This document shows, one piece after another, positions 1 to 64,000 of a stretch of DNA of 64,000 nucleotides. Under the pieces are notes generated by a model. It saw nothing but the letters and a program-made list of their open reading frames with translations. It had not been told where the DNA came from and made no database searches. Made by a program: the position numbers and the translations under genes. Source of the DNA: an uncultured Pedosphaera sp. (GTDB taxonomy: Bacteria > Verrucomicrobiota > Verrucomicrobiia > Limisphaerales > Pedosphaeraceae); NCBI GenBank assembly GCA_903918755.1, contig CAIXFN010000085.1, forward strand, positions 1-64,000. The letters are read 5' to 3'. Numbering within the stretch: position 1 is the first letter of the stretch; each line of letters starts with the position of its first letter.

Positions 1-111
1 AACTGGCGGTCACGGCAATCGTCGAGAATTGGCCGGGTAATTTAGATTCTCACGGAAGAGAATGTCGGGGGACGGTTCGTGGTAAGAGGAGGGCTGCCAC
101 GGGTGAGAAAA

Positions 112-200
112 TGGCGGAGAGAGAGGGATTCGAACCCACGGTACTGTTTAGGTACTCACGCTTTCCAGGCGTGCGCCTTAAACCACTCAGCCATCTCTCC
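112..200 (-). tRNA. tRNA-Ser (anticodon GGA), CCA encoded
   Basis: Reading the minus strand gives a complete class II tRNA. The 7-bp acceptor stem GGAGAGA pairs with TCTCTCC, the discriminator is G and an encoded CCA follows (112-114). The anticodon arm CACGC-CTGGAAA-GCGTG places GGA in the loop, so it reads UCC/UCU serine codons. The long variable arm (GAGTACC...GGTACC-like) is typical of tRNA-Ser, and the T arm GGGTTCGAATCCC is intact. A weak 6-bp hairpin (46-63, ATTCTC/GAGAAT) lies downstream and may help end the transcript. A CATTAT hexamer at 213-218 could be its -10 box. Confidence 0.97.
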
Positions 201-388
201 GGCCACAGGGAGATAATGTGGCGGAGCAGGGGCGGTGAATCAATGTTTTTTCGTGGGCGACCGGGTATTTGATTTTCGGCCCGGAGGTCGTGGAGCGCGG
301 GGGTAGGTGGAACGGCGAGGCCGCGCTGCTTCGAGCGGTTGATTTGGGATTTAGACCGACCTTGATGAGCGCCCCTGGCAGGGTGGCT

Positions 389-1684
389 TCAGCGGCTAGG
401 ATTGGCTGGTTTAGCCAAGCCAGCGGGAAGGGGCAGGATCACCGAACTGTCCCCGCTGCTCGGGGGCGGTCGGCGGGGGGGCGGTTCGAAAGTCAGATAG
501 AAAGTGGCGCCTTGGCCCACTTCTGCCTCCGCCCAGATGCGCCCGCCATGTTTGCGAATTATCCGGGCCACGGTGGGGAGGCCGATGCCGGTGCCTTCGA
601 ATTCACTGGCGGGGTGGAGGCGCTGGAAGACGCCGAAGAGTTTTCCGGCGTAACGCATGTCGAAACCAACGCCATTATCCCGCACCCGGATGACGGATCC
701 TTCCTCCCGGACGACTTGATCCACGGTGATGCTCGCCCGCTCCCGCGGCCGGGTGTATTTGATCGCATTTGCGAGCAGATTCATGAAGGCCAGGCGGATC
801 AGTCCCGGATCGCCCGCAATCGTTGGCAGAGTGGCGAAGTGCCACTCGATCAGGCGGCCGTTGGTCTCGGTGGCGAGTTCGGCTTGCACCTCCAGGAGGA
901 GGGGATTCAACGCAACGGGTTGGCGCCGCAACTCCTGCTGGCCGATGCGCGAGAGATTCAAGAGATCGTCCACGAGGAGCCCCATCTGCTGGCTGCCCTG
1001 GCGGATCTTGCCGAGGAAGCGCCGGGCTTCCGGCGGAAGATTCGTCGCGAAATCCTGCTCCAGGATCTGGGCGAATCCGTCAATGTGGCGGAGGGGTGCC
1101 CGGAGATCATGGGAAACGGAGTAGGTGAAGGACTCCAACTCGTGATTGAGATTCATCAGTTCCGCGGTGCGATCCGCCACCCGTTGCTCAAGTTCGATAT
1201 TCAGGCGGCGGACTTCCGAGGAAATGCGCTTGCGGTCCATCACTTCCTTTTCCAACAATCGTTGGTTGACCAGGGCGGCGGCGGCATTCTGATCGGCCCT
1301 TTCCCTCGCCCGGTGCATCAAATGGCTGAAGGAGATGGTGACCAAACCGGAGAGAAAATAGGAGACACTGGCAACGAGGTTGGTTTCATGCGGAATGTCG
1401 AACTGGCCACGGGGATCAATAAAGAACCAGTCGGCCGTCAGCCACCCCGCAACGAGGGTGAGCAGGGAGGGGCCAAAACCGCAGTACCAAGCCACAAAAG
1501 TGGTGGCCAGGAAAAAACTGACGAAGGGCAGTCGGTCTTTGAGGAGTGGATCAAGGACGCTGCGGATGGTGAAAGCCAGGACCAGGATCAGGACGGCGAG
1601 GGCGTAATTCCATGCACCACCCAGACGGTGTCCTGGAGGCGAATCCGGTTTCGTCGGGGGGGAAGTCCCTGCGTGGTTTGGCAT
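389..1684 (-). CDS. Membrane sensor histidine kinase (DUF4118-type)
   Basis: A 431-residue two-component sensor kinase. Residues 27-125 contain closely spaced hydrophobic helices with the pattern of the KdpD-like DUF4118 membrane region. A short coiled-coil linker (about 127-185) leads to a HisKA domain with the phospho-accepting His in SHDLRAPLRH (H192). The ATP-binding domain follows, with N box (NLLANAIKYTR, about 302-312), G1 (DNGVG, 336-340) and G2 (GTGIGL, 364-369). The ATG at 1684 (MPNHAG) is preferred, because the longer open frame upstream encodes low-complexity Arg/Pro-rich sequence. No response regulator is adjacent, so its partner and signal are unknown. Confidence 0.88.
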   Translation of the reverse strand: MPNHAGTSPPTKPDSPPGHRLGGAWNYALAVLILVLAFTIRSVLDPLLKDRLPFVSFFLATTFVAWYCGFGPSLLTLVAGWLTADWFFIDPRGQFDIPHETNLVASVSYFLSGLVTISFSHLMHRARERADQNAAAALVNQRLLEKEVMDRKRISSEVRRLNIELEQRVADRTAELMNLNHELESFTYSVSHDLRAPLRHIDGFAQILEQDFATNLPPEARRFLGKIRQGSQQMGLLVDDLLNLSRIGQQELRRQPVALNPLLLEVQAELATETNGRLIEWHFATLPTIAGDPGLIRLAFMNLLANAIKYTRPRERASITVDQVVREEGSVIRVRDNGVGFDMRYAGKLFGVFQRLHPASEFEGTGIGLPTVARIIRKHGGRIWAEAEVGQGATFYLTFEPPPRRPPPSSGDSSVILPLPAGLAKPANPSR

Positions 1685-1931
1685 GGTGTCTCTGATTTGC
1701 CGCCAGCTTAGTCGTCCTGCCGTCAATTGCCAAGTCGCTAACGGTCCGGTTGGTGGGGTGGACCCGGCAGCCGCCAGCCCGCCAGCGAATGGCACTCGCC
1801 GGACTTGACGGCAGGGCGGGGGCCGGAGGTATGGTTCTGGCAGCATGCCAGCACGTGTCACAAATCGGGCCACCCAGCCGGCCCTGCCCACCGGTTCGGT
1901 GCCCGGTGCCGCGGTTTGCTGATGTTGGCAT

Positions 1932-4900
1932 ATGCATTTCCTGCGAACATTTTTCCTGGGAGTGTTGCCCTGGTTGCTGTTGGGGGTTGTCCGCGTTGGG
2001 GCCCAAGCAAAGGAAAATGGGGCGCCCGTCCCACCTGCCCGGCATCCGCGGTCCGATCAGTTTTGGGCAGGGAAACCGTTAGAGACACCTACCGTACCGG
2101 GCGGGGCGGGGGGCGACCTTTCCCCCATTGATGTCTTCGTCCGTGCCCGGCTCCCAACGAAAGGGTTGGGACCCAGTCCGGAAGCGGACCGGCGCACGCT
2201 GTTACGGCGCCTCAAATATGATTTGCACGGCCTGCCGCCCACACCGGAGGAGGTCGATGATTTTGTCAATGATCCTGATCCGCAAGCCTATGAGCATTGG
2301 GTGGACCGTTTGCTGGCTTCGCCGCGCTACGGGGAGCGCTGGGGGCGCCACTGGCTGGATGTGGTCCACTATGGGGAAACCCACGGTTACGACAAGGACA
2401 CCCGCCGGTTAAATGCGTGGCCGTACCGGGATTACGTCATCCGGGCCTTTAACGAGGACAAACCGTACGGACGATTTGTCCAGGAACAACTGGCCGGGGA
2501 TGTGCTTTTTCCCGACCAACCGGATGGAATCGTGGCGACCGGGTTCATTGTCGCCGGCCCCTGGGATCAGGTGGCCCAGACCGAGTTAAAAGAAGGCACG
2601 GTGGACAAGCAGATCACCCGGGTGCTGGACCGCGACGATATGGTCGCCAATACGATGTCCACTTTTTGCAGCCTCACCGTCCATTGCGCGCGTTGTCACG
2701 ACCATAAGTTCGATCCCATCACCCAAAAGGACTATTACAGCTTGCAGGCGGTTTTCGCCGGCGTCGAGCGGGCCAACCGCTACTATGATCCGGACAAGGC
2801 AGTTTTGGCCAAGCGGACCAGCCTGCTCCAGGACCAAAAAGTAAACGCCCGGGAACTGGGAAACCTCACGGCCGAACGCGCGCGGGTTTCCAGCGCCCGC
2901 ATTCGCGCCTTGGAGGCGGAATGGACAGCGCTGACCCAGCGGATTGCCACTGCCTCCCAACTTTCAAATGCGGTGCCGGGTTATGGCAAGGGATTCCATT
3001 CGGAGGTCGCCCCCTCACCCTTTGATGCCAAATGGGTGCAGGTGGATTTGGGGCGGTCCGTTGTCCTGGATGAAGTGATGTTGATTCCGGCGCATCTGAA
3101 ATTGGGGGACTTTGCCGGACCGGGGTTCGGTTTCCCGCGGCGGTTCAAGATCGAAGTCTCCGACGAGGCGGAGTTCAAATCTTCCACGCTGCTGGCGGAT
3201 GAAACCCACACCGATTTTCCCAACCCCGGCGATGCGCCATATCTGGCGCGCAAACCGGGTGTTCGCGGCCGGTATGTCCGGGTGACCGCCACGAAGCTGA
3301 TGCGCCGGGATGCCAAAAAGGATGACTGGATTTTTGCCTTGAGCGAATTGGTCGCGGTGTCCGGGGGAAAGGATGTTGCGCTGGGGGCCACCGTGACCAG
3401 CCTCGACAGCGTGGAAGCCGCGCCGACGTGGTCCCGCACCAATTTGGTGGATGGCCGGAGCAGTTGGGGGGTGCTGTTCAATCCGAGTCCGACGGACGGG
3501 TTTCAAAGCGCCACCGCTCCCAAAGCGGATACCACCAAGTGGGTGGCCCTGGATTTGGGCCGGCCGGTGCCCATCGAAAAAGTCATCCTCGTGCCGGCCC
3601 GGTCCCGGGATTCACCCGATAAGGCTGGATTCGGGTTCCCGGTCCAGTTCCGCCTGGAGGCGGCCAATGATGCGGAATTCAAAAATGTCGAGCTGATTGC
3701 GGACAAGACCGGTTCCGATTTTGAAAATCCGGGGCTCCAGCCCCGCAGCTTTGCCGCCACAAACCTCGTGGCGCGCTATGTGCGGTTGACCGCCACCCAA
3801 CTTTGGAAACAAAAGGATGACCAGTACCTGTTGGCCTTGAGTGAAATCCAGGTGCAGTCCACCGACCAGACCAACGTGGCCCGCTCCGCCCGCATCAGTG
3901 CGCTGGATTCCCTGGAAAGCGGCCCGTGGGGAGTGCAGTTCCTCCTGGACGGTTACAGCAGCCTGGCGGCGTTGCCGGAGGCGGTAGTGCCTGCGCCCAC
4001 CGAAGGATATCAGAGCGCCCGGTCGCCCGTGGCGGATGCAGTCAAGTGGGTGCAGTTGGATCTGGGTAAAAAGGTTCCCGTGGACACCATCCGTCTTTTG
4101 CCGGCTTTGGCTCCGGCCAAAACCGCTGCCGGCAAGCCGCCCCGGTCAGCGCCGGGGAGCACCAATTCACCCCGGGCGAAAACGGCCCAAATTGCCCGGG
4201 CGGTCAAGTCGAGTCCTTCCCGCCCGGCGGTAGCCACCCAGACGCCACTTGAAACGACCCGCGGGTTTCCCGTGCGGTTTCGGATCGAGATTGCCAACGA
4301 CCCGGCGTTTGGACCGGGGCGACGCCTGGTTTATGAGAGCCAGACCAATGTCAACCTCCTGGGTTCCCAACCCTTCGAGCTGGAATTGGACGCCCTTCCG
4401 GCAAGGTACGTCCGGGTCACGGCGACCCGGCTGGCCGGGGAGCGGGGGCAATACGGATTCGCGCTTGCCGAAGTGCAAGTCGTTTCGGACGGCTGGAACG
4501 TAGCCCGGGGCGCCGCGGTGCAGGCACTGGATTCGGCCGAGTTGCCCGGGTGGAGTGTGCAATACCTGGTGGACGGGTTGGATCGGCACGGGTTTCTGGA
4601 CAATACCACTGACGTGCTCGCCGGCCTGCGCCATCAGGCGGCTTGGGAACAGGAGGCGCGCGGGCGGCGGCGGGAACAGGAGGCGCAGGTCACGGCGCTG
4701 CTCGACGACGAAACCAATCGGCGCTTCGATTTGGCCGTTCAACGCGCCGAGGATTTGGAGGGAAGTCTGGGGTCGTTGCCCCGGCAGCAACTGGTTTTTG
4801 CCGCGGCCCATGACTTTCCCACGGTGGGCACTTTTGCCCCGGCAGTGGAACCCCGGCCGATCCACCTGCTGGAGCGGGGGGATGTCCGCCGACCGGGGGA

Positions 4901-5819
4901 ACTGGTGAAGCCCGCGCCCCCGGCTTTCCTGGCGGATCTCGCCGCGGAATTCAAGTTGAAGGATCCCGCCAACGAAGGCGAAAGGCGGGCCGCCTTGGCA
5001 CACTGGATTTCCACCCCCCGGAATGCCCTGACGTGGCGGTCCATCGTAAACCGCGTCTGGTCGTATCATTTCGGCCGGGGGCTGGTGGACACCCCGAACG
5101 ATTTTGGGAACATGGGTTCCGCCCCCACCCATCCCGAATTGCTCGACTGGCTCGCCGGAGAGTTTTTGGCGCATGGACAGTCCTTAAAGTGGCTCCACCG
5201 GCAAATATTGCTCAGCGCTACGTACCGTCAGTCCGGCGCGAGTCGCGAGGATTACGCCCGTATCGATTCGGGAAACCAGTTCCTCTGGCGGATGAACCGC
5301 GACCGCCTGGGTGCCGAGTCTTTCCGGGACTCTTTGCTGCAACTTTCCGGCCGATTGGACCTGACCATGGGCGGCCCGGGTTTTGACCTGTTTGAATTCA
5401 AGGATGATTATTCGCCGCACTATTACTACGAAAAATACAACCCCGATGACGCACCCACCTGGCGGCGGAGTGTTTACCGGGCCATCGTGCGCAGCGTGCC
5501 AGATCCCCTCCTGGAAACGCTGGACTGCGCCGATCCCGGCCAAAGCGTGCCGGTGCGTAACACCACCATCACCGCCCTCCAGGCGCTCAGCTTGCTGCAC
5601 AATCCCTTCCCGCTCCGAATGGCGGAGCGGCTCGCCGGCCGGTTGGAACTCCTATCCGGTTCCCTCCCTGGGCAGATCGATTGGGCTTTCCGTCTCGTCT
5701 GCCTCCGTTACCCCACCGGGACGCAACGCACGGAATTTGTGGCCCATGCGGCGAAGTTTGGTCTCGTCAACACCTGCCGCCTCCTCCTCAACAGCAATGA
5801 ATTCAATTTCGTGGATTGA
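1932..5819 (+). CDS. DUF1549/DUF1553 exported protein with discoidin-like repeats
   Basis: A 1295-residue exported protein of the planctomycete/verrucomicrobial PSCyt2-PSD1 type; its biochemical role is not established. A signal peptide (about 1-25) precedes the DUF1549 region (about 60-290), which ends in the family hallmark CARCHDHKFDPI. Roughly residues 340-880 hold three related F5/8-type C (discoidin-like) segments, each with a KWVQ/AxDLG start and a RYVRxTAT end. The C-terminal DUF1553 region (about 1010-1290) contains NRVWSYHFGRGLVDTPNDFG. The N-terminal cytochrome domain (PSCyt1) often found in the family is absent. Its partner DUF1501 gene follows 12 bases downstream, so the two are very probably co-transcribed. 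Start ATG 1932 gives a good signal peptide. Confidence 0.9.
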   Translation: MHFLRTFFLGVLPWLLLGVVRVGAQAKENGAPVPPARHPRSDQFWAGKPLETPTVPGGAGGDLSPIDVFVRARLPTKGLGPSPEADRRTLLRRLKYDLHGLPPTPEEVDDFVNDPDPQAYEHWVDRLLASPRYGERWGRHWLDVVHYGETHGYDKDTRRLNAWPYRDYVIRAFNEDKPYGRFVQEQLAGDVLFPDQPDGIVATGFIVAGPWDQVAQTELKEGTVDKQITRVLDRDDMVANTMSTFCSLTVHCARCHDHKFDPITQKDYYSLQAVFAGVERANRYYDPDKAVLAKRTSLLQDQKVNARELGNLTAERARVSSARIRALEAEWTALTQRIATASQLSNAVPGYGKGFHSEVAPSPFDAKWVQVDLGRSVVLDEVMLIPAHLKLGDFAGPGFGFPRRFKIEVSDEAEFKSSTLLADETHTDFPNPGDAPYLARKPGVRGRYVRVTATKLMRRDAKKDDWIFALSELVAVSGGKDVALGATVTSLDSVEAAPTWSRTNLVDGRSSWGVLFNPSPTDGFQSATAPKADTTKWVALDLGRPVPIEKVILVPARSRDSPDKAGFGFPVQFRLEAANDAEFKNVELIADKTGSDFENPGLQPRSFAATNLVARYVRLTATQLWKQKDDQYLLALSEIQVQSTDQTNVARSARISALDSLESGPWGVQFLLDGYSSLAALPEAVVPAPTEGYQSARSPVADAVKWVQLDLGKKVPVDTIRLLPALAPAKTAAGKPPRSAPGSTNSPRAKTAQIARAVKSSPSRPAVATQTPLETTRGFPVRFRIEIANDPAFGPGRRLVYESQTNVNLLGSQPFELELDALPARYVRVTATRLAGERGQYGFALAEVQVVSDGWNVARGAAVQALDSAELPGWSVQYLVDGLDRHGFLDNTTDVLAGLRHQAAWEQEARGRRREQEAQVTALLDDETNRRFDLAVQRAEDLEGSLGSLPRQQLVFAAAHDFPTVGTFAPAVEPRPIHLLERGDVRRPGELVKPAPPAFLADLAAEFKLKDPANEGERRAALAHWISTPRNALTWRSIVNRVWSYHFGRGLVDTPNDFGNMGSAPTHPELLDWLAGEFLAHGQSLKWLHRQILLSATYRQSGASREDYARIDSGNQFLWRMNRDRLGAESFRDSLLQLSGRLDLTMGGPGFDLFEFKDDYSPHYYYEKYNPDDAPTWRRSVYRAIVRSVPDPLLETLDCADPGQSVPVRNTTITALQALSLLHNPFPLRMAERLAGRLELLSGSLPGQIDWAFRLVCLRYPTGTQRTEFVAHAAKFGLVNTCRLLLNSNEFNFVD

Positions 5820-5831
5820 TCCCGGAGCCCT

Positions 5832-7325
5832 ATGAAACCCCAACCCGTTGGCCCGACCCCTGCAGCGACCCCGGCGGTGCGCGCGGCAAGCCGCGCGGCG
5901 GTCAATCGGCGGGAATTTCTTTGGCGTTTCGGCGGAGGACTGGGAGGCGTGGCACTGGCGCAAATGCTCGGCGAAAGTGGACTGTTAGCCGGAACTCTGC
6001 CGGCCCATCAAAGTCCCGGGCTCAACGGCGGCTTGCACCACCCCGCCCGGGCCAAACGGGTCGTGCAGCTGTTCATGTCGGGGGCTGCCAGCCAGGTGGA
6101 CACCTTTGATTACAAACCCGAACTGATCCGGCGCCGGGGCGAAAAGTTTGATCCCGGCGGCAAAGTGGAGCTTTTTCAAAGCGATCCGGGCAGCATCATG
6201 GCCTCCCCGTGGGACTGGCAACAGCATGGCAACTCCGGCAAATGGATGAGCGGTTTGGTGCCCCATCTGGCTTCCTGCGTGGATGACCTGGCCTTCGTCC
6301 ACTCCATGGTGGCCACCTCCAATGTCCACGGACCGGCGACCTTTATGCAGAACACGGGTTTCGTCCTGCCCGGGTTCCCGAGCATGGGCGCCTGGCTCAG
6401 CTACGGTCTGGGGAGCGTGAATCGTAATTTACCCACGTTTGTGGTCATGCCCGATTCCCGGGGGTTTGCGCCCAACGGCCCGAAGAATTGGGGGGCGGGC
6501 TTTTTGCCCGCCTCCCACCAAGGCACCCTGCTCAGGCCGGGCAATCCCAGTCCCGTGGCGGATTTGCGGCCCCCGGACAAGGATTACATCACGGCGGCCG
6601 GGGAGGCGGCCGGTTTGGAATTGCTAACCCGGTTCAACCGGGAGCATGAAGCCACGCGCGCGGGCGACTCCCGGCTCGAAGCCCGCATCGCCTCGTACGA
6701 GTTGGCGGCCAAGCTGCAATTAAGCGCCCCCGAGGTGGTGGATTTGCGCGGGGAGAGCGCCGCCACGAAAAAGCTCTACGGGTTGGATGACCCAATCACC
6801 GCCGATTTCGGCCGCAGTTGTCTCATCGCGCGCCGGTTATTGGAGGCAGGGGTCCGGTTTGTGCAAGTGTGGAGCGGGGCGGATAACGGTTTTCCCCGGC
6901 GCAACTGGGATTCCCACGAGGATCTCCAACGGGACCACGGAGCCATGGGCGCCAGCATGGACAAACCAGCTGCCGCGTTGATCAAGGATTTAAAGGCGCG
7001 CGGATTGCTCGATGATACGATCGTGTTGTGGACCACGGAGTTTGGCCGCATGCCCTGCAGTCAGGGATCCAAGGGCCGGGACCACAATCCGTTCACGTTT
7101 ACCAATTGGCTCGCGGGCGGCGGCATCCGGGGAGGAACCACCTACGGCACCAGCGATGAATGGTCCTATAAAGCCGCCCTCAATCCGACATCCTGCCATG
7201 ATATTCATGCCACGATCCTGGATTTGCTGGGGATTGATCACGAAAAACTGACCTTTCGGAACAACGGTATCGATCGCCGACTTACCGACGTGGAGGGAAA
7301 AGTGATCCGGCAAATCCAGACTTGA
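5832..7325 (+). CDS. DUF1501 family exported protein (sulfatase-like fold)
   Basis: A 497-residue DUF1501 protein, distantly related to alkaline phosphatase/sulfatase folds. An N-terminal NRREFLWRFGGG motif followed by a hydrophobic stretch (about residues 28-50) suggests Tat export. Family-typical segments are visible: VQLFMSGAASQVDTFDYKP, DLAFVHSMVATSNVHGPA, WDSHEDLQRDHGAMG, and near the C terminus TTEFGRMPCSQGSKGRDHNP. It directly follows the DUF1549/DUF1553 gene, the usual pairing in Planctomycetes and Verrucomicrobia. The substrate is unknown; a role in degrading complex (possibly sulfated) glycans is often proposed from context but cannot be shown here. Confidence 0.9.
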   Translation: MKPQPVGPTPAATPAVRAASRAAVNRREFLWRFGGGLGGVALAQMLGESGLLAGTLPAHQSPGLNGGLHHPARAKRVVQLFMSGAASQVDTFDYKPELIRRRGEKFDPGGKVELFQSDPGSIMASPWDWQQHGNSGKWMSGLVPHLASCVDDLAFVHSMVATSNVHGPATFMQNTGFVLPGFPSMGAWLSYGLGSVNRNLPTFVVMPDSRGFAPNGPKNWGAGFLPASHQGTLLRPGNPSPVADLRPPDKDYITAAGEAAGLELLTRFNREHEATRAGDSRLEARIASYELAAKLQLSAPEVVDLRGESAATKKLYGLDDPITADFGRSCLIARRLLEAGVRFVQVWSGADNGFPRRNWDSHEDLQRDHGAMGASMDKPAAALIKDLKARGLLDDTIVLWTTEFGRMPCSQGSKGRDHNPFTFTNWLAGGGIRGGTTYGTSDEWSYKAALNPTSCHDIHATILDLLGIDHEKLTFRNNGIDRRLTDVEGKVIRQIQT

Positions 7326-7348
7326 GGATACCTGCCCCGGGCCGTCGG

Positions 7349-7501
7349 TCAGGGCTGCCGGGGGAGGGGAACGGTCTGATTCGTCGTCGCGGAAACGGCG
7401 GCTTTTGGGGGTGATGAATGGCCGCCGAACAGGGCGAAAATCATGACCACGATGTTGCCGAGGACCAGGAGCAGGACGGCATATTTAATTTTTCTTTCCA
7501 C
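7349..7501 (-). CDS. Possible small membrane protein (50 aa)
   Basis: An open frame from GTG 7501 to TGA 7349 encodes 50 residues: a basic start (MERKIKYA), one hydrophobic segment (about residues 7-26, VLLLVLGNIVVMIFALFGG) and a Pro/Thr-rich tail. This is a plausible single-pass membrane protein or microprotein. An in-frame TGA lies just upstream, so GTG is the only sensible start, but GAAGG is immediately adjacent rather than at normal Shine-Dalgarno spacing. It sits about 46 bases downstream of the PfkB-like kinase, the last gene of a minus-strand operon, and could be its fourth member. No family was recognised; it may be non-coding. Confidence 0.35.
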   Translation of the reverse strand: MERKIKYAVLLLVLGNIVVMIFALFGGHSSPPKAAVSATTNQTVPLPRQP

Positions 7502-7547
7502 CCTTCAGACTTAAGTTTTGCCAGGTAAGAACGCACCTTCGGCCAGG

Positions 7548-8600
7548 TCACTGGTCTCCCGGTTCCTTCGCGCGCTTGCGCGGCGGCGTGACGAGACTGG
7601 CAATTCCCGGGACTGTTGCCGTGCCGGTCGTGCCGAGTTGGTGGATGACGAGGGAAGCCGCAGCGTTGGCGATTTTCAACGCCTCGGAGAGGTTGGCGCC
7701 GGCGGCGAGCGCGGCGGCCAGGTTGGCGGTGATGGCGTCCCCCGCGCCGACAATATCAATGGGGCCCCGCAGGGGCAGGGCGGGGGCATGGTCCACCGTG
7801 CCATCGGGGGCGGCTCCCAGCAGGCCGTTTTCCGAAAGCGTTACGAAGCAGGGTTGGCCGAGTTGCCGGGCCAATTTCGCCGCCGTTGATTTGATTCCCC
7901 GCAGGCTGGCGGCGGGGTCGGCGCCCGCCAACAACGCCAGCTCCGCCCGGTTCATTTTGAAACTCACCCGCGGATAGCCCTGCAGCCCGCGCCGGCAGTC
8001 GGCCAGGATCAACAAATACGGGTGCGAATTGGCGATTGCGTCGAGCTCCGCCAGCACCTCCGTCGTGATCACTCCCGTTTCCGGAATGTCCACCTGGTCC
8101 ATGATGATGATCGCGTCCACATCCCGTGCCAGCGTGCTCAAAGCCCGCACGATGGTCTGCCGGAGGGCGGGCGGGGTGGGGGTCCAGTTTTTAAGATCCA
8201 GGCGGTTCAATTCCTCCGGCGGCCGACCGGGTTCCATCACGAGCGGCTTGGTGTAGGTGAAGGTGCGACGGAGCGGGGTTTGATAAAAGTGGCCGGCGCA
8301 AACGCCGGGCAAGGCATGGAGCGCTCGGGACAACTCGAAACCTTCGCCGTCCTCCCCGGCAAATCCCACCGGGTGAATGGCCCCGATTCCCAGCGCCACC
8401 AAATTGTTCAAAATCGTTCCCGCCGCTCCCGGTTGCGACCGCACGTTGATGACGTTGTGAACCTTCCGGCCGGTTTCAATGGAGATCTCGTCCCGGGCCG
8501 GATCAATTTCCAGATAACGATCCAGGCAAAAATCTCCGACAAGCGCGATCCGCAGTCCGCGGAACCGGTGCGTTATGATTTCAAAGCGATCCGGGTGCAC
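7548..8600 (-). CDS. PfkB/RfaE-like carbohydrate kinase
   Basis: A 350-residue ribokinase-family (PfkB) sugar kinase. It resembles the kinase half of RfaE/HldE (D-glycero-beta-D-manno-heptose 7-phosphate kinase), with the N-terminal LVGDFCLDRYLEIDP segment and the C-terminal anion-hole/catalytic-base motif VGAGDAITANLAAAL, where Asp is the presumed base. No nucleotidyltransferase domain is present. It is last in a three-gene operon, 4 bases after the deoxyhypusine-synthase-like gene. Heptose kinases normally sit with hldD or gmhA-type genes; here the neighbours are a HAD phosphatase and a DHS-like protein, so the substrate may be another phosphorylated sugar. Confidence 0.82.
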   Translation of the reverse strand: MHPDRFEIITHRFRGLRIALVGDFCLDRYLEIDPARDEISIETGRKVHNVINVRSQPGAAGTILNNLVALGIGAIHPVGFAGEDGEGFELSRALHALPGVCAGHFYQTPLRRTFTYTKPLVMEPGRPPEELNRLDLKNWTPTPPALRQTIVRALSTLARDVDAIIIMDQVDIPETGVITTEVLAELDAIANSHPYLLILADCRRGLQGYPRVSFKMNRAELALLAGADPAASLRGIKSTAAKLARQLGQPCFVTLSENGLLGAAPDGTVDHAPALPLRGPIDIVGAGDAITANLAAALAAGANLSEALKIANAAASLVIHQLGTTGTATVPGIASLVTPPRKRAKEPGDQ

Positions 8601-8604
8601 GGGA

Positions 8605-9714
8605 TTAGGCTTTCAGAAGATGTTGGAGATTATGGACGAAGCCGACGTTGTCGCATTCCAGGTACCGCATGGTGCCGCCCATCCGGGAAAAACTCTTGCA
8701 GAACCGGAGGTAGTAAGCGGGATTGTCCTTGGGTGGTTCTCCCGTGGACCAATCCCAATTCCCGCCCTCCTGGATGTCCACGACGTAAATCGAATGATCG
8801 TGCACGATGCGCCGGCCGGCCTGCAGGCGCAGATTGTTGACGCAACTGATGCTTTTCTCAAAAACCTGCGGCGCCATGATGGCCGAGCCCACCGAGAGCA
8901 CCACCCCCTCATCCAGACCCTCGACGGCCGTGCCGAACAGCCGGAAATCCGTGTCCGCCGCCCGCCCGATCACCGCCCCATTAAACATCGGATGATTCGC
9001 GATGATGTCATAACCGATCCCGGGATGCACCGTGAGCGGGACGCCGTGCCGGAATGCGGTAGCCAGAACCGAGGCGTTCTTCCAGGGGTGCGCCACCGTT
9101 ATGCGACCCGTCGGCAGGCGGTGAACGAGGATCGTTTGAAGTAATTCCGCCCGGGCGGGGGAGCGGGGATGCCCGGGTTCGGCGCGGAGCGCGGCGGTCA
9201 GCGATTCAGCATCCGGCAACGTGACGCCGTCTTCCTCGATGAAGCGGCCCAGGCTGGTGCCATAGCCTTCGCCGTTCAGCGCCCCAGCCAGGAGTGCGAG
9301 TTGCACGCAGCGGCCGGTTTCATCCCACGTGCCAAAGCTGCCGGTGGCCACGTTCTTTTTCACGCTTTCCGTGGATCTTCCCAGGTAGGAGAATTCCCAG
9401 TCGTGGATCGTGCCGGCGCCATTGGTGCCCAGGTGGGTTACCCAACCCGCTTTGAGCAGGTGGCCCAGAATACCCGCCCCGCCATTTTTGATGAGATGCG
9501 CCCCATACAGCAGCATGACGCTGGCACCCCGTTCCCGCGCATGGCGAATGGCGCCGACGCAAGTGGCGACCGTTGTCGACAGGGCGGGAGTTAAAGGCGG
9601 CGGCGGGCTGGCGGGATCGATCAAAATATCCGCCAGACGGCTTTCGCTCAGCCGTTGTTCCAAAGGATAAACTTTGAGATGCCGCAAATCGAGCGGGACG
9701 GGGGTTGGCTTCAT
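8605..9714 (-). CDS. Deoxyhypusine-synthase-like protein of unknown role
   Basis: A 369-residue protein with no certain family. By eye it follows the layout of deoxyhypusine synthase (DHS). The segment LLYGAHLIKNGGAGILGHLL then WVTHLGTNGAGTIHDWEF (about 69-108) parallels the DHS region with TAGGVEEDFIKC. GVPLTVHPGIGYDIIANH (224-241) parallels IPVFxPAxTDGSxGDM, and EGVVLSVGSAIMAPQVFEKS (269-288) parallels the GGGVVKHHI segment. The catalytic-Lys motif AVSWGK of true DHS is not obvious; K329 and K340 are candidates. Real DHS modifies archaeal/eukaryotic eIF5A; bacterial homologues include homospermidine-synthase-like enzymes. It overlaps the HAD gene by 4 bases and precedes the kinase by 4, so it should act in their pathway. 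Confidence 0.55.
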   Translation of the reverse strand: MKPTPVPLDLRHLKVYPLEQRLSESRLADILIDPASPPPPLTPALSTTVATCVGAIRHARERGASVMLLYGAHLIKNGGAGILGHLLKAGWVTHLGTNGAGTIHDWEFSYLGRSTESVKKNVATGSFGTWDETGRCVQLALLAGALNGEGYGTSLGRFIEEDGVTLPDAESLTAALRAEPGHPRSPARAELLQTILVHRLPTGRITVAHPWKNASVLATAFRHGVPLTVHPGIGYDIIANHPMFNGAVIGRAADTDFRLFGTAVEGLDEGVVLSVGSAIMAPQVFEKSISCVNNLRLQAGRRIVHDHSIYVVDIQEGGNWDWSTGEPPKDNPAYYLRFCKSFSRMGGTMRYLECDNVGFVHNLQHLLKA

Positions 9715-10550
9715 GCGTTGATGAAAAGGCGGGGCAGCAGGGTTTCCGGATTGCGGTAATCCGCAATCACGCCGTCGGCTCCGGCGGCGACCAATTGCCG
9801 TCGCTTCGCCTCGTCCATGATGCCGGAACCATTGTGTTCCTCGTTGCTGGCCACAGCGATTGCCATTCCGCCCAAATCCTTGGTTTGTTCTATTTCCACG
9901 GGTCCGTCTCCAAAAGACAGCACATTGGCGCCCGTGATGCCTTCCTCGCTCAGTAATCGGTCCATTACCTGGCGCTTGGAAAACTGGGTGTGATCGGCTG
10001 TGCTGCCATAAATATGCGGTCCAAAGTAGCGGGACAAACCCAGCAATATTGCTTCCTCCCGCACCCGGTGTTCAATCGTGCCACTCAGGATAATCAAGCG
10101 CAAGCCCATTTTGCCAAGATGCTCCACCATCTCCCGGGCACCGTGCACCAAATATTCGTCCGGAATGGCCGTGCCGGAGGTAACCCGTGCGGTCCGCTCG
10201 CTGATCCGGGCGTCCAGTCGTCGGGAGTACTCCGCCAGCAGGTTGGTTGGTTCCGGGGCCGACGCCCCGCTTTCGCGAACGCGCCCGACAAATCGTTCCA
10301 TCTGGTAAATCGAGGGCTTGCCATTCAGGCTCAACAATTCCTCCAGCAGCAAATCATGAATCGCCGTCGGTGTCTCCCCGGGACGGGCGGGGTAATGTTC
10401 CAGGAACAGGCCGCACATGATCTCCGGCCAGCCATGGCGCAACCAGGAAAGGGTGCCGTCGAAGTCGAAAATCACATGAGTAATCCCGGCCCGCGGTTGG
10501 AGTCCGGGGCGGAATTCTGGCGCGCTCGGTTTGCGCAAAGACGAAAACAT
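9711..10550 (-). CDS. HAD-superfamily phosphatase
   Basis: A 279-residue haloacid-dehalogenase-type phosphohydrolase. Motif I is VIFDFDGTLSWLR (nucleophile Asp in DFDGT), motif II is LIILSGT, motif III is a Lys near FSKRQVMDRLL and motif IV is LSFGDGPVEIEQ. An alpha-helical cap of about 110 residues lies between motifs I and II, as in phosphoglycolate-phosphatase-like (C1 cap) enzymes. First gene of the operon with the DHS-like protein and the PfkB kinase; its last 4 bases overlap the next start. It diverges from the Tat-isomerase gene. The substrate is probably a phosphorylated sugar or polyol, by context only. Confidence 0.85.
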   Translation of the reverse strand: MFSSLRKPSAPEFRPGLQPRAGITHVIFDFDGTLSWLRHGWPEIMCGLFLEHYPARPGETPTAIHDLLLEELLSLNGKPSIYQMERFVGRVRESGASAPEPTNLLAEYSRRLDARISERTARVTSGTAIPDEYLVHGAREMVEHLGKMGLRLIILSGTIEHRVREEAILLGLSRYFGPHIYGSTADHTQFSKRQVMDRLLSEEGITGANVLSFGDGPVEIEQTKDLGGMAIAVASNEEHNGSGIMDEAKRRQLVAAGADGVIADYRNPETLLPRLFINA

Positions 10551-10601
10551 TTGCTCGCCAGTAAAATCGCTTTTGGTTAAATGTCAATGACGCGACACCA
10601 T

Positions 10602-11696
10602 ATGAGCACCGAACCATTTGATACCAGCCGGCGGCAGTTCCTCAAATCCCTCGCCACCGCCACCGCGGGACTCGCCGTCATCGGCCCCGCCGCCGCCCAG
10701 GAAGCCGCCGCTGGCGCGGGACCCAAACTTAAGCTCGGGTTTGATAATTTCTCGATCCGGGCCATGAATTTCAAAGCCCCGCAATTGCTGGATTATGCCG
10801 CCGCGCAGAAGCTCGACTCGGTCCTGATTTCCGATTTGGACGCCTACGAAAGCCTGGAGGATGCCTACCTCAAAAACGTCCGGTCCAAGGCCAAGGATCT
10901 GGGGATCGAAATTCATGCCGGCACCTGGAGCATCTGTCCCACTTCAAAATTTTTCAAAAACAAATGGGGCACCGCCGAGGAGCACCTCGCGCTGGGTATC
11001 CGGGTCGCGAAAACGCTCGGCTCTCCGGTGCTGCGCTGCATTCTCGGCATGGGGGATGACCGTAAATCCGAGGGGGGCATTGAGGCCCGCATCGCCGATA
11101 CCGTCAAGGTTTGCCGCGCCTTGCGCAACCAGGCCGTGGACGCGGGAGTCAAAATCGCCATCGAAAACCATGCCGGCGACATGCAGGCCTGGGAATTGGT
11201 CACTTTGATCGAGGCCGCCGGCAAGGATTACGTGGCCGCCACCATGGACACCGGCAACGCCACCTGGACCTTGGAAGATCCCATGGAAGTCCTCGAAACG
11301 CTCGGGCCTTACACCGCTTCGACGGGGCTGCGCGACTCCATGGTTTGGGAATATCCGGAAGGTGCCTGGGTGCAGTGGACCGCCACGGGCGACGGCTTGG
11401 TGGACTGGAAGGCCTTCTTCAAGCGCTTTGCGGTGCTTTGTCCCGGCATTCCGGCGAATTTTGAAGTAATCTCGGGCATCCCGCGCAATTTCCCCTATCT
11501 CAAGGAAAGCTTCTGGAAGAATTTCCCGAAGGCCCGCGCCAGTGACTTCGCCAAATTCGTGGCCATGGCCAAACGCGGCAAGCAGATGCAGCCACCGCCC
11601 CAACGTGGTGGGAAGGCCGAGCAGGAGGCCCAGACCGCCGAGCTGGAAAAGAGCATGAAGTATTGCAAGGAAGTGTTGGGGCTCGGGCAGAAGTAG
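10602..11696 (+). CDS. Tat-exported sugar isomerase/epimerase-like protein
   Basis: A 364-residue TIM-barrel protein of the xylose-isomerase-like/AP-endonuclease-2 fold. The N terminus carries a twin-arginine signal, [21 protein letters not shown], ending near an Ala-rich cleavage region. Barrel features include [19 protein letters not shown], and [14 protein letters not shown] 10602 ([13 protein letters not shown]) is preferred over ATG 10581, which lies only 30 bases from the divergent HAD start. Exported members are common in Planctomycetes and Verrucomicrobia; they may isomerise or epimerise oxidised sugars, but the reaction is unproven. Followed after 42 bases by a same-strand unknown gene. 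Confidence 0.82.
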
Positions 11697-11738
11697 TTTC
11701 GCCGTTCACCCCATCGCGGCCACCCGCCGAACGTTGCT

Positions 11739-13073
11739 GTGTCACGCAAGTTGGTTCTGGCCGCGGCGTGCCTGGTTCTGTCGATCATCCTCGTCGGGGT
11801 GATTGCCCGCGGACGATCCGTGGTCGGCCGCCGGTGGACGCTCCCTGACGGCAATGAAATTGCGCTGATCGCGGTAACCGTCGGCTCGCGCCACGAGTTC
11901 GTGCTCGGCAAACGGCTGCGCGATCACCTTTACCAGGTCCTGCCCGCCCGCTGGGCGGCAAAATTGGGAACCAAGCTCGCCACGCAGACCGTGGTGGATA
12001 CCAATTCCGTGGTGCTCTGGTTCCGCTACCAGCACGCGCCGACGCCCACGGCGGCGACTTTCCCTCCGCTCCCCTGCCAGGTCACCGTGGTGGACCGCGA
12101 GGGCATCGAGTCCGAACCGGTGGCCGGGGCACAGAGTGTGTTTTTTCTGAGTGCCGAGGCCCGGCTGCACGCCCTGGAAGTGCGGCATTTACCCCGGCGC
12201 AGTCACAACTTTCGTGTCCGGCTTTACGCCCGGGATTTCACTGGCAAGGTAATCCGGTTGGGTGAAGCAGCCATTTCGCGCTCCGTCAACGGGAGCGCGA
12301 AATCCTGGGTTCCCGAAGACCTTCCCGCCGCCCAGGGCACCAACGGATTGGTCGTCACGCTGGCCGGGTTTACATCCCGCATTCCGACGGAAAGAACTTC
12401 GGCGACCGTGCTGGCTCCGGACGCCCATTCGTTTTGTCGGGCGATTTTTCAAATTGCGGAGTGGGGACAACCGGCGCCCAATTGGTGGGTGAATATTGTT
12501 TCGCTCAACGCGGCCACCGGTGAGCAGCTCACCCCGGCCGCCCAGGCCTTTCGCTCCAATGAAATGGTGGTTCTCGATTTTCCCGCGGCGCTCTGGGCCG
12601 AGGAACCGGCCTGGAAAATGCGGGTTCGGTTGAGCCGGTCGGGCCGGTTTCCGGCGGAGGAACTCTGGCATTTCCCCCAGGTGCCGCTGCCCGGGAGTCG
12701 TCAGGTCATCGAATTGAATGCCCGGACCAATATGTTTGGCGAGGAAGTCGAGTTTCTCGGCATCACTTCCCCCCGCGCGCCGCTGCCCTCCGAGTGGATC
12801 GCCATTCCGGGTAAGGCCTGTTTACAATACCGTTTTCCCGCGCCCTTGCCGGGGCTGCAATTTGTGCTGGTCTCGGTGCGGGATGATCACGACCGGGCCG
12901 TGCCCTGGGGGGGAATGCGCCAGGAATTCAGCACCGGCGGACGGGGCGCAACGATGCGGGAAATCAACCGCGCTCAGGCGTTGGAAATCCCGGCGGATGC
13001 GCGGTCCCTCGCGGTGACCTTTGCCCTAAGCCGGGAATTGGATGTCGAGTTTGTGGTCCACCCGGACCACTGA
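11739..13073 (+). CDS. Hypothetical membrane-anchored protein
   Basis: A 444-residue protein starting at GTG 11739. A basic start and one hydrophobic helix (about residues 4-24, LVLAAACLVLSIILVGVIA) suggest a signal anchor or signal peptide, leaving most of the protein outside the cytoplasm. The rest is rich in beta-prone segments without cysteine pairs or recognised catalytic motifs. It follows the exported isomerase gene by 42 bases on the same strand and converges with the isomerase-like gene at 13110. No family was recognised and no function is proposed. Confidence 0.75.
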   Translation: MSRKLVLAAACLVLSIILVGVIARGRSVVGRRWTLPDGNEIALIAVTVGSRHEFVLGKRLRDHLYQVLPARWAAKLGTKLATQTVVDTNSVVLWFRYQHAPTPTAATFPPLPCQVTVVDREGIESEPVAGAQSVFFLSAEARLHALEVRHLPRRSHNFRVRLYARDFTGKVIRLGEAAISRSVNGSAKSWVPEDLPAAQGTNGLVVTLAGFTSRIPTERTSATVLAPDAHSFCRAIFQIAEWGQPAPNWWVNIVSLNAATGEQLTPAAQAFRSNEMVVLDFPAALWAEEPAWKMRVRLSRSGRFPAEELWHFPQVPLPGSRQVIELNARTNMFGEEVEFLGITSPRAPLPSEWIAIPGKACLQYRFPAPLPGLQFVLVSVRDDHDRAVPWGGMRQEFSTGGRGATMREINRAQALEIPADARSLAVTFALSRELDVEFVVHPDH

Positions 13074-13109
13074 TGCGGCCGGGCGCATGACCGCAGCTCC
13101 TTCGCCGGC

Positions 13110-13994
<885 letters not shown>

Positions 13995-14103
13995 AATGAA
14001 AATGGGATGGCGGTGTTCAAGTTATCGGGCAATGATTGTGAATCGATCATATTCCTCCGGGAACGCTTGGCAAGCGGAACCGCATCCTGCCGGGGACGGG
14101 TTT

Positions 14104-14865
14104 TCAGGGCGGGGGCAGGGGAAAGGCCGGGCTTTGGAGGTGGCGGACAAACGCCTCGGCATACCCGTGTCCGCATTCCGCGCCGCGCATGCGTGCCACC
14201 ATTTCCTGCAGCTTATAAAATCGCTCCGGGTCCTGACTCGCATGGGCGAAGCAGGCGCGGCGCTTGATGACTTCCGTGGCGGTGATATCCAAGTATTCCG
14301 TGGGCGCGAATTGGACGGTGTCCTCGCCGTTCGAAACTTCGTAATAGAATAAACTAAAGGCTTTTCGCTGGTGCAACCAGGCATCATACACCAGCAGGGA
14401 CATCGCGCGATGGTCGGCGTGGTTATCAATCGGCCAGTGGGTGAATACCGCGTCGGGCTTTTCCACGGCCAGCAACTGTCGGAAGGCCGCGTAATGGGCC
14501 GCATCCACCACCGCGTGGCCGTCAATTTGACCGGCAAACACCGCCCGCGCCCCGAGGATTTCACAAGCGTGTCCAGCCTCAGCCACCCGGGGAAAGGGGC
14601 CCGGGTCGCCCGGCTTCTCCGCGGGATCCCCGCGGTTCAAATAGAGCAGCGCCACGTCATGCCCGCGCTCGGTCAACCGGGCGATGGTGCCGCCACAGCC
14701 GTATTCTGGGTCGCCTGGATGACCGCCCGTGACGACGATCTTGAATTTCCGCTTCGGGCTGGCCGGAGTCGTGCCGGTGGTTTGAAGAGCCTGTGCCTCC
14801 CCGATGAGCGCAGCGGCTGCCAGGCCGCCTGCGGTCAGCATTTTTCGCCGGGAAATTGGTTTCAT
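14104..14865 (-). CDS. PIG-L family deacetylase, exported
   Basis: A 253-residue LmbE/PIG-L-type zinc hydrolase. The N terminus PISRRKMLTAGGLAAAALIG is a Tat-like signal. The zinc/catalytic motif, typically HPDDE or HPDDPE, reads GGHPGDPEYGCGGT here, so the first Asp is replaced by Gly. The second part of the site, HWPIDNHADHRA, is preserved. Family members remove N-acetyl groups from N-acetylglucosaminyl or related substrates. It forms a same-strand group with the Hyi-like gene downstream and the alpha/beta hydrolase upstream. Confidence 0.83.
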   Translation of the reverse strand: MKPISRRKMLTAGGLAAAALIGEAQALQTTGTTPASPKRKFKIVVTGGHPGDPEYGCGGTIARLTERGHDVALLYLNRGDPAEKPGDPGPFPRVAEAGHACEILGARAVFAGQIDGHAVVDAAHYAAFRQLLAVEKPDAVFTHWPIDNHADHRAMSLLVYDAWLHQRKAFSLFYYEVSNGEDTVQFAPTEYLDITATEVIKRRACFAHASQDPERFYKLQEMVARMRGAECGHGYAEAFVRHLQSPAFPLPPP

Positions 14866-14928
14866 GGTGTGATTAACCGGACCCTAATCTGGCGGGAGAG
14901 CAAAGGCAAGATCCTGGCGCCCGGGCAA

Positions 14929-15807
14929 CTACTTTGTAATGCTTCCCCCCGCCCCGGAAGAGCGGGCCCGGGAAATGACGAAATCAACCAATTCCTGGCA
15001 CTGGAACCAACCCGTCCACATGTTGTGACCCTGGCCTGGAATCACATTAAGGAGGATGGATCCACCCAGTTCGCGGTAACGCCGTGCCAGTTCTCCGGAG
15101 TTCTTTTCCAAAGGCACGACCGTGTCGCTGTCCCCGTGGAGGTGGTAAAGCGGCACCTGCGCCCGGGCCAACGACGCCAGGCGGTTGATCGGGTTTTGTT
15201 CCGGGAGGGCGGCGGCAAGTTGGGCGGCCGTGAGGCCATAGGCGCCACAAGCGTTCGTCAGCCCGGGGTAACTGGTGAGATCACAAACAGGATAAATCCC
15301 CGCGACCCCGGAAACCCACCGGGGATGCTCCACCGCCCAGTTGTAGAGCATCAATCCCCCGCGGCTCCGGGCCAGGAGGCAGGGGGTGGGGGACATGCCC
15401 CTTTGCTTGGTCAGTTCTTCGTAAAACTCGGTAAACCGCGCCCGTCCCGCCGGGCTGCCGTAGGATTCTCCCACGTCCACTCCCGCGATGGCGATCCCCG
15501 CAGCAAGAAATCGCTCAAACATCCATTGCTCCTCCTTCGCCGGCAAGCCGGGCAGGGTCGGGGCGTACCATACCCACGGCGCGGCGGTGCCGCTGGGGGC
15601 ATTCGTGGCGCGAATGAGAAACGCGGTGCTGCCGTTGACTTGAAAAACCTCGCCCGGGCAAGGTAAGATTTTGGCGGGAGCCTTGGGAGGGGTTTCAGGT
15701 TTGCCTGTTTGGGATTTTGCTGGCAGTGCGATCGCAATCAGCCCGGCCACCAAAGCCAGGAGGCGGAGGCGCCAGACGGGGTTGAATCGTTTGGGGTGGT
15801 TGGTCAT
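14929..15807 (-). CDS. Exported alpha/beta hydrolase
   Basis: A 292-residue alpha/beta hydrolase of the dienelactone-hydrolase/prolyl-oligopeptidase-like type. ATG 15807 (MTNHPKRF) gives a signal peptide with hydrophobic core LLALVAGLIAIALPA. The nucleophile elbow appears as ARSRGGLMLYNW (Ser in a variant GxSxG), an acid is in HGDSDTVVPLE and the His in PGQGHNMW. Substrate unknown; exported esterases of this type are common near sugar-degradation genes in this phylum. It lies 63 bases upstream of the PIG-L gene on the same strand. Confidence 0.8.
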   Translation of the reverse strand: MTNHPKRFNPVWRLRLLALVAGLIAIALPAKSQTGKPETPPKAPAKILPCPGEVFQVNGSTAFLIRATNAPSGTAAPWVWYAPTLPGLPAKEEQWMFERFLAAGIAIAGVDVGESYGSPAGRARFTEFYEELTKQRGMSPTPCLLARSRGGLMLYNWAVEHPRWVSGVAGIYPVCDLTSYPGLTNACGAYGLTAAQLAAALPEQNPINRLASLARAQVPLYHLHGDSDTVVPLEKNSGELARRYRELGGSILLNVIPGQGHNMWTGWFQCQELVDFVISRARSSGAGGSITK

Positions 15808-15842
15808 GAATTCAAGATTTGAAGTTTGCCTGGCTAACTCAA

Positions 15843-16103
15843 TTATGTGAGCGCAACGGCCGCCAGATTCCAATTGGAGTGGCGATCACCGGGTGATTGC
15901 CGGGATAACCAGAAAGCTGTCAGGGCACTAAAAAGAGCAACAAATCCGAGCAAGATTCGGAGATGGGCCCGCGTGAAATGGCGTGTCAGCCAAGGCATTG
16001 CAATCGAGTTTGAGCCATTCGTGGGAAGATGCAATTCGATTCCAAAGACAGCTCCCCAGCAAATGGCCATTTCGAATTCTCCCTTGGTACCGCGGCCGAT
16101 CAC
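15843..16103 (-). CDS. Possible small membrane protein
   Basis: An 86-residue frame beginning 4 bases after the stop of the preceding membrane-protein gene. The C-terminal half has a single transmembrane helix (about residues 48-67, ILLGFVALFSALTAFWL). An internal ATG at 15995 would give a 50-residue version (MPWLTRHF...) that keeps only the membrane helix and tail. No family was recognised. The tight spacing to the upstream gene favours translation, but the N-terminal part has no recognisable features. Confidence 0.4.
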   Translation of the reverse strand: MIGRGTKGEFEMAICWGAVFGIELHLPTNGSNSIAMPWLTRHFTRAHLRILLGFVALFSALTAFWLSRQSPGDRHSNWNLAAVALT

Positions 16104-16107
16104 TTAC

Positions 16108-16557
16108 CTAATTGGCTGGGGTCTTTTCCAGATTATTCAGGCTAAAATGCAGGATGGCTGCCAACCCGGTGGCGGCCACGCAGAGCGCAACCGGCCAGGG
16201 AAATAGCAGATCGGGAAATAAGACAATCACTCTTTCAGGCTTAAGCACGATGGTTCCGAGCACGGCGACTAGGTGCGCACAGAACGGCAGCCACAAGACA
16301 ATTCGCGGACGATAAAATACAATCCCGGCGAATCCCAGTGCCGCGAGCAGGGAGATGCCATACACCTTGAGCAGCACAATGCTGTAGGCAACATCATTGT
16401 GATCATTGAAGGAGTTCGTTTCCGCGAACGTGGCCTGGGTTGCCTGGTAAAGGGCCAGGGCGCGGCCGAAGGGCAAGCACCAGAGCAGGGTCAGGAGAAT
16501 CGCCGAGAAAATCCCTGGAGTTCGGGATGTCGTCTTCATTTTCCGGTCCGCCTCCAT
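16108..16557 (-). CDS. Hypothetical four-helix membrane protein
   Basis: A protein of 149 residues (or 143 from ATG 16539, MKTTSRTP) with four predicted hydrophobic helices: ILLTLLWCLPFGRALALY, IVLLKVYGISLLAALGFAGI, IVLWLPFCAHLVAVLGTIVL, and PWPVALCVAATGLAAILHF. No catalytic motif or family was recognised. It follows the LysE-type exporter by about 25 bases on the same strand and may be co-transcribed with it. Confidence 0.65.
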   Translation of the reverse strand: MEADRKMKTTSRTPGIFSAILLTLLWCLPFGRALALYQATQATFAETNSFNDHNDVAYSIVLLKVYGISLLAALGFAGIVFYRPRIVLWLPFCAHLVAVLGTIVLKPERVIVLFPDLLFPWPVALCVAATGLAAILHFSLNNLEKTPAN

Positions 16558-16581
16558 GAGTGCGATTAAAAGACTGCCTTC

Positions 16582-17250
16582 TTACGCCCGTCCGGACAGG
16601 AGCCGGGCGCCCAATGCGACCGCTTGGGTCAAGGCGAAGAGTAATAGGCCGATGCCTGAGCCTTTTTCCATGCGGAGCAGGGTTTTTTCCTGAAATTTTC
16701 TTTTGCGGCAGGAGACCAGGTAACTCAGGGTGAGAAACCAGGCGTTCGTGCCGAGCGCCACGCCGGCGCAGCAGGCGAACTTGGCGGCGTGGGTGGGGGC
16801 CACCCACTCCCGACTCGTAAAACTGGCCGCCAGCACGATCCAGGACAGGAGGATTCCCGGATTGCCCAAAACCCGCACGAAGCCAGTCATGAAGGCGGAA
16901 TGGGGCCGCCATTTTTTTTCCAACCGGGCTTCCATCGGTCCAGACTTGGGCACGGCCTTTGCGGTCAGGAATTTCACTCCCAAGACCGTCAGAAAAATCA
17001 CGCTGATCAATTCCATGATGGTCTTGACCATGCCCCGGTCAAAGAAGGAAGCAAACCCGGTGAAAGCGATGCCGCAGTAGATCACTTCCATCGTGGACGC
17101 GCCCAGGCCGATGGTGGCGGCCCAGCGAAAGCCGCGGCGCGCGCCTTCGTTGATAATCGTCGCGTTGACCGGCCCGACCGGAATCGATAGCACCGAGCCG
17201 CTGAGAAAGCCGGTCAGTGCGGCGAGAGCAATGGACGGTAGGGGAGGCAT
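16582..17250 (-). CDS. LysE/RhtB-family membrane exporter
   Basis: A 222-residue inner-membrane protein with about six hydrophobic helices. The first carries the LysE/RhtB-type signature FLSGSVLSIPVGPVNATII, followed by the conserved GARRGFRWAATIGLGA. Family members export amino acids or related small molecules. It heads a possible short operon with the four-helix membrane protein and lies just downstream of pssA on the same strand (52 bases). Substrate cannot be predicted from sequence. Confidence 0.85.
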   Translation of the reverse strand: MPPLPSIALAALTGFLSGSVLSIPVGPVNATIINEGARRGFRWAATIGLGASTMEVIYCGIAFTGFASFFDRGMVKTIMELISVIFLTVLGVKFLTAKAVPKSGPMEARLEKKWRPHSAFMTGFVRVLGNPGILLSWIVLAASFTSREWVAPTHAAKFACCAGVALGTNAWFLTLSYLVSCRKRKFQEKTLLRMEKGSGIGLLLFALTQAVALGARLLSGRA

Positions 17251-17301
17251 GGACTTGACGCGTCGGCAACCCAGGGAGGTCGGTGGACTGAGCGCAATCA
17301 G

Positions 17302-18162
17302 CTATTCGACGCGGTCTCTTTCCTCATCTTCGTCGCCTTCCTCCTCCTCGATTTCCCGCCGGATGCGCCGGGAAATGCGCGGACGGATGAAGCCGTAAAC
17401 CAGATAGCCGGTGAAAAAGGCGGGGAGTAGCCAGACGAGCAGCATTTCCCGGAAGATTAGCACGCTGCCGATAAAAATGATGGCCAACAGCGTTTTGGTA
17501 AAAGTTCGCGTGGCTTGCAAGTCGAGCGTCTTGAAGGTCGGGTATTTGACTTCACTGACCATCATCCAGGAGAGGAACAACATCAGCAAAGGCAGCGCGT
17601 ACTTCCAACTCCCTTTCGCAAACTCCTTTTCATCCCACCAGATCATGAACAGGGTCAGGGAAGCGACCAATCCCGCCGCGGAGGGAATCGGGAAACCGAG
17701 AAATTCTTTCCCGCCACCGGTGCCCGACATCGTGGCCAGGCAATTGAACCGGGCCAACCGGAAAGCACCGCAGATCAGATAAATCGAAGAAATGAACCAG
17801 CCGAATTCCGGATGTTTGATGAAAACGTCCTTGAGCACGACCCGATGCACGAGGAACGCCGGGGCAGCGCCGAACGAAATCAGGTCAGCCAGCGAATCAA
17901 ACTCGCGTCCAAAGGGACTTTCCCGGCCGCCCATGCGCGCCACCCGGCCGTCAAACAGATCGAAAATGCAGGCCGCCAGAATGAAACCCAGGGCCACCTT
18001 GATCTGATGAAAATCGCCGGTGGCCAGATCCGCCTCGACGATCTTGGTGAGCGCCACAAACCCGCAATACAGGTTGCCCGCCGTGAGCAGGTTGGGGAGA
18101 AAATAAATTTTCACCTTGGCCGTCTCTCCGGCCGGGGGCGGGGTGGCAGGCGTGGGGGACAT
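17302..18162 (-). CDS. pssA: CDP-diacylglycerol--serine O-phosphatidyltransferase
   Basis: A 286-residue integral membrane enzyme joining CDP-diacylglycerol and serine to make phosphatidylserine. The CDP-alcohol phosphotransferase motif is complete: D68-x2-D71-G72-x2-A75-R76-x8-G85-x3-D89-x3-D93, with several hydrophobic helices after it. A very acidic Glu/Asp/Arg-rich C terminus ends the protein. It lies 4 bases after psd on the same strand, so the two steps to phosphatidylethanolamine are co-expressed. Confidence 0.93.
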   Translation of the reverse strand: MSPTPATPPPAGETAKVKIYFLPNLLTAGNLYCGFVALTKIVEADLATGDFHQIKVALGFILAACIFDLFDGRVARMGGRESPFGREFDSLADLISFGAAPAFLVHRVVLKDVFIKHPEFGWFISSIYLICGAFRLARFNCLATMSGTGGGKEFLGFPIPSAAGLVASLTLFMIWWDEKEFAKGSWKYALPLLMLFLSWMMVSEVKYPTFKTLDLQATRTFTKTLLAIIFIGSVLIFREMLLVWLLPAFFTGYLVYGFIRPRISRRIRREIEEEEGDEDEERDRVE

Positions 18163-18166
18163 GATA

Positions 18167-18859
18167 TTAATCGAAAGTGGCCATCACCGTTTCGCCGCCC
18201 ACGGCACGATCACCCAATTGGACGCGGATTTTGGCGGACAAAGGCAGGTAGAGGTCGGTCCGGGAGCCGAATTGGATCAAGCTGATGCGTTCCCCGCGCG
18301 CCGTGGTGTCCCCGGCCGCAATAAACGGCACGATGCGCCGGGCGATCAATCCCGCGATCAGTTTGACTCCGATTTTTTCCCCGGGGCACTCCGGAGTTTC
18401 GATGCCAATCATCACATTTTCGTTTTGGGAAGCGGATTCGCTGTTCAGCGCGTTCAGGAACTGCCCTTCGGTGTATTTGAGATAAGCGATACGACCGCTG
18501 ACCGGTGCGTTCTGCACGTGGATATCAAAGACGGAGAGGAAGATCGAGATCCGCCGGCAGCGCCCGCCCATGTACTGTGGCTCCACGATTTCATCAATCA
18601 TGTCGATCTTGCCATGTGCGGGAGAAACCGCCAACCGGCCTTCCCGGGGCACCTGCGGATTGGGATCGCGGAAAAAATACAATGTGAAAAGGACGAACAA
18701 AACCCACAACAAGATGAGGGTGGCCGAAATGGCGGAAACCATCGCCCCGACGATGGTGGCGACGAAACCGGCGAAAAAAATCACCAGCAACCCCACCAGC
18801 GTCCATACAATTAATTTAACCGCCGACGCGCGAGCGCGTCCGGAATATTTCATCGGCAC
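18167..18859 (-). CDS. psd: Phosphatidylserine decarboxylase (short form)
   Basis: A 230-residue PSD of the short, archaeal-like subclass that decarboxylates phosphatidylserine to phosphatidylethanolamine. Two N-terminal hydrophobic helices (about residues 11-52) anchor it. The self-cleavage site that generates the pyruvoyl group is seen as LIQFGSRTDLYLP near the C terminus, matching the FGS variant of the LGST motif. The upstream signature RISIFLSVFDIHVQNAP matches the FLSxxDVHxxRxP box except that R is replaced by N/A. ATG 18859 or ATG 18853 could serve as start. It is the first gene of the psd-pssA pair. Confidence 0.9.
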   Translation of the reverse strand: MPMKYSGRARASAVKLIVWTLVGLLVIFFAGFVATIVGAMVSAISATLILLWVLFVLFTLYFFRDPNPQVPREGRLAVSPAHGKIDMIDEIVEPQYMGGRCRRISIFLSVFDIHVQNAPVSGRIAYLKYTEGQFLNALNSESASQNENVMIGIETPECPGEKIGVKLIAGLIARRIVPFIAAGDTTARGERISLIQFGSRTDLYLPLSAKIRVQLGDRAVGGETVMATFD

Positions 18860-18993
18860 AGCTTAAAGTTCGCCCCGGAAAGTTCAAAGCGCTAATTTGG
18901 CGGCCCGAAACTCATCGCTGCTTATCCTTGGACCGTGGCGGGGCCGTTTGGTTCAATTGCCGACTGGCTGGTCGGCGGCCCGCTGGCTGATCC

Positions 18994-19782
18994 TCAAGCC
19001 CGTTTGCGTCGCGCGAGGCGTCGGCGCAGGCCCTGATACTTGGCCTTCACCAAGACCCAGGCGCGGCCCAGCTTGGTGTCGGCGCTTTCGATGTTGATGC
19101 TGGTGGCAGTGCGGCGGTTCATGCTCACGACCACGTCAATGTTGTGAACCTTGGTGATCGCGCCGACTTGTTCCATGAAAATGCCATCCGCGTGGTAACC
19201 CTCCGCCCGGTCTTCACAGTGGCAGCGCGTCGTGCCGAGCGATTTGGCCAGCGGAGCCAGGATGGCCCGGGAATGACAGAATTGGAGGTAATCCACCTGG
19301 CAGTCGAGCTTGCGACCGCGACAAAACCGTCCCGCCGGCCGGTCGGCGATGCGTTTGCCAATAATTTGCGTCTGACCATCCGGCCCGACCTGGCCGATTT
19401 CCTGCGAGGCGTACATGGCCTGCGGTTCCTTCCGCTGGCGTTCGTAATAATCCCAAAAAGTGCCAAAGGCGACGGGGTAGAGGAGGTCGTCGTCGCAAAG
19501 ATACAAGATCAGTTCGCCCGTCAAGGTCCCGGAATTGAGCACATTATTGAAACACCAACTCGCCATATTGGTGGTCTTGAACATCTCCTTGGTTTCGCCG
19601 GACGGGATGATGCGGAAGCGGGGATCCTTCAGGTAATCGAAAAACCCCTGGTTTAGCAGGACGCCGCTGTCCACCAGCACCGCTTCCCAATCCTGAAACT
19701 TCTGGTCCAGCACGCTCTGCACCGCCTGTTTCACGTAATCCGGCTTGTTATGCGAGACGATGATGATGCTGATTTTGGCCAT
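18994..19782 (-). CDS. Family 2 glycosyltransferase
   Basis: A 262-residue GT-A-type glycosyltransferase. The N terminus ISIIIVSHNKPDYVKQAVQSV is the GT2 nucleotide-sugar binding start, and LILYLCDDDLLYPVAF supplies the DxD-like metal site. The C terminus is basic. It is the last gene of the minus-strand cluster running from E1-alpha (24622) through E1-beta, the ColD-like enzyme and the B12-radical SAM enzyme, which suggests it transfers the sugar that the cluster makes. Acceptor and donor are unknown. Confidence 0.82.
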   Translation of the reverse strand: MAKISIIIVSHNKPDYVKQAVQSVLDQKFQDWEAVLVDSGVLLNQGFFDYLKDPRFRIIPSGETKEMFKTTNMASWCFNNVLNSGTLTGELILYLCDDDLLYPVAFGTFWDYYERQRKEPQAMYASQEIGQVGPDGQTQIIGKRIADRPAGRFCRGRKLDCQVDYLQFCHSRAILAPLAKSLGTTRCHCEDRAEGYHADGIFMEQVGAITKVHNIDVVVSMNRRTATSINIESADTKLGRAWVLVKAKYQGLRRRLARRKRA

Positions 19783-19838
19783 GGCAAAAAAGAGCCTTCG
19801 CCGCGGGGGAAAGCGCGCAGCGTCGGCGAAAGGATGCG

Positions 19839-21374
19839 TCAGGCAGCTTGGGGTTCGAGTAGCTTGCGGCGGAGTTTAATCTTCGCCATGGCTTCGACGT
19901 TCGCCCGCTGGGGCGCGCCAAATTTGCGTTCCACCAACTTGAGGAACGGTTCGTGGGTGAAATATTTCTGCCACGCTTCGTCGCGGAATTTCAACACCTC
20001 CGCCGCTGTGCAATGGCGCGTGGGCAGGGGCTGGCTTTCGTAGGACAAGAAGGCGTAACCCGCGTAGGAATCAGGCAGGGCCCAGCCGTTGGCGCGCGCT
20101 GTGTTGTAGAGCGGGCTGCCGGGCAGCGCCTGGCACGGATACATGTTCACCATTTCCGTGTTCAATTCCAGGGCGAGATCCAGGGTGTCCTGCATGGACT
20201 TCTGGGTGTCATCCGGGAAACCGAAAATGTAATTGGAAATGATGTTCAGGCCCGCGTCCTGAATCGTCTTGGCGATGTGGCGGATGTTGACTTCCTGGAA
20301 GGACCCTTTTGAAACCTCGCTGCGGATCACCTGGCTCGCGGCTTCCACGCCCAAGGCCAGCCAACCGATCCCGGCCTGCCGGAACAACTCCAAATAATTC
20401 GGCCGCACCGTGTCGATGCGCGAATAGGACCACATCCGGAACTTGTGCCCGCGTTCCACGATGCCTTTCAACAGCGGCTCGTAGTAATTCTTGTTCAGGA
20501 AAAACATCTCGTCGGATAACCGGATGGTTTCCACGCCCATGTTGGCGAGCTTGTCGAATTCGCCGAGAATGAATTCCGGCGACCAGAACCGCATGTTCGG
20601 CGAGTTGGCCGACACCGTGCCTTCCGCGTTGTCCACGCGGTTCACGATGTTGATCATGCAGAAGTCGCACTTGAACTTGCAGCCCAGCGAGGTGTAGATC
20701 GCCGCAAACGGCGTCCGCAAATTGTGGTTGAACTCGGCATGCCAGAAATGTGCGCGGTAAAGATCGAGCGGTCGGTTGCGGTAGGGGAGCAGGTCCCAAG
20801 CGTAACCCGGCAGGTCGATGTCCATGCGTTCATGGGGCACGACGTGTTCGGGCGGGTTGAGCTGCGGGGCGCCGTTCAACTTGTGACCGATGCCTTTGAC
20901 TTTGAGGAGGTCTCCCCCCTTCAGGTCGGTCTTCAGAAGGTTATGCAGGGCATACACCCCTTCGTTCAGGAGCACCAAATCCACCGCCGGATGCGCCAGC
21001 ACTTCCAGCGGCAGCGCGCTGACGTGGGAGCCGACCAGACAGGTGACCACCTCGGGATGTTCCGCCTTGAGCCGCGTGGACAGCGCGTTCGCGCCGATCA
21101 TGTTGGTCGTGCCTGAATTCGGGTTCTGGCCGTAAACGACAAAGCAGACCAGTCGGGCCTTGGCTTCGCTGATGCGTTGCACCGCCGCCGCCTCGCTCAA
21201 CCGTTCGGCGCCGCAATCGAGGATCGCCACCCCAAAACCTTTGGCCCGGCAACTTTGCGCGAGCAGGAGGCACCACGTGGGTGGTTCAATGGCCGCGTAA
21301 TCCCGGCTCAAGTCCTGATAGGCTTGGGCCGAGGCGTCCGCGTTGACAAACAAAACATCAAGTGGTCGGTTCAT
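19839..21374 (-). CDS. B12-binding radical SAM protein
   Basis: A 511-residue enzyme with an N-terminal cobalamin-binding-like Rossmann region (about 1-150) and a radical SAM core carrying the [4Fe-4S] triad C232-x3-C236-x2-C239 in SLGCKFKCDFCM. The barrel continues with IRLSDEMFFLNK, GIGWLALGVEAASQVIRSEV and NYIFGFPDDTQKSM. Such proteins methylate or rearrange unactivated carbons, often in polysaccharide, antibiotic and lipid pathways. Its place between a glycosyltransferase and a ColD-like/TPP pair suggests tailoring of an unusual sugar. The cobalamin DxHxxG loop is not clearly present, so B12 dependence is uncertain. Confidence 0.85.
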   Translation of the reverse strand: MNRPLDVLFVNADASAQAYQDLSRDYAAIEPPTWCLLLAQSCRAKGFGVAILDCGAERLSEAAAVQRISEAKARLVCFVVYGQNPNSGTTNMIGANALSTRLKAEHPEVVTCLVGSHVSALPLEVLAHPAVDLVLLNEGVYALHNLLKTDLKGGDLLKVKGIGHKLNGAPQLNPPEHVVPHERMDIDLPGYAWDLLPYRNRPLDLYRAHFWHAEFNHNLRTPFAAIYTSLGCKFKCDFCMINIVNRVDNAEGTVSANSPNMRFWSPEFILGEFDKLANMGVETIRLSDEMFFLNKNYYEPLLKGIVERGHKFRMWSYSRIDTVRPNYLELFRQAGIGWLALGVEAASQVIRSEVSKGSFQEVNIRHIAKTIQDAGLNIISNYIFGFPDDTQKSMQDTLDLALELNTEMVNMYPCQALPGSPLYNTARANGWALPDSYAGYAFLSYESQPLPTRHCTAAEVLKFRDEAWQKYFTHEPFLKLVERKFGAPQRANVEAMAKIKLRRKLLEPQAA

Positions 21375-21426
21375 GGTTCAAATTAACTGCCAGGGTCGAA
21401 CCGCGCCGGTTCCGCGGAACCGGATT

Positions 21427-22629
21427 TCAACCCAACCCGTTCAACAAGGCGCACAACCGGGGAATCTTCGCGGCATTCAAGTCCGGATAGTTGCCGATAT
21501 AGTACCCGAAGAAGTGAACATGGTCCACCTTGGGGTATTTTTCAAATTCCCGGTCGCCAACCAGTTTGCGCGCGTACGGCTGGCGGAGTTGGTTGCCGCC
21601 CCCGGCGGTACCCCGGCGGAATTCCACGCCTTCGCGGCGCAGCATTTGCTCCACTTGATCCCGCAGCCCGGGATCGGGATTCTTCAGCACCAGGGTGAAC
21701 GCGTAATTGCAACTGCCTTCCAGGTCGAAATCGGTCCGATACTTGGCCGGATCCAGGCCGCCCAGAAATGCCCGCAGGTTCCGGGTGCGCACTTCGTTGT
21801 TTTCATCCAGGCGTTTCAACTGGGAGCGGCCGAGGACGGCGTTGATTTCCGTGCTCCGGACGTTGTAGGCGGGGAACGCGAAAATGAAATCCGGGTTCAG
21901 GTCGGGGTGGTTGGTCTTGTACTGTTCCTTGACCTGCGGCGAGATCGCCTCGCGCGTCATGCCATGCGACCGCAGCATCCGCACCGTCTCGTACCACCGT
22001 TCATCGTTGGTGCAGATCATGCCCCCTTCGATGGTGCTCATATGATGGGCGTAGTAGTACGAGAAGTTCGAAACCAACCCGTAGCTGCCGAGTTTCCGGC
22101 CCTTAAAGGTCGCGCCGTGTGATTCGCAGACGTCCTCAATCAGCGGAATGCCCCGGGCCTGCAGTTCATCCAGCAATTTCTGGGTCAAACCGTTGTAGCC
22201 CAGAACGTGCGTGAGGAACACCGCGCGGGTTTGGGGCGTGATTTTCGCCAGGATTTCGTCGCTGTCCATGCACAGGGTCTGCGGATTGATATCCGTAAAA
22301 ACGGGTTTGAAACCGTTTTGCAGCACCGAGGCGATGTCCGAGACCCACGTCAGTGTGGGCACAATAATTTCACCGAGACCGGCGATTTCGCGCAAGGCGG
22401 CGATCGTCACCAGATTGGCCGAGGCGCCCGAATTGACGAACACGCTGTATTTCATTCCCAACCACTGGGACCACTCCTCTTCAAAGGCGCGGACATTGCG
22501 GGATTGGGTCAGGATCGGATTATCCTGGCGCAGGAATTTAATCACGGTGTCGAGATCGGACCGCGTGATGTTGTTATTCATCAGCGGCCAGTCGAGACCG
22601 GCGGCGGGAAGGCTGGCTGGGGGCGTCAT
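21427..22629 (-). CDS. DegT/DnrJ-fold PLP enzyme, ColD/RfbH-like (Lys replaced by His)
   Basis: A 400-residue aspartate-aminotransferase-fold enzyme of the DegT/DnrJ/EryC1/StrS family. Fold motifs are clear: FVNSGASANLVT (PLP phosphate), IIVPTLTWVSD, PLIEDVCESHGATF. The Schiff-base position reads YYYAHHMSTIEGG, with H195 in the place of the usual Lys six residues before EGG. The same His substitution marks the sugar 3-dehydratases ColD (GDP-sugar) and RfbH/E1 (CDP-sugar), which eliminate the 3-OH of 4-keto-6-deoxyhexoses rather than transaminate. It starts 4 bases after E1-beta. An alternative start is M17. The substrate is inferred by family only. Confidence 0.85.
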   Translation of the reverse strand: MTPPASLPAAGLDWPLMNNNITRSDLDTVIKFLRQDNPILTQSRNVRAFEEEWSQWLGMKYSVFVNSGASANLVTIAALREIAGLGEIIVPTLTWVSDIASVLQNGFKPVFTDINPQTLCMDSDEILAKITPQTRAVFLTHVLGYNGLTQKLLDELQARGIPLIEDVCESHGATFKGRKLGSYGLVSNFSYYYAHHMSTIEGGMICTNDERWYETVRMLRSHGMTREAISPQVKEQYKTNHPDLNPDFIFAFPAYNVRSTEINAVLGRSQLKRLDENNEVRTRNLRAFLGGLDPAKYRTDFDLEGSCNYAFTLVLKNPDPGLRDQVEQMLRREGVEFRRGTAGGGNQLRQPYARKLVGDREFEKYPKVDHVHFFGYYIGNYPDLNAAKIPRLCALLNGLG

Positions 22630-22632
22630 CTC

Positions 22633-23691
22633 CTAGAAAGGTCCTTTGAAATCAATGCATTGCAAATCCGCCCGCTCTTCGGGCATCCAAGTCGTTCCCG
22701 GGCGCACCAGGCAATGGGCTGCGGCGGCCACATCCCGCGAAGTGGGGTAGAAACTCGCTTCCAAGGCGGGGGTGGTCGGACAAGTGACCGGGGCGAAACC
22801 CATGCGATGGATTTTGATCGGGCGTTCATCCTGCAACCGCTCCGCGACCTGGGCGGCGATTTCAGCGCTGGCACCGCAGGTGGTCCAGCCGTTGTCCACA
22901 ACCACGAGCCGCCCCGTCTTCCGGACGGAGGCTACGATCGTATCGATGTCCAGCGGACTGAGCCAGATCGGGTCGATGACTTCCGCGCTGATCCCGACCG
23001 TGGCCAGGTAGCGTTGGGCCCGCAGGCATTCCAATTGCATGTAGGAAATGCCCACCAGCGTGATGTCCTCCCCGATGGCGGTGATGCGCGCCTTGCCCAT
23101 GGGCACGGTGTAGGACGCTTCGGGCACCGGCCCTTTTTGGAAATGGAGAATGCGATGCTCCACGTACATGACGGGATTGTTATCCCGGATGGCCTCGATC
23201 AGGCAGCCCTTGGCGTCATACGGAGTGGTGGGGGCCACCACGCGCAGGCCGGGGACGTGCATGAAAAAGGAATATAACCCCTGGGAATGCTGCGCGCCCT
23301 GCCCCCAGCTTTTGCCAATCATCGAGCGAACCACCAGGGGCACGTTGACCTTGCCGCCATACATGTAGCGGCTTTTGGCCGCCACGTTGATGAGCTGGTT
23401 CATGGCCAGCAGGAGGAAATCCATGCGGATATGCACGTGGATCGGGCGCAAGCCCGCCAGCGCCATGCCGATGGCCGCACCCGTCATGGCGTCTTCCGCC
23501 AGGGGAGTGCCGAACACCCGTTCCTTACCGTACTTTTGGAGCAGGCCCTTGGTGGTGCCCTGGATGGCCTTCGGGTCGTCCACGTCCAGACCGAAAATGA
23601 CGACCGAGGGGTCGCGGCCCATTTCCTGGTCCGTGGCCTCACGAAGGGCCTCGGTGTAAGTGATGATTCGATCCAGGTCAGGCTTCGTCAT
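22633..23691 (-). CDS. Thiamine-dependent dehydrogenase E1 beta-like subunit
   Basis: A 352-residue protein matching the beta subunit of the 2-oxoacid/acetoin dehydrogenase E1 family (transketolase pyrimidine-binding plus C-terminal domain). Visible motifs include GTPLAEDAMTGAAIGMALAG with the TPP-activating Glu, VVRSMIGKSWGQGAQHSQG and VDNGWTTCGASAEIAAQV. ATG 23691 overlaps the 3' end of the E1-alpha gene by 14 bases, so translational coupling is likely; the longer frame upstream is Arg/Pro-rich and unlikely. No E2 (lipoyl acyltransferase) or E3 gene is near. Instead the next gene is a ColD-like sugar dehydratase, so the pair may act as a carboligase or decarboxylase on a sugar precursor. 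Confidence 0.88.
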   Translation of the reverse strand: MTKPDLDRIITYTEALREATDQEMGRDPSVVIFGLDVDDPKAIQGTTKGLLQKYGKERVFGTPLAEDAMTGAAIGMALAGLRPIHVHIRMDFLLLAMNQLINVAAKSRYMYGGKVNVPLVVRSMIGKSWGQGAQHSQGLYSFFMHVPGLRVVAPTTPYDAKGCLIEAIRDNNPVMYVEHRILHFQKGPVPEASYTVPMGKARITAIGEDITLVGISYMQLECLRAQRYLATVGISAEVIDPIWLSPLDIDTIVASVRKTGRLVVVDNGWTTCGASAEIAAQVAERLQDERPIKIHRMGFAPVTCPTTPALEASFYPTSRDVAAAAHCLVRPGTTWMPEERADLQCIDFKGPF

Positions 23692-24622
23692 AGACGGCGG
23701 TGTAAAGTTCGGATTGGGCGGGGAAGGGACTGGCTTCCGCAAAGGCGAAGGCCTCCCGGATTTCCGCCTCAATGGCGGCTTCAATGGGTTGGCGCACAGA
23801 AGAATCCAGAAGCGCGCCAATGCGGGGCACCTGGTCATCCTGCATCCACGGCTCGGCTTCAGAACGCACGCGGTAACCGAGGTTGTAATCCTCGTTCGGT
23901 CCCACATGCTCCTTCCAGCGATAGGTCATGCACTCAAAGAAATACGGTCCGGGTTGACCCGCTCGGAGGGCATCCACCGCGGCTTTGACCCGCTCGTAAA
24001 CCTTGAACACGTCATTGTGCTCGATGCGCTCGGACACCATCCCGTAAGCCCGGGCGCGTTCCCAGATGTTGGCCTGCGCCTGGCGCAGTTTCTGGTGCGT
24101 GTGAATGGCGTATTGGTTGTTTTCGCAGATGAAAATCAACGGCAGGGCCTTCAGCGCGGCGAAATTGAGGCTTTCGTGGAATACGCCCTCATCCGTGGCG
24201 CCATCCCCCATGAAACTCACGACCACGGCGTCCTTCCGCTGGTATTTAAGGGCGTACGCATAACCGACCGCGTTGGCAATCGTGGTGCCGACCACTGCCG
24301 AAGTGCCCATGATGCCCTTGGGCAGGTCAATCAGATGCATTGAGCCCCCTTTGCCGCGGGCGGCGCCGGTGTCTTTCCCGTAAAGCTCGGCGATCATCTG
24401 CTTCATATCCCCGCCTTTGGCGAGGTAAAGCGCATGGCTTCGGTAGGTGCCAAAAGCGATATCCCGGGTCTCCAAAGCCTCACAAACGCCCACGGCGACG
24501 GCTTCCTGGCCGATCGACAGGTGAACGGGGCTTTTGATTTTGTCCGTGGGATAGACCTTGGCGATCTCTTCCTCGACCCGGCGGATGCGATAAAGGGATT
24601 GGTACAGCGATTCGTTCGTCAT
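23678..24622 (-). CDS. Thiamine-dependent dehydrogenase E1 alpha-like subunit
   Basis: A 314-residue protein of the pyruvate/acetoin dehydrogenase E1-alpha family. The TPP-pyrophosphate motif runs GDGATDEGVFHESLNFAALK to the following ENNQ, and GKGGSMHLID and GTSAVVGTTIANAVGYAYALK match the family core. ATG 24622 (MTNESLYQ) is preferred over the upstream codon at 24655. First gene of the minus-strand cluster with E1-beta, the ColD-like enzyme, the radical SAM enzyme and the glycosyltransferase. Substrate unknown; acetoin, pyruvate or branched-chain keto acids are typical of the family. Confidence 0.88.
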   Translation of the reverse strand: MTNESLYQSLYRIRRVEEEIAKVYPTDKIKSPVHLSIGQEAVAVGVCEALETRDIAFGTYRSHALYLAKGGDMKQMIAELYGKDTGAARGKGGSMHLIDLPKGIMGTSAVVGTTIANAVGYAYALKYQRKDAVVVSFMGDGATDEGVFHESLNFAALKALPLIFICENNQYAIHTHQKLRQAQANIWERARAYGMVSERIEHNDVFKVYERVKAAVDALRAGQPGPYFFECMTYRWKEHVGPNEDYNLGYRVRSEAEPWMQDDQVPRIGALLDSSVRQPIEAAIEAEIREAFAFAEASPFPAQSELYTAVYDEA

Positions 24623-24788
24623 GAACGCCCTCCCGCCAGTGCCAGGAGCGGGCAACGCGACATCACGATTCCCAAGATTGCTCGGTCGGTTAACATCGCG
24701 CGATTTTTAAGTCCCGCACTTCAAGTGTCAATTGGAAAACCGGTTTTTTCGGGTGCCCGTGGCATGGTTTGTCCGGAGAATGTCAGCC

Positions 24789-25337
24789 TCAACCCGGTTT
24801 TTGGGGGCCATCGAAACCGATCCGCCCTTGGGCAAGTGCGGCGAGCAAAGCAGTGTGGCTCAACGAACTGCAAAATTCCGGTTCCGCCAGCAGCGTGCGC
24901 AACGACCCCGGGTATTTCACCGGTTCCACGCCGGCTTCAAAACGGTAATCCGGGTCGGTGGTGGGACGGGCATCCAGCGCCAGATAGCACCACATCTGGT
25001 TGCTAAACCGGCCGATGCAGGGGGCCAGGGTGCGGAGCAGTTCAAATTTGTCCGCCACGTAACCGGTTTCTTCCAACAGTTCCTTCCGGGCCGCTTCCTC
25101 CGGCGTTTCCCCGATCTCCACGTGCCCCGAGGGAACTTCCAGGCTCGTCGATCCCCGCGCCGCCCGGAATTGCCGCACGAGCAAGAGTTCGCCCTGGGTG
25201 GTCACTGCGACCACCGCCACGAAATCCGTGCAGTTGATCACGTAATGCGGATGCGGATCCCCGGCCACCCGGCGGGCCACGATCTGGAACCATTTGGTGT
25301 CAAAAACTACTTCGGGGGCGGGACTTTGGTCGTTCAT
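24789..25337 (-). CDS. Nudix hydrolase (ADP-ribose pyrophosphatase-like)
   Basis: A 182-residue Nudix protein. The Nudix box spans G71-x5-E77-x7-K85-E86-L87-L88-E89-E90-x-G92-Y93, with Lys in place of the usual Arg before the first Glu. The preceding VRQFRAARGSTSLEVPSGH resembles ADP-ribose/ADP-sugar pyrophosphatases (YffH/NudF type). It probably hydrolyses ADP-ribose or a nucleotide sugar. It is divergent from the membrane-TPR gene at 25450 and separated from the E1-alpha start by about 165 bases. Confidence 0.85.
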   Translation of the reverse strand: MNDQSPAPEVVFDTKWFQIVARRVAGDPHPHYVINCTDFVAVVAVTTQGELLLVRQFRAARGSTSLEVPSGHVEIGETPEEAARKELLEETGYVADKFELLRTLAPCIGRFSNQMWCYLALDARPTTDPDYRFEAGVEPVKYPGSLRTLLAEPEFCSSLSHTALLAALAQGRIGFDGPQKPG

Positions 25338-25449
25338 AATTCGGCGGATTTGCTTTCCCGCAACCTAACCCGCCCCGGTTCCCCGCCGCAATCCCGATTT
25401 GACGGGCGCAGTCTTGCCGGGACGAGGTAGAAATCGCATAATTTCCTAC

Positions 25450-27495
25450 ATGCGCAAGTATCGTACGGGATGGCTGTGCCTGGTTTTGGGGCTGCTGACG
25501 CTGGCGTTGTACGCGCCGGCCGTGCGCAACGATTTTGTCAATTACGACGATCCCGATTATGTCACGAGCAATCCTCACGTTCAGGCTGGTCTCACCCTGG
25601 CCAATGTGAAATGGGCGCTCACCACCGGCGAGGCCAGTAACTGGCACCCATTGACGTGGCTTTCCCATTGTCTGGATTATCAACTCTTTGGTGACCAACC
25701 GGCCGGCCATCATGCCACCAGCGTGATCTTGCACGCGGTCAATGCGATCCTGGTTTTTTTGGTGTTACGGCGGTTGACCGGAGCCTTTTGGCTTGGCGCC
25801 TTTGCGGCGGCGGTGTTTGCCTGGCATCCCTTGCAGGTGGAATCCGTGGCCTGGATTTCCGAGCGGAAAAACGTGCTGAGCACGCTGTTCTGGTGGCTGA
25901 CGATGGGGTGTTACGCTGCGTACGTCACGGCCGGGCAACGAAAAACCGGGAAGGCTGGACTTTATTACGCCCTGGCGCTCGGGTGCTTCGCGGTGGGATT
26001 GCTGGCCAAGCCGATGCTGGTCACGCTGCCCTGTGTGCTGCTCCTGCTGGATTTTTGGCCGTTGCGGCGGGGGATCCTGCCTTTCGTGAAGGAATCCGGA
26101 TCGGCCCCGGAAGCGGCAACCGCGGTGCCCTGGTCACGCCTGGTTCTGGAGAAGATCCCCTTTCTGCTCCTCGCGGTGGTTTCCAGTGTGGTGACGTTTT
26201 GGGTTCAGCGCACGGGCGGAGCGGTTTCCTCGCTGAACAGCCTGAGTCTGGGTGCCCGGTTGGCGAATGCGGTCGTTTCATACTGTCGATACGTGGGCAA
26301 ACTCTTTTGGCCGACGGATTTGTCGGTCCTCTATCCCCATCCAGGACATTGGCCCGTGGGGGCGATCGTGGCGGCCATGCTGTTTCTCCTGGTGGTTACG
26401 GCGCTGGTTGTTTGGCAACTCCGGGAGCGACCCTACCTGGCGGTGGGTTGGTTTTGGTTTCTTGGCACCCTGGTGCCGGTGATTGGCCTGATCCAGGTGG
26501 GCGTGCAATCCATGGCGGACCGTTACATGTACGTGCCGATTACCGGTTTGCTCTTGATGCTGACCTGGGGGGCGGCGGATTGGCTGGGACGGCAACCGGC
26601 GGCCCGATCCGCGACGGCGATGGGAGCCGGGGTGGGCCTGGGACTTTGCGTGCTCCTGACGATGGGACAGATCCGCTATTGGCGGAACAGTCAGGACCTG
26701 TTTCGCCACGCGGTGGTGGTCACGCGCGATAACTATCTGGCCTACAATAACCTTGGCTATTTTTTGGACCACGAAGGCCAGGTGGATGAAGCCCTGACCA
26801 ATTATCAAAAATCCATCGCCATCAATCCGAATTACGACGAAGCGCAAAACAACCTGGGGTATGCGCTCGCCGCCAAAGGGAGGTATGCCGAGGCGGTCGG
26901 CTATTACGAAAATGCCCTGCGGCTCAAGCCCACCCTGGCGGAAGCCCATAACAATCTCGGGAACGCGTTGGCCGACCTCGGGCGTCACTCCGAGGCGATC
27001 GAACATTACCGCATCGCGCAGCGGCTCAAGCCGGCGTATTCAGATGCCCATGCCAATTACGGGATTGCCCTGGCCATGCAAGGCAAACTGGATGAAGCGG
27101 TGGTGGAATTGACGGAAGCCGCCCGTCTGGACCCCGAAAAACATAGTCACCACAGCAATCTCGGCAATGCGCTCGCGCTCCAGCACAAGCTGGACGCAGC
27201 CGCAGCCGAGTTCGCGCTCGCCCTGCGGCTCAAGCCTGGCGATGCCCAGGCGCACAACAACCTGGGAAACGTGCTGGCGGAGCAGGGCAAACTAAACGAG
27301 GCGGGCGCCGAATACGCCGAAGCATTGCGGTTGAAGCCGGAGAATCCGGAGGCGCAATTCAACTATGCAGTGGTGCTCATTCGCCAGGATCGGCGGGACG
27401 AGGCTTTGCTCCACTTTCGTGAGACGTTGCGGCTCAACCCCAATCATGCCGTTGCGCAACGGCAGGTGGCGGCGCTAACCGGCGGCAAGCCGTGA
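25450..27495 (+). CDS. Multi-helix membrane protein with C-terminal TPR repeats
   Basis: A 681-residue membrane protein. The start MRKYRTGW is the ATG at 25450. The N-terminal ~440 residues hold many hydrophobic helices (for example LCLVLGLLTLALYAPAV, FLGTLVPVIGLIQVG) in the style of the TMTC/GT-C membrane family; NYDDPDYV near residue 33 is the kind of acidic loop seen in GT-C enzymes. Residues about 440-681 are six or more 34-residue TPR units with repeated NNLGxAL and A-x-x-ALRLKP motifs. It may be a glycosyltransferase-like protein or a scaffold; activity unproven. The last 21 bases form part of a repeat copied at 28671. Confidence 0.82.
   Translation: MRKYRTGWLCLVLGLLTLALYAPAVRNDFVNYDDPDYVTSNPHVQAGLTLANVKWALTTGEASNWHPLTWLSHCLDYQLFGDQPAGHHATSVILHAVNAILVFLVLRRLTGAFWLGAFAAAVFAWHPLQVESVAWISERKNVLSTLFWWLTMGCYAAYVTAGQRKTGKAGLYYALALGCFAVGLLAKPMLVTLPCVLLLLDFWPLRRGILPFVKESGSAPEAATAVPWSRLVLEKIPFLLLAVVSSVVTFWVQRTGGAVSSLNSLSLGARLANAVVSYCRYVGKLFWPTDLSVLYPHPGHWPVGAIVAAMLFLLVVTALVVWQLRERPYLAVGWFWFLGTLVPVIGLIQVGVQSMADRYMYVPITGLLLMLTWGAADWLGRQPAARSATAMGAGVGLGLCVLLTMGQIRYWRNSQDLFRHAVVVTRDNYLAYNNLGYFLDHEGQVDEALTNYQKSIAINPNYDEAQNNLGYALAAKGRYAEAVGYYENALRLKPTLAEAHNNLGNALADLGRHSEAIEHYRIAQRLKPAYSDAHANYGIALAMQGKLDEAVVELTEAARLDPEKHSHHSNLGNALALQHKLDAAAAEFALALRLKPGDAQAHNNLGNVLAEQGKLNEAGAEYAEALRLKPENPEAQFNYAVVLIRQDRRDEALLHFRETLRLNPNHAVAQRQVAALTGGKP
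27475..27495. repeat. Left copy of a 21-bp direct repeat
   Basis: The bases ctaaccggcggcaagc plus gtga at the end of the TPR gene recur at 28671-28691 with one mismatch (20/21). The two copies bracket an AT-richer segment of about 1.2 kb. The match is too long to be chance in a window of this size. Confidence 0.6.
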
Positions 27496-27612
27496 GGGCG
27501 GAAGTAAGAGGTATACTGATCCCATGGCGTCGGCGTGGGGGGCAAGTGAAGAGAGGAAACAATAGATGCTACCGCCAAACCTATTCCCTGCCACAAGATC
27601 CGAAATTGATTT

Positions 27613-28419
27613 TTACTCTTTATTAACAGCTGGACCTGGCTTTGGTCTTGGCGCTGCCGGTATGAAGTTGGTGCGAAGATAGATCGATTCCTCGCCATTG
27701 TCGGGTGGTGGATTTTTGAGCAATTGCTCTGCCTCAGCTCGAGCAAATGCGGGGGCCTTTGCAACATTGAGGACTTCCATCAGCATTTGCTTCCTGTAAT
27801 CACCCTTGGTTCTCTTTGCCTCTGCCAAGCATCTTTCATAAAATGGCGCGCATGTCGGGAATTCCATGAATGTGGCATGCAGGGCTTCTATCCATGACTT
27901 CTGAAACTCTAGTGGTAAACGACGGGGGCCTTCCGTAAAGTGTCGCATACCTACTTTCTTGAAATAGCTTACGAGGCTTGCATCAAACAACACCAGAGCT
28001 CTTTGGGTTTCCGGAATATTTTTTTCGGCAAGAGTCTCTGCTACAAATTTATTAAGTTGTTGTTCTGCTTGTGGGTTTCCAGCGCTTATGGCCAAAGACC
28101 AAGAATGCACAGCCTGCTCGCGCATGAACGCTGCGTTGCCATTGGTCGGAAAAAGAATTGTAAATTCGCGCTGCATGTTCGCCACATCAGGAGCCAAATT
28201 GGAAATCTTTTTTTGGAACTCGGCTATTTGTTCCGCTGTCGGCTTGTTTGTCTGCCATTGGGCAGGGATACTCAGATGATTGCGAGCTTGAATTTGTTTG
28301 TAAGCAATTTCTGCATTGGTCGAGATATGACGAGCCGCAAGGGTTTGGGCGAGTGAGGATTGAGTTATGAAAATGTGAGAAAAAAGGAGCAGAACCCAAG
28401 CGGGGGTGGCGATTTTCAT
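27613..28419 (-). CDS. Hypothetical exported protein in AT-richer segment
   Basis: A 268-residue protein from ATG 28419 (MKIATPAW) with a signal peptide, WVLLLFSHIFITQSSLAQ. The body is helical and charged, with no recognised catalytic motif, and ends PRPKPGPAVNKE. Its coding sequence is visibly AT-richer than the flanking genes, suggesting different origin. It lies wholly inside the segment bounded by the 21-bp direct repeat. No family was recognised. Confidence 0.7.
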   Translation of the reverse strand: MKIATPAWVLLLFSHIFITQSSLAQTLAARHISTNAEIAYKQIQARNHLSIPAQWQTNKPTAEQIAEFQKKISNLAPDVANMQREFTILFPTNGNAAFMREQAVHSWSLAISAGNPQAEQQLNKFVAETLAEKNIPETQRALVLFDASLVSYFKKVGMRHFTEGPRRLPLEFQKSWIEALHATFMEFPTCAPFYERCLAEAKRTKGDYRKQMLMEVLNVAKAPAFARAEAEQLLKNPPPDNGEESIYLRTNFIPAAPRPKPGPAVNKE

Positions 28420-28543
28420 GCGAATTGGTTTAATTCCGCTTTTGCTGGACGTCAACAATTAAAAATTGGACCTGCTTTTCAAGACCCAGGACTCATGCTC
28501 ACGCGCCTTGAATTTGAACGAGCGTGGAGGAATGTTGGCACCT

Positions 28544-28579
28544 CCTCTCCCCGGCCCTCCATTTTGAATGGCGGAGAGG
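28544..28579. repeat. Intergenic inverted repeat
   Basis: An imperfect palindrome: cctctcc (28544-28550) pairs with ggagagg (28573-28579) around a GC-rich interior. This cctctcc/ggagagg shape often occurs as dispersed intergenic repeats in genomes of this kind, but no second copy was noticed in the window. It could also act as a terminator or mRNA-stabilising element. Confidence 0.35.
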
Positions 28580-28670
28580 GGGAAGAGGGCTGGTTTCCCA
28601 TCGATTCGGCCCATGTTTTTTCCACGGATTCAGGAGTCCTGAGGCTGGCGGGCTCGCCTGCCAAGCCGCA

Positions 28671-28691
28671 CTAACCGGCGGCAAGCTGTGA
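28671..28691. repeat. Right copy of the 21-bp direct repeat
   Basis: Near-identical (20/21) to 27475-27495. This copy overlaps the 3' end of the ComB-like gene on the opposite strand, supplying its last few codons and stop (SQLAAG). Confidence 0.6.
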
Positions 28692-29456
28692 TTTCGGCAG
28701 GCGGCGGAGTTCCCCATTCACGCTCCCGACCACGAAATCGAAACGGTCCCGTTCGAGGCAGCAGGCCACATCGTCGCGCAGTTCGGGCACGCCCAGCAGG
28801 CGGCGGCCGTTGCTGGAATTGACCACGGCGGCGGGGAGGTCCGTCTGATGCAGTTCGAAGATGTTGCGGGCCATTCGGGCGGAATCGGCGGCGCGGCCGT
28901 CGTCCGCCGGCCAGATGAGGGCGGCCAGCGCTCCGGCGCCCAGCACATCCTCGTAGGCGGCCCGTTCGAGCGTGCCGCTGCAGACCAGGATGATTTTTTC
29001 GGGGGCGCGGGCGCGGAGGTGGGCGGCGGTGGCGGCCAGGTTGGGGAACGCGGCCGCCAGCAATTCGCCTGCTCCGGTGCAAGCCCGGAGCGCGCGCGAT
29101 CCGTTGGTGGTGGTGACCACAATCGTGCGTCCGGCGATGCGCTCTGGCCGGAACTCCCGCGGGGAGTTGCCCAGGTCAAATTCCACACCTCCAGTGAGGG
29201 CGGCACCGATGCGCCAGCCGTCGCGCTCTCCGGCCAGCAGGACGTCCGGGCGTTGCCGCCGGAGTTCCAGGGCTTCGGAAATCTCCACCACGGGAATCAC
29301 CGCCGCAGCGCCGTTGCCCAGGGCGGTCACGATGGTGGTGGTGGCGCGGAAAACGTCAAATACCACACACACGGTCTGGCGAAGATCGCGACCGGGCAGG
29401 GAGGCAAAATCCGCGGGCGTGAACAGGACTTCCAGTTGAACGGGGGAGAGGCTCAT
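28671..29456 (-). CDS. comB: 2-phosphosulfolactate phosphatase-like (ComB)
   Basis: A 261-residue protein of the ComB family. The start is ATG 29456 (MSLSPVQLEV), one base after the stop of the OGG1-like gene. Family motifs: VVFDVFRATTTIVTALGNGA, LLAGERDGWRIG, FDLGNSPREF, GRTIVVTTTNGSRAL and ILVCSGT. In methanogens ComB removes phosphate from 2-phosphosulfolactate on the way to coenzyme M. Bacterial homologues are widespread without the other com genes, so the substrate here is uncertain. The C terminus overlaps the right direct repeat. Confidence 0.88.
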   Translation of the reverse strand: MSLSPVQLEVLFTPADFASLPGRDLRQTVCVVFDVFRATTTIVTALGNGAAAVIPVVEISEALELRRQRPDVLLAGERDGWRIGAALTGGVEFDLGNSPREFRPERIAGRTIVVTTTNGSRALRACTGAGELLAAAFPNLAATAAHLRARAPEKIILVCSGTLERAAYEDVLGAGALAALIWPADDGRAADSARMARNIFELHQTDLPAAVVNSSNGRRLLGVPELRDDVACCLERDRFDFVVGSVNGELRRLPKSQLAAG

Positions 29457-29457
29457 A

Positions 29458-30318
29458 TCAAACGGGGTTGGGATGGGTGCGCATGTAATGAAACAGGTAC
29501 TGCTGGGCGTAACCGGAATGGGGCCCAAAATAGGTGGTGATAAACCGCTGCAGCCGGGCGGGGGACCGAGCCCGCCGGGGAAAATAAAGTCGCCGCAAGG
29601 CTTTCATGACCCAGACGTCCACCGGGAATGCCTGGGGAAAATCATAGGCAAAAAGCAGCACGCAATCCGCGATCTTGGGGCCTACCCCCGGCAGGGTGAT
29701 CAGGGCCTCTCGCGCCTCCGCTAGTTCCACTCCGCGCAACCGCTCGAGATCGAGTTTCCCGCCGGCTACGGCCCGGGCCGCCGCCAGCAAATAGGGGGCG
29801 CGAAAACCCATTTTGCAATCCCGCAAATCGGCCTCGCTCAGCGCGGCCAGGCGTTCGGCGGAAGGAAAGGCGTGCGTTGGGGAATGCCCGTTTGGCACCG
29901 CCAAAGGTTCCCCGTATCGCTCCGCCACGAGGGCTACGATTTGTTGAATTTGGACGATCTGTTTGGTCGAGGAAAGGATGAAGGAAGCGAGGCATTCCCA
30001 AGGATCCTGCCGGAGGAGGCGTAATCCCCGCGCGTGCTGAACCGCTGCCCGCAAGGGCTCATCCGCGGGAAAACTGGCCAGCACGGTCGGCAGATCCAAA
30101 TCGGTTTGCAAATAGTGAGTCAGCCAGGACCAATCCGTCACTGGTCCGGCGGTGGTGGCCTCGATGCCCCCGGGAACGCCGTGCAATTGCACCCAATGGC
30201 GATGGATCACACCGGTCCAGACTCCGGCACCCGGCTGCCACCGGAAGGCCTGGCCGGAGGCCAGCGTGGTGGCGAGATCGTAATCCGCCACCAAGATCTT
30301 CAACGCATTCCCCGGCAT
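29458..30318 (-). CDS. 8-oxoguanine DNA glycosylase-like (OGG1 family, HhH-GPD)
   Basis: A 286-residue DNA glycosylase of the HhH-GPD superfamily closest to OGG1. The N-terminal domain has the LASGQAFRW signature. The helix-hairpin-helix ITLPGVGPKIADCVLLFAYD contains the catalytic Lys (K215), and the Asp of the GPD motif lies in FPVDVWV. It would excise oxidised purines in base-excision repair. It overlaps the PAP2-GT39 gene by 19 bases and ends one base before comB, so it sits mid-operon in functionally unrelated company. Confidence 0.87.
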   Translation of the reverse strand: MPGNALKILVADYDLATTLASGQAFRWQPGAGVWTGVIHRHWVQLHGVPGGIEATTAGPVTDWSWLTHYLQTDLDLPTVLASFPADEPLRAAVQHARGLRLLRQDPWECLASFILSSTKQIVQIQQIVALVAERYGEPLAVPNGHSPTHAFPSAERLAALSEADLRDCKMGFRAPYLLAAARAVAGGKLDLERLRGVELAEAREALITLPGVGPKIADCVLLFAYDFPQAFPVDVWVMKALRRLYFPRRARSPARLQRFITTYFGPHSGYAQQYLFHYMRTHPNPV

Positions 30319-32492
30319 TCGATGATTTGGAGGCGGCGAATCAACCGCCCGTGATGCAGCACGTCCACAAAGCCCAAATCCTTCAGCGAGGTGAATTCCG
30401 CCTTCAGCATTTCCGGCAGGGGATCCACGTGCTTCATTTCCAAGCCCATTTCCCGGGCGAACACGGCGTTTGCCCCATGATGCTCCCGGTAGCCTGGCCA
30501 GAAGTAATATTGGTTGTCCGGCTGGTTTGCGGTGATGCAGTACACCAGCGGATCTTGCCGGATGCGGGCCCGGGCTTCGGGCAGGTAAAGCGCCATTTCG
30601 CTGGTAATCCCATAATGGGCGCCGATCAGGAGGACCGGTTTGCCTTCGCCCAGCATGCGTTGGCGCACCGCGTCCACCGCCTCGGCGGTTTCCTTCCAGC
30701 CGGAAATGCGACGCAACGCGTTGGCCTGCGGGGGCAGCTCCCGCCCAGCCAGCTTTTCCGTGAGGCGGGGTGCGTGCAGCAGGACTTCCACGACCGCCCC
30801 GATGCTCAGGGCCGCCGCCAGCCAGGGCCGGCACCGTTTATCGCCCGTCTGCCAGCGTTCGTCCCAGTAAATCACTCCGACGCACAGAAACGGAATCACC
30901 GCCGGCGCAATCCAATTCAGCAGCACCCGGGAATGGAAGCTTAGCAGGAAATAAGTCCCCACCACCGGCGCGCCCATGCAAAAACAGAACGTCAGCAAGG
31001 GGTTCCGCGGGCGCTGCCGCCACAGTTTGGCCACCGCCCACAGCACTGGCAGGACGATGAACGGGTTCAGAACAAACGTTTCCCCGCCCACGAATTCCAG
31101 GGTATACCGGGTGAAGTTCACCCATAACGATCCCACCGACCAGGCTTCCTCCAGTCGCCCGCCCTCCGCCACGTGCTTCACCGTGATCCAATGATGCTGG
31201 TAATTCCAAAGCACGACCGGCGTGGTGCAGAGCAGGGTGACGAGCAAGGCGAGATAAGGCCCCGACCGGCGCAGGTGGCGACGCGCGGGGGGATGCAGCA
31301 GGAAAAACAACCCCCAAGACAACCATTGAAAGAGCGCCGTGTATTTCGACAGGAATCCCAGGCCCGACCAGAGTCCCACCCAGAGCCAATCCCGCGTCGT
31401 GCCCGTGTCGCGGACCGCCCGCCACCCGGCCAGCATCGCGAGCGTCCAGAACAACACTGACAAGGGATCCACCGTCATCAGGATATTCCCGATGGCCATG
31501 AGCGGAATTGCGGGGCACAACGCTACAATCCAAAATCCCGCCCGCGGGCTGACTTCGCGCACCAAGAAGCGCAGCAGGGAAAACTGGATCAAGGCGGCGA
31601 TAATTGGGGGAAAGAAATGGATGCCAAAGGAGTTGTCGCCCCACAGGCCGGTGCCGATGAAATGGGTGTAGGCGATCAGGGGCGGTTTGCTATAATACGA
31701 GAGCGCCGGATGCTTGGACCACATCCACTGGTACGCTTCATCTTCCGCCACATCAATTATCCCGCTGGCCAGAAAGCACAGCTGCACCACCAGTTGGGTC
31801 CCAATGACGACATAGGCCAGATTGATCCATTGCTGGGCCACCTGCGCGGGGTTGGGGGAGGCGGGGGCGGGGGCGCGGTTCGGACCATCGTCCCGGATGT
31901 CGATCAGCGAAGGAAATCGTCGCCACCACAATGGAAACCACCGTTGGCCTGCCTGTTGCCACAGGGCATCCACCAACCAAACCACGGCCACGGCGTAACC
32001 GGCGCCAAGGATCGCTCCGACCAGAACATCACTCGGATAATGCACCCCGTTGTAAATGCGGGAAAAACTCACCAGCACGGCGCCCGGCAGCATGAACCGC
32101 CAACTGCGCCGGTAATAAATGAGCAGGACCATCGTGGCCGCAAACCAGTTGGCGGCATGCGAGGAGGGCATGCTCCCGCTGTCCGTCCGGCCGATCGAGG
32201 GTGGCATATGGACATCCGGGAGAGTCAGAAACGGGCGGGGCCGGTGGATCAGGTGCTTGAGGGAATTGCAGATCACCGAATCGCCCACCGCGATGGCCAG
32301 AATCAACATGAAAAGACAGACGCGTCCGCGCGCCCCGCCTTTCCACGCCAGCAGTCCGCACGCCAGCACGAGCACCGGGGCGAACAGCCGGTTGCCACTG
32401 CAAAGGGGCATGAACCAGTCGAGCAGGGGATTGCTCAGGACCGGGTTGACCCAGTGAAACAAGAAAACGTCGAGGCTTTGGAGCCAGTGCAT
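30300..32492 (-). CDS. PAP2 phosphatase fused to a GT39 (ArnT-like) glycosyltransferase
   Basis: A 730-residue multi-helix membrane protein with two enzyme domains. Residues 1-190 are a PAP2 acid phosphatase with all three signatures: K79-x4-HRP, P109-S-S-H112 and S144-R145-x5-H151-x3-D155. Residues about 225-730 are a GT-C glycosyltransferase of family 39/83 (PMT/ArnT type), with the acidic loop around 248-252 in DVAEDEAYQWMW and the conserved KPPLIAYTHF. ArnT-type enzymes take sugar from undecaprenyl phosphate; a lipid-phosphate phosphatase fused to them could recycle the released carrier. Substrates are inferred only. Encoded at the head of the operon with the OGG1-like and comB genes. Confidence 0.88.
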   Translation of the reverse strand: MHWLQSLDVFLFHWVNPVLSNPLLDWFMPLCSGNRLFAPVLVLACGLLAWKGGARGRVCLFMLILAIAVGDSVICNSLKHLIHRPRPFLTLPDVHMPPSIGRTDSGSMPSSHAANWFAATMVLLIYYRRSWRFMLPGAVLVSFSRIYNGVHYPSDVLVGAILGAGYAVAVVWLVDALWQQAGQRWFPLWWRRFPSLIDIRDDGPNRAPAPASPNPAQVAQQWINLAYVVIGTQLVVQLCFLASGIIDVAEDEAYQWMWSKHPALSYYSKPPLIAYTHFIGTGLWGDNSFGIHFFPPIIAALIQFSLLRFLVREVSPRAGFWIVALCPAIPLMAIGNILMTVDPLSVLFWTLAMLAGWRAVRDTGTTRDWLWVGLWSGLGFLSKYTALFQWLSWGLFFLLHPPARRHLRRSGPYLALLVTLLCTTPVVLWNYQHHWITVKHVAEGGRLEEAWSVGSLWVNFTRYTLEFVGGETFVLNPFIVLPVLWAVAKLWRQRPRNPLLTFCFCMGAPVVGTYFLLSFHSRVLLNWIAPAVIPFLCVGVIYWDERWQTGDKRCRPWLAAALSIGAVVEVLLHAPRLTEKLAGRELPPQANALRRISGWKETAEAVDAVRQRMLGEGKPVLLIGAHYGITSEMALYLPEARARIRQDPLVYCITANQPDNQYYFWPGYREHHGANAVFAREMGLEMKHVDPLPEMLKAEFTSLKDLGFVDVLHHGRLIRRLQIIECRGMR

Positions 32493-32546
32493 TGCCGGGA
32501 GAATCTAGCCCCCAAAACCATTCATTCAACCACCAAAGTGGGGAGG

Positions 32547-33539
32547 CTACCCATGCCGCCCCGGGGAATCGAGGCGCCCCGAAAGCGAGGAAACGACGTT
32601 TTGCAGCAGGATGAACAGCAAAAGCAAGAGGCCCACCACGATCACCGTCCACCAGGAATTGAGGTTTTGATACGTAATCAAGGTCTGGATCAGGCCCAGG
32701 ATCAGCACCCCCATCGCAGTTCCCGCCATGTAACCCACACCGCCGCTGAGCAGGGTCCCGCCGATCACCACCGCGGCGATCGCTTCCAATTCCTTCCCCA
32801 CGCAGGCGGCCGGGTCGCCATTCTGGGTGGTGAAGGTATAAACGACTCCCGCGAGGGCCGAGCAAAGGCCCGCCACGGTGTAGGTCAGGATCTTGGTGCG
32901 CGCCACCGGCAGTCCCATCAGCCGGGCGGAGGTCTCGTCGCCGCCCAACGCGTAGATGTAGCGGCCGAACCGGGTGTAATGCGCCAGCCACAATGCGCCG
33001 ACGAACAGCGTCACGAAACAGGTGGCTGCAAACGGCCAACTGACTTGGGAATTCAGGGGCAGCGCGAAGTCCCGGTTGATGCGTTCGGCGTAGAAAGCGT
33101 GGTGGATGCCCAAGTTGTCCGGCCGCACCACGAAAGCCAGGCCGCGGGCCAAAAACATGCCCGCCAAAGTGACCAGAAACGGCGGCAATTCAAACCACTG
33201 GATCAGACAACCCATGGCCGCGCCGAACAGCGCCCCGAGGACCAGTCCCAACAGAATGGCCAGCACCGGATTGACGTGATGCTCCTCCACCAGCGTGGCG
33301 ATGAGGATGCTGGTGAACCCGATGACCGAACCCACGGAGAGGTCAATTCCACCAGCCAGGATGACCAGGGTGGCCCCCACGGCCGCGACTCCCAGCACCG
33401 CGTTGCCGCCAAAAAGGTTCACCAGGACGCGCAGGGAAAAGAAATTGTGGAAACTGGCGCACCCGGCTCCGTAGAGCGTCGCCAGGACGACGGCGGTGGC
33501 GAGCAACGGGATGTATTGGGAGGCGATCCGTGGTTTCAT
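32547..33539 (-). CDS. yjfF: Sugar ABC transporter permease, YjfF-like
   Basis: A 330-residue inner-membrane permease (BPD_transp_2/RbsC type) with about ten hydrophobic segments. Conserved LAGGIDLSVGSVIGFTS and AAVVIGGTLLSGGVGYMAG are typical of ribose/galactofuranose permeases. ATG 33539 overlaps the upstream permease stop (ATGA at 33536-33539). Order and similarity match E. coli ytfQ-ytfR-ytfT-yjfF, whose product imports galactofuranose; the sugar specificity here is inferred from the binding protein. Confidence 0.88.
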   Translation of the reverse strand: MKPRIASQYIPLLATAVVLATLYGAGCASFHNFFSLRVLVNLFGGNAVLGVAAVGATLVILAGGIDLSVGSVIGFTSILIATLVEEHHVNPVLAILLGLVLGALFGAAMGCLIQWFELPPFLVTLAGMFLARGLAFVVRPDNLGIHHAFYAERINRDFALPLNSQVSWPFAATCFVTLFVGALWLAHYTRFGRYIYALGGDETSARLMGLPVARTKILTYTVAGLCSALAGVVYTFTTQNGDPAACVGKELEAIAAVVIGGTLLSGGVGYMAGTAMGVLILGLIQTLITYQNLNSWWTVIVVGLLLLLFILLQNVVSSLSGRLDSPGRHG

Positions 33540-34552
33540 GATTTCCTGGCGGCCCACCAGCCCGCCACGCGGCGGCGGAAGGCTGGCGATTGCAAAAGGC
33601 AGACGGCGATGATTGCCAGCGCCTTCGGCACGGGTGCAACATCGGATTTCACATTCAGCGCGTACATCGTGGTGGTCAGGGTGCGAATGAACAGGGCGCC
33701 CACGATCGCGCCGACCAGGTAGAAGCGACCACCGGTCAGCGCCGTGCCGCCCACCACCACCGCCAGGATGGCGTCCAACTCCAGCGACAACCCGATCTTG
33801 TTGGCGTCCACACTTTTGATGTTGGAGGTGTCGATCAAACCCGCCAGACCCGCGCACAGCCCGGAAAAGGTATAAACGAGGAACTTCACCGTCCGGGCGT
33901 TGACCCCGGCGAAGGCGCTGGCGGTTTGGTTATCCCCGACGGATTCAATGAACAACCCAATGGCCGTCTTCCGGGTGAGCACTGCGGTGAGGAGCAACAT
34001 ACCCAGGCTGAGCAGCGCCGGAAAGGGCAGTCCCAGCAAGTGGCCGTTGCCGACGAACACCAACCGGGGATCTTCGAAGTAAATCTGCTGCCCATTGGTG
34101 ATCAACTGCGCCACGCCGCGCCCACCCACCATCAGTACCAGGGTGGCCACCAACGGTTGGACGCGAAAGAGCGTAACCAGCAGGCCGTTCCAGCAACCTG
34201 CCGCCACCGCCACCGCGAGGGCTGCCAGAATCACGGCGGGGAAGGGGACCTTGGGATTGTTGATGAGTTCGGCCGCCACCGTGCCGGCAATGGCCATCAC
34301 CGCCCCCACGGACAAATCGACTCCGCCCGTGGCAATGACCAGCGTCATCCCCAGCGCGAGGATCATGACCGGCGCGCCCCGGTTGATGATGTCCACGAGC
34401 GAGCCATAAAGGTGGCCGTCCCGGATTTCGAGGTGGAAAAAGCCCTTGGTGAAAAACAGATTGAACAGCAGCAGCAACGCCAGTCCGGTCAGCGGCCAGA
34501 TCAGGCTGGACCACCAGCGCGCGGGTTGTTTTTGGAATCGGTCAGCGCGCAT
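33536..34552 (-). CDS. ytfT: Sugar ABC transporter permease, YtfT-like
   Basis: A 338-residue permease of the same type, with IATGGVDLSVGAVMAIAGT and ILAVVVGGTALTGGRFYLVG, forming a heterodimeric channel with the YjfF-like partner. Its start (ATG 34552) overlaps the end of the ATPase gene by 11 bases and its stop overlaps the next permease by 4, indicating coupled translation. Confidence 0.88.
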   Translation of the reverse strand: MRADRFQKQPARWWSSLIWPLTGLALLLLFNLFFTKGFFHLEIRDGHLYGSLVDIINRGAPVMILALGMTLVIATGGVDLSVGAVMAIAGTVAAELINNPKVPFPAVILAALAVAVAAGCWNGLLVTLFRVQPLVATLVLMVGGRGVAQLITNGQQIYFEDPRLVFVGNGHLLGLPFPALLSLGMLLLTAVLTRKTAIGLFIESVGDNQTASAFAGVNARTVKFLVYTFSGLCAGLAGLIDTSNIKSVDANKIGLSLELDAILAVVVGGTALTGGRFYLVGAIVGALFIRTLTTTMYALNVKSDVAPVPKALAIIAVCLLQSPAFRRRVAGWWAARKS

Positions 34553-36071
34553 GACTGGAGCCTGCTATGGTATGCAGGATGGCTTCTTCACTGATGGCGT
34601 CCCCGGCGAGTTCCCCCACCTTGGCCCGGTCCCGCAGCACGACCACGCGCTGGCAGCCCCGCACGACTTCCTCAAGTTCCGAACTGATAAAAAGAATGGC
34701 CATACCCTTTTCGCGGAGCGATTGCACCAACTTCTCGATCTCCGCTTTCGCCCCCACGTCGATTCCCCGGGTGGGTTCGTCCAGGATCAAAAGGCGCGGC
34801 TGCATCGCCAGCCAACGGGCCAGCAGGACTTTTTGTTGGTTGCCCCCGCTGAGGTTCATCACCGCCTGCTCCGGTCCGGGCGTGCTGATGCCAAGTAATT
34901 TTATGAATTCGTCGGCAATTTCGCCTTGCCGTTTCCGGCTGATGGGGCGGAGCAATCCCGCCCGAGCTTGCAACGCCAGGATGATGTTTTCCCGCACGGA
35001 CAAATGGGGGATCACACCCTCCACCTTGCGGTTTTCGGGCGTGAACGCCAATCCTTCCTGGATGGCATGGCGGGGGGAACGGAACGCGGTTTTCTTTCCG
35101 CCCAGCCACATTTCGCCGCTGCGCGCGCGGTCGATTCCGAAAATGATCCGCGCCGTCTCGGTGCGCCCGGAGCCCAGCAAACCGGCCAGGCCGACCACTT
35201 CGCCCTGGCCCACCGTCAGGTCCAGTGGTGCAATGGACCCCGGCCGGCCAAACTGCCGCAGTTCCAGCAAGACCTCGGGGGCAGGGGCGTGACGAGCCGC
35301 TTCCGTGCCCCGTTCCACCGCCTTCATTTTGGTCAGTTCCCGGCCCACCATGCGGCTGACCAGTTCCACCCGCGGCAGTTTGGCGGTCTCGTATTCCCCC
35401 ACCAAACGGCCATCCCGCAACACCGTGATCCGGTCGGCGATGGCGTAAACCTGGTCCAGAAAATGGGTCACAATCACGATCCCCATGCCTTGGGCGCGCA
35501 GCTTGCGCAGTACCTGGAACAACTCCTCCACCTCCTTGGCGTCCAGGCTGGAAGTCGGCTCGTCGAGGATCAGCAATTTGGCCTCCACGTCCAATGCCCG
35601 CGCCAGCGCGGTCAATTGCTGGATGGCGATGGAATGGGAGGCCAGTGGTTGGTGGACGTCCAGTTTCAGATCCACGCGCGCCAGCGCTGCTTCCGCGCGC
35701 CGGGCCATCGCGCGCCAGTCAATCATGCCCCAGCGCATCGGCTGGCGGCCCAGGCAGATGTTTTCCGCCACCGAAAGGTGGGGGATCAGATTCACTTCCT
35801 GATAAACGGTGCTGATGCCCACGGATTCCGCGTCCTTGGTGGAGCGGGGCGCGATGGCGACCCCGTCCAGTCGGAACGTCCCGCCATCCCGTGGATACAC
35901 GCCGGTCAATACTTTGATCAGCGTGCTCTTGCCGGCGCCGTTCTCGCCCATCAGGGCATGCACCTCCCCGCGGCGGACGGTGAAGTCCACCCCTTCCAGC
36001 GCTTTGACTCCCGGAAAGCTCTTGGAAAGCCCGCGGATTTCCAACAGCGATGCAGACGCTTCGAGAGTCAT
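34542..36071 (-). CDS. ytfR: Sugar ABC transporter ATPase, YtfR/RbsA-like
   Basis: A 509-residue protein with two tandem nucleotide-binding domains, as in RbsA/MglA/YtfR. NBD1: Walker A GENGAGKST, Walker B LLILDEPTSSLD, with the signature region altered (HSIAIQQLTALARAL, no LSGG), typical of the first NBD in this subfamily. NBD2: a degenerate Walker A region (GLLGSGRTE), signature LSGGNQQKVLLARWL and Walker B LLILDEPTRGIDVGAK. It lies 39 bases after the binding-protein gene. Confidence 0.92.
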   Translation of the reverse strand: MTLEASASLLEIRGLSKSFPGVKALEGVDFTVRRGEVHALMGENGAGKSTLIKVLTGVYPRDGGTFRLDGVAIAPRSTKDAESVGISTVYQEVNLIPHLSVAENICLGRQPMRWGMIDWRAMARRAEAALARVDLKLDVHQPLASHSIAIQQLTALARALDVEAKLLILDEPTSSLDAKEVEELFQVLRKLRAQGMGIVIVTHFLDQVYAIADRITVLRDGRLVGEYETAKLPRVELVSRMVGRELTKMKAVERGTEAARHAPAPEVLLELRQFGRPGSIAPLDLTVGQGEVVGLAGLLGSGRTETARIIFGIDRARSGEMWLGGKKTAFRSPRHAIQEGLAFTPENRKVEGVIPHLSVRENIILALQARAGLLRPISRKRQGEIADEFIKLLGISTPGPEQAVMNLSGGNQQKVLLARWLAMQPRLLILDEPTRGIDVGAKAEIEKLVQSLREKGMAILFISSELEEVVRGCQRVVVLRDRAKVGELAGDAISEEAILHTIAGSSHAR

Positions 36072-36110
36072 GCGCGGGTCGGCGGCGGCGGCTTGGTCAG
36101 GGAGGGAGGC

Positions 36111-37145
36111 TTAATATTTGCGGGTCGGCAGCGCGTCCTTGGCCTGGGACTGCTCATACACCGATTCCAAAACGCCGGTGTGCTTCGGCAAGGTCTTCTT
36201 GGCCATCAGCGCTTCCACGGCGTCAAACAATTGCGGCCCGATCAACGGATTGCATTCCACCGTGCAGTTCAACTTGCCATCTGCCATCGCTTGAAACGCT
36301 CCTTTGACGCCGTCAATCGAGACGATCAGGATGTCTTTGCCCGGCTTCAAACCGGCTTCTTCGATCGCCTGGATCGCCCCCAGCGCCATGTCGTCATTGT
36401 GCGCGTAGAGCGCCGTAATCTGTTTGGCTTCGGGGCTCTTCAGGAATGCTTCCATGACTTCCTTGCCCTTGGTCCGGGTAAAATCTCCGCTCTGGGATTT
36501 GATGATTTTCATTCCCGGGTTCTTCGCCAGCACATCTTCAAAACCCTTCTTGCGGTCGATGGCGGGAGCGGAGCCCGGAGTGCCCACCAGCTCCGCGATC
36601 ATGGCTTTGCCGCCCGTGGCCTTGGCCAGCCATTCCCCGGCGCGATGGCCTTCCTCGATGAAGTCCGAACCGATAAAGGTGGCATACAGGGAATCGTCCT
36701 TGGCATCCACTGCCCGGTCGGTCAGAACCACCGGAATTCCCGCCTTTTTGATGTCCTGCAAGACGGGTTCCCAACCCGACACAATCACGGGGGAGAAAGC
36801 AATCACATCCACTCCCTGCGCGATGAACGAGCGCAAAGCGTTGATCTGGTTTTCCTGTTTCTGCTGGGCATCGGAGAATTTCAACTCGATCCCGCGCTTT
36901 TTGGCTTCAGATTGGATCGATTCCGTGTTGGCCGCGCGCCAGCCGCTTTCCGCGCCAATCTGGGAGAAGCCCACCACGATCTTCTTCTTGGCGATGGGTG
37001 CCGCACCCTCCGCCGCCGGTTTGGCGGGCTCGGCCGGTTTCTCACCGCACGAAGACAGGAACACGCAGCACGCCGCCAGGGCGAGCCAGATCCCGCTGTT
37101 GGCCAGTCCTGCGCCCGGCCGTTTTGCCACTTGATATTTCTTCAT
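36111..37145 (-). CDS. ytfQ: Sugar-binding lipoprotein, YtfQ-like
   Basis: A 344-residue periplasmic-binding-protein-like substrate receptor. ATG 37145 (MKKYQVAK) gives a lipoprotein signal with lipobox LSSC. The mature part closely parallels E. coli YtfQ: VGFSQIGAESGWRAANTE, QQKQENQINALRSFIAQG, SGWEPVL, DRAVDAKDDSLY, SQSGDFTRTKGKEVMEAF and YAHNDDMALGAIQAI. YtfQ binds galactofuranose, so this ABC system probably imports galactofuranose or a similar furanose. First gene of the four-gene transport operon. Confidence 0.9.
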   Translation of the reverse strand: MKKYQVAKRPGAGLANSGIWLALAACCVFLSSCGEKPAEPAKPAAEGAAPIAKKKIVVGFSQIGAESGWRAANTESIQSEAKKRGIELKFSDAQQKQENQINALRSFIAQGVDVIAFSPVIVSGWEPVLQDIKKAGIPVVLTDRAVDAKDDSLYATFIGSDFIEEGHRAGEWLAKATGGKAMIAELVGTPGSAPAIDRKKGFEDVLAKNPGMKIIKSQSGDFTRTKGKEVMEAFLKSPEAKQITALYAHNDDMALGAIQAIEEAGLKPGKDILIVSIDGVKGAFQAMADGKLNCTVECNPLIGPQLFDAVEALMAKKTLPKHTGVLESVYEQSQAKDALPTRKY

Positions 37146-37383
37146 ATTGCTCAAAGGTTGCCATTGTGCCACCGCCGCCGGATGCTGCTGCCGATTCACC
37201 GGTGCCCAACCGGGCGGGGCGGGGTACGATGGCCGAGCTTACGGAACTCCCGCGTCCGGGCCAAACCTTTTTGTGACTCCGCAGCCTCCGTAAATTGGCC
37301 GACGGCCACCCACTTTTTGATTTCCGGTCTGGGACCGCCTGGCGCCTGGGCAGGAGAAGAGCCATGCGCCGGGGGGGGGGCGC

Positions 37384-38577
37384 TCAGGCCGGCAAGGGAA
37401 TCTGGACGGCGATTTCCGTTCCCCCGCCGCGGCAGGAGCTCATTTTCAGAATTCCTCCCACGTGGCTCGCCCGTTCGCTCATGCTGAGCAATCCCAAACT
37501 GCTGCCGCGCGGGCGCCGGTTCGGGTGCTGGTTCAGGTCAAACCCCGCGCCGTCGTCCTGAATTTTTAGGCGGATGATGCCGTCCGTCTGTTTCAGTTGG
37601 AGGATTACTTTCTGCGCGTGGGCGTGCAGTTCCACGTTGCGCAAGGCCTCATGAATAATGCGGTACAAGGCCAGTTCGATGCCGGCCGGCAACCGTGCCG
37701 GCAGGGGTTTGCAATGCACCTTGCAGGTCATTCCGGTCCGGTGCGCAAACTCCCGCGCGATATTGCGCAATACGGCGTTGAGACCAACCTGTTCCAGCAC
37801 TCCCGGCCGCAGGTCCCGGGAGATTCGTTCCACTACATTCGCGGTTTCGCCGAGCAGATCACGGAGTTGGATCGCCTCCCGCCGCGCCGGCCCGTTGGCC
37901 TCCGGCAGTTGGTCCGCGAGCACCTGGCTGCGGACGAGCACTGCGCAGAGCAGCTGGGTGACGTGGTCATGCAGTTCCAGAGCGACTCGCCCGCGCTCAG
38001 TTTCCTGAACTTCCACCACCCTTTGAATTAACGCGCGCAATTGTTCCTCACTACGCCGGACCTCGGTCAGGTCCGTCACGACCACCCCGAAGGTCGCGCG
38101 GTTGGAATTCGCCTGGGCGAGGGGCAGGATGGAGAGTTGCACGGGAGTGGCGGCTTCCTTGCCCGCCAGCAGCTGCACTTGCAGTTTGGCCCCCGTTCGA
38201 TCGCGTTTTTTGAGGAGCTGCCCAAAAATTTTGCGGTCCGGGCCCCCCAGAAAGCGCGAAAAAGAACTGCCCACCACCTGCTCCAGCGGGCTTTTGACCA
38301 GGTCCGCAAAGCAGCGATTCGCAAACAGGATCGCCGCCTTCGCGCTGAGCGTCAGCGCGCCTTCATGCATGGACTCCATGAGGATGCGGTACGCGTGGTC
38401 GGCCCCTTCCAGGGTGAAAACTTGCGGGCCGCCATTGCTGGCCACCACCACTGCGTCCACTTCCCCGCTGCGGATGGCCCGGATCACGGCAACCGCCTCC
38501 GCCAGTTTCGCGCGCAAATGCCGGACTTCCCGGGTGGACCCGGAAGGGCGGCGAGGGGATGCCGGTGAGGCACTCAC
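37384..38577 (-). CDS. PAS-containing HisKA_3 histidine kinase of the kai operon
   Basis: A 397-residue soluble histidine kinase starting at GTG 38577. An N-terminal coiled coil (about 15-45) precedes a PAS domain (about 65-190, HAYRILMESMHEGALTLS...), then HisKA_3 (RVALELHDHVTQLL, phospho-accepting His) and an NarL/DesK-type ATPase (ALRNVELHAHA, QDDGAGFDL, LGLLSMSERA). It starts 7 bases after a KaiB-like gene and is the fourth gene of the kaiC operon. In cyanobacteria the clock output kinase SasA joins a KaiB-like domain to a kinase; here the KaiB-like protein and the kinase are separate neighbours. No receiver gene is adjacent. Confidence 0.87.
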   Translation of the reverse strand: MSASPASPRRPSGSTREVRHLRAKLAEAVAVIRAIRSGEVDAVVVASNGGPQVFTLEGADHAYRILMESMHEGALTLSAKAAILFANRCFADLVKSPLEQVVGSSFSRFLGGPDRKIFGQLLKKRDRTGAKLQVQLLAGKEAATPVQLSILPLAQANSNRATFGVVVTDLTEVRRSEEQLRALIQRVVEVQETERGRVALELHDHVTQLLCAVLVRSQVLADQLPEANGPARREAIQLRDLLGETANVVERISRDLRPGVLEQVGLNAVLRNIAREFAHRTGMTCKVHCKPLPARLPAGIELALYRIIHEALRNVELHAHAQKVILQLKQTDGIIRLKIQDDGAGFDLNQHPNRRPRGSSLGLLSMSERASHVGGILKMSSCRGGGTEIAVQIPLPA

Positions 38578-38584
38578 GGGTTAC

Positions 38585-38926
38585 TCAATCCTTGGAGTTC
38601 CAGCCGAGTCCCACGAACAGACCCGCGCTCTTCGTCAGGTTGCCGATCAAGCGGACCACGGGTTTGGGGAATTCCCGCACGAGCGTTGGGGTGGCGACAA
38701 TCTGGCCATTCCGCGCCAGGATGGGTTGTTGGTAAACATCGATGACCTGCAAATCGTAGTTGCCCCGCAGTTCCGTGTCACACAACCGCCGGGCGCGCAG
38801 GATGGCGCGCCGCGACCGTTCCGTGGCTCCCGCCACATACAGTCGCAGGCGTTGTCTGGGCGGAGCGGCAACCGGCGGGCTTTGGGCCCGGGCTGGTCTG
38901 GCCGGTTTGGATTTGGCGGCTTTCAC
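38585..38926 (-). CDS. Divergent KaiB-like protein (second copy)
   Basis: A 113-residue protein whose last ~85 residues follow Kai[53 protein letters not shown], and FVGLGW. It is more divergent than its neighbour: the GDLSDxxRVLxGLDL core becomes [16 protein letters not shown] basic Ala/Pro-rich tail (about 1-28) precedes the domain. Its GTG start overlaps the upstream stop (GTGA), indicating coupling. It may link KaiC to the downstream kinase; that role is inferred. Confidence 0.82.
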
Positions 38927-39273
38927 GGCTGGCGGCTTCGGAGGGGAGCGGGGCGCAAGTCCAAACCTACGAGCACGCGTTCAGTGTCGGATAGGTCCCC
39001 GATGATTTTGCGTACCGGTTCCGGCAGGCGGCGCACCAAAGTGGGAATCGCCAGAATCTGATCCCCCTTGGAGAGTTGGGGTGACACCACGAGGTCGATC
39101 ACCTCGATGCTGTAGATGCCCTGGAGGTGTTCCTCGCAGATTTGCTTCAAGTTCGCAAAGGCGGTCAGTGATTTGGGGGTCTGGCCGGCCACATAAAGCC
39201 GCAGTTGCCAGGATTTCTCCGCCGGTTCCGGGGCGCGCCGTGACGCGGGTTTGACTGATTTGGTTTTTTTCAC
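38923..39273 (-). CDS. kaiB: KaiB-family protein
   Basis: A 116-residue KaiB. The core [60 protein letters not shown] and [12 protein letters not shown] closely follows cyanobacterial KaiB, including the residues of the fold-switching C-terminal half. GTG start at 39273 overlaps the kaiC stop by 4 bases (GTGA). In clocks KaiB binds the KaiC ring at night; in other bacteria KaiB/KaiC pairs affect stress responses. Confidence 0.9.
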
Positions 39274-41060
39274 AACGTTCCCGTCCGGCGTTTGGGACGG
39301 TTGAGTTTCTGGCCCCGAGGGGCGACGGCGGCATCCGCCTGCCGGAGGCGGCCCAGTTCCGTCCGCTCATCGGAGAGGAGCCGGGTTTGGGTGCCCACTT
39401 GTTCGGCGATGCGGCGCAGTTCCCGGGCCTCGGTTTCATAATCGGCGCGCAGCGCGCTGATCTGGCGCTCCAGGGCGGCCCGCTTCCGTTCGACTTCGCG
39501 TTTGAGTTGATCGGCTTCCAGTTGGCTGGCCAGCCGGGCCGCCTTTTCCAGCGAGTCTTGCGCCGCGCGCGCCGAACCGGTCAGAACGCCGCTGGCCCCG
39601 ATATAGGCGTCCACGATGTCGATGCCCCGTTCGGAAATCAGAAATTCGCGGATCTGGTTGGAGTGGGCCATGCCCCGGGCTTTCAATACGTAAAAAACCC
39701 GGTTGCGTTCACCATTGCCTTCAAAATCCTGCAACAAGAGCCAGGCATCCATGAGGGACGACATCGCCGCCTCACTTTGCTGCATGACATGCCCGGCTTG
39801 CGTCAGGCTGGTGAAGAGCGAAGTGATCTGGCAGCCCTTCAGGTAGTCGATCAACCGGGTGATCATGCCCTTGGTTTCGGAATTGGTACCGGAATCCATT
39901 AGGCTGGTGATTGGATCAATGATGACGACGTCCGGCTTGAAGGTGGCGATTTCCCGGAACATGGTCGCCAGATGCATCTCCAGCCCGCACAGTGAAGGCC
40001 GGGCCGAATGGAACCGAAGCAGGCCGCGCTTGACCAGCGGGGCCAGCCGCAGCCCGATCGAATGCATATTGCGAATGATTTGGGCCGGCGATTCTTCAAA
40101 AGAAAAGAACAGCACCCGCTCCCCGCGCCGGGCGGCTGCCTGGGCAAAATTGGTCGCAACGATGGTTTTCCCGGTCCCGGGGGTTCCAGTCAGCAGGATA
40201 CTGCTGCCGCGAAAGAATCCTTTTCCCCCCAGCATGGCATCCAACCGGGGAATGCCGGTCGCAATCCGCTCGTTGGACACCCCATGATTCAGCCCGAGGG
40301 AGGTGATGGGCAGAACGCTCAATCCTCCGTCGCCGATAAGAAAGGGAAACTCGTTGGTGCCATGCATCGCCCCGCGGTACTTCACCACCCGCAAATGACG
40401 CGTGGCAATCTGGTCGTTGATCCGGTGGTCCAACAGGATGACGCAGTCCGAGACGTATTCCTCGAGGCCGTGCCGCGTCAATTGTTCACGCCCGCGCTCC
40501 GCCGTAATCACTGTCGTCACCCCTTTATCTTTGAGCCAGCGGAAGAGTCGTCGCAATTCCGCGCGCAGGATGGCCTCATTGGGAATCCCGGCAAACAGCG
40601 CCTCCAAAGTATCCAGGACCACCCGCTTGGCACCGATGGAATCAATGGCGTAATTCAATCGCACGAACAAACCTTCCAAATCATACTCGCCGGTCTCGTG
40701 AATTTCGCTGCGCTCGATGTGCACATGCTCCAGCAGGATCATTTTGGCTTTTTCCAATCCCGGCAGATCAAAGCCGAGCGAGGCAACGTTGGCCCGCAAC
40801 TCGGGTTCCGTCTCCTCAAAGGACATCAGCACGCCCGGTTCCCGGAAAGTCATCGCCCCGCGGACAAGGAATTCGGCGGCCAGCAGCGTTTTGCCACAAC
40901 CCGCCCCGCCGCAGACCAGTGTCGGTCGGCCGCGCGGCAGCCCACCGCTGGTGATTTCATCCAATCCCTGGATGCCGGTGGGACATTTGGGAAGCGATTT
41001 GGCGGGGGAAATCGTGGGGATTCCCGGCGGGCGGGGGCGGTCGGGGCCGGTTTTTTTCAT
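39270..41060 (-). CDS. kaiC: KaiC-like dual P-loop ATPase
   Basis: A 596-residue KaiC/RadA-like ATPase with two RecA-type domains. CI: Walker A GGAGCGKT (51-58), catalytic E82-E83. CII: Walker A GTPGTGKT (292-299), catalytic E322-E323, B strand [11 protein letters not shown]. The CII phospho-site region (cyanobacterial S431-T432 in HISTITD) reads AAMSSLMD, so S434-S435 may be the acceptors, a Ser-Ser rather than Ser-Thr dyad. A C-terminal ~95-residue tail is a charged coiled coil (about 495-585), not the KaiA-binding tail of cyanobacteria. ATG 41060 is preferred to TTG 41069. First gene of the kaiC-kaiB-kaiB-kinase operon; no kaiA is seen. Confidence 0.92.
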
Positions 41061-41312
41061 GCAGGACAAAGAATCATCAGCCAGCGCGAATCAATGCGAC
41101 TAGATAACTTATCCTGCCTCACTAGCCACATCTTGGCATATGGGGGAATCACCCCAGGATAATGCCTGCAACCTGGAAAATGCTTCCGCTTGTTTCAGGT
41201 TACTTCAGGGGTTGGGAGAGCGTTCCTCAAATACGTACGCGTTACGGCCTATTCCCGCCACCGATTGCCGGTGCGAAATCTATTGGATTGTGGTTTGCCC
41301 GACCGATCAGCG

Positions 41313-41501
41313 ACGGGGGGGCGATTGATTTTGGCGGAAACGGAGCGCCGGATCAAACAAGTCGGCGGAAAGCGGATCTACGTCGGATCTTCTTCCCTTC
41401 CGAGCTACGAACCGACGCGGGCCTTTTATGCCACGAACGGCTATATGCTGAACGCCCGGCTGCCGGATTACCATTGGGCGGGCGATGATCTTTGCGTTTA
41501 A
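41313..41501 (+). pseudogene. GNAT acetyltransferase remnant
   Basis: The translated end GRLILAETERRIKQVGG then IYVGSSSLPSYEPTRAFYAT and DYHWAGDDLCV matches the C-terminal half of GNAT acetyltransferases. Upstream sequence has no acetyl-CoA-binding N-terminal half. At the 3' end, a single extra A makes TAA where family members continue (compare V-Y after DDLCV), hinting at a frameshift. So this is a 5'-truncated, probably non-functional gene. Confidence 0.6.
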
Positions 41502-41583
41502 CGCAAGACCATCGAATGATCCCCCTCCCGCCAAGTTTGGTGGCTGATCCTGGCGGGAAGGGTGCCGGCGGCAAAGCCGGAAC

Positions 41584-42138
41584 TCAGGTGGCGGGTTCGG
41601 CGAGCAATTTCTTGACGACCTTTTCTACGTTTTCGGGCTGCAGTCCAACGGCCCGCACAATTCCCTTGCGATCCACCACCGCATAGGTGGGATAATAGCC
41701 GACTTTCCAGGCCGCTTGCGATTTGAGGTTCGGATCAAGCGCGGTCGGGTATTGAATGCCTTTATCCTTCACCGTTTGCCCCATTTTCTCCTGGCCGCGG
41801 CTGCTGGTGCACACCCCGACAATGACCAAACCGTCCGCCTGGTATTTCTTCAACATCTCATTGTTATGGGGGATGGCCGCCATGCACGGGCCGCACCAGG
41901 TGGCATAGAAATCCACCACCACCACCTTGGCCTTCATATCCTCAGGTTTGACCGTGCCATTGATCCAACCGGAAAGGTCCAGTGCCGGCATGGGTTTCCC
42001 CTCCAACGAAGCATGAGCCGAACGGTTTTTCGCGTCCGTATCCCAGGTCCAACTATCCGGAAACTCCCCGGCGTGAGCGCCCCGCGTGCAAGCCAGGGCG
42101 GTGACAGTAACAGCAGCAAAAAGACTTAAGTAACGCAT
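41584..42138 (-). CDS. TlpA-like exported thioredoxin
   Basis: A 184-residue protein. ATG 42138 (MRYLSLFAAV) gives a signal peptide, TVTALACTRGAHA. The TlpA/ResA-like thioredoxin domain has VVVDFYATWCGPCMAAIP with the redox CxxC, followed by GVCTSSRGQEKM and the cis-Pro region YYPTYAVVDRKG. It would reduce disulfides (or support cytochrome c maturation) outside the cytoplasm. Divergently arranged with aconitase; a second TlpA-like gene lies on aconitase's other side. Confidence 0.88.
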   Translation of the reverse strand: MRYLSLFAAVTVTALACTRGAHAGEFPDSWTWDTDAKNRSAHASLEGKPMPALDLSGWINGTVKPEDMKAKVVVVDFYATWCGPCMAAIPHNNEMLKKYQADGLVIVGVCTSSRGQEKMGQTVKDKGIQYPTALDPNLKSQAAWKVGYYPTYAVVDRKGIVRAVGLQPENVEKVVKKLLAEPAT

Positions 42139-42216
42139 GAGCCACGCTACGCGAGCGGGCGAAATTCTGCAAATCGAAACTACCTTGGCGCGGGAGGATA
42201 GACCTTGATGCGCCGC

Positions 42217-42245
42217 TTGACACCATCGCGGCCAAACCGCATTTT
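42217..42245 (+). promoter_or_regulatory. Possible sigma70-type promoter for aconitase
   Basis: TTGACA (42217-42222) followed after 17 bases by CATTTT (42240-42245), upstream of acnA. The -35 box is perfect but the -10 is weak (3/6), so this is tentative. Confidence 0.3.
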
Positions 42246-42289
42246 TGGGGGCGCGTTGATGGCCACAAAAAATGCCGCGGCGGATTTTT

Positions 42290-45025
42290 ATGAATGAATT
42301 GCACAACTTGTTTGACACCCTGAAGAAATTTGACCTGGGAAATGGAGGCCAAGGCTCGTTTTATTCCCTGCCCGCCCTGGAAACGGCCGGCGTTGGGCCC
42401 ATCTCCCAGCTGCCGGTCTCCATTCGGTTGGTTCTGGAAGCCGTGCTCCGGAATTGCGACGGCAAAAAGGTTGCCGAGAAGAACATCCGCGAGTTGGCCA
42501 ACTGGCAGCCGAAGGCGGAGCGGGTCGAGGAGATTCCGTTCATCGTCGCCCGGATTGTTTTGCAGGATTTCACCGGGGTGCCGCTGCTGGTGGATCTTGC
42601 CGCCATGCGGTCCGCGGTGGCCCGGATGGGCCGGAACCCGAAGATGATCGAACCGCTTGTCCCCGTGGATCTGGTGGTGGATCATTCCGTGCAGGTGGAT
42701 TTCGCCGGTAACGCGCTGGCGCTCCAACGCAATCTCGACCTCGAATTTGAGCGCAACCGTGAGCGCTACCAGTTCTTGAAGTGGGGCATGCAGGCGTTTG
42801 ACACCTTCAAGGTCGTTCCGCCCGGCATCGGCATTGTTCACCAGGTGAATCTCGAGTACCTGGCCAAGGGCGTGCTGGCCTCCGCGGATGGCGTTTATTA
42901 TCCCGATACGCTGGTGGGCACGGACTCCCATACCACGATGATTAATGGCATCGGGATCGTCGGTTGGGGTGTCGGCGGCATCGAGGCGGAAGCGGGCATG
43001 CTCGGTCAGCCGGTTTATTTCCTGACCCCCGATGTGGTCGGGGTTTATCTGACCGGAGCCCTGCGCGAAGGCGTCACCGCCACTGACCTGGCCTTGACCG
43101 TGACCCAACTGCTGCGCAAGGCCAAGGTGGTTGGCAAATTCGTGGAATTCTATGGACCGGGTGCGGCCGCGCTTCCCGTGGTGGACCGCGCCACGATTGC
43201 CAACATGGCCCCTGAGTACGGGGCTACCATGGGTTTCTTCCCCATTGACGCCGAATGCGTGAACTATTTGCGCGCCACCGGGCGCAGCGAAGAGCATTGC
43301 CGGATGTACGAGAATTATTACCGCGCCCAGGGACTGTTCGGAATTCCCGAACGTGGCACGATTCAATATTCCACCGATGTGGAACTCGACCTGGCCAGTG
43401 TTCATCCCAGCGTGGCCGGTCCCAAGCGCCCGCAGGACCGCATTGAATTGCCCAAACTCAAGGGTGAATTCGTCGGGGCCTTCTCCCGCCCGATTACGGA
43501 AAGCGGCTTTGGCAAGAAAGCGGAAGACCTCTCCCTCCGGGTGCCGGTGCAGGTGGCCGACACCGATGCCGCCGCCGCCCAGCCCCAATTGGAAACCCGC
43601 ATTGGCAACGGCAGTGTGCTTATCGCCGCGATCACCAGTTGCACCAACACCTCCAACCCGGGCGTGATGCTCGCGGCCGGATTGCTGGCCAAGAAAGCCA
43701 TTGAGAAGGGGTTGCGTCCCAACCCCACGGTCAAATCTTCGCTCGCCCCTGGGTCACGCGTGGTGACGGATTATCTGACCCGCACCGGCCTGCAACCGTT
43801 CCTGGATCAGTTGGGATTCAACCTGGTGGGTTATGGTTGCACCACGTGCATCGGCAACTCTGGTCCGTTGTCCCCGTCGATCGAGGAAGCCATCGTGAAA
43901 AACGACCTGGTGGCGGCGGCCGTCCTGTCCGGGAACCGGAATTTCGAAGCCCGCGTCCATCAGAACATCAAGGCGAATTTCCTCATGTCGCCGCCGCTCG
44001 TCGTGGCGTTTGCCCTGGCCGGCCGCGTCGATATTGACCTGACGACCGAACCGATTGGCTTGGGCAGTAATGGTCAGCCGGTTTATCTCAAGGATATCTG
44101 GCCGACCTTGCAGGAAGTGCGCGATCAACTTGCGGCGGCCCTGCATCCCGAGGTGTTCCAACGGCTCTACCGCGATTTCGCCGGACAGAATCCCAAGTGG
44201 AATGAAATCTCCTCCAGCCTGGGGAATGTTTACGAATGGGCCGTGGACAGCACCTACATCCAGGAACCGCCTTTCTTCACGCAGTTTGCCCTGCAACCCG
44301 GGGAAATCCGCGGGATCACCGGAGCGCGGCCCCTCGGCATTTTTGGCGATAGCGTGACCACCGACCACATCTCGCCAGCCGGCAATATCAAGAAGACCTC
44401 GCCGGCCGGTAAGTACTTGATCGACCACGGGGTGGATTATGCGGATTTCAATAGTTACGGCTCCCGCCGCGGCAACGACCGCGTCATGACCCGGGGCACC
44501 TTCGCGAATGTCCGGATCAAGAACCTCATGGTTCCGGGTGTGGAAGGTGGCGTCACCAAGTACCAACCCAGCGGCGAAGTCATGAGCATTTTTGACGCCG
44601 CCGCCAAGTATGCCGCCGCCGGCACTCCCTTGATCATCTTCGCGGGGCAGGAATACGGCACCGGGAGCTCCCGGGATTGGGCCGCCAAAGGCACGAACCT
44701 GCTGGGCGTGCGGGCCGTGGTGGCGCAAAGTTTCGAGCGCATCCACCGTTCCAACCTCGTGGGCATGGGTGTGCTGCCCCTGCAATTCAAGGAAGGCGCC
44801 ACCGCCCAGTCCCTGAATCTGGACGGCACGGAAGTTTACGACCTGCTGGGGGTGGGGGCTGACCTGAAGCCGCAACAGGATTTGACCTTGCGCATCACCC
44901 GGGCGAATGGCGTCGTGGAAAATGTGGCCGTTCGCTGCCGGATCGATACCCCGATCGAAATCGATTACTACCAGCACGGTGGCATCCTGCCGTTCGTGCT
45001 TCGCCAGTTGGTCGCCAAAGCTTGA
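42290..45025 (+). CDS. acnA: Aconitate hydratase A
   Basis: A 911-residue [4Fe-4S] aconitase of the AcnA/IRP type, interconverting citrate and isocitrate in the TCA cycle. Iron-sulfur ligands are C451 (in SCTNTSNP) and C517/C520 (in [14 protein letters not shown]). The swivel domain is present ([35 protein letters not shown]). ATG 42290 (MNELHN) is chosen as start; ATG 42272 six codons upstream is possible. A strong terminator follows at 45044-45082. Confidence 0.95.
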
Positions 45026-45043
45026 GTTGGCCGGCGGTAAAAC

Positions 45044-45082
45044 AAAACGGCGGCAGGTATCGGGCACCTGCCGCCGTTTTTT
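45044..45082 (+). terminator. Rho-independent, probably bidirectional, terminator
   Basis: A perfect 15-bp hairpin, aaaacggcggcaggt (45044-45058) with acctgccgccgtttt (45066-45080), loop atcgggc, then a T run. It ends acnA; the reverse strand also has T-rich ends, so it may terminate the convergent TlpA-like gene too. Confidence 0.9.
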
Positions 45083-45096
45083 CGTGAAGGCCGAGC

Positions 45097-45780
45097 TTAC
45101 TTTTCTGCCCGGATTTGCTTTTCGCCTTTGGCCACGGTGGCGGCGTCCACTTTGACCCCCGCTTTGGCCAGGGCGGCTTCCAGGCGCGCGTCGCCTTCGC
45201 TATAACCCACCAACGTCTCCGCCACTCTGCCATCTCCCGTCAGGATCAGTTGGGTGGGAATGCCCTGAACGCCATAAAGTTTCTTCGAGGCCCGGTCGTC
45301 ATAATTGGCGGAGCCGCGCTCGTTGGGATCGCTGGTGAAGATAATGTCCGGATACTTGGCTTGGTTCGCCTTGACCCAGGGTTCAAACTTGGCGCGGGTG
45401 TCACTCGTGCAGACTGCCAGAACCACGACCCCCGCGGATTTATATTGGTGGGCCACCTCCTGGGTGTGGGGCAGGGACTTCATGCAGGGGCCGCACCAGG
45501 TCGCCCAAAAATCCAGCACCACGACCTTGCCTTTGAAATCCGCCAGTTGCACCGTCTTGCCCGCCAGGTCCAGCGAGGCAAACTCCGGTGCTTGGGAGCC
45601 CTGGGTCAGCAATTTAACCGTAGGCCCGGGATTCCCGGTTGTCGGTGCGCCACCCGGGGCGGGCACCAGCTTGGTGGCTGGGATGGAGCCCCGATTAGTG
45701 GTATTTTGGGCGGTGGCAGTGGTGCTGACCAGCACGAGTGCCGCCAGCCAAGAGAGATAGTTGCGGGTGAATTTTTTCAT
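45097..45780 (-). CDS. TlpA-like exported thioredoxin (second copy)
   Basis: A 227-residue protein from ATG 45780 (MKKFTRNY) with a signal peptide, YLSWLAALVLVSTTATAQ, and a ~55-residue Pro/Gly-rich linker. The TlpA-type domain has LDLAGKTVQLADFKGKVVV then DFWATWCGPCMKSLPHTQEV with the redox CxxC, and the cis-Pro segment VQGIPTQLILTGDG. It converges with acnA. Probably extracytoplasmic thiol reduction. Confidence 0.88.
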   Translation of the reverse strand: MKKFTRNYLSWLAALVLVSTTATAQNTTNRGSIPATKLVPAPGGAPTTGNPGPTVKLLTQGSQAPEFASLDLAGKTVQLADFKGKVVVLDFWATWCGPCMKSLPHTQEVAHQYKSAGVVVLAVCTSDTRAKFEPWVKANQAKYPDIIFTSDPNERGSANYDDRASKKLYGVQGIPTQLILTGDGRVAETLVGYSEGDARLEAALAKAGVKVDAATVAKGEKQIRAEK

Positions 45781-45962
45781 GGAATAGGGGTTTGCGGAGA
45801 TTACCCAATTGTTTCTTTCAACGTCGGAAAGTATTCCCGCGACACTTGCGCCGGCAAGCACAAAGCGGATGGCATGAACTTGCTCGCTGCCTCAGCCCTG
45901 CCTTCGTTCCCGGCGCCGGCGACGACCGGAGCAGTCTGTTCCACCCCGTCCGCCCGCGGCGA

Positions 45963-46370
45963 TCAGGCAATGGGGGCTGCCGGTGCGGTCGCCTCCACCA
46001 GCAACTGGGCCACGATGGAAAGCAAGGCTTCGGAACTGAATGGTTTGGCCAGCGCGGCGTTTGCCCCCAGGTGTCGGGCCAGATTGAGGTAGTCGCCCGG
46101 GGCAATGCGCCCGCCGCCAGATATGGCGATGATCTTGAGTCGCGGAGCCAGCTTGCGCAATTCCATGATCGTGGCCAAACCCTCCTTCTCCGGCATGATC
46201 AGGTCGGTGATCACCAAATCGAAAGGCCGGCGATGCCATTCGCTTAAGGCGGCCACCCCGTCACCGACCGAAACGACATCATAGCCGGCCCGGGATAGTA
46301 CCAAATTGAGGCATTCGCACAGGGGTACGTCATCATCCACCACCAGGATTCGCTTCGCGATCGCGTTCAT
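45963..46370 (-). CDS. Stand-alone response-regulator receiver
   Basis: A 135-residue CheY-like receiver. Acidic pocket in LVVDDDVPLCE, phospho-Asp in FDLVITDLIMPEKEGL, conserved Thr/Ser position near IIAISGGG and the Lys in AALAKPFSSEALL. No output domain. Its start is 2 bases from the hybrid kinase stop (46372), so it is probably the partner receiver of that kinase. Confidence 0.9.
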   Translation of the reverse strand: MNAIAKRILVVDDDVPLCECLNLVLSRAGYDVVSVGDGVAALSEWHRRPFDLVITDLIMPEKEGLATIMELRKLAPRLKIIAISGGGRIAPGDYLNLARHLGANAALAKPFSSEALLSIVAQLLVEATAPAAPIA

Positions 46371-46371
46371 A

Positions 46372-48294
46372 TCATTCCGTTACTTTGTGGCCGCCGTGAG
46401 CGGCGGAGAGCACTTGGCGGAGGACGGCCGTCAATTCGTCCTGGGTGAAGGGCTTGGCCAGCAGGGCGTCGATGCCGAGTTCCCTGAACTGCCTGGCCAG
46501 GGATTCCTCGAGCCGTCCGCTGTTAAGAATCACCGGCACTTCCGGCATCATTTGTTTGAGCGCCCGGCCGGCCGTGAGTCCATCCATGTGGGGCATATTT
46601 ACATCCAAAATCACGACGTCAAGCCGATCCCGATTCTCGGCCGCCCGTACGAGGGCCTCCGCCCCGTCCGCCGCCACCAGCACAGTGAATTTCAAATGCT
46701 GGAGCACCATGCGAAAACTCTGCAACACGGCCACGTCATCGTCCACCACCAGCACGGTCTTGCGTTCACCAGGAAACGGCCCCGCCGGGTCGATCTGCGC
46801 CGGCTCCGGGTTCGTTACCAACGTGGCGGGCAGGCCGACCGTGAAGGTCGTCCCCACGCCGACCTGGCTGTCCACCCGGATAAAGCCGCCATGGTTTTCG
46901 ACCACGTTGTAAACCGTTGCCAAGCCAAGGCCGGTGCCCTTGCCGGGGGCTTTGGTCGTGAAAAACGGCTCGAAAATTTGCGGCAGCACCCGGGGAGCGA
47001 TTCCCTTGCCTGTGTCACTCACCCGCAGGCGCAAATATAGGCCGGGCCGGACATCAGGTTCCGCCCGGCAATAGGCTTCATCCACGTCCAGGCTGTCCAC
47101 TTCAACCGTCAGAATCCCCCCCTCGGGCATGGCATCCCGGGCATTCCGGCACAGATTGGCAAGCATCTGATTCAGTTCCTCGGGATTACCCGCCACGGTT
47201 CGTGCCGGGTTGGCGTTCCGAATTCGCAGTTCGATGGTCTTGGGAAAGGTGCCCTCAATCAACGTACGGAGGTCTTTGACCAGGCGGGCGGGCTCCACGG
47301 CCACGCGTTCACCGTTGCTGCCCCGCCCAAATGAAAGTAACTGCCGCACCAGGTCGGCCCCCCGCTGGGTGCTGGACTCGATGATATCCAGGATCGGAAG
47401 GGCGCTGGCGGGGACCTCGGGCCGGAGGATGGCAACCCCCAGGATAACCGGCGTCAGGGCATTGTTCAGGTCATGGGCGATGCCATTGGCCAGCGAGCCA
47501 ATGCAGCCGAGGCGCTCGGTGCGCAGGATCTGGGCTTCCGATCGCTTTCGCCGCGTAATGTCCAGGGCCGTACCGCCCAGAAACTCTTGGGCACGGTTCT
47601 GGTCCCAGATCCGGGTTCCGGAATGTCGCACCCACTGGGTGCCGCCATCCGGCTTCACCACTCGATACTCCAAGTCGAACCGCGATGTCTGGCCCGTGGC
47701 GAAATGTTCCCAATCCGCCCGCACCCGCGCTTGGTCGTCCGCGTGGAGGCACTGCCACCACGCGTCGGATTCTTCCATCAGCCGGGTCCGGGGAACTCCC
47801 CAGATTCCTTCCGCTGCGGAACCGAGATAGACAAAACGGGTCGGCTTGATTTCGCGTAACCAAAAACACTCGCCGCTGCTCTCGATCAGTTGGCTAACGA
47901 GTTGTTCGTTGGCGCGGTCCTTCGTCGCTTCCAAGGCTTGCCGCACTGCGGTTGGCAGGCGTTCCAGGCGCTGTTTGACGAGGTAATCGGTCGCGCCATG
48001 GCGCATGCAGATGACCGCCGGTTCCTCCCCGGGCGTATCGCCCAGGACAACGATGGGGAGGGCCGGCCGTTTTTCCCGGGCCAGCTTTAATTCCGCCAGC
48101 CAGTCCGGCCGGGCCGGATTTACCTCACACAGCACGAGGTCGAAATTATTCTGGTCCAGCGCTTCGGAAAACGGCGTGGTCCCACTCACGGATTGGATCT
48201 GACTGGTTAACCCGGCTTGATCCAGCAGGTCGCGGATGGTTTTCGCGGCGGTCGGGTCAATCTCATGAAGGAGGATTCGGATCGTTGGCATCAT
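46372..48294 (-). CDS. Hybrid histidine kinase with degenerate N-terminal receiver
   Basis: A 640-residue hybrid kinase. Residues 1-125 have a receiver fold (RILLHEIDP, acidic pocket E11/D13), but the phospho-Asp position in FDLVLCEVN is Glu (E57), a natural phosphomimic. A PAS domain follows (about 140-255), then HisKA ([13 protein letters not shown]), HATPase ([31 protein letters not shown]) and a C-terminal receiver with intact [15 protein letters not shown]. The lone receiver gene follows 2 bases downstream. The ATG at 48294 or 48291 starts the protein. Confidence 0.88.
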
Positions 48295-48794
48295 CTTTGG
48301 TGGTGGGGTTGAGCCGGGTCCGCCAGGCGGAGTGTTCCCCGGAGGCTTTTGGTCAGGGTGGGCCCGAATCCGCCGTACAAATTTGGCCGGCGAGCCTGCC
48401 ATCCGTGGGCCCCCCGGCTGGACGGGGAACTGGTACCGAGTCGATCCGTAACTGGGAAATTCCTGCCTTCCTCCTGGGAATTCAGCATCATTGCCGGAAT
48501 TGTCTTCATTTTCAGTCGCCTGTCATCGGGCGAAATATGCCCCCCCACCGCCATCATTGACGTATTCTGAACCAAGGGTGCTCGTACCGGTGATGCTAAC
48601 TTTGCACTGCATCCTAGGTGGTCGGCATCCTTCTGGCAAGTTGCTTCTCAGCCTGGTGGCGCAATGGCCCGAGAGCCATCTCCGCATGGATGAGGACTCG
48701 CCGTGCCAACGTATGCGCTCGGAAGTTGGTCGCCCAAATCGTTCGATCGGAGCGGCCTTGGCCGCTGGCGGATCGGTGCCTGGCTGGGCCTATT
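48295..48794. other. 500-base gap without a recognised gene
   Basis: Between the hybrid kinase start and the end of the beta-propeller gene. No credible coding frame, tRNA or hairpin terminator was seen. It may hold the promoter for the kinase/receiver pair. Confidence 0.5.
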
Positions 48795-51326
48795 TTAGTG
48801 GGTAAGCGTCGGCTCGGTCGTGGCGCTGGTGAATATCACCCGGTGGATCGGCGTGGGGTAGGGGGTGGCATCGCCCTTGGCCGCCCGCCAAAGGATGCGG
48901 TTCAATTGATCTTCCGGTGCCAGATCGTAATCCCGGAAGTTCATGCGCGCGGATTCCTTGGCGCCGGGAGAGGTCAACGTGTTCTTGGCGACCAGGTCCA
49001 CCTTGGGGGTGAGGGTTTGGTAGTTGGTGGGGTTCGGGACCGTGGTGAATGAGTTGAACAGGGGCGTGGCCCCGGCATCGTATTGCGTCAGGGGCGGCAG
49101 CCCCAGAATTAATTCCATCGTGCGGATCATACTGGCGGTCGTATAGAGCGTGCTGTCCACCACGCCGCGTTGGCAATAAGGGCTGATCACCAGTCCCGGA
49201 GTGCGATGCGCATCCACATGGTCCGGGCCGTTTTGCGCGTCGTCCTCAATCACAAAAATCGCCATTTCATTCCAGAACCGGCTGCGGGAGGCGGCTTCGA
49301 CGAGGCGGCCAAGGCCAAGGTCATTGCTGGCGACACAGGCATCCGGGGTGAAGGCTCCCGGGGCGGTGCCACGAGTGTGGTTCTCCCCGAGGGACATGAT
49401 CATGAAATGGGGCAACACGCCGGTCTTTTCCGCCTCGTGCAAGTCGGTGATCCAACCCTGAACCCGGTCCATATCCCGGCCAGCCGGCCAGTGGCCGCGA
49501 TTGGAGGAGGGGACGCGCGTGGCTCCTTCGCCGTAATTCTTGAAGCTGACCCCGTGCCGCTTGCACAGGTCCCACAGATAGCCGGCGGACGGGGTTTCCA
49601 TTTCATCATTCCCCGGCAATTTGCCGTGTTTGGAATAGGAGAGAATCCAGGACCGCTGGTTGTAATCGGTCGCCATCGCGGCATCGCACCAACTGTGGCC
49701 ATCCACGCTGACTTCCCCGTTGCAGTAAAGGTTGTCCAGCAGGACGTAATCTCTGGCCAATTGGTGTTGGTTCGGCGTGACGCTTTCGCCATACATCACC
49801 AGGTTGGAATCGCCGTTGCCCGCGGGTTGGCCGTGGGCATCGCGGAAATCCCCGAACACCTGGTCGTAGGTCCGGTTTTCCTTGATGATGTAGAGCACAT
49901 ATTTGATGGGGCAGGGGGCGCCCACCCGGGCGGGAATCACCGAATTGGTCGTCGGGGCGGCGGTTTGGAATTGCTCCGGGGTGTAGGGAGAATTGAGCCG
50001 CACTTGTTTTGTGTGGGCCACCATTTGAGCCGCATCCGGCCGGCCAATGAAGGAAACCGATCCTGCCAGGGTGCGGCCGATGTAGTCAAATGCCGGGGGC
50101 TTCTGCAACCGGCGCGGGTCCGGAGTGATCGCGGGAAAATTGGGGCGCGAGGTCAGGCCCTTGCCGTTGGCCACCAGGAGGGTTTGGTTATCCGGGCTCA
50201 CGAGGACCGCGCTCGGATACCAGCCCACCGGCAGGAAACCTTCCACCACCGAGACGGATTCGCGATTCCGGCGCGCGCCCTCGGAGATCGAATTGGAGAT
50301 GTCCACCACCGCCACGCAATTATTATCAGCGTTGGCGATAAAAAGCGTACGGCCATCCGGGGAAACGGCAACCCCGTCGGGCGTGCTCCCTTCCGGGGAT
50401 TGGGGGTAGAGCGAAGTCGAAATGATCTCGCGCGTCCCTTCCGGCAGGCGGCGTGCGGGGCTCGCCCCCTCTTCAGGAGTTTCCAGCGAGCGGGTCTGGA
50501 TCACGTGGACGGTGTTGTCGCCCGCGCAGGCCACAAACAACCGGCCATCGCGGGAAAGCGCCAGGTCATTGGGCCGGATGCCCACGGTGATGTCGCGCAC
50601 CTTACGACCCTTTTCCGTATCGACCACGCTCACGTTGCGGCTGCCCCAATTGCTCACGTATAAGTTCCGGCGGTCCGCCCCCAACATTGCCGAGTGGGGG
50701 TGCTGGCCTACCGGGATGGTGGCCTCGAGCGCCAGTGTCTTGGGATCCAGCACCCAAAGTTCGTGATTGCCTTCATTGCATACGTAGAGTTTCCCCGTTA
50801 CCGGGTGCACCGCAATGCCCGCGAGAAAAGCCTCCCCGGCGAATTCCTTCGGGGAATCCGAACGGTCAAATGTCGCCGTGCCGGATTCGTAATTGAAAAC
50901 ATGGATCCTGCCAGAGTCACCCCCGGAGACAAAAAACTGTTTGCCGTCCTTGCTGAAAGCCAGTCCATTCCAGGTTTCCGCCAGGGGGAGGAACTGCGTT
51001 TCCTTGTGGGTGGCGAGGTCCAAAACCGTGACCCCATGCCGGTTGAAGCCGCCATGGACCGCCAGCACCCGCCGGCCATCGGGCGCGACCACCAATTTCA
51101 GCGCCAGATCGGAGACCGGCACCTGGTCGCCGATCGGGGTCACTCCCCAGCCGTTGAAAAGCAAATGGGCATCCGGGCGCAATCCGGGCCGGTTCCGGAC
51201 TTCGGCGCTATTCACATCCTCGCCGGCCTGTCGCACGGGAGGGGCGGCCGGTAGCCGGCCGTTACCGGTCAAAAGTGTGGTGACTACGGCCAGCCAAAGG
51301 GTGCGGAAGGGCGCGATGCGATTCAT
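48795..51326 (-). CDS. Exported beta-propeller/phosphoesterase protein
   Basis: An 843-residue exported protein. ATG 51326 (MNRIAPFR) gives a signal peptide. The first half holds YVTN-like beta-propeller blades (for example RNLYVSNWGSRNVSVVDTEK, ALSRDGRLFVACAGDNTVHV, GRTLFIANADNNCVAVVD). The second half is a phosphoesterase-family domain (PF04185/acid-phosphatase-like): YIIKENRTYDQVFGDFRDA, SVDGHSWCDAAMATDYNQ, FVIEDDAQNGPDHVDAHRTP. This architecture is common in Planctomycetes and Acidobacteria. Substrate unknown. Confidence 0.88.
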   Translation of the reverse strand: MNRIAPFRTLWLAVVTTLLTGNGRLPAAPPVRQAGEDVNSAEVRNRPGLRPDAHLLFNGWGVTPIGDQVPVSDLALKLVVAPDGRRVLAVHGGFNRHGVTVLDLATHKETQFLPLAETWNGLAFSKDGKQFFVSGGDSGRIHVFNYESGTATFDRSDSPKEFAGEAFLAGIAVHPVTGKLYVCNEGNHELWVLDPKTLALEATIPVGQHPHSAMLGADRRNLYVSNWGSRNVSVVDTEKGRKVRDITVGIRPNDLALSRDGRLFVACAGDNTVHVIQTRSLETPEEGASPARRLPEGTREIISTSLYPQSPEGSTPDGVAVSPDGRTLFIANADNNCVAVVDISNSISEGARRNRESVSVVEGFLPVGWYPSAVLVSPDNQTLLVANGKGLTSRPNFPAITPDPRRLQKPPAFDYIGRTLAGSVSFIGRPDAAQMVAHTKQVRLNSPYTPEQFQTAAPTTNSVIPARVGAPCPIKYVLYIIKENRTYDQVFGDFRDAHGQPAGNGDSNLVMYGESVTPNQHQLARDYVLLDNLYCNGEVSVDGHSWCDAAMATDYNQRSWILSYSKHGKLPGNDEMETPSAGYLWDLCKRHGVSFKNYGEGATRVPSSNRGHWPAGRDMDRVQGWITDLHEAEKTGVLPHFMIMSLGENHTRGTAPGAFTPDACVASNDLGLGRLVEAASRSRFWNEMAIFVIEDDAQNGPDHVDAHRTPGLVISPYCQRGVVDSTLYTTASMIRTMELILGLPPLTQYDAGATPLFNSFTTVPNPTNYQTLTPKVDLVAKNTLTSPGAKESARMNFRDYDLAPEDQLNRILWRAAKGDATPYPTPIHRVIFTSATTEPTLTH

Positions 51327-51510
51327 ACCGAGGCAAACTAATTTCGCCCGCCCCTCGCGGGAAGTCAAAAGACCGCCCGGTCGCGTGACATTATGGTGAC
51401 GCCGCGGCGTGCCCGACGGCCGCCATGATGCGCGGGGGATCCTGACTTGACTTCCCATCCCGGTTTTTGATCATGGCGTAGCGACCCTTTAAGCGCCCAT
51501 CGAGAAACCT

Positions 51511-52482
51511 ATGGAGAATCCAATTTCCCCGGAGGAGCCGACCCCCGGTTCACCCCCTGATCCGAATCGGGACCTGTTTCTGCAAGGCCTTCAGGCTTAC
51601 CAGCACGCCGCCAACACTGATAAAAATGTGGAGCAAATGGAGGCGGCCACCCTGCAAATGCTGAGCGCCGCGGCCGCGCAGGCGCAGCGTAATCCGACCC
51701 CGGAGCAGGCTATTTATCTGGCGGTGCGGGAATGCGAGGCCCGGGGGGATTGGCCCGGGGCGGAAGCCGGCTATCGCGCCATCATCACCCACCAGGAGGC
51801 GTCCGGTCAGCCGCTCCTGGTTTACAAAGCGTATTCCGACCTCGCCGGTCTGTATCGGCTGCTCGAGGACTGGCCGCGCGCCCAGTCTGCCGCGCGCCTG
51901 GCCACGGCCGCGACGCGGCAGGTTGATATGCCTCCCGCCTTGGTGGTCTCCCTCGAAACGGAAGCGCTTTGTGCCCTCCGTCTGGGTGACCCGGCAGGGG
52001 CATTGGCGATTGCGACGGCGGCAGTCACGGCCGTCGAACCCGGGGCTGAATTCGAACCACTTGGGGCGGGGACCTCGGTGGCGGTCGCCCGTTGCCACGT
52101 CGCCGCGGGAAATTTGTTCGCCGCGGCCGCGGCCTTGGACGCCGCCCGACCGGTTTTAATGGACCGGGAAACCAGCCCCATCTTTGCTGGCCACCGTGGC
52201 CGCAGCGCCGTCTGGTGGGAAGTCACCGCCGCCATGCTGGGGCAGCGTTCGGATTGGCCGGGAGCCCTGGCCGCCTGGGAGAAAGCGGTGGACTTGCGTC
52301 GCGGCGTGGCCGCTTTGCCGCACGTGGCGGGGCCTTATACCCAGGGCGCGCTGGCGCGGACCTTGCGCCAGCAGGCTAATGCTCTGGCCGCCGCCGGCCT
52401 GCTGGCGGAGAGCCGGTTGGTCCGGGAGGAGGTCCAGGCCATCTGGCAGGAACTCAATCTGCTCCCCAACGATCATCCGTAA
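51511..52482 (+). CDS. TPR-like hypothetical protein
   Basis: A 323-residue soluble, Ala-rich helical protein with several TPR-like helical pairs (QLAYQHAANTD-type spacing, YRAIITHQEASGQPLLVYK, AGNLFAAAAALDAARPVL). Such repeats usually bind partners. No signal peptide or catalytic motif. It is divergent from the beta-propeller gene. No specific function can be proposed. Confidence 0.7.
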   Translation: MENPISPEEPTPGSPPDPNRDLFLQGLQAYQHAANTDKNVEQMEAATLQMLSAAAAQAQRNPTPEQAIYLAVRECEARGDWPGAEAGYRAIITHQEASGQPLLVYKAYSDLAGLYRLLEDWPRAQSAARLATAATRQVDMPPALVVSLETEALCALRLGDPAGALAIATAAVTAVEPGAEFEPLGAGTSVAVARCHVAAGNLFAAAAALDAARPVLMDRETSPIFAGHRGRSAVWWEVTAAMLGQRSDWPGALAAWEKAVDLRRGVAALPHVAGPYTQGALARTLRQQANALAAAGLLAESRLVREEVQAIWQELNLLPNDHP

Positions 52483-52507
52483 TGGCCCGACGACCCCCGA
52501 GCTCGGA

Positions 52508-52606
52508 TTAAACGGTCTGCTTCGGTTCGGAACTCGATTTGGCCGGCGCATTCGTCTTGACCGGAAGCTGGTTCTTGAATTCATCCAAATCCTGCCGTAA
52601 TTCCCG
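52508..52606 (-). pseudogene. Remnant of a duplicated M1-aminopeptidase-like C-terminal tail
   Basis: Reverse-strand translation ends RELRQDLDEFKNQLPVKTNA... then stop, matching the tail RELRQDLEEIKKQLPVKTNA of the M1 peptidase ending at 55216. The nucleotides 52539-52606 align without gaps to 55247-55314, and similarity continues towards the stop. The match breaks at 52606, after which AT-richer sequence begins. This is a gene-end fragment, not a whole gene. Confidence 0.7.
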
Positions 52607-52739
52607 GTAGGGTCACGGAGATTTCTGTCGACCAAATGGAAATGCCGATTATGCTGTTGACGTTGGAAAACATTTATCCCGACAAAGACAGTTCACTGCT
52701 CAGGCCAACAGCCACCAATCCACGCAGAGTTCAATCAAG

Positions 52740-53204
52740 ATGGCAAAAAGAGTGCGAATAGGAGACATCATTGAGCTTCCTACAACAAGGGGTTTCAGCT
52801 ACGCGCAGTTCACTCACAAGCACGCCCGCTATGGCGCGTTGGTTCGGGTGCTCCCTGAGTTCTTTAAAGCGAGGCCGGACGACTTCGCTGAGTTGGTTCA
52901 TCGACCAGAAATGTTCGTCACTTTTTTCCCGCTCCAAGCGGCGGTGAATCGGGGAATTTTTGAAGTAGTCGGCAATTGCGTTGTGCCTGATTCCGCAAAG
53001 GTATTCCCCTTGTTCCGAGCCGGCGTCGCAGACCCCGCAACTAGGAAAGTGAAAATGTGGTGGCTCTGGGATGGCGAAAAGGAATGGAAAGTGGGAGAAA
53101 TAACGACAGAACAGCGGAAACTACCACTGCGCGGAATCTGGAACGACACCCTCCTAATCGAACGAATTGAAGTAGGCTGGACTCCGAGCAACGACCCGAG
53201 TTAG
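52740..53204 (+). CDS. Imm26-like protein in AT-richer island
   Basis: A 154-residue cytoplasmic protein starting KRVRIGDIIELPTTRGFSYAQF, the opening pattern (GDIxEIP...YAQ) of Imm26-type immunity proteins. The middle ALVRVLPEFF and the later MWWLWDGEKEW fit a compact beta-rich fold. The coding sequence is AT-richer than its neighbours and no toxin gene is adjacent, so it may be an orphan immunity gene brought in by transfer. The family call is by eye and moderate. Confidence 0.5.
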   Translation: MAKRVRIGDIIELPTTRGFSYAQFTHKHARYGALVRVLPEFFKARPDDFAELVHRPEMFVTFFPLQAAVNRGIFEVVGNCVVPDSAKVFPLFRAGVADPATRKVKMWWLWDGEKEWKVGEITTEQRKLPLRGIWNDTLLIERIEVGWTPSNDPS

Positions 53205-53305
53205 CCATCTATCCAAAGCGAGCTTGAGAATGTATTGACGACAAATAGCATTGCGTTCTTGCTAGCGAGGCCGATTTTCAAGCCAGCGCCAAAGCAAATC
53301 CGCCC

Positions 53306-55015
53306 TCAACGCGGGAACTGTTGTAGTCGGTAAAATTGGGGCAAGGAGCCGGGCGCAGGGGCAGCGTCAAATTCCAGAATGCCGGTCCCCAGGTCCCGCA
53401 CTTCGCCGATACGGGTCCAGTTGGTCAGATCCGTCGAGGCTTCCACAATAAAAAATAGATCAGGAATAGTCGCCCAGTGCAGGCGGATATTTCCGTTGGC
53501 GAGGTGCGTTGCCGGTGCCGGGATTCCCGTCTGGGTGACGGTGACCGCAATGGTATTGGTTCCCGAACGGCCAGCGGCCGTGCTAGCGGTGGCGGAGAGG
53601 AAATAAGGACCGTCCACCAACGCAGTGCCGGTGGGCACGGGGCCGGTGGGAACCCAAACCGCGCCCGCGCGCACCATGCCGAGCGGGGCAAACGCGCCCC
53701 ACCCGGTCCCGTTCCAGTAGGCCGAGTCACTCCACCGTTGCAGCGCGAAAGTGACGCCCGAGATCTCCCCAACCCCGGGGTTGGCAACCGCCGTCGCCGC
53801 GATGGACGAAAAGTTGGTGACGAAGGAAAAATTACCCGGGAAGGCAAACGAGACGGTGACGGGCAGGGGATTCAGCGGGGCGGTTGAAATCACCCGGAGC
53901 GGACCCTTGCCTCCATAATACGCCGGCATCAAACCCAGCCAGGTTTGATAGGCCGTCTGCAATCCCCCGTTTCCCAGCACCAACCCGCTATTGAGGGTAT
54001 AAGGCCCCCGGGGTTCATCGAACCGCCAGTAACCGATCAGCCCTTCCTCACCGCCGTTAAGCTGGCAATTCATCGACTGCACGATTTGCGTCGCGCTCCG
54101 CGCCACGCTCCAAACCCGGAACTCGTCCAGCAGACCCAGGTACGGCTGCGGCACCGGCGCAAAATGAGGACTCACGCCGCCCCCGACTGTGAGATTGGTG
54201 TTGGAATCGTACAGCGGGTTGAGCCAGACGTTGGACATCGCGGCGATGGCATTGCCATCCTGATACAGGACCTGTCGCGCTCCGTCATAAGTCGCCGCCA
54301 CATGGTGCCATCGGCCGTCCAGAAAATCATTGGGATTGACGCTGGCATCCAGCGACGGCGGACCATCATACATCCCGGGATCCAGGCCAAAACTTAAAAG
54401 GGTGCCGTGATTCTTGAACAGCAGGTTCCAACCCGTGCTGTCGGATTGCTGGGCCAGGAGGGATTCCTGGCTGGAAGTGAAATCTTTGGGCTTGATCCAC
54501 ATCTCCACGGTAACCACGTTACTTTGCGCATTCCCATTGCCTGATCCATAGTAGAGACCGAAAAAACCGGGGCTGGAAAGAAACTGGTCCACGCCGGCCA
54601 GGCTGAGCGCGCCGCCGGCGCCGCCGAATCCCGCCGCCGAGAACACCTTGTCCCCGCCAAAATTGGTGCCGTTCGCATCCCACGCGACCAACCGATAATG
54701 GCCCACTTGTCCCGCGAACAGCCCAGTGACCAGGTTCGTGACTGACCGGGCCGAGTTTCCCCCGCCAACACTGAACGCTGGCGTCGAGTTTCCATACGTG
54801 GCATCCGCGCCATACTGGAAACAGGCCGAAGTGGCCGCACCCGCTGGAGTGACATTCCCGCTCACCAGCAGGGAATTAGTGGTTTGATGGAAAAACGGTC
54901 CCGTGGTGACGATCGGTTGGCCGCGCACCGACCCCAGGACGGTCAGAAAACCTAGCAGTCCACAGGCGAGCCAGTTGGGCGAGCGTCGCCCTTGTCCGGA
55001 CCAGGGAGAATGCAT
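53306..55015 (-). CDS. Exported LamG-domain protein
   Basis: A 569-residue exported protein. ATG 55015 (MHSPWSGQ) leads to a hydrophobic signal, LACGLLGFLTVLGSVRG. A fibronectin-like region (about 30-140) precedes a LamG/concanavalin-like domain (about 150-340: TVEMWIKPKDF, WHHVAATYDGARQVLYQDG, LLDEFRVWSVARSATQI, LIGYWRFDE). The remainder is beta-rich and ends with a domain typical of verrucomicrobial surface proteins (FFIVEASTDLTNWTRIG). Probably binds polysaccharide or acts as an adhesin. Confidence 0.82.
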   Translation of the reverse strand: MHSPWSGQGRRSPNWLACGLLGFLTVLGSVRGQPIVTTGPFFHQTTNSLLVSGNVTPAGAATSACFQYGADATYGNSTPAFSVGGGNSARSVTNLVTGLFAGQVGHYRLVAWDANGTNFGGDKVFSAAGFGGAGGALSLAGVDQFLSSPGFFGLYYGSGNGNAQSNVVTVEMWIKPKDFTSSQESLLAQQSDSTGWNLLFKNHGTLLSFGLDPGMYDGPPSLDASVNPNDFLDGRWHHVAATYDGARQVLYQDGNAIAAMSNVWLNPLYDSNTNLTVGGGVSPHFAPVPQPYLGLLDEFRVWSVARSATQIVQSMNCQLNGGEEGLIGYWRFDEPRGPYTLNSGLVLGNGGLQTAYQTWLGLMPAYYGGKGPLRVISTAPLNPLPVTVSFAFPGNFSFVTNFSSIAATAVANPGVGEISGVTFALQRWSDSAYWNGTGWGAFAPLGMVRAGAVWVPTGPVPTGTALVDGPYFLSATASTAAGRSGTNTIAVTVTQTGIPAPATHLANGNIRLHWATIPDLFFIVEASTDLTNWTRIGEVRDLGTGILEFDAAPAPGSLPQFYRLQQFPR

Positions 55016-55215
55016 TCGCAAATACAGTACCACCGCAGCAAAGGACGCGCAAGGTCTTGGCAAAAAGTTGACCTTTAGGCCAAACCTCTAACGTTAGCAA
55101 ACCATTACTGCGGCGATGGCCGATCAAGGGCTGGCTAACCGGAACGCTTTAGCAGTATCAAAGCTGGCCATTTCCAATCGGCTGGCTGAAATGATTCAGT
55201 TTTATAACGCATGCT

Positions 55216-57876
55216 TTACCGGGCCGGCTTCGGTTTGGGACTGGCTTTGGTCGGCGCATTGGTCTTCACCGGTAGTTGCTTTTTGATTTCCTCCAAATCC
55301 TGCCGTAGTTCCCGATTCGCTTTCTCCAGATCAAGGACTTCCTGGCGGAGATTCTTGAAGTCGTCCACCGGCTTACGGGCGGAACGCAACGTGGACAGGG
55401 ATTGCGCGGCGGCGGCCTTTTCCGGACCGTTCCGGGCACTGGCGAAGTTTTGCAAGACGGCGATGGCGCGCGGGTCACCCAGTGTTCCCAAAGCTTCCAA
55501 TGCCGCGGTCGCGATGGTTTGGTTTTTGTGATTCACGTAGCTCACCAGGAAGTCGCGCACGGCATCCTTTTTCTCCTCATTCCGGGCCAGATAAGCCACG
55601 GTGTGGAGGCCGGAAACGAAACCACCGGTGCGAAACGCCCTTTCCCGTTCGCGCAAAGTGGCCAGGAGGGGATTGATATAGGCGGGGTCGTCCTGCGACT
55701 GGATCGCGCTGATGGCGGCGTCGGCCAGTTCATTCCGGAAGGAGTCGGATTGCAGGTACTTGGTCAGCAATACAGGAACTTCCGGGGCATTGTAGTCACC
55801 CAGACTGCGGAGGGCCGCCGCCAGAATGGCCGGGTTTTTTTCCCGCTCCAGCATGGCGCCGGCCGCGATCCGCGCGGAGTCGTGGTAGAAGCCGCCCAGC
55901 GCGCTGGCGACTTGCAGGCGCACGCGCGCATCCGGTTGGTTCGTGGCGGACAGAAGGGCTTGCAAGGCTTCCGGCGTATGGATGCCCCGCAGTGCCTGGG
56001 CGGCCCGGGTGCGGACGCCGTAAAAGGGATCTTCTTTCAGGCTGGTCGCCAGTTTCGCGACGGTCTCCTGATCTTTGCGGTCGCGTAGTTCTTCTACCGC
56101 CAGCAGGCGGCCCACGAGGTCGCTTCGGTCCGCCAGTTGCGCATATACCATCGGGGTCGGCAGTTTGAAGGTGATTTTGGCGAGCAGTGTGTAATCGGGA
56201 TCCAGGCGGACTATTTCCGGGACAGAAGGCAGCGCGAAACTAAATTCCGAGTATTTTTCCCGCACCTGGATGGTGCGATCCACGGTCCCGAATTTCCCTT
56301 TGAAGCGGATGGTGAGGGGGAAATTGAACAGCAGTATTTGCTCGTCGATCTTTTGGTTCTGCCGCAGCGTGATTTTCGCCATCCTGGTCTGCTCGTTCCA
56401 CTCATAGCTGGCGCCTAATTCCGGGTTATGCGCGTGGTAGAGCCATTGGTCGAAGAACTGATCAAACGATCGGCCGCTCAATTCCTCGATGACCCGCCGC
56501 AAATCTTCCGTCACTACATTCCCAAATTTATGGCGTTCTACGTAGGTTTTGATGCAGCGTTGGTACAATTCCTTCCCGAGTTGGGAACGCAACATGTGCA
56601 ACACCCAGCCACCTTTGGGGTAGGGGAGGTAACCGTATTGGCCAAATTCCTCGTCGGGGTCGCCATAAGTATGACGGACGATGGGCACCGTGTCCGGCGA
56701 CATGCTGATCAACCCGGCGGCATTTTCATAAAGTCCATAGAGCATCGCGTCATGCCCGTTTTGGTGTTCCTCGTAAAGCAGGGCATAATAGGTCGCAAAC
56801 CCTTCGTTGAGCCAGATATCGCTCCAGTCCTTGCAGGTGACCAGGTCCCCAAACCATTGGTGCGCCATTTCATGCGCCACCAGGGAGTCGCCGTCGATGA
56901 TGTTTTCCGTCGCGGCGGAGAACAATTCCCCATCCGTCAGCAAAGTGGCGCTGGTGTTCTCCATGCCGCCCCAAATGAAATCCTGGAGGCAGATCTGGTC
57001 GTACTTGTCCCAAGGATAAGGTATTCCGGTTTCCGTTTCGAAAAAGCCCATGATGTCCTTCGTATGCCGGAAAAAGGCCGGTGCTTCCCGACTCTCCGAC
57101 GGTGGGGTCAAGTACGCCAGGGGCACATTCTTGTAGTGGTCTTCCATGCGGGTGAAATATCCCGCCGAAAGCGAGATCAGGTAATTGGCATGCGGCTTGT
57201 CCTGCGACCAGTGGAAGGCGGTCAAGCCCGTGGCCGCATCGCGATTCGTGGAGACGAGCCGGCCATTCGATTCCGCGGTCATGCCCGCGGGAACATGGCA
57301 GGTCACCTCCGTCGTGTATTTCGCGTTGGGCGCGTCCAGGCAGGGATACCAGTGCCGCGCTTCGATGGGCTCCCCATTGGAAAACAGATGAGTGTCACCC
57401 GCGGGATAACCCATTTCCTGGGTGCGAAAATAGATTCCCTTCGTGGGTTCGGCATCATAGGTGATCGTCACGGAAGCAGACTTACCGAGGGGGATCGGTT
57501 GGACGAAATCAATGATCACCTGGTTCGTGGTGGTGGTCCAGGATCGGATTTCCTCGGATGAACTCACGCTCCGGATTGCCAGGTCCACCGCGTCCAGGGT
57601 CAGTTCCGGCAACGGTTCGACGTTGGGCTGGAATTGCAGCACCACGCTCCCGACAAATCGGCGCCGCGGGAAATCCGGCGTGATGTCCAGGGCCAGGTGG
57701 CTGATCTTCACGGCCCGGTCCGGCGCATATTTGCGATGGTCCGGTGAATCCACCGGCGCCAGAAAACGGGCGGCTTTCCAGCATTGCAGGCTGCCCGATT
57801 CCGTCGCCATTGTGCCCGAACCGCAAAGCAGCAGACCGGTGACAAACGTGAAGGTGGAGATTCGATGAGGTTTCAT
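55216..57876 (-). CDS. M1-family aminopeptidase with HEAT repeats
   Basis: An 886-residue exported zinc metallopeptidase. A signal peptide (about 1-24) is followed by the M1 catalytic core: GGMEN (303-307, variant of GAMEN), zinc site H335-E336-x2-H339 with the third ligand E358 in WLNEGFATYY, and WFGDLVTCKDW. Residues from about 570 are HEAT-like repeats (VAKLATSLKEDPFYGVRTRA, AQALRGIHTPEALQALLS). A charged coiled-coil tail (NRELRQDLEEIKKQLPVKTNA) ends the protein; a copy of this tail survives at 52508-52606. Confidence 0.92.
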   Translation of the reverse strand: MKPHRISTFTFVTGLLLCGSGTMATESGSLQCWKAARFLAPVDSPDHRKYAPDRAVKISHLALDITPDFPRRRFVGSVVLQFQPNVEPLPELTLDAVDLAIRSVSSSEEIRSWTTTTNQVIIDFVQPIPLGKSASVTITYDAEPTKGIYFRTQEMGYPAGDTHLFSNGEPIEARHWYPCLDAPNAKYTTEVTCHVPAGMTAESNGRLVSTNRDAATGLTAFHWSQDKPHANYLISLSAGYFTRMEDHYKNVPLAYLTPPSESREAPAFFRHTKDIMGFFETETGIPYPWDKYDQICLQDFIWGGMENTSATLLTDGELFSAATENIIDGDSLVAHEMAHQWFGDLVTCKDWSDIWLNEGFATYYALLYEEHQNGHDAMLYGLYENAAGLISMSPDTVPIVRHTYGDPDEEFGQYGYLPYPKGGWVLHMLRSQLGKELYQRCIKTYVERHKFGNVVTEDLRRVIEELSGRSFDQFFDQWLYHAHNPELGASYEWNEQTRMAKITLRQNQKIDEQILLFNFPLTIRFKGKFGTVDRTIQVREKYSEFSFALPSVPEIVRLDPDYTLLAKITFKLPTPMVYAQLADRSDLVGRLLAVEELRDRKDQETVAKLATSLKEDPFYGVRTRAAQALRGIHTPEALQALLSATNQPDARVRLQVASALGGFYHDSARIAAGAMLEREKNPAILAAALRSLGDYNAPEVPVLLTKYLQSDSFRNELADAAISAIQSQDDPAYINPLLATLRERERAFRTGGFVSGLHTVAYLARNEEKKDAVRDFLVSYVNHKNQTIATAALEALGTLGDPRAIAVLQNFASARNGPEKAAAAQSLSTLRSARKPVDDFKNLRQEVLDLEKANRELRQDLEEIKKQLPVKTNAPTKASPKPKPAR

Positions 57877-58188
57877 AACTGGATGGCTGGGGTGGGGAGG
57901 GACGGAAGCAAGTTTGGGTACCCGCCGGAGGCCTGATTAGGGGGGCTTATTTGGTGTTTTGGTGATTTTCTACCACGCTGCCGCTGCGCCAAGAGCTGAA
58001 TTCTCCGCCCGGCGCCTGGGCTCATTTTAATACCCGTTGGCCGGCCGGTTATCCATCACAAATTATCCGGTCACCCGCCTGGAAAAATTGCCCGCTCTTT
58101 TCGCTCGACTTTGCGTCCGGCCCGGTTGCAAAATCGCGAAACTTTTCAACCAGCGGGCCAAACCGGACCTGGCGGGTTGTTTATACTT
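57877..58188. other. 312-base gap without a recognised gene
   Basis: Between divergent genes (M1 peptidase minus, DUF1080 plus). No coding frame or clear promoter boxes were identified; it presumably holds both promoters. Confidence 0.5.
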
Positions 58189-59388
58189 ATGAAAATGCAC
58201 TCGAATTTGACGATGATTTGCGGTTGGCTCGCGTGCGCCTCGGGCGCACTGGCCGCCGACAACGTTTTCCACGGCCCGACGTTTTATGGCGATGCGCCCG
58301 ATGCCCATCATGCCTGGGCGATTCATGACGCCAACCGGCCCCAACCTTTGATTGTCACCCCGGGTACGGTCAGCACGCAGGAGCAGCCTGGCAAGCCGCC
58401 TTCGGATGCCATTGTGCTCTTTGATGGCACCGATCTCTCCAAATGGGAAGCCGACACTGGTGTGGGCGTCCCCACGAAATGGATCGTCAAGGACGGCGCG
58501 ATGGAATGTGTGCCCGGCTCGGGCTACATTCGCACGAAGGAAAAAATCGGCGACTGCCAATTGCATGTCGAATGGGCCGCTCCCATCCATGTGCAGGGCG
58601 ATAGCCAGGGGCGCGGCAACAGCGGCGTTTTTCTCATGGGCCTCGTCGAAGTCCAGGTGCTGGACAATTATAACAACCCCACCTACGCCGACGGGTTGGC
58701 GGGCTCCGTTTATGGTCAGCACGCCGCCATGGCCAACGCGCTCCGCCCCCCGGGACAATATCAGACTTATGACATCATTTTCCGCCGCCCGCTCTACGCC
58801 AAGGGCGGCGAATTGCTGGAGCCGGGTTACGTCACCGTTTATGAAAACGGCGTGGTGGTGCAAGACCACGCCGTGATTGAAGGCGAGACGGGCCATCAAG
58901 CCCGCACCAAGACCATGCACTTTCCGGAGGCCGGCCCCTTGAAGTTTCAAGACCACGGTAATCCGGTCCGCTACCGGAATATCTGGTATCGCCAGCTTCC
59001 CCGCCGCGCCAATGACGGTGGCGACGACGGCTACCTCACCACCGAGGCCACCACCGCCAAGCGGGCGGAGATCGCCGCCAGCATTCGCGCGGATGCCGAC
59101 AAGATGACCGGGGCCAACCAGACCGTGGCCCGGACCCTCCGCTACGCCGAGTCCCTGGTGTACACCCGGGATGACGCCACCTATCAAAAAGTCGAGGCCG
59201 CCCTTCTGGAATATGTGGCCGGAATCGCCGCCCTGCCCGCCGATCAAGTCGGGGCCAAAAAGGATGAAGTCAAACATTTGCGCGATGTTTGCCGTTACCT
59301 CGCCAAATGGAAGATCGTTCCCGACGACTATGCCCCGAAGGCGAAGCTGGATCAGGCGGTGAAGGACCACAATTGGGACAAACGCTAA
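58189..59388 (+). CDS. DUF1080 (3-keto-disaccharide hydrolase-type) exported protein
   Basis: A 399-residue exported protein. ATG 58189 (MKMHSNLT) gives a signal peptide ending near GALA. The DUF1080/concanavalin-like domain (about 75-270) has IVLFDGTDLSKWEADTG, YIRTKEKIGDCQLHVEW, GNSGVFLMGLVEVQVLDNY and HFPEAGPLKFQDHGNPVRYR. Family members have been linked to hydrolysis of 3-keto-glycosides. The C-terminal ~110 residues are helical. A lactonase gene follows 19 bases downstream on the same strand. Confidence 0.88.
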   Translation: MKMHSNLTMICGWLACASGALAADNVFHGPTFYGDAPDAHHAWAIHDANRPQPLIVTPGTVSTQEQPGKPPSDAIVLFDGTDLSKWEADTGVGVPTKWIVKDGAMECVPGSGYIRTKEKIGDCQLHVEWAAPIHVQGDSQGRGNSGVFLMGLVEVQVLDNYNNPTYADGLAGSVYGQHAAMANALRPPGQYQTYDIIFRRPLYAKGGELLEPGYVTVYENGVVVQDHAVIEGETGHQARTKTMHFPEAGPLKFQDHGNPVRYRNIWYRQLPRRANDGGDDGYLTTEATTAKRAEIAASIRADADKMTGANQTVARTLRYAESLVYTRDDATYQKVEAALLEYVAGIAALPADQVGAKKDEVKHLRDVCRYLAKWKIVPDDYAPKAKLDQAVKDHNWDKR

Positions 59389-59407
59389 CTCAGGTTATTT
59401 GAGCTCC

Positions 59408-60577
59408 ATGAAACTGCCCCTCCCGGTCAACTCCCTTCGCGGCGCCATTGCGGCCGGAATGCTCCTCGCCACCGTCGCCGCCCCGGCGGCGGAGGCCGCC
59501 TGTCTGGTTTACGTCGGCACCTATACCAACGGCAAAAGCAAGGGAATCTATGCTTACCGCATGGAGCCCGGGAATGGCAGTTTCACCGCGCTGGGATTGG
59601 TGGCCGAAACCCCCAATCCCACCTTCCTGGAAATCGAACCGTCGCGCGGCTTGTTGTTTGCCGCCAATGAAATCACGAAATTCCATGGCGAATCAGCCGG
59701 TGCCGTCAGCTCTTTTGCCATCGATACCGCCTCGGGCAAACTCAAGCCCCTCAATCAGCAATCTTCCCGCGGCCCCGGTCCTTGTCATGTTGGCGTGGAC
59801 GCCACCGGCAAGAATGTCTTGGTGGCCAATTATACCGGCGGTAGTGTGGCGCTCCTGCCCGTCGCCGCGGATGGTCGCCTCGGTGCCGCCACCTCCTTTT
59901 TCCAGCACGCTGGCAAGGGCGTTGATCCCGGCCGGCAGGAAGGACCACACGCCCATTTCGTAACCACGGATGCGGCCAATCGCTACGCTTTCGCTTGCGA
60001 TTTGGGATTGGACGAAATTTTGATTTACAAACTGGATCCGCTGAAGGGCGTCCTTACCCCCAATGATCCACCTTTCGCCAATGTCAAAGCGGGTTCTGGT
60101 CCCCGCCACCTCGCCTTTGGGCGCGATGGCCGGCAGGTGTATGTGCTCAACGAGATGACCGCCACTGTTACGGCGTTTAATTATGACGCCGTCCGGGGGC
60201 AAATGAAGGAATTTCAAACCGTGGCCGCCCTGCCGGAGGGGTTCCATGGGGGTTTCAGTGGCGCCGAGGTGTTCCTACACCCTTCGGGCAAATTCCTTTA
60301 CACCTCGAATCGCGGCGCCAACACCATTGCCGCGTTCCGGATCCAACCCGGCACGGGCGCCTTGTCCCTGATCTCCCAGACCGCCACCCAGGGGAAGACC
60401 CCGCGGAGCTTTGGCATCGATCCCACCGGCAAGTTCCTCCTCGCCGCCAATCAGGACTCCGGCACGATTGTGATTTTCCAGATCGATGAAGCCAGCGGGG
60501 AATTGTCTCCCACGGGCAAGGTCTTGGAAGTGCCCTCCCCGGTGTGTGTGAAGTTTCTTTCGCTGGCCGGAAAATAG
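59408..60577 (+). CDS. Exported YbhE-type lactonase family protein
   Basis: A 389-residue seven-bladed beta-propeller of the 6-phosphogluconolactonase (YbhE/Pgl) family. ATG 59408 (MKLPLPVN) gives a signal peptide; TTG 59399 is a less likely start. Blades are seen as VYVGTYTNGKSKGIYAYRM, SRGPGPCHVGVDATGKNVLV, GPHAHFVTTDAANRYAFACD and SGPRHLAFGRDGRQVYVLNE. Exported versions probably hydrolyse sugar lactones outside the cytoplasm. It shares a transcription unit with the DUF1080 gene. Confidence 0.88.
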   Translation: MKLPLPVNSLRGAIAAGMLLATVAAPAAEAACLVYVGTYTNGKSKGIYAYRMEPGNGSFTALGLVAETPNPTFLEIEPSRGLLFAANEITKFHGESAGAVSSFAIDTASGKLKPLNQQSSRGPGPCHVGVDATGKNVLVANYTGGSVALLPVAADGRLGAATSFFQHAGKGVDPGRQEGPHAHFVTTDAANRYAFACDLGLDEILIYKLDPLKGVLTPNDPPFANVKAGSGPRHLAFGRDGRQVYVLNEMTATVTAFNYDAVRGQMKEFQTVAALPEGFHGGFSGAEVFLHPSGKFLYTSNRGANTIAAFRIQPGTGALSLISQTATQGKTPRSFGIDPTGKFLLAANQDSGTIVIFQIDEASGELSPTGKVLEVPSPVCVKFLSLAGK

Positions 60578-60638
60578 GGCCGGTGGGGATGGCTGAATCC
60601 TGCCGGGAGCGAAAGCAGAAAAAGAGTTATTTCTGGGC

Positions 60639-60667
60639 TTTACATTGTCGGTGTAACCGCATAAATT
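60639..60667 (+). promoter_or_regulatory. Sigma70-like promoter for the pseudopilin-like gene
   Basis: TTTACA (60639-60644), 17-base spacer, TAAATT (60662-60667). Transcription would start near 60674, about 45 bases before ATG 60719 (or 21 before GTG 60695). Both boxes match the consensus well. Confidence 0.5.
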
Positions 60668-60718
60668 GTTGGTCAATCAGCAGTTTTTGGTTCCGTGGCC
60701 ACTCAATCACATAGCAAT

Positions 60719-61612
60719 ATGTTGAGTCAGGATGTTGCGGCGGAGTCGTTTAGGTCGCATCGGTTCAAGCTTAGCCGCGCCGGATTCACCTTGGTTGAAC
60801 TTCTCGTTGTCGTTGCCATTATTGGCATCCTGACCGCGATGTTGCTGCCTGCCATTTCTCGTTCCAAGTCCCGGGCGCTGGCGATTTTTTGCATGAACAA
60901 CAGCCGGCAGTTGGCGGTGGCTTGGACGCTTTACGCCCAGGACAACAACAACCGTCTGGTGTATAATCTCGGTGGCGATCCGCTCACCACCGGGGTGGCC
61001 CCTTCCTCGCAAGCCAATTGGGTCAATAATGTGATGGATTGGACGCTCTCGCCCGATAATACCAATACCGCTTTCGTCGTCAGCGATTTTTCCCTCCTCG
61101 GCCGCTCGGTCGGTGGTTCCACCGGGATTTATAAATGCCCCGCGGACCGCGCCTTGAGCGATGTTCAAAAACAGGCCGGGTGGTCGGGTCGCGTGCGCAG
61201 TGTCTCCATGAACGCCATGATGGGGAATCCGGGCAGCGGCATCCTGAAAAATGGCAGAAACATCAATAACCCCGGTTATCGACAGTTTTTGAACGAAAAC
61301 GACATTTCCGAACCCAGCCGCCTGTTTGTTTTCCTGGATGAACACCCTGACAGCATCAACGATGGATACTTTCAAGCCCATCCGGCGGGGGCCGCCAATG
61401 AGCAATTGACCTGGGTGGATTTGCCCGCTTCGTACCACGCCGGTGGCGGGAGTTTCACCTTTGCCGATGCCCATACGGAAATCCACCGTTGGCAGTTTGA
61501 CACCACCCGGCGTCCCGCGATTCCCGGGGGGGCGGGGCTGCCCATTCCCATTCGCACCGGCGAGGAAGCGGACTTGTTCTGGCTGCTTTCGCACATGAGC
61601 CTCCAACCTTGA
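60719..61612 (+). CDS. Type II secretion pseudopilin-like protein
   Basis: A 297-residue protein (GTG 60695 would add 8). A prepilin methylation motif GFTLVELLVVVAIIGILTAM marks it as a type IV pilin/pseudopilin-like protein. After the helix the typical planctomycete/verrucomicrobial continuation CMNNSRQLAVAWTLYAQDNN follows, and near the C terminus FTFADAHTEIHRWQ matches the H-X9-DG-like box. Such proteins occur in many copies in this phylum, usually without nearby secretion genes. Role unproven. Confidence 0.85.
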   Translation: MLSQDVAAESFRSHRFKLSRAGFTLVELLVVVAIIGILTAMLLPAISRSKSRALAIFCMNNSRQLAVAWTLYAQDNNNRLVYNLGGDPLTTGVAPSSQANWVNNVMDWTLSPDNTNTAFVVSDFSLLGRSVGGSTGIYKCPADRALSDVQKQAGWSGRVRSVSMNAMMGNPGSGILKNGRNINNPGYRQFLNENDISEPSRLFVFLDEHPDSINDGYFQAHPAGAANEQLTWVDLPASYHAGGGSFTFADAHTEIHRWQFDTTRRPAIPGGAGLPIPIRTGEEADLFWLLSHMSLQP

Positions 61613-61719
61613 GCCCGTTCGTTCCTCGGGTGGCATGCTTCGGAACGGCGGCCAGCGAGAAAAATAGCTCGCCAAATCACTCCTCCAGCCTTATGCTCCA
61701 CCCGATTTCTAAAATCGTT

Positions 61720-62703
61720 ATGCAAGCAAAAAGTGCGGGTTTATTCGTCGCGGCGTTCTTGGCCGCCGGTGGTTTGTTTTTAACCGGCAGCGCGGTTATG
61801 GCGCAGGAGCAGCCCAAACCGCCGACTCCTGCGCCTACGTTGATCCCTTTTCCCATCAACCGGCCTGTCCCCCTGCCTGGGCAGGTCACGCCAACTCCGC
61901 AGGTCCTCCCCGTTCAGCCGCCCGAGGCCTTGGTCTGGGATGCCAATGAGAAGGAATTGACGGTGAAACCCGGCGCCGCCACGGCCGAATTCTTTTTTGC
62001 CGTTACTAATGTTTCGGAAGCCCCCTACACCATCACCTCGATTCATACCTCGTGTGGTTGCACCGTGGCCAAGGCGCCCCCCATGCCCTGGACCCTGGCT
62101 CCCCATTCGGATGGCCGGGTGGAGGTCAGTGTGAATCTGGCCGGCAAATCCGGCACGATCATGAAGCAAGTCACGGTGCAGTCCACCAACGCGCCGAAAC
62201 TCCTGAATGTCACCATCAAGATTCCGGATAGTCCGGAATTGGTTCGCCTGCGCAACATGCAGATGGCCACCGCCGACCCGGCCGCCATCTTCAAGGGCGA
62301 ATGCGCCTCGTGTCACGTGGTGCCCACCGTGGGGAAATTTGGTCCCGAACTGGCCAAAGCCGCTTGCGGGATTTGCCACGAAGCGGAACGCCGCGCCACC
62401 ATGGTTCCGGACTTGAAGAACCTGCCGCACCCCACCGACTATGCCTTCTGGAAGGAAATCATCAGCAATGGTAAACCCGGAACCTTGATGCCGGGATTCT
62501 CCGTTGCCAAAAACGGTCCCTTGAGCGTGGAGCAGATTGAGTCACTCGCCCAACTTTTGGCCAAAACCATTCCTTCGAAGCTGACTCCCATACCTGGAAC
62601 CAACACCACGTTGGTGCGCTTGCCGCCCAGCGCGGGACTGCCGGCGATACCCCCGCCGCCCGCCCCTCCGGCACCGCCCGCTCCTCCGGCCGTTCCCAAG
62701 TAA
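61720..62703 (+). CDS. DUF1573 protein with diheme cytochrome c domain
   Basis: A 327-residue exported protein (ATG 61720, MQAKSAGLF; ATG 61693 is possible). After a signal peptide and Pro-rich linker, a DUF1573 domain ends in TSCGCTVAKAPP. A cytochrome-like region follows with two CxxCH heme motifs, CASCHVV and CGICHEA, then MPGFS supplying a Met ligand. The C terminus is Pro/Ala-rich. It could be a periplasmic electron-transfer protein; DUF1573 itself has no defined role. Confidence 0.85.
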   Translation: MQAKSAGLFVAAFLAAGGLFLTGSAVMAQEQPKPPTPAPTLIPFPINRPVPLPGQVTPTPQVLPVQPPEALVWDANEKELTVKPGAATAEFFFAVTNVSEAPYTITSIHTSCGCTVAKAPPMPWTLAPHSDGRVEVSVNLAGKSGTIMKQVTVQSTNAPKLLNVTIKIPDSPELVRLRNMQMATADPAAIFKGECASCHVVPTVGKFGPELAKAACGICHEAERRATMVPDLKNLPHPTDYAFWKEIISNGKPGTLMPGFSVAKNGPLSVEQIESLAQLLAKTIPSKLTPIPGTNTTLVRLPPSAGLPAIPPPPAPPAPPAPPAVPK

Positions 62704-62730
62704 GTCAAGACCGGGCAGGGGAGAAGTATC

Positions 62731-63633
62731 ATGCCCATCGAATTGCCAGCGCTCAGCCGGCGCCGTTTTATCGGCGGTTCCCTGGCCTTCGGGGTAGCTT
62801 TCTTCTGTGACCAGTTTGTCGGAGCCGCCGAACCGGAACCTGATCCGGATTCCTGGGCGCTCATTTCGGATACCCATCTCGCGGCCGATCCTGCTTTCAT
62901 CTCGAAAGGGGTGAATCTGACGGAGTCCTTGCAAACTGTGGTGGCGGAGATTGCCGGTCTGGCGCGTCCTCCGGCAGGAACCCTCATCAATGGTGATCTT
63001 GCGTTTGATGCCGGTGAACCGGGGGATTACGCCCGCCTGATCGAAACCCTCCGCCCCTTGCGCCGCGCGGGCCAACGGGTTCACCTCACGCTCGGGAATC
63101 ACGATGATCGCGAGCATTTTTGGGAAGCGTTCACCGCCGAAAAGGCAACCGCTCGTCCGGTCGCCGACCATCAGATGATGATGATCCGGTCGCTGCGGGC
63201 GAATTGGTTTGTTTTGGATTCCCTCGAAAAGGTCCACTCGGTTCCGGGTCGCCTGGGCGAAGCGCAACTGGCCTGGTTGTCCCGGGCGCTGGACGAAAAT
63301 GCCGACCGGCCGGCCTTGGTCATGTGCCATCACAATCCCGATCCGGCCAAGGCCCTGAAAGACACCCCGGAACTGCTGGCCATCCTACGGCCCCGGAAGC
63401 AGGTCAAAGCCTTCTTTTTCGGGCATACCCACAACTGGGATGTGCAGCGGGATGAAAGTGGCATCCACCTTATCAATCTGCCCCCCACGGCCCACGTATT
63501 TACTCCGGGCCGGCCCCGCGGCTGGGTTTATTTGCAACTGCAGCCCGCCGGGGCGCGCCTTGAATTCCGCTCCCTGGACCGCGGGCATGCCGCCCACGGT
63601 CAGCTCGTTGACCTGCCTTGGCGGAACGGATGA
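62731..63633 (+). CDS. Calcineurin-like metallophosphoesterase
   Basis: A 300-residue metallophosphoesterase with a Tat-like N terminus (LSRRRFIGGSLAFGVAFF). All metal-site motifs are present: ISDTHLAAD, NGDLAFDAGE, LGNHDD, CHHNPD, GHTHNW. Overall similar to CpdA/icc-type enzymes, but exported, so its phosphoester substrate is unknown. Its last 4 bases overlap the next start. Confidence 0.88.
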   Translation: MPIELPALSRRRFIGGSLAFGVAFFCDQFVGAAEPEPDPDSWALISDTHLAADPAFISKGVNLTESLQTVVAEIAGLARPPAGTLINGDLAFDAGEPGDYARLIETLRPLRRAGQRVHLTLGNHDDREHFWEAFTAEKATARPVADHQMMMIRSLRANWFVLDSLEKVHSVPGRLGEAQLAWLSRALDENADRPALVMCHHNPDPAKALKDTPELLAILRPRKQVKAFFFGHTHNWDVQRDESGIHLINLPPTAHVFTPGRPRGWVYLQLQPAGARLEFRSLDRGHAAHGQLVDLPWRNG

Positions 63634-64000
63634 ACCCCTCCACGGTGCGCTTGGACAAGTGGTTGTGGGCCGTGCGGCTCTACAAAACCCGCAGCCTCGC
63701 CACGGAAGCCTGCCGGCTGGGCCGCGTCACCATCGCCGGCCAGACCGTCAAACCCGCCCGCTCGGTGCATCCCGGTGAGGTCATCGTCGCGAAAACCGGC
63801 GATTTGACCCGCACTTACCAGGTCCTGGCGCTGGTGGAACAGCGCGTCGGTGCCCCCGCCGTGAAGGAATTCGCGGGGGACCTCACCCCGGCTGAGGAAT
63901 ACGCCCGTCGCCGCGAGGCCGTACTGGAGCCCGTCTTTGCCTGGCCCAAAGGGCAGGGCCGGCCCACCAAACGGGATCGCCGCCGATTGGATGAAATGTT
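63630..64000 (+). CDS. S4-domain RNA-binding protein, Hsp15-like (cut by window end)
   Basis: Starting ATG 63630 (ATGA overlap with the previous stop), the frame stays open to the window edge (123 codons). STVRLDKWLWAVRLYKTRSL followed by GRVTIAGQTVKPARSVHPGE is the S4 RNA-binding domain of Hsp15 (HslR), which binds free 50S subunits carrying stalled nascent chains. A basic tail (GRPTKRDRRRLDEM) is typical. The C terminus is not visible. Confidence 0.85.
   Translation, partial: MNPSTVRLDKWLWAVRLYKTRSLATEACRLGRVTIAGQTVKPARSVHPGEVIVAKTGDLTRTYQVLALVEQRVGAPAVKEFAGDLTPAEEYARRREAVLEPVFAWPKGQGRPTKRDRRRLDEM

Follow-up and report, generated by a model that had tools for sequence, protein, structure and literature searches.

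A four-gene kai operon

Within the window, the whole 64,000-nucleotide stretch of Pedosphaera DNA analysed here, an open reading frame check places four genes at 37384–41060, all on the minus strand, in the order kaiC, kaiB1, kaiB2 and PAS/HisKA_3 kinase. The kaiC gene (39270–41060) starts with ATG and encodes 596 amino acids, with a possible alternative TTG start 9 bases upstream. Its stop shares a 4-base GTGA overlap (39270–39273) with the start of kaiB1 (38923–39273; GTG start; 116 amino acids), the first or 'alpha' KaiB by Pfam match and side of the KaiB tree, and a second 4-base GTGA overlap (38923–38926) joins the stop of kaiB1 to the start of kaiB2 (38585–38926; GTG start; 113 amino acids), the output-side or 'beta' KaiB by the same evidence. 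After a 7-base gap (38578–38584) follows a sensor kinase with the Pfam architecture PAS-HisKA_3-HATPase_c (37384–38577; GTG start; 397 amino acids). The original prediction of a kaiC-kaiB-kaiB-histidine kinase operon, knit together by two GTGA overlaps and a 7-base gap, is thus borne out, with the families given by Pfam and the order kept in relatives; these family assignments and this layout are not chance. Across the genome, kaiB1 and kaiB2 are the sole KaiB matches and the window KaiC is the only full double-domain KaiC, with weak KaiC-like ATPase matches on other contigs. No kaiA was found in a family search of the eight proteins of the operon and its surroundings, and a sequence scan of 36900–42400 returned 1 promoter-like site (1.0 expected) and 10 terminator-like sites (6.8 expected, s.d. 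2.8).

KaiC matches the Pfam KaiC ATPase domain twice (E = 4.6e-108), with Walker A motifs at residues 51–58 and 292–299 and catalytic Glu pairs at residues 82–83 and 322–323. In an alignment with structures 8dba and 8fwi, Ser434-Ser435 match the pair of residues that 8fwi carries as Glu substitutions. The closest solved structure is that of R. sphaeroides KaiC (E = 1.7e-190), for which the alignment extends to residue 566, into the C-terminal tail, whereas with full-length KaiC entries from cyanobacteria it stops at about 509–515. The protein thus combines the features of KaiC2: a pair of ATPase domains in which each Walker A motif and each Glu pair is present, serines at both phosphorylation sites, and a tail about 50 amino acids longer than that of KaiC1 or KaiC3. 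On the basis of the best structural match, the Ser-Ser sites, the Glu pairs and the long tail, the sequence supports assignment to the KaiA-independent KaiC2, or R. sphaeroides, type. R. sphaeroides KaiC is described as autophosphorylating without KaiA (PMC10076222), and the KaiA-independence originally proposed finds support in this homologue as well as in the Ser-Ser sites and tail.

The operon is a two-KaiB variant of the kaiC-kaiB-PAS/histidine kinase operon reported for the purple bacteria Rhodobacter (Cereibacter) sphaeroides and Rhodopseudomonas palustris (PMC4794148, PMC10076222). Both share the order kaiC, kaiB, PAS kinase, which we checked in R. sphaeroides KD131, and R. sphaeroides KaiC likewise belongs to KaiC2, with the Ser-Ser sites and the long tail. 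KD131 differs in having a single kaiB, and the R. sphaeroides kinase is of the HWE rather than the HisKA_3 type.

The kinase and its N-terminal module

The kinase matches PAS_4 (E = 9.2e-7), HisKA_3 (E = 2.8e-9) and HATPase_c (E = 1.1e-10) in Pfam, carries ELHDHV at residues 201–206, and has its PAS domain at about residues 59–169 in the predicted model (38071..38403, minus strand). At residues 17–63 (38389..38529, minus strand) a profile places a module of about 47 residues, here the N-module, with the consensus LRxRLxEAEETLxAIRxGEVDAxVV...GxQVFTLxGA and a predicted helix followed by a β-hairpin. Searched against solved structures, the module profile reached only E = 0.086 at best and, among the matches listed, a fold search with the kinase model returned general PAS/LOV kinases, phytochromes and DesK-type kinases, none informative on the N-module. 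The R. sphaeroides KD131 kinase bears the module too, and in other relatives the domains behind it vary, including several kinase types, GGDEF-EAL, a sigma-54 activator, HD, GerE or nothing at all.

The Synechococcus KaiABC-SasA-CikA-RpaA system shares with the window the KaiC and KaiB families and, possibly, a histidine kinase read out through a KaiB-type surface. It differs in that the window has no KaiA nearby (among the eight proteins), and in that its kinase is of the HisKA_3 type with a NarL/LuxR-type regulator as likely partner. Only PAS, HisKA_3 and HATPase_c families match this kinase, so that it lacks the fused KaiB-like domain of SasA, and at E ≤ 0.01 it matches neither the GAF domain nor the C-terminal pseudo-receiver of CikA.

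Among 1170 genomes of three phyla, 53 contain the N-module (3 of them the centres of the genome draws), close behind kaiB in 52, as found with a profile (A2) that was built from kai loci only and favours re-finding such loci. In the window's phylum it occurs in 16 of 387 genomes, all within the 20 that have KaiB, and lies close behind kaiB in 15; in the second, in 10 of 398, always behind kaiB (one a decayed remnant); and in the third, where KaiB was sought only beside module matches, in 27 of 385, always behind kaiB and kaiC. In the first two phyla the association with KaiB has Fisher p = 5e-25 and 1e-9, and their KaiB-negative genomes yielded no module at E ≤ 1e-5 except one beside a kaiB remnant. 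At most 17–18 candidates were scored per genome, so that divergent modules elsewhere may escape this count; in the 14 genomes for which all candidates at E ≤ 0.001 were scored, 11 have exactly one module and three have none. Departures from the pattern are seen in the L093 genome, whose second N-module (L143) has no kaiB within the 12 kb read, in one genome (G047) with module and kaiB on different contigs, and in two loci (L199, L200) with about 310 bases between the kaiB domain and the module. The L113 genome shows a weak second match of 23 residues.

The arrangement extends to relatives: among the 80 closest kaiC loci, 70 have kaiC, at least two kaiB genes and an N-module protein in this order, and the remaining ten comprise six with kaiC, kaiB and N-module, one cut by a contig end and three without the module.

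Two KaiBs and a probable mark of the output side

Both KaiBs pass the Pfam KaiB cut-off of 27 bits (KaiB1, E = 3.2e-25, 88.1 bits; KaiB2, E = 1.8e-21, 76.1 bits) and both fall below that of the clock KaiB model TIGR02654 (NCBIfam, 145.3 bits; 108 and 69, respectively); against PRK09301, with its cut-off of 110, KaiB1 scores above (114) and KaiB2 below (70). The predicted KaiB2 model has a thioredoxin-like topology at a weak pLDDT of 63, and ordinary thioredoxins match it about as well in a fold search. In the phylogeny of KaiB copies that had been suggested as a check, one branch splits 87 of 88 first KaiBs from 88 of 88 last KaiBs, with an SH-aLRT of about 89–91 on roughly 90 alignment columns of an unrooted tree. 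The window KaiB1 lies on the first-KaiB side, as does the single KaiB of R. sphaeroides, and KaiB2 lies within a 26-row set (SH-aLRT 99) of 21 last KaiBs, four single KaiBs with an N-module and one long-branched single KaiB without. The two look like old paralogues kept in order; the paralogy originally claimed stands, but not as a plain pair, as tree and gene order suggest an old ordered pair whose second member goes with the output protein.

KaiBs adjoining the kinase N-module typically carry a D-V-Y-Q-Q-P motif, at residues 63–68 of KaiB2 (38723..38740, minus strand). The Tyr65 column is aromatic in 83 of 90 last KaiBs, as against 2 of 90 first and none of five middle ones, and among single KaiBs in 10 of 15 with an N-module and 2 of 25 without (L035, which ends at a contig end, and L036). 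Where a locus has several KaiBs and no module, the figure is 1 of 15. In a wider set of 130 loci, 20 KaiBs adjoin a module without an aromatic residue or His in this column. Seven loci (L191–L195, L197, L198) have Ser or Thr followed by Arg in place of Tyr-Gln in the last KaiB, and their modules score lower (42.6–47.8 bits, against a median of 69.7 in aromatic/His loci), although clade effects are possible. The idea that beta-side KaiBs always go with an N-module was rejected: the non-alpha side of the tree includes module-less KaiBs of other kai systems (L154–L165), which lack the Tyr motif except for one Phe (L160), and we therefore used the motif, not the tree side, as the KaiB2 marker.

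Several loci separate the components. In L101 an extra beta-side KaiB adjoins a divergently oriented N-PAS-GerE protein. N-module proteins beside motif-less KaiB only (L077, L125 from R. sphaeroides, L126, L148, L166, L199 and L200) indicate that KaiB2 is not strictly needed, and loci with kaiC, kaiB2 and N-module without kaiB1 (L028, L039, L042, L073, L146, L149, L151 and L152) that KaiB2 is probably able to work with KaiC as well. One genome, assembled as a single contig and rated 100% complete, retains kaiB2 and the kinase, with a regulator directly upstream, and matches KaiC only weakly and partially (E ≥ 2.7e-6).

Gene order, co-occurrence and the paralogue-specific residue support a pairing of KaiB2 with the output protein, as far as sequence comparison goes, and co-variation adds weak support. 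With KaiC distance controlled, the partial correlation across 80 loci is 0.31 for N-module and KaiB2 (bootstrap 0.17–0.45) and 0.19 for N-module and KaiB1 (0.07–0.30), with no clear excess (difference −0.04 to 0.25); without two large clades the values are 0.47 and 0.24 (56 loci). A stronger signal in 98 loci with KaiB1 as sole control (0.50 versus 0.08) weakened once KaiC distance was controlled, and we base our reading on the weaker values. Such modest correlations, and the shared history of genes in one operon, are what one would see if KaiB2 and kinase were linked by gene order only, the operon having moved between lineages as a block and the N-module making no contact with KaiB. We consider this very improbable, as the module stays behind kaiB while the domains behind N and PAS vary widely, is missing at E ≤ 1e-5 from KaiB-negative genomes of the first two phyla apart from the remnant noted above, and is kept with kaiB2 where kaiC is gone.

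A candidate output pathway

The reading we favour, which we judge evenly poised between right and wrong, is a KaiA-independent, KaiC2-type KaiBC switch responsive to ATP/ADP, in which KaiB2 recruits the kinase and the kinase drives a NarL-type regulator. By homology to R. sphaeroides, KaiC would assemble into ATPase rings, with the C-terminal tail probably joining them in pairs, and would phosphorylate itself without KaiA; as CI hydrolyses ATP and the cellular ATP/ADP ratio falls, thioredoxin-fold KaiB would bind CI and favour dephosphorylation. The work may be split, with KaiB1 as the ordinary KaiC regulator and KaiB2 as the link to the output protein. KaiA docks at the β2 edge of cyanobacterial KaiB, and the kinase N-module would dock on KaiB2, possibly at the same edge. 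The docked PAS kinase would change its activity and pass phosphate to a regulator of the NarL/LuxR type, most likely the one at G000:C5:41847-42521, so that energy state, or the time since its change, would be read out as transcription. Somewhat more tentatively, and a little likelier to fail than to hold, the N-module may be a plug dedicated to docking on KaiB, with KaiB2 as the socket, in an architecture separate from SasA and CikA. Its effectors would be interchangeable (kinases, c-di-GMP enzymes, sigma-54 activators, HD domains), its range many bacterial phyla and some archaea, and its KaiB2-kinase-regulator unit able to survive the loss of KaiC.

KaiB2 might instead act as a free-standing SasA-like protein that displaces KaiB1 on the KaiC CI ring and brings the kinase along, competition setting the output. 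The SasA model PRK09303 matches 37 of 37 KaiB2-type proteins at E ≤ 0.01 (best 6.6e-10) and 27 of 35 KaiB1-type ones (best 1.6e-7), which makes KaiB2 only modestly the more SasA-like. Ala101 and Gly108 of KaiB2 stand where KaiB1 has Glu98 and Asp105. An ungapped alignment, in which chain positions served as residue numbers, puts these sites at Glu84 and Asp91, the acidic side of the lateral KaiB–KaiB interface in cyanobacteria. SasA is reported to lack complementarity at this interface and to bind non-cooperatively (PMC6769508), but R. sphaeroides KaiB also appears non-cooperative (PMC10076222), so that the lost charges are not specific to SasA. As the kinase has no KaiB-like domain and KaiB2 persists without KaiC in the single-contig genome, we regard this alternative as doubtful.

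A plain stress or metabolism regulator without timing, its two KaiBs reflecting dosage or two affinities and its kinase an input sensor acting on KaiC or KaiB, would accord with the stress role described for Legionella KaiC2, with the suggestion, cited in the same article, of a redox signal passed on to KaiBC by the R. sphaeroides kinase (PMC5520375), and with PAS being a common sensory fold. The distinct signatures of KaiB1 and KaiB2 do not fit dosage, and the effectors behind the N-module in some relatives (GGDEF-EAL, sigma-54 activator, HD, GerE) fit output better than input; we find this reading unlikely.

A literature search, mostly at title and abstract level and mostly of sources outside subscription, returned no description of the two-KaiB and N-module arrangement. 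The first context in the Ramlibacter genome paper (kaiC-kaiB with a histidine kinase or GGDEF/EAL protein; PMC3164672) likewise has a signalling protein directly downstream of kaiC/kaiB, but its account there mentions no conserved second KaiB and no common N-terminal module, and the KaiB-like 'Nt_HK' of that paper belongs to a different, kaiB-less context. New here are the conservation of the locus, the ordered KaiB paralogues with their Tyr65 mark, the spread of the module, its varied effectors and the KaiC-less kaiB2-kinase pair. With a module marking the output protein and a residue marking its KaiB, the output of a kai locus would become predictable from sequence and checkable with two purified proteins. 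If KaiB2 links KaiC to output, the output side of non-cyanobacterial KaiBC timers becomes testable. The KaiC-less and kaiB1-less loci are natural experiments on what each KaiB does.

Of 25 clade loci, 8 have a NarL-type regulator, always from one family, within the stretch of sequence retrieved, and in three it follows the kinase directly. This, together with the gene order shared across phyla and an N-module found almost only behind kaiB, backs the earlier suggestion that the module has its own output kinase. In the window's own genome one regulator of this family stands out at 64% identity (the next by score has 34%), and from this comparison the gene at G000:C5:41847-42521, encoded elsewhere in the genome, is most likely the partner of the kinase. 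It is unlinked to the operon and sits behind another HisKA_3-like kinase, which may be its true partner.

A kaiC-kaiB-kaiB-kinase operon and its relatives

The original prediction had described a four-gene operon outside cyanobacteria, and domain matches bear this out: kaiC, a first kaiB (kaiB1), a second, kinase-adjacent kaiB (kaiB2) and a PAS-HisKA_3-HATPase_c kinase lie on the minus strand at 37384-41060 in window coordinates, joined, as it had also stated, by two GTGA overlaps and a 7-base gap. The genome itself (G000; 7.19 Mb, 118 contigs) contains no KaiB match beyond the operon's two and no second full double-domain KaiC. A 1306-aa frame at G000:C36:36030-37487 gives weak KaiC-like ATPase matches.

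The best solved match of the window KaiC is that of R. sphaeroides (8dba, E=1.7e-190), with an alignment reaching into the C-terminal tail. Both domains carry a Walker A motif and a Glu pair, and S434-S435 align opposite the residues changed in the R. sphaeroides entry 8fwi. In the excerpts available, R. sphaeroides KaiC is described as a KaiA-independent dodecamer whose phosphorylation is set by the ATP/ADP ratio and whose CI domain is bound by KaiB in the post-hydrolysis state (PMC10076222); by homology, the window KaiC should act likewise. The operon type is already known, as excerpts name a kaiC-B-PAS/HK operon in R. palustris and R. sphaeroides (PMC4794148), note HK or GGDEF/EAL proteins downstream of kaiC or kaiB (PMC3164672) and describe KaiC2 with two serines (PMC5520375). 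In the same partial view of the literature, we found no account of an ordered KaiB pair or of the N-terminal module described below.

Tandem KaiB matches occur in six of eight genomes of the window's family, its own genome counted. When named genomes were scanned with a KaiC alignment, the best 80 of 581 confirmed loci were used, among which the closest named records to the window KaiC are Opitutae/Verrucomicrobia bins; the host is therefore most likely a member of the Verrucomicrobiota. The order kaiC, at least two kaiB and a module protein is found in 70 of these 80, a share that is not an unbiased census because most of the alignment came from tandem-kaiB loci and only the nearest 80 loci are counted; six have kaiC-kaiB-module, three kaiC-kaiB without the module, and one is cut by a contig end. 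By record titles and taxonomy labels the 70, many of them metagenome bins, include Verrucomicrobiota, Lentisphaerota, Bacteroidota, Planctomycetota, Pseudomonadota, Thermodesulfobacteriota, Myxococcota, Nitrospirota, Acidobacteriota, Chloroflexota and Methanoperedens archaea. Plasmids carry kaiC-kaiB-kaiB-hybrid kinase in Pararhizobium and kaiC-kaiB-HWE kinase in R. sphaeroides KD131. Among fetched related loci (L numbers), L060 has three and L071 four tandem kaiB genes before the module protein; L154, L155 and L160, from the Thiocystis phylum, show a different two-KaiB arrangement, KaiB-KaiC-KaiB, with a lower-scoring KaiC and no module.

An N-terminal module behind kaiB

Kinase residues 17-63, a segment of about 47 residues before the PAS domain that we call the N-module, have no Pfam or NCBIfam match (no listed match starts before residue 54, and the PAS models start at 57-79), and its profile finds nothing better than E=0.086 among solved structures. 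The predicted model places a helix at 14-36 and a hairpin at 42-47 and 50-55 ahead of PAS, with pLDDT of 58-89 per ten-residue block across residues 11-60.

Genomes were drawn from three phyla, with cut-offs, as given for the window's phylum, of E<=1e-8 for KaiB and E<=1e-5 for the module. In the window's phylum, KaiB occurs in 20 of 387 genomes and the module in 16, all within those 20 and 15 of them close behind kaiB. The phylum of Thiocystis minor (L087) has KaiB in 36 of 398 genomes and the module in 10; nine of these ten also have KaiB, and in the remaining one the module follows a kaiB remnant. In the phylum of Mucilaginibacter rivuli (L086), all 27 module genomes of 385 have it behind kaiC and kaiB. 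Pooled, the module is present in 53 of 1170 genomes, three of them the draw centres themselves, and close behind kaiB in 52. KaiB without the module was found in four genomes of the first draw and 27 of the second; twenty such loci of the second draw were read, one of which (L166) has a weak module after all. Known exceptions to module-behind-kaiB are G047, a drawn genome, and an additional module found in the L093 genome. This additional copy (L143:6440-11767) is a 1776-aa multi-PAS hybrid kinase with no kaiB in the 12 kb stretch examined, in a genome that keeps a regular kai operon elsewhere.

Two KaiB groups and a proposed docking place

The phylogeny of KaiB copies called for in the original prediction separates first from last KaiBs: in an unrooted tree of 203 sequences, one branch parts all 88 last KaiBs from 87 of the 88 first ones, with moderate support (SH-aLRT about 89-91 on about 90 columns). 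From these sequences, the two look like one old, ordered pair. The sole exception is the first KaiB of L101, an extra kaiB2-side copy located upstream of kaiC and next to an N-module-PAS-GerE protein of divergent orientation (L101:4053-5009 and 5484-5810). In that protein the N-module is fused straight to a DNA-binding domain.

At the column of KaiB2 Tyr65, an aromatic residue is present in 83 of 90 last KaiBs, 2 of 90 first and none of five middle ones; the counts are 10 of 15 for single KaiBs with the module and 2 of 25 for those without, while loci with several KaiBs but no module give 1 of 15. A broader set, richer in Bacteroidota, shows Tyr, Phe, Trp or His at this position of the module-adjacent KaiB in 110 of 130 loci. 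Tyr65 follows strand β2 (57-63) in a weak predicted model of KaiB2. Excerpts of PMC6378743 place KaiA docking on β2 of fold-switched KaiB, where changes abolish that docking and leave the KaiB-KaiC CI complex unaffected, and report that CikA interacts with fold-switched KaiB and KaiC. Given this site of KaiA docking, we propose the β2 region of KaiB2 as a putative docking place for the N-module. The two-KaiB operon yields a testable hypothesis for output.

Across 80 loci, N-module distances track KaiB2 more than KaiB1 (r 0.51 versus 0.34); with KaiC distance controlled, the values are 0.31 and 0.19, a difference (-0.04 to 0.25) that is not significant. With two large clades removed they are 0.47 and 0.24 (56 loci; figures without an interval).

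Loci that have lost a gene serve as natural experiments. L016 lies in a 4.0 Mb genome that is a single contig and is rated 100% complete. This locus retains kaiB2 and the kinase, immediately preceded by a NarL-type regulator, and a profile search for KaiC in the genome gave weak partial matches only (best 2.7e-6). Others keep kaiC-kaiB2-module without kaiB1: L028, L039, L042 and L073 and, by tree side and motif, L146, L149, L151 and L152.

Output domains and a candidate regulator

PAS is present in all 51 module proteins scanned, and the output part behind it is swappable. Kinase domains comprise HATPase_c (30), HisKA (23), HisKA_2 (4), HWE (4) and HisKA_3 (3), in a set from which the remaining HisKA_3 kinases of the window's own clade were left out; receiver (12), GGDEF (4), EAL (4) and sigma-54 activator (4) domains also occur. 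The L085 protein ends in an HD domain, and in two Bacteroidota proteins of about 240 aa (L062, L072) the domain scan found no kinase or other output domain. In L153 the kai locus is decaying while its output protein remains: at L153:4221-7441 a kaiB remnant (34 bits) directly precedes a 1039-aa N-module-PAS-GAF-HD protein.

The next gene behind the kinase is a receiver-GerE regulator in L028, L044 and L047; in L016 this regulator precedes kaiB2. Not counting the window, members of its family are found in the fetched stretch of 8 of 25 clade loci (these four, L015, L017, L052 and L040, where it is on the opposite strand about 5 kb away). One clear counterpart exists in the window's genome, at G000:C5:41847-42521, with 64% identity to the L047 regulator; the next best by score among 62 matches has 34%. 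It sits behind a HisKA_3-like kinase, and because relatives of that kinase adjoin kaiC in several loci, it and the kai kinase may share the C5 regulator. The minus strand at 46372-48402, roughly 5 kb away from the kai operon, encodes a receiver-containing PAS hybrid histidine kinase, which is distinct from the genome's one N-module match.
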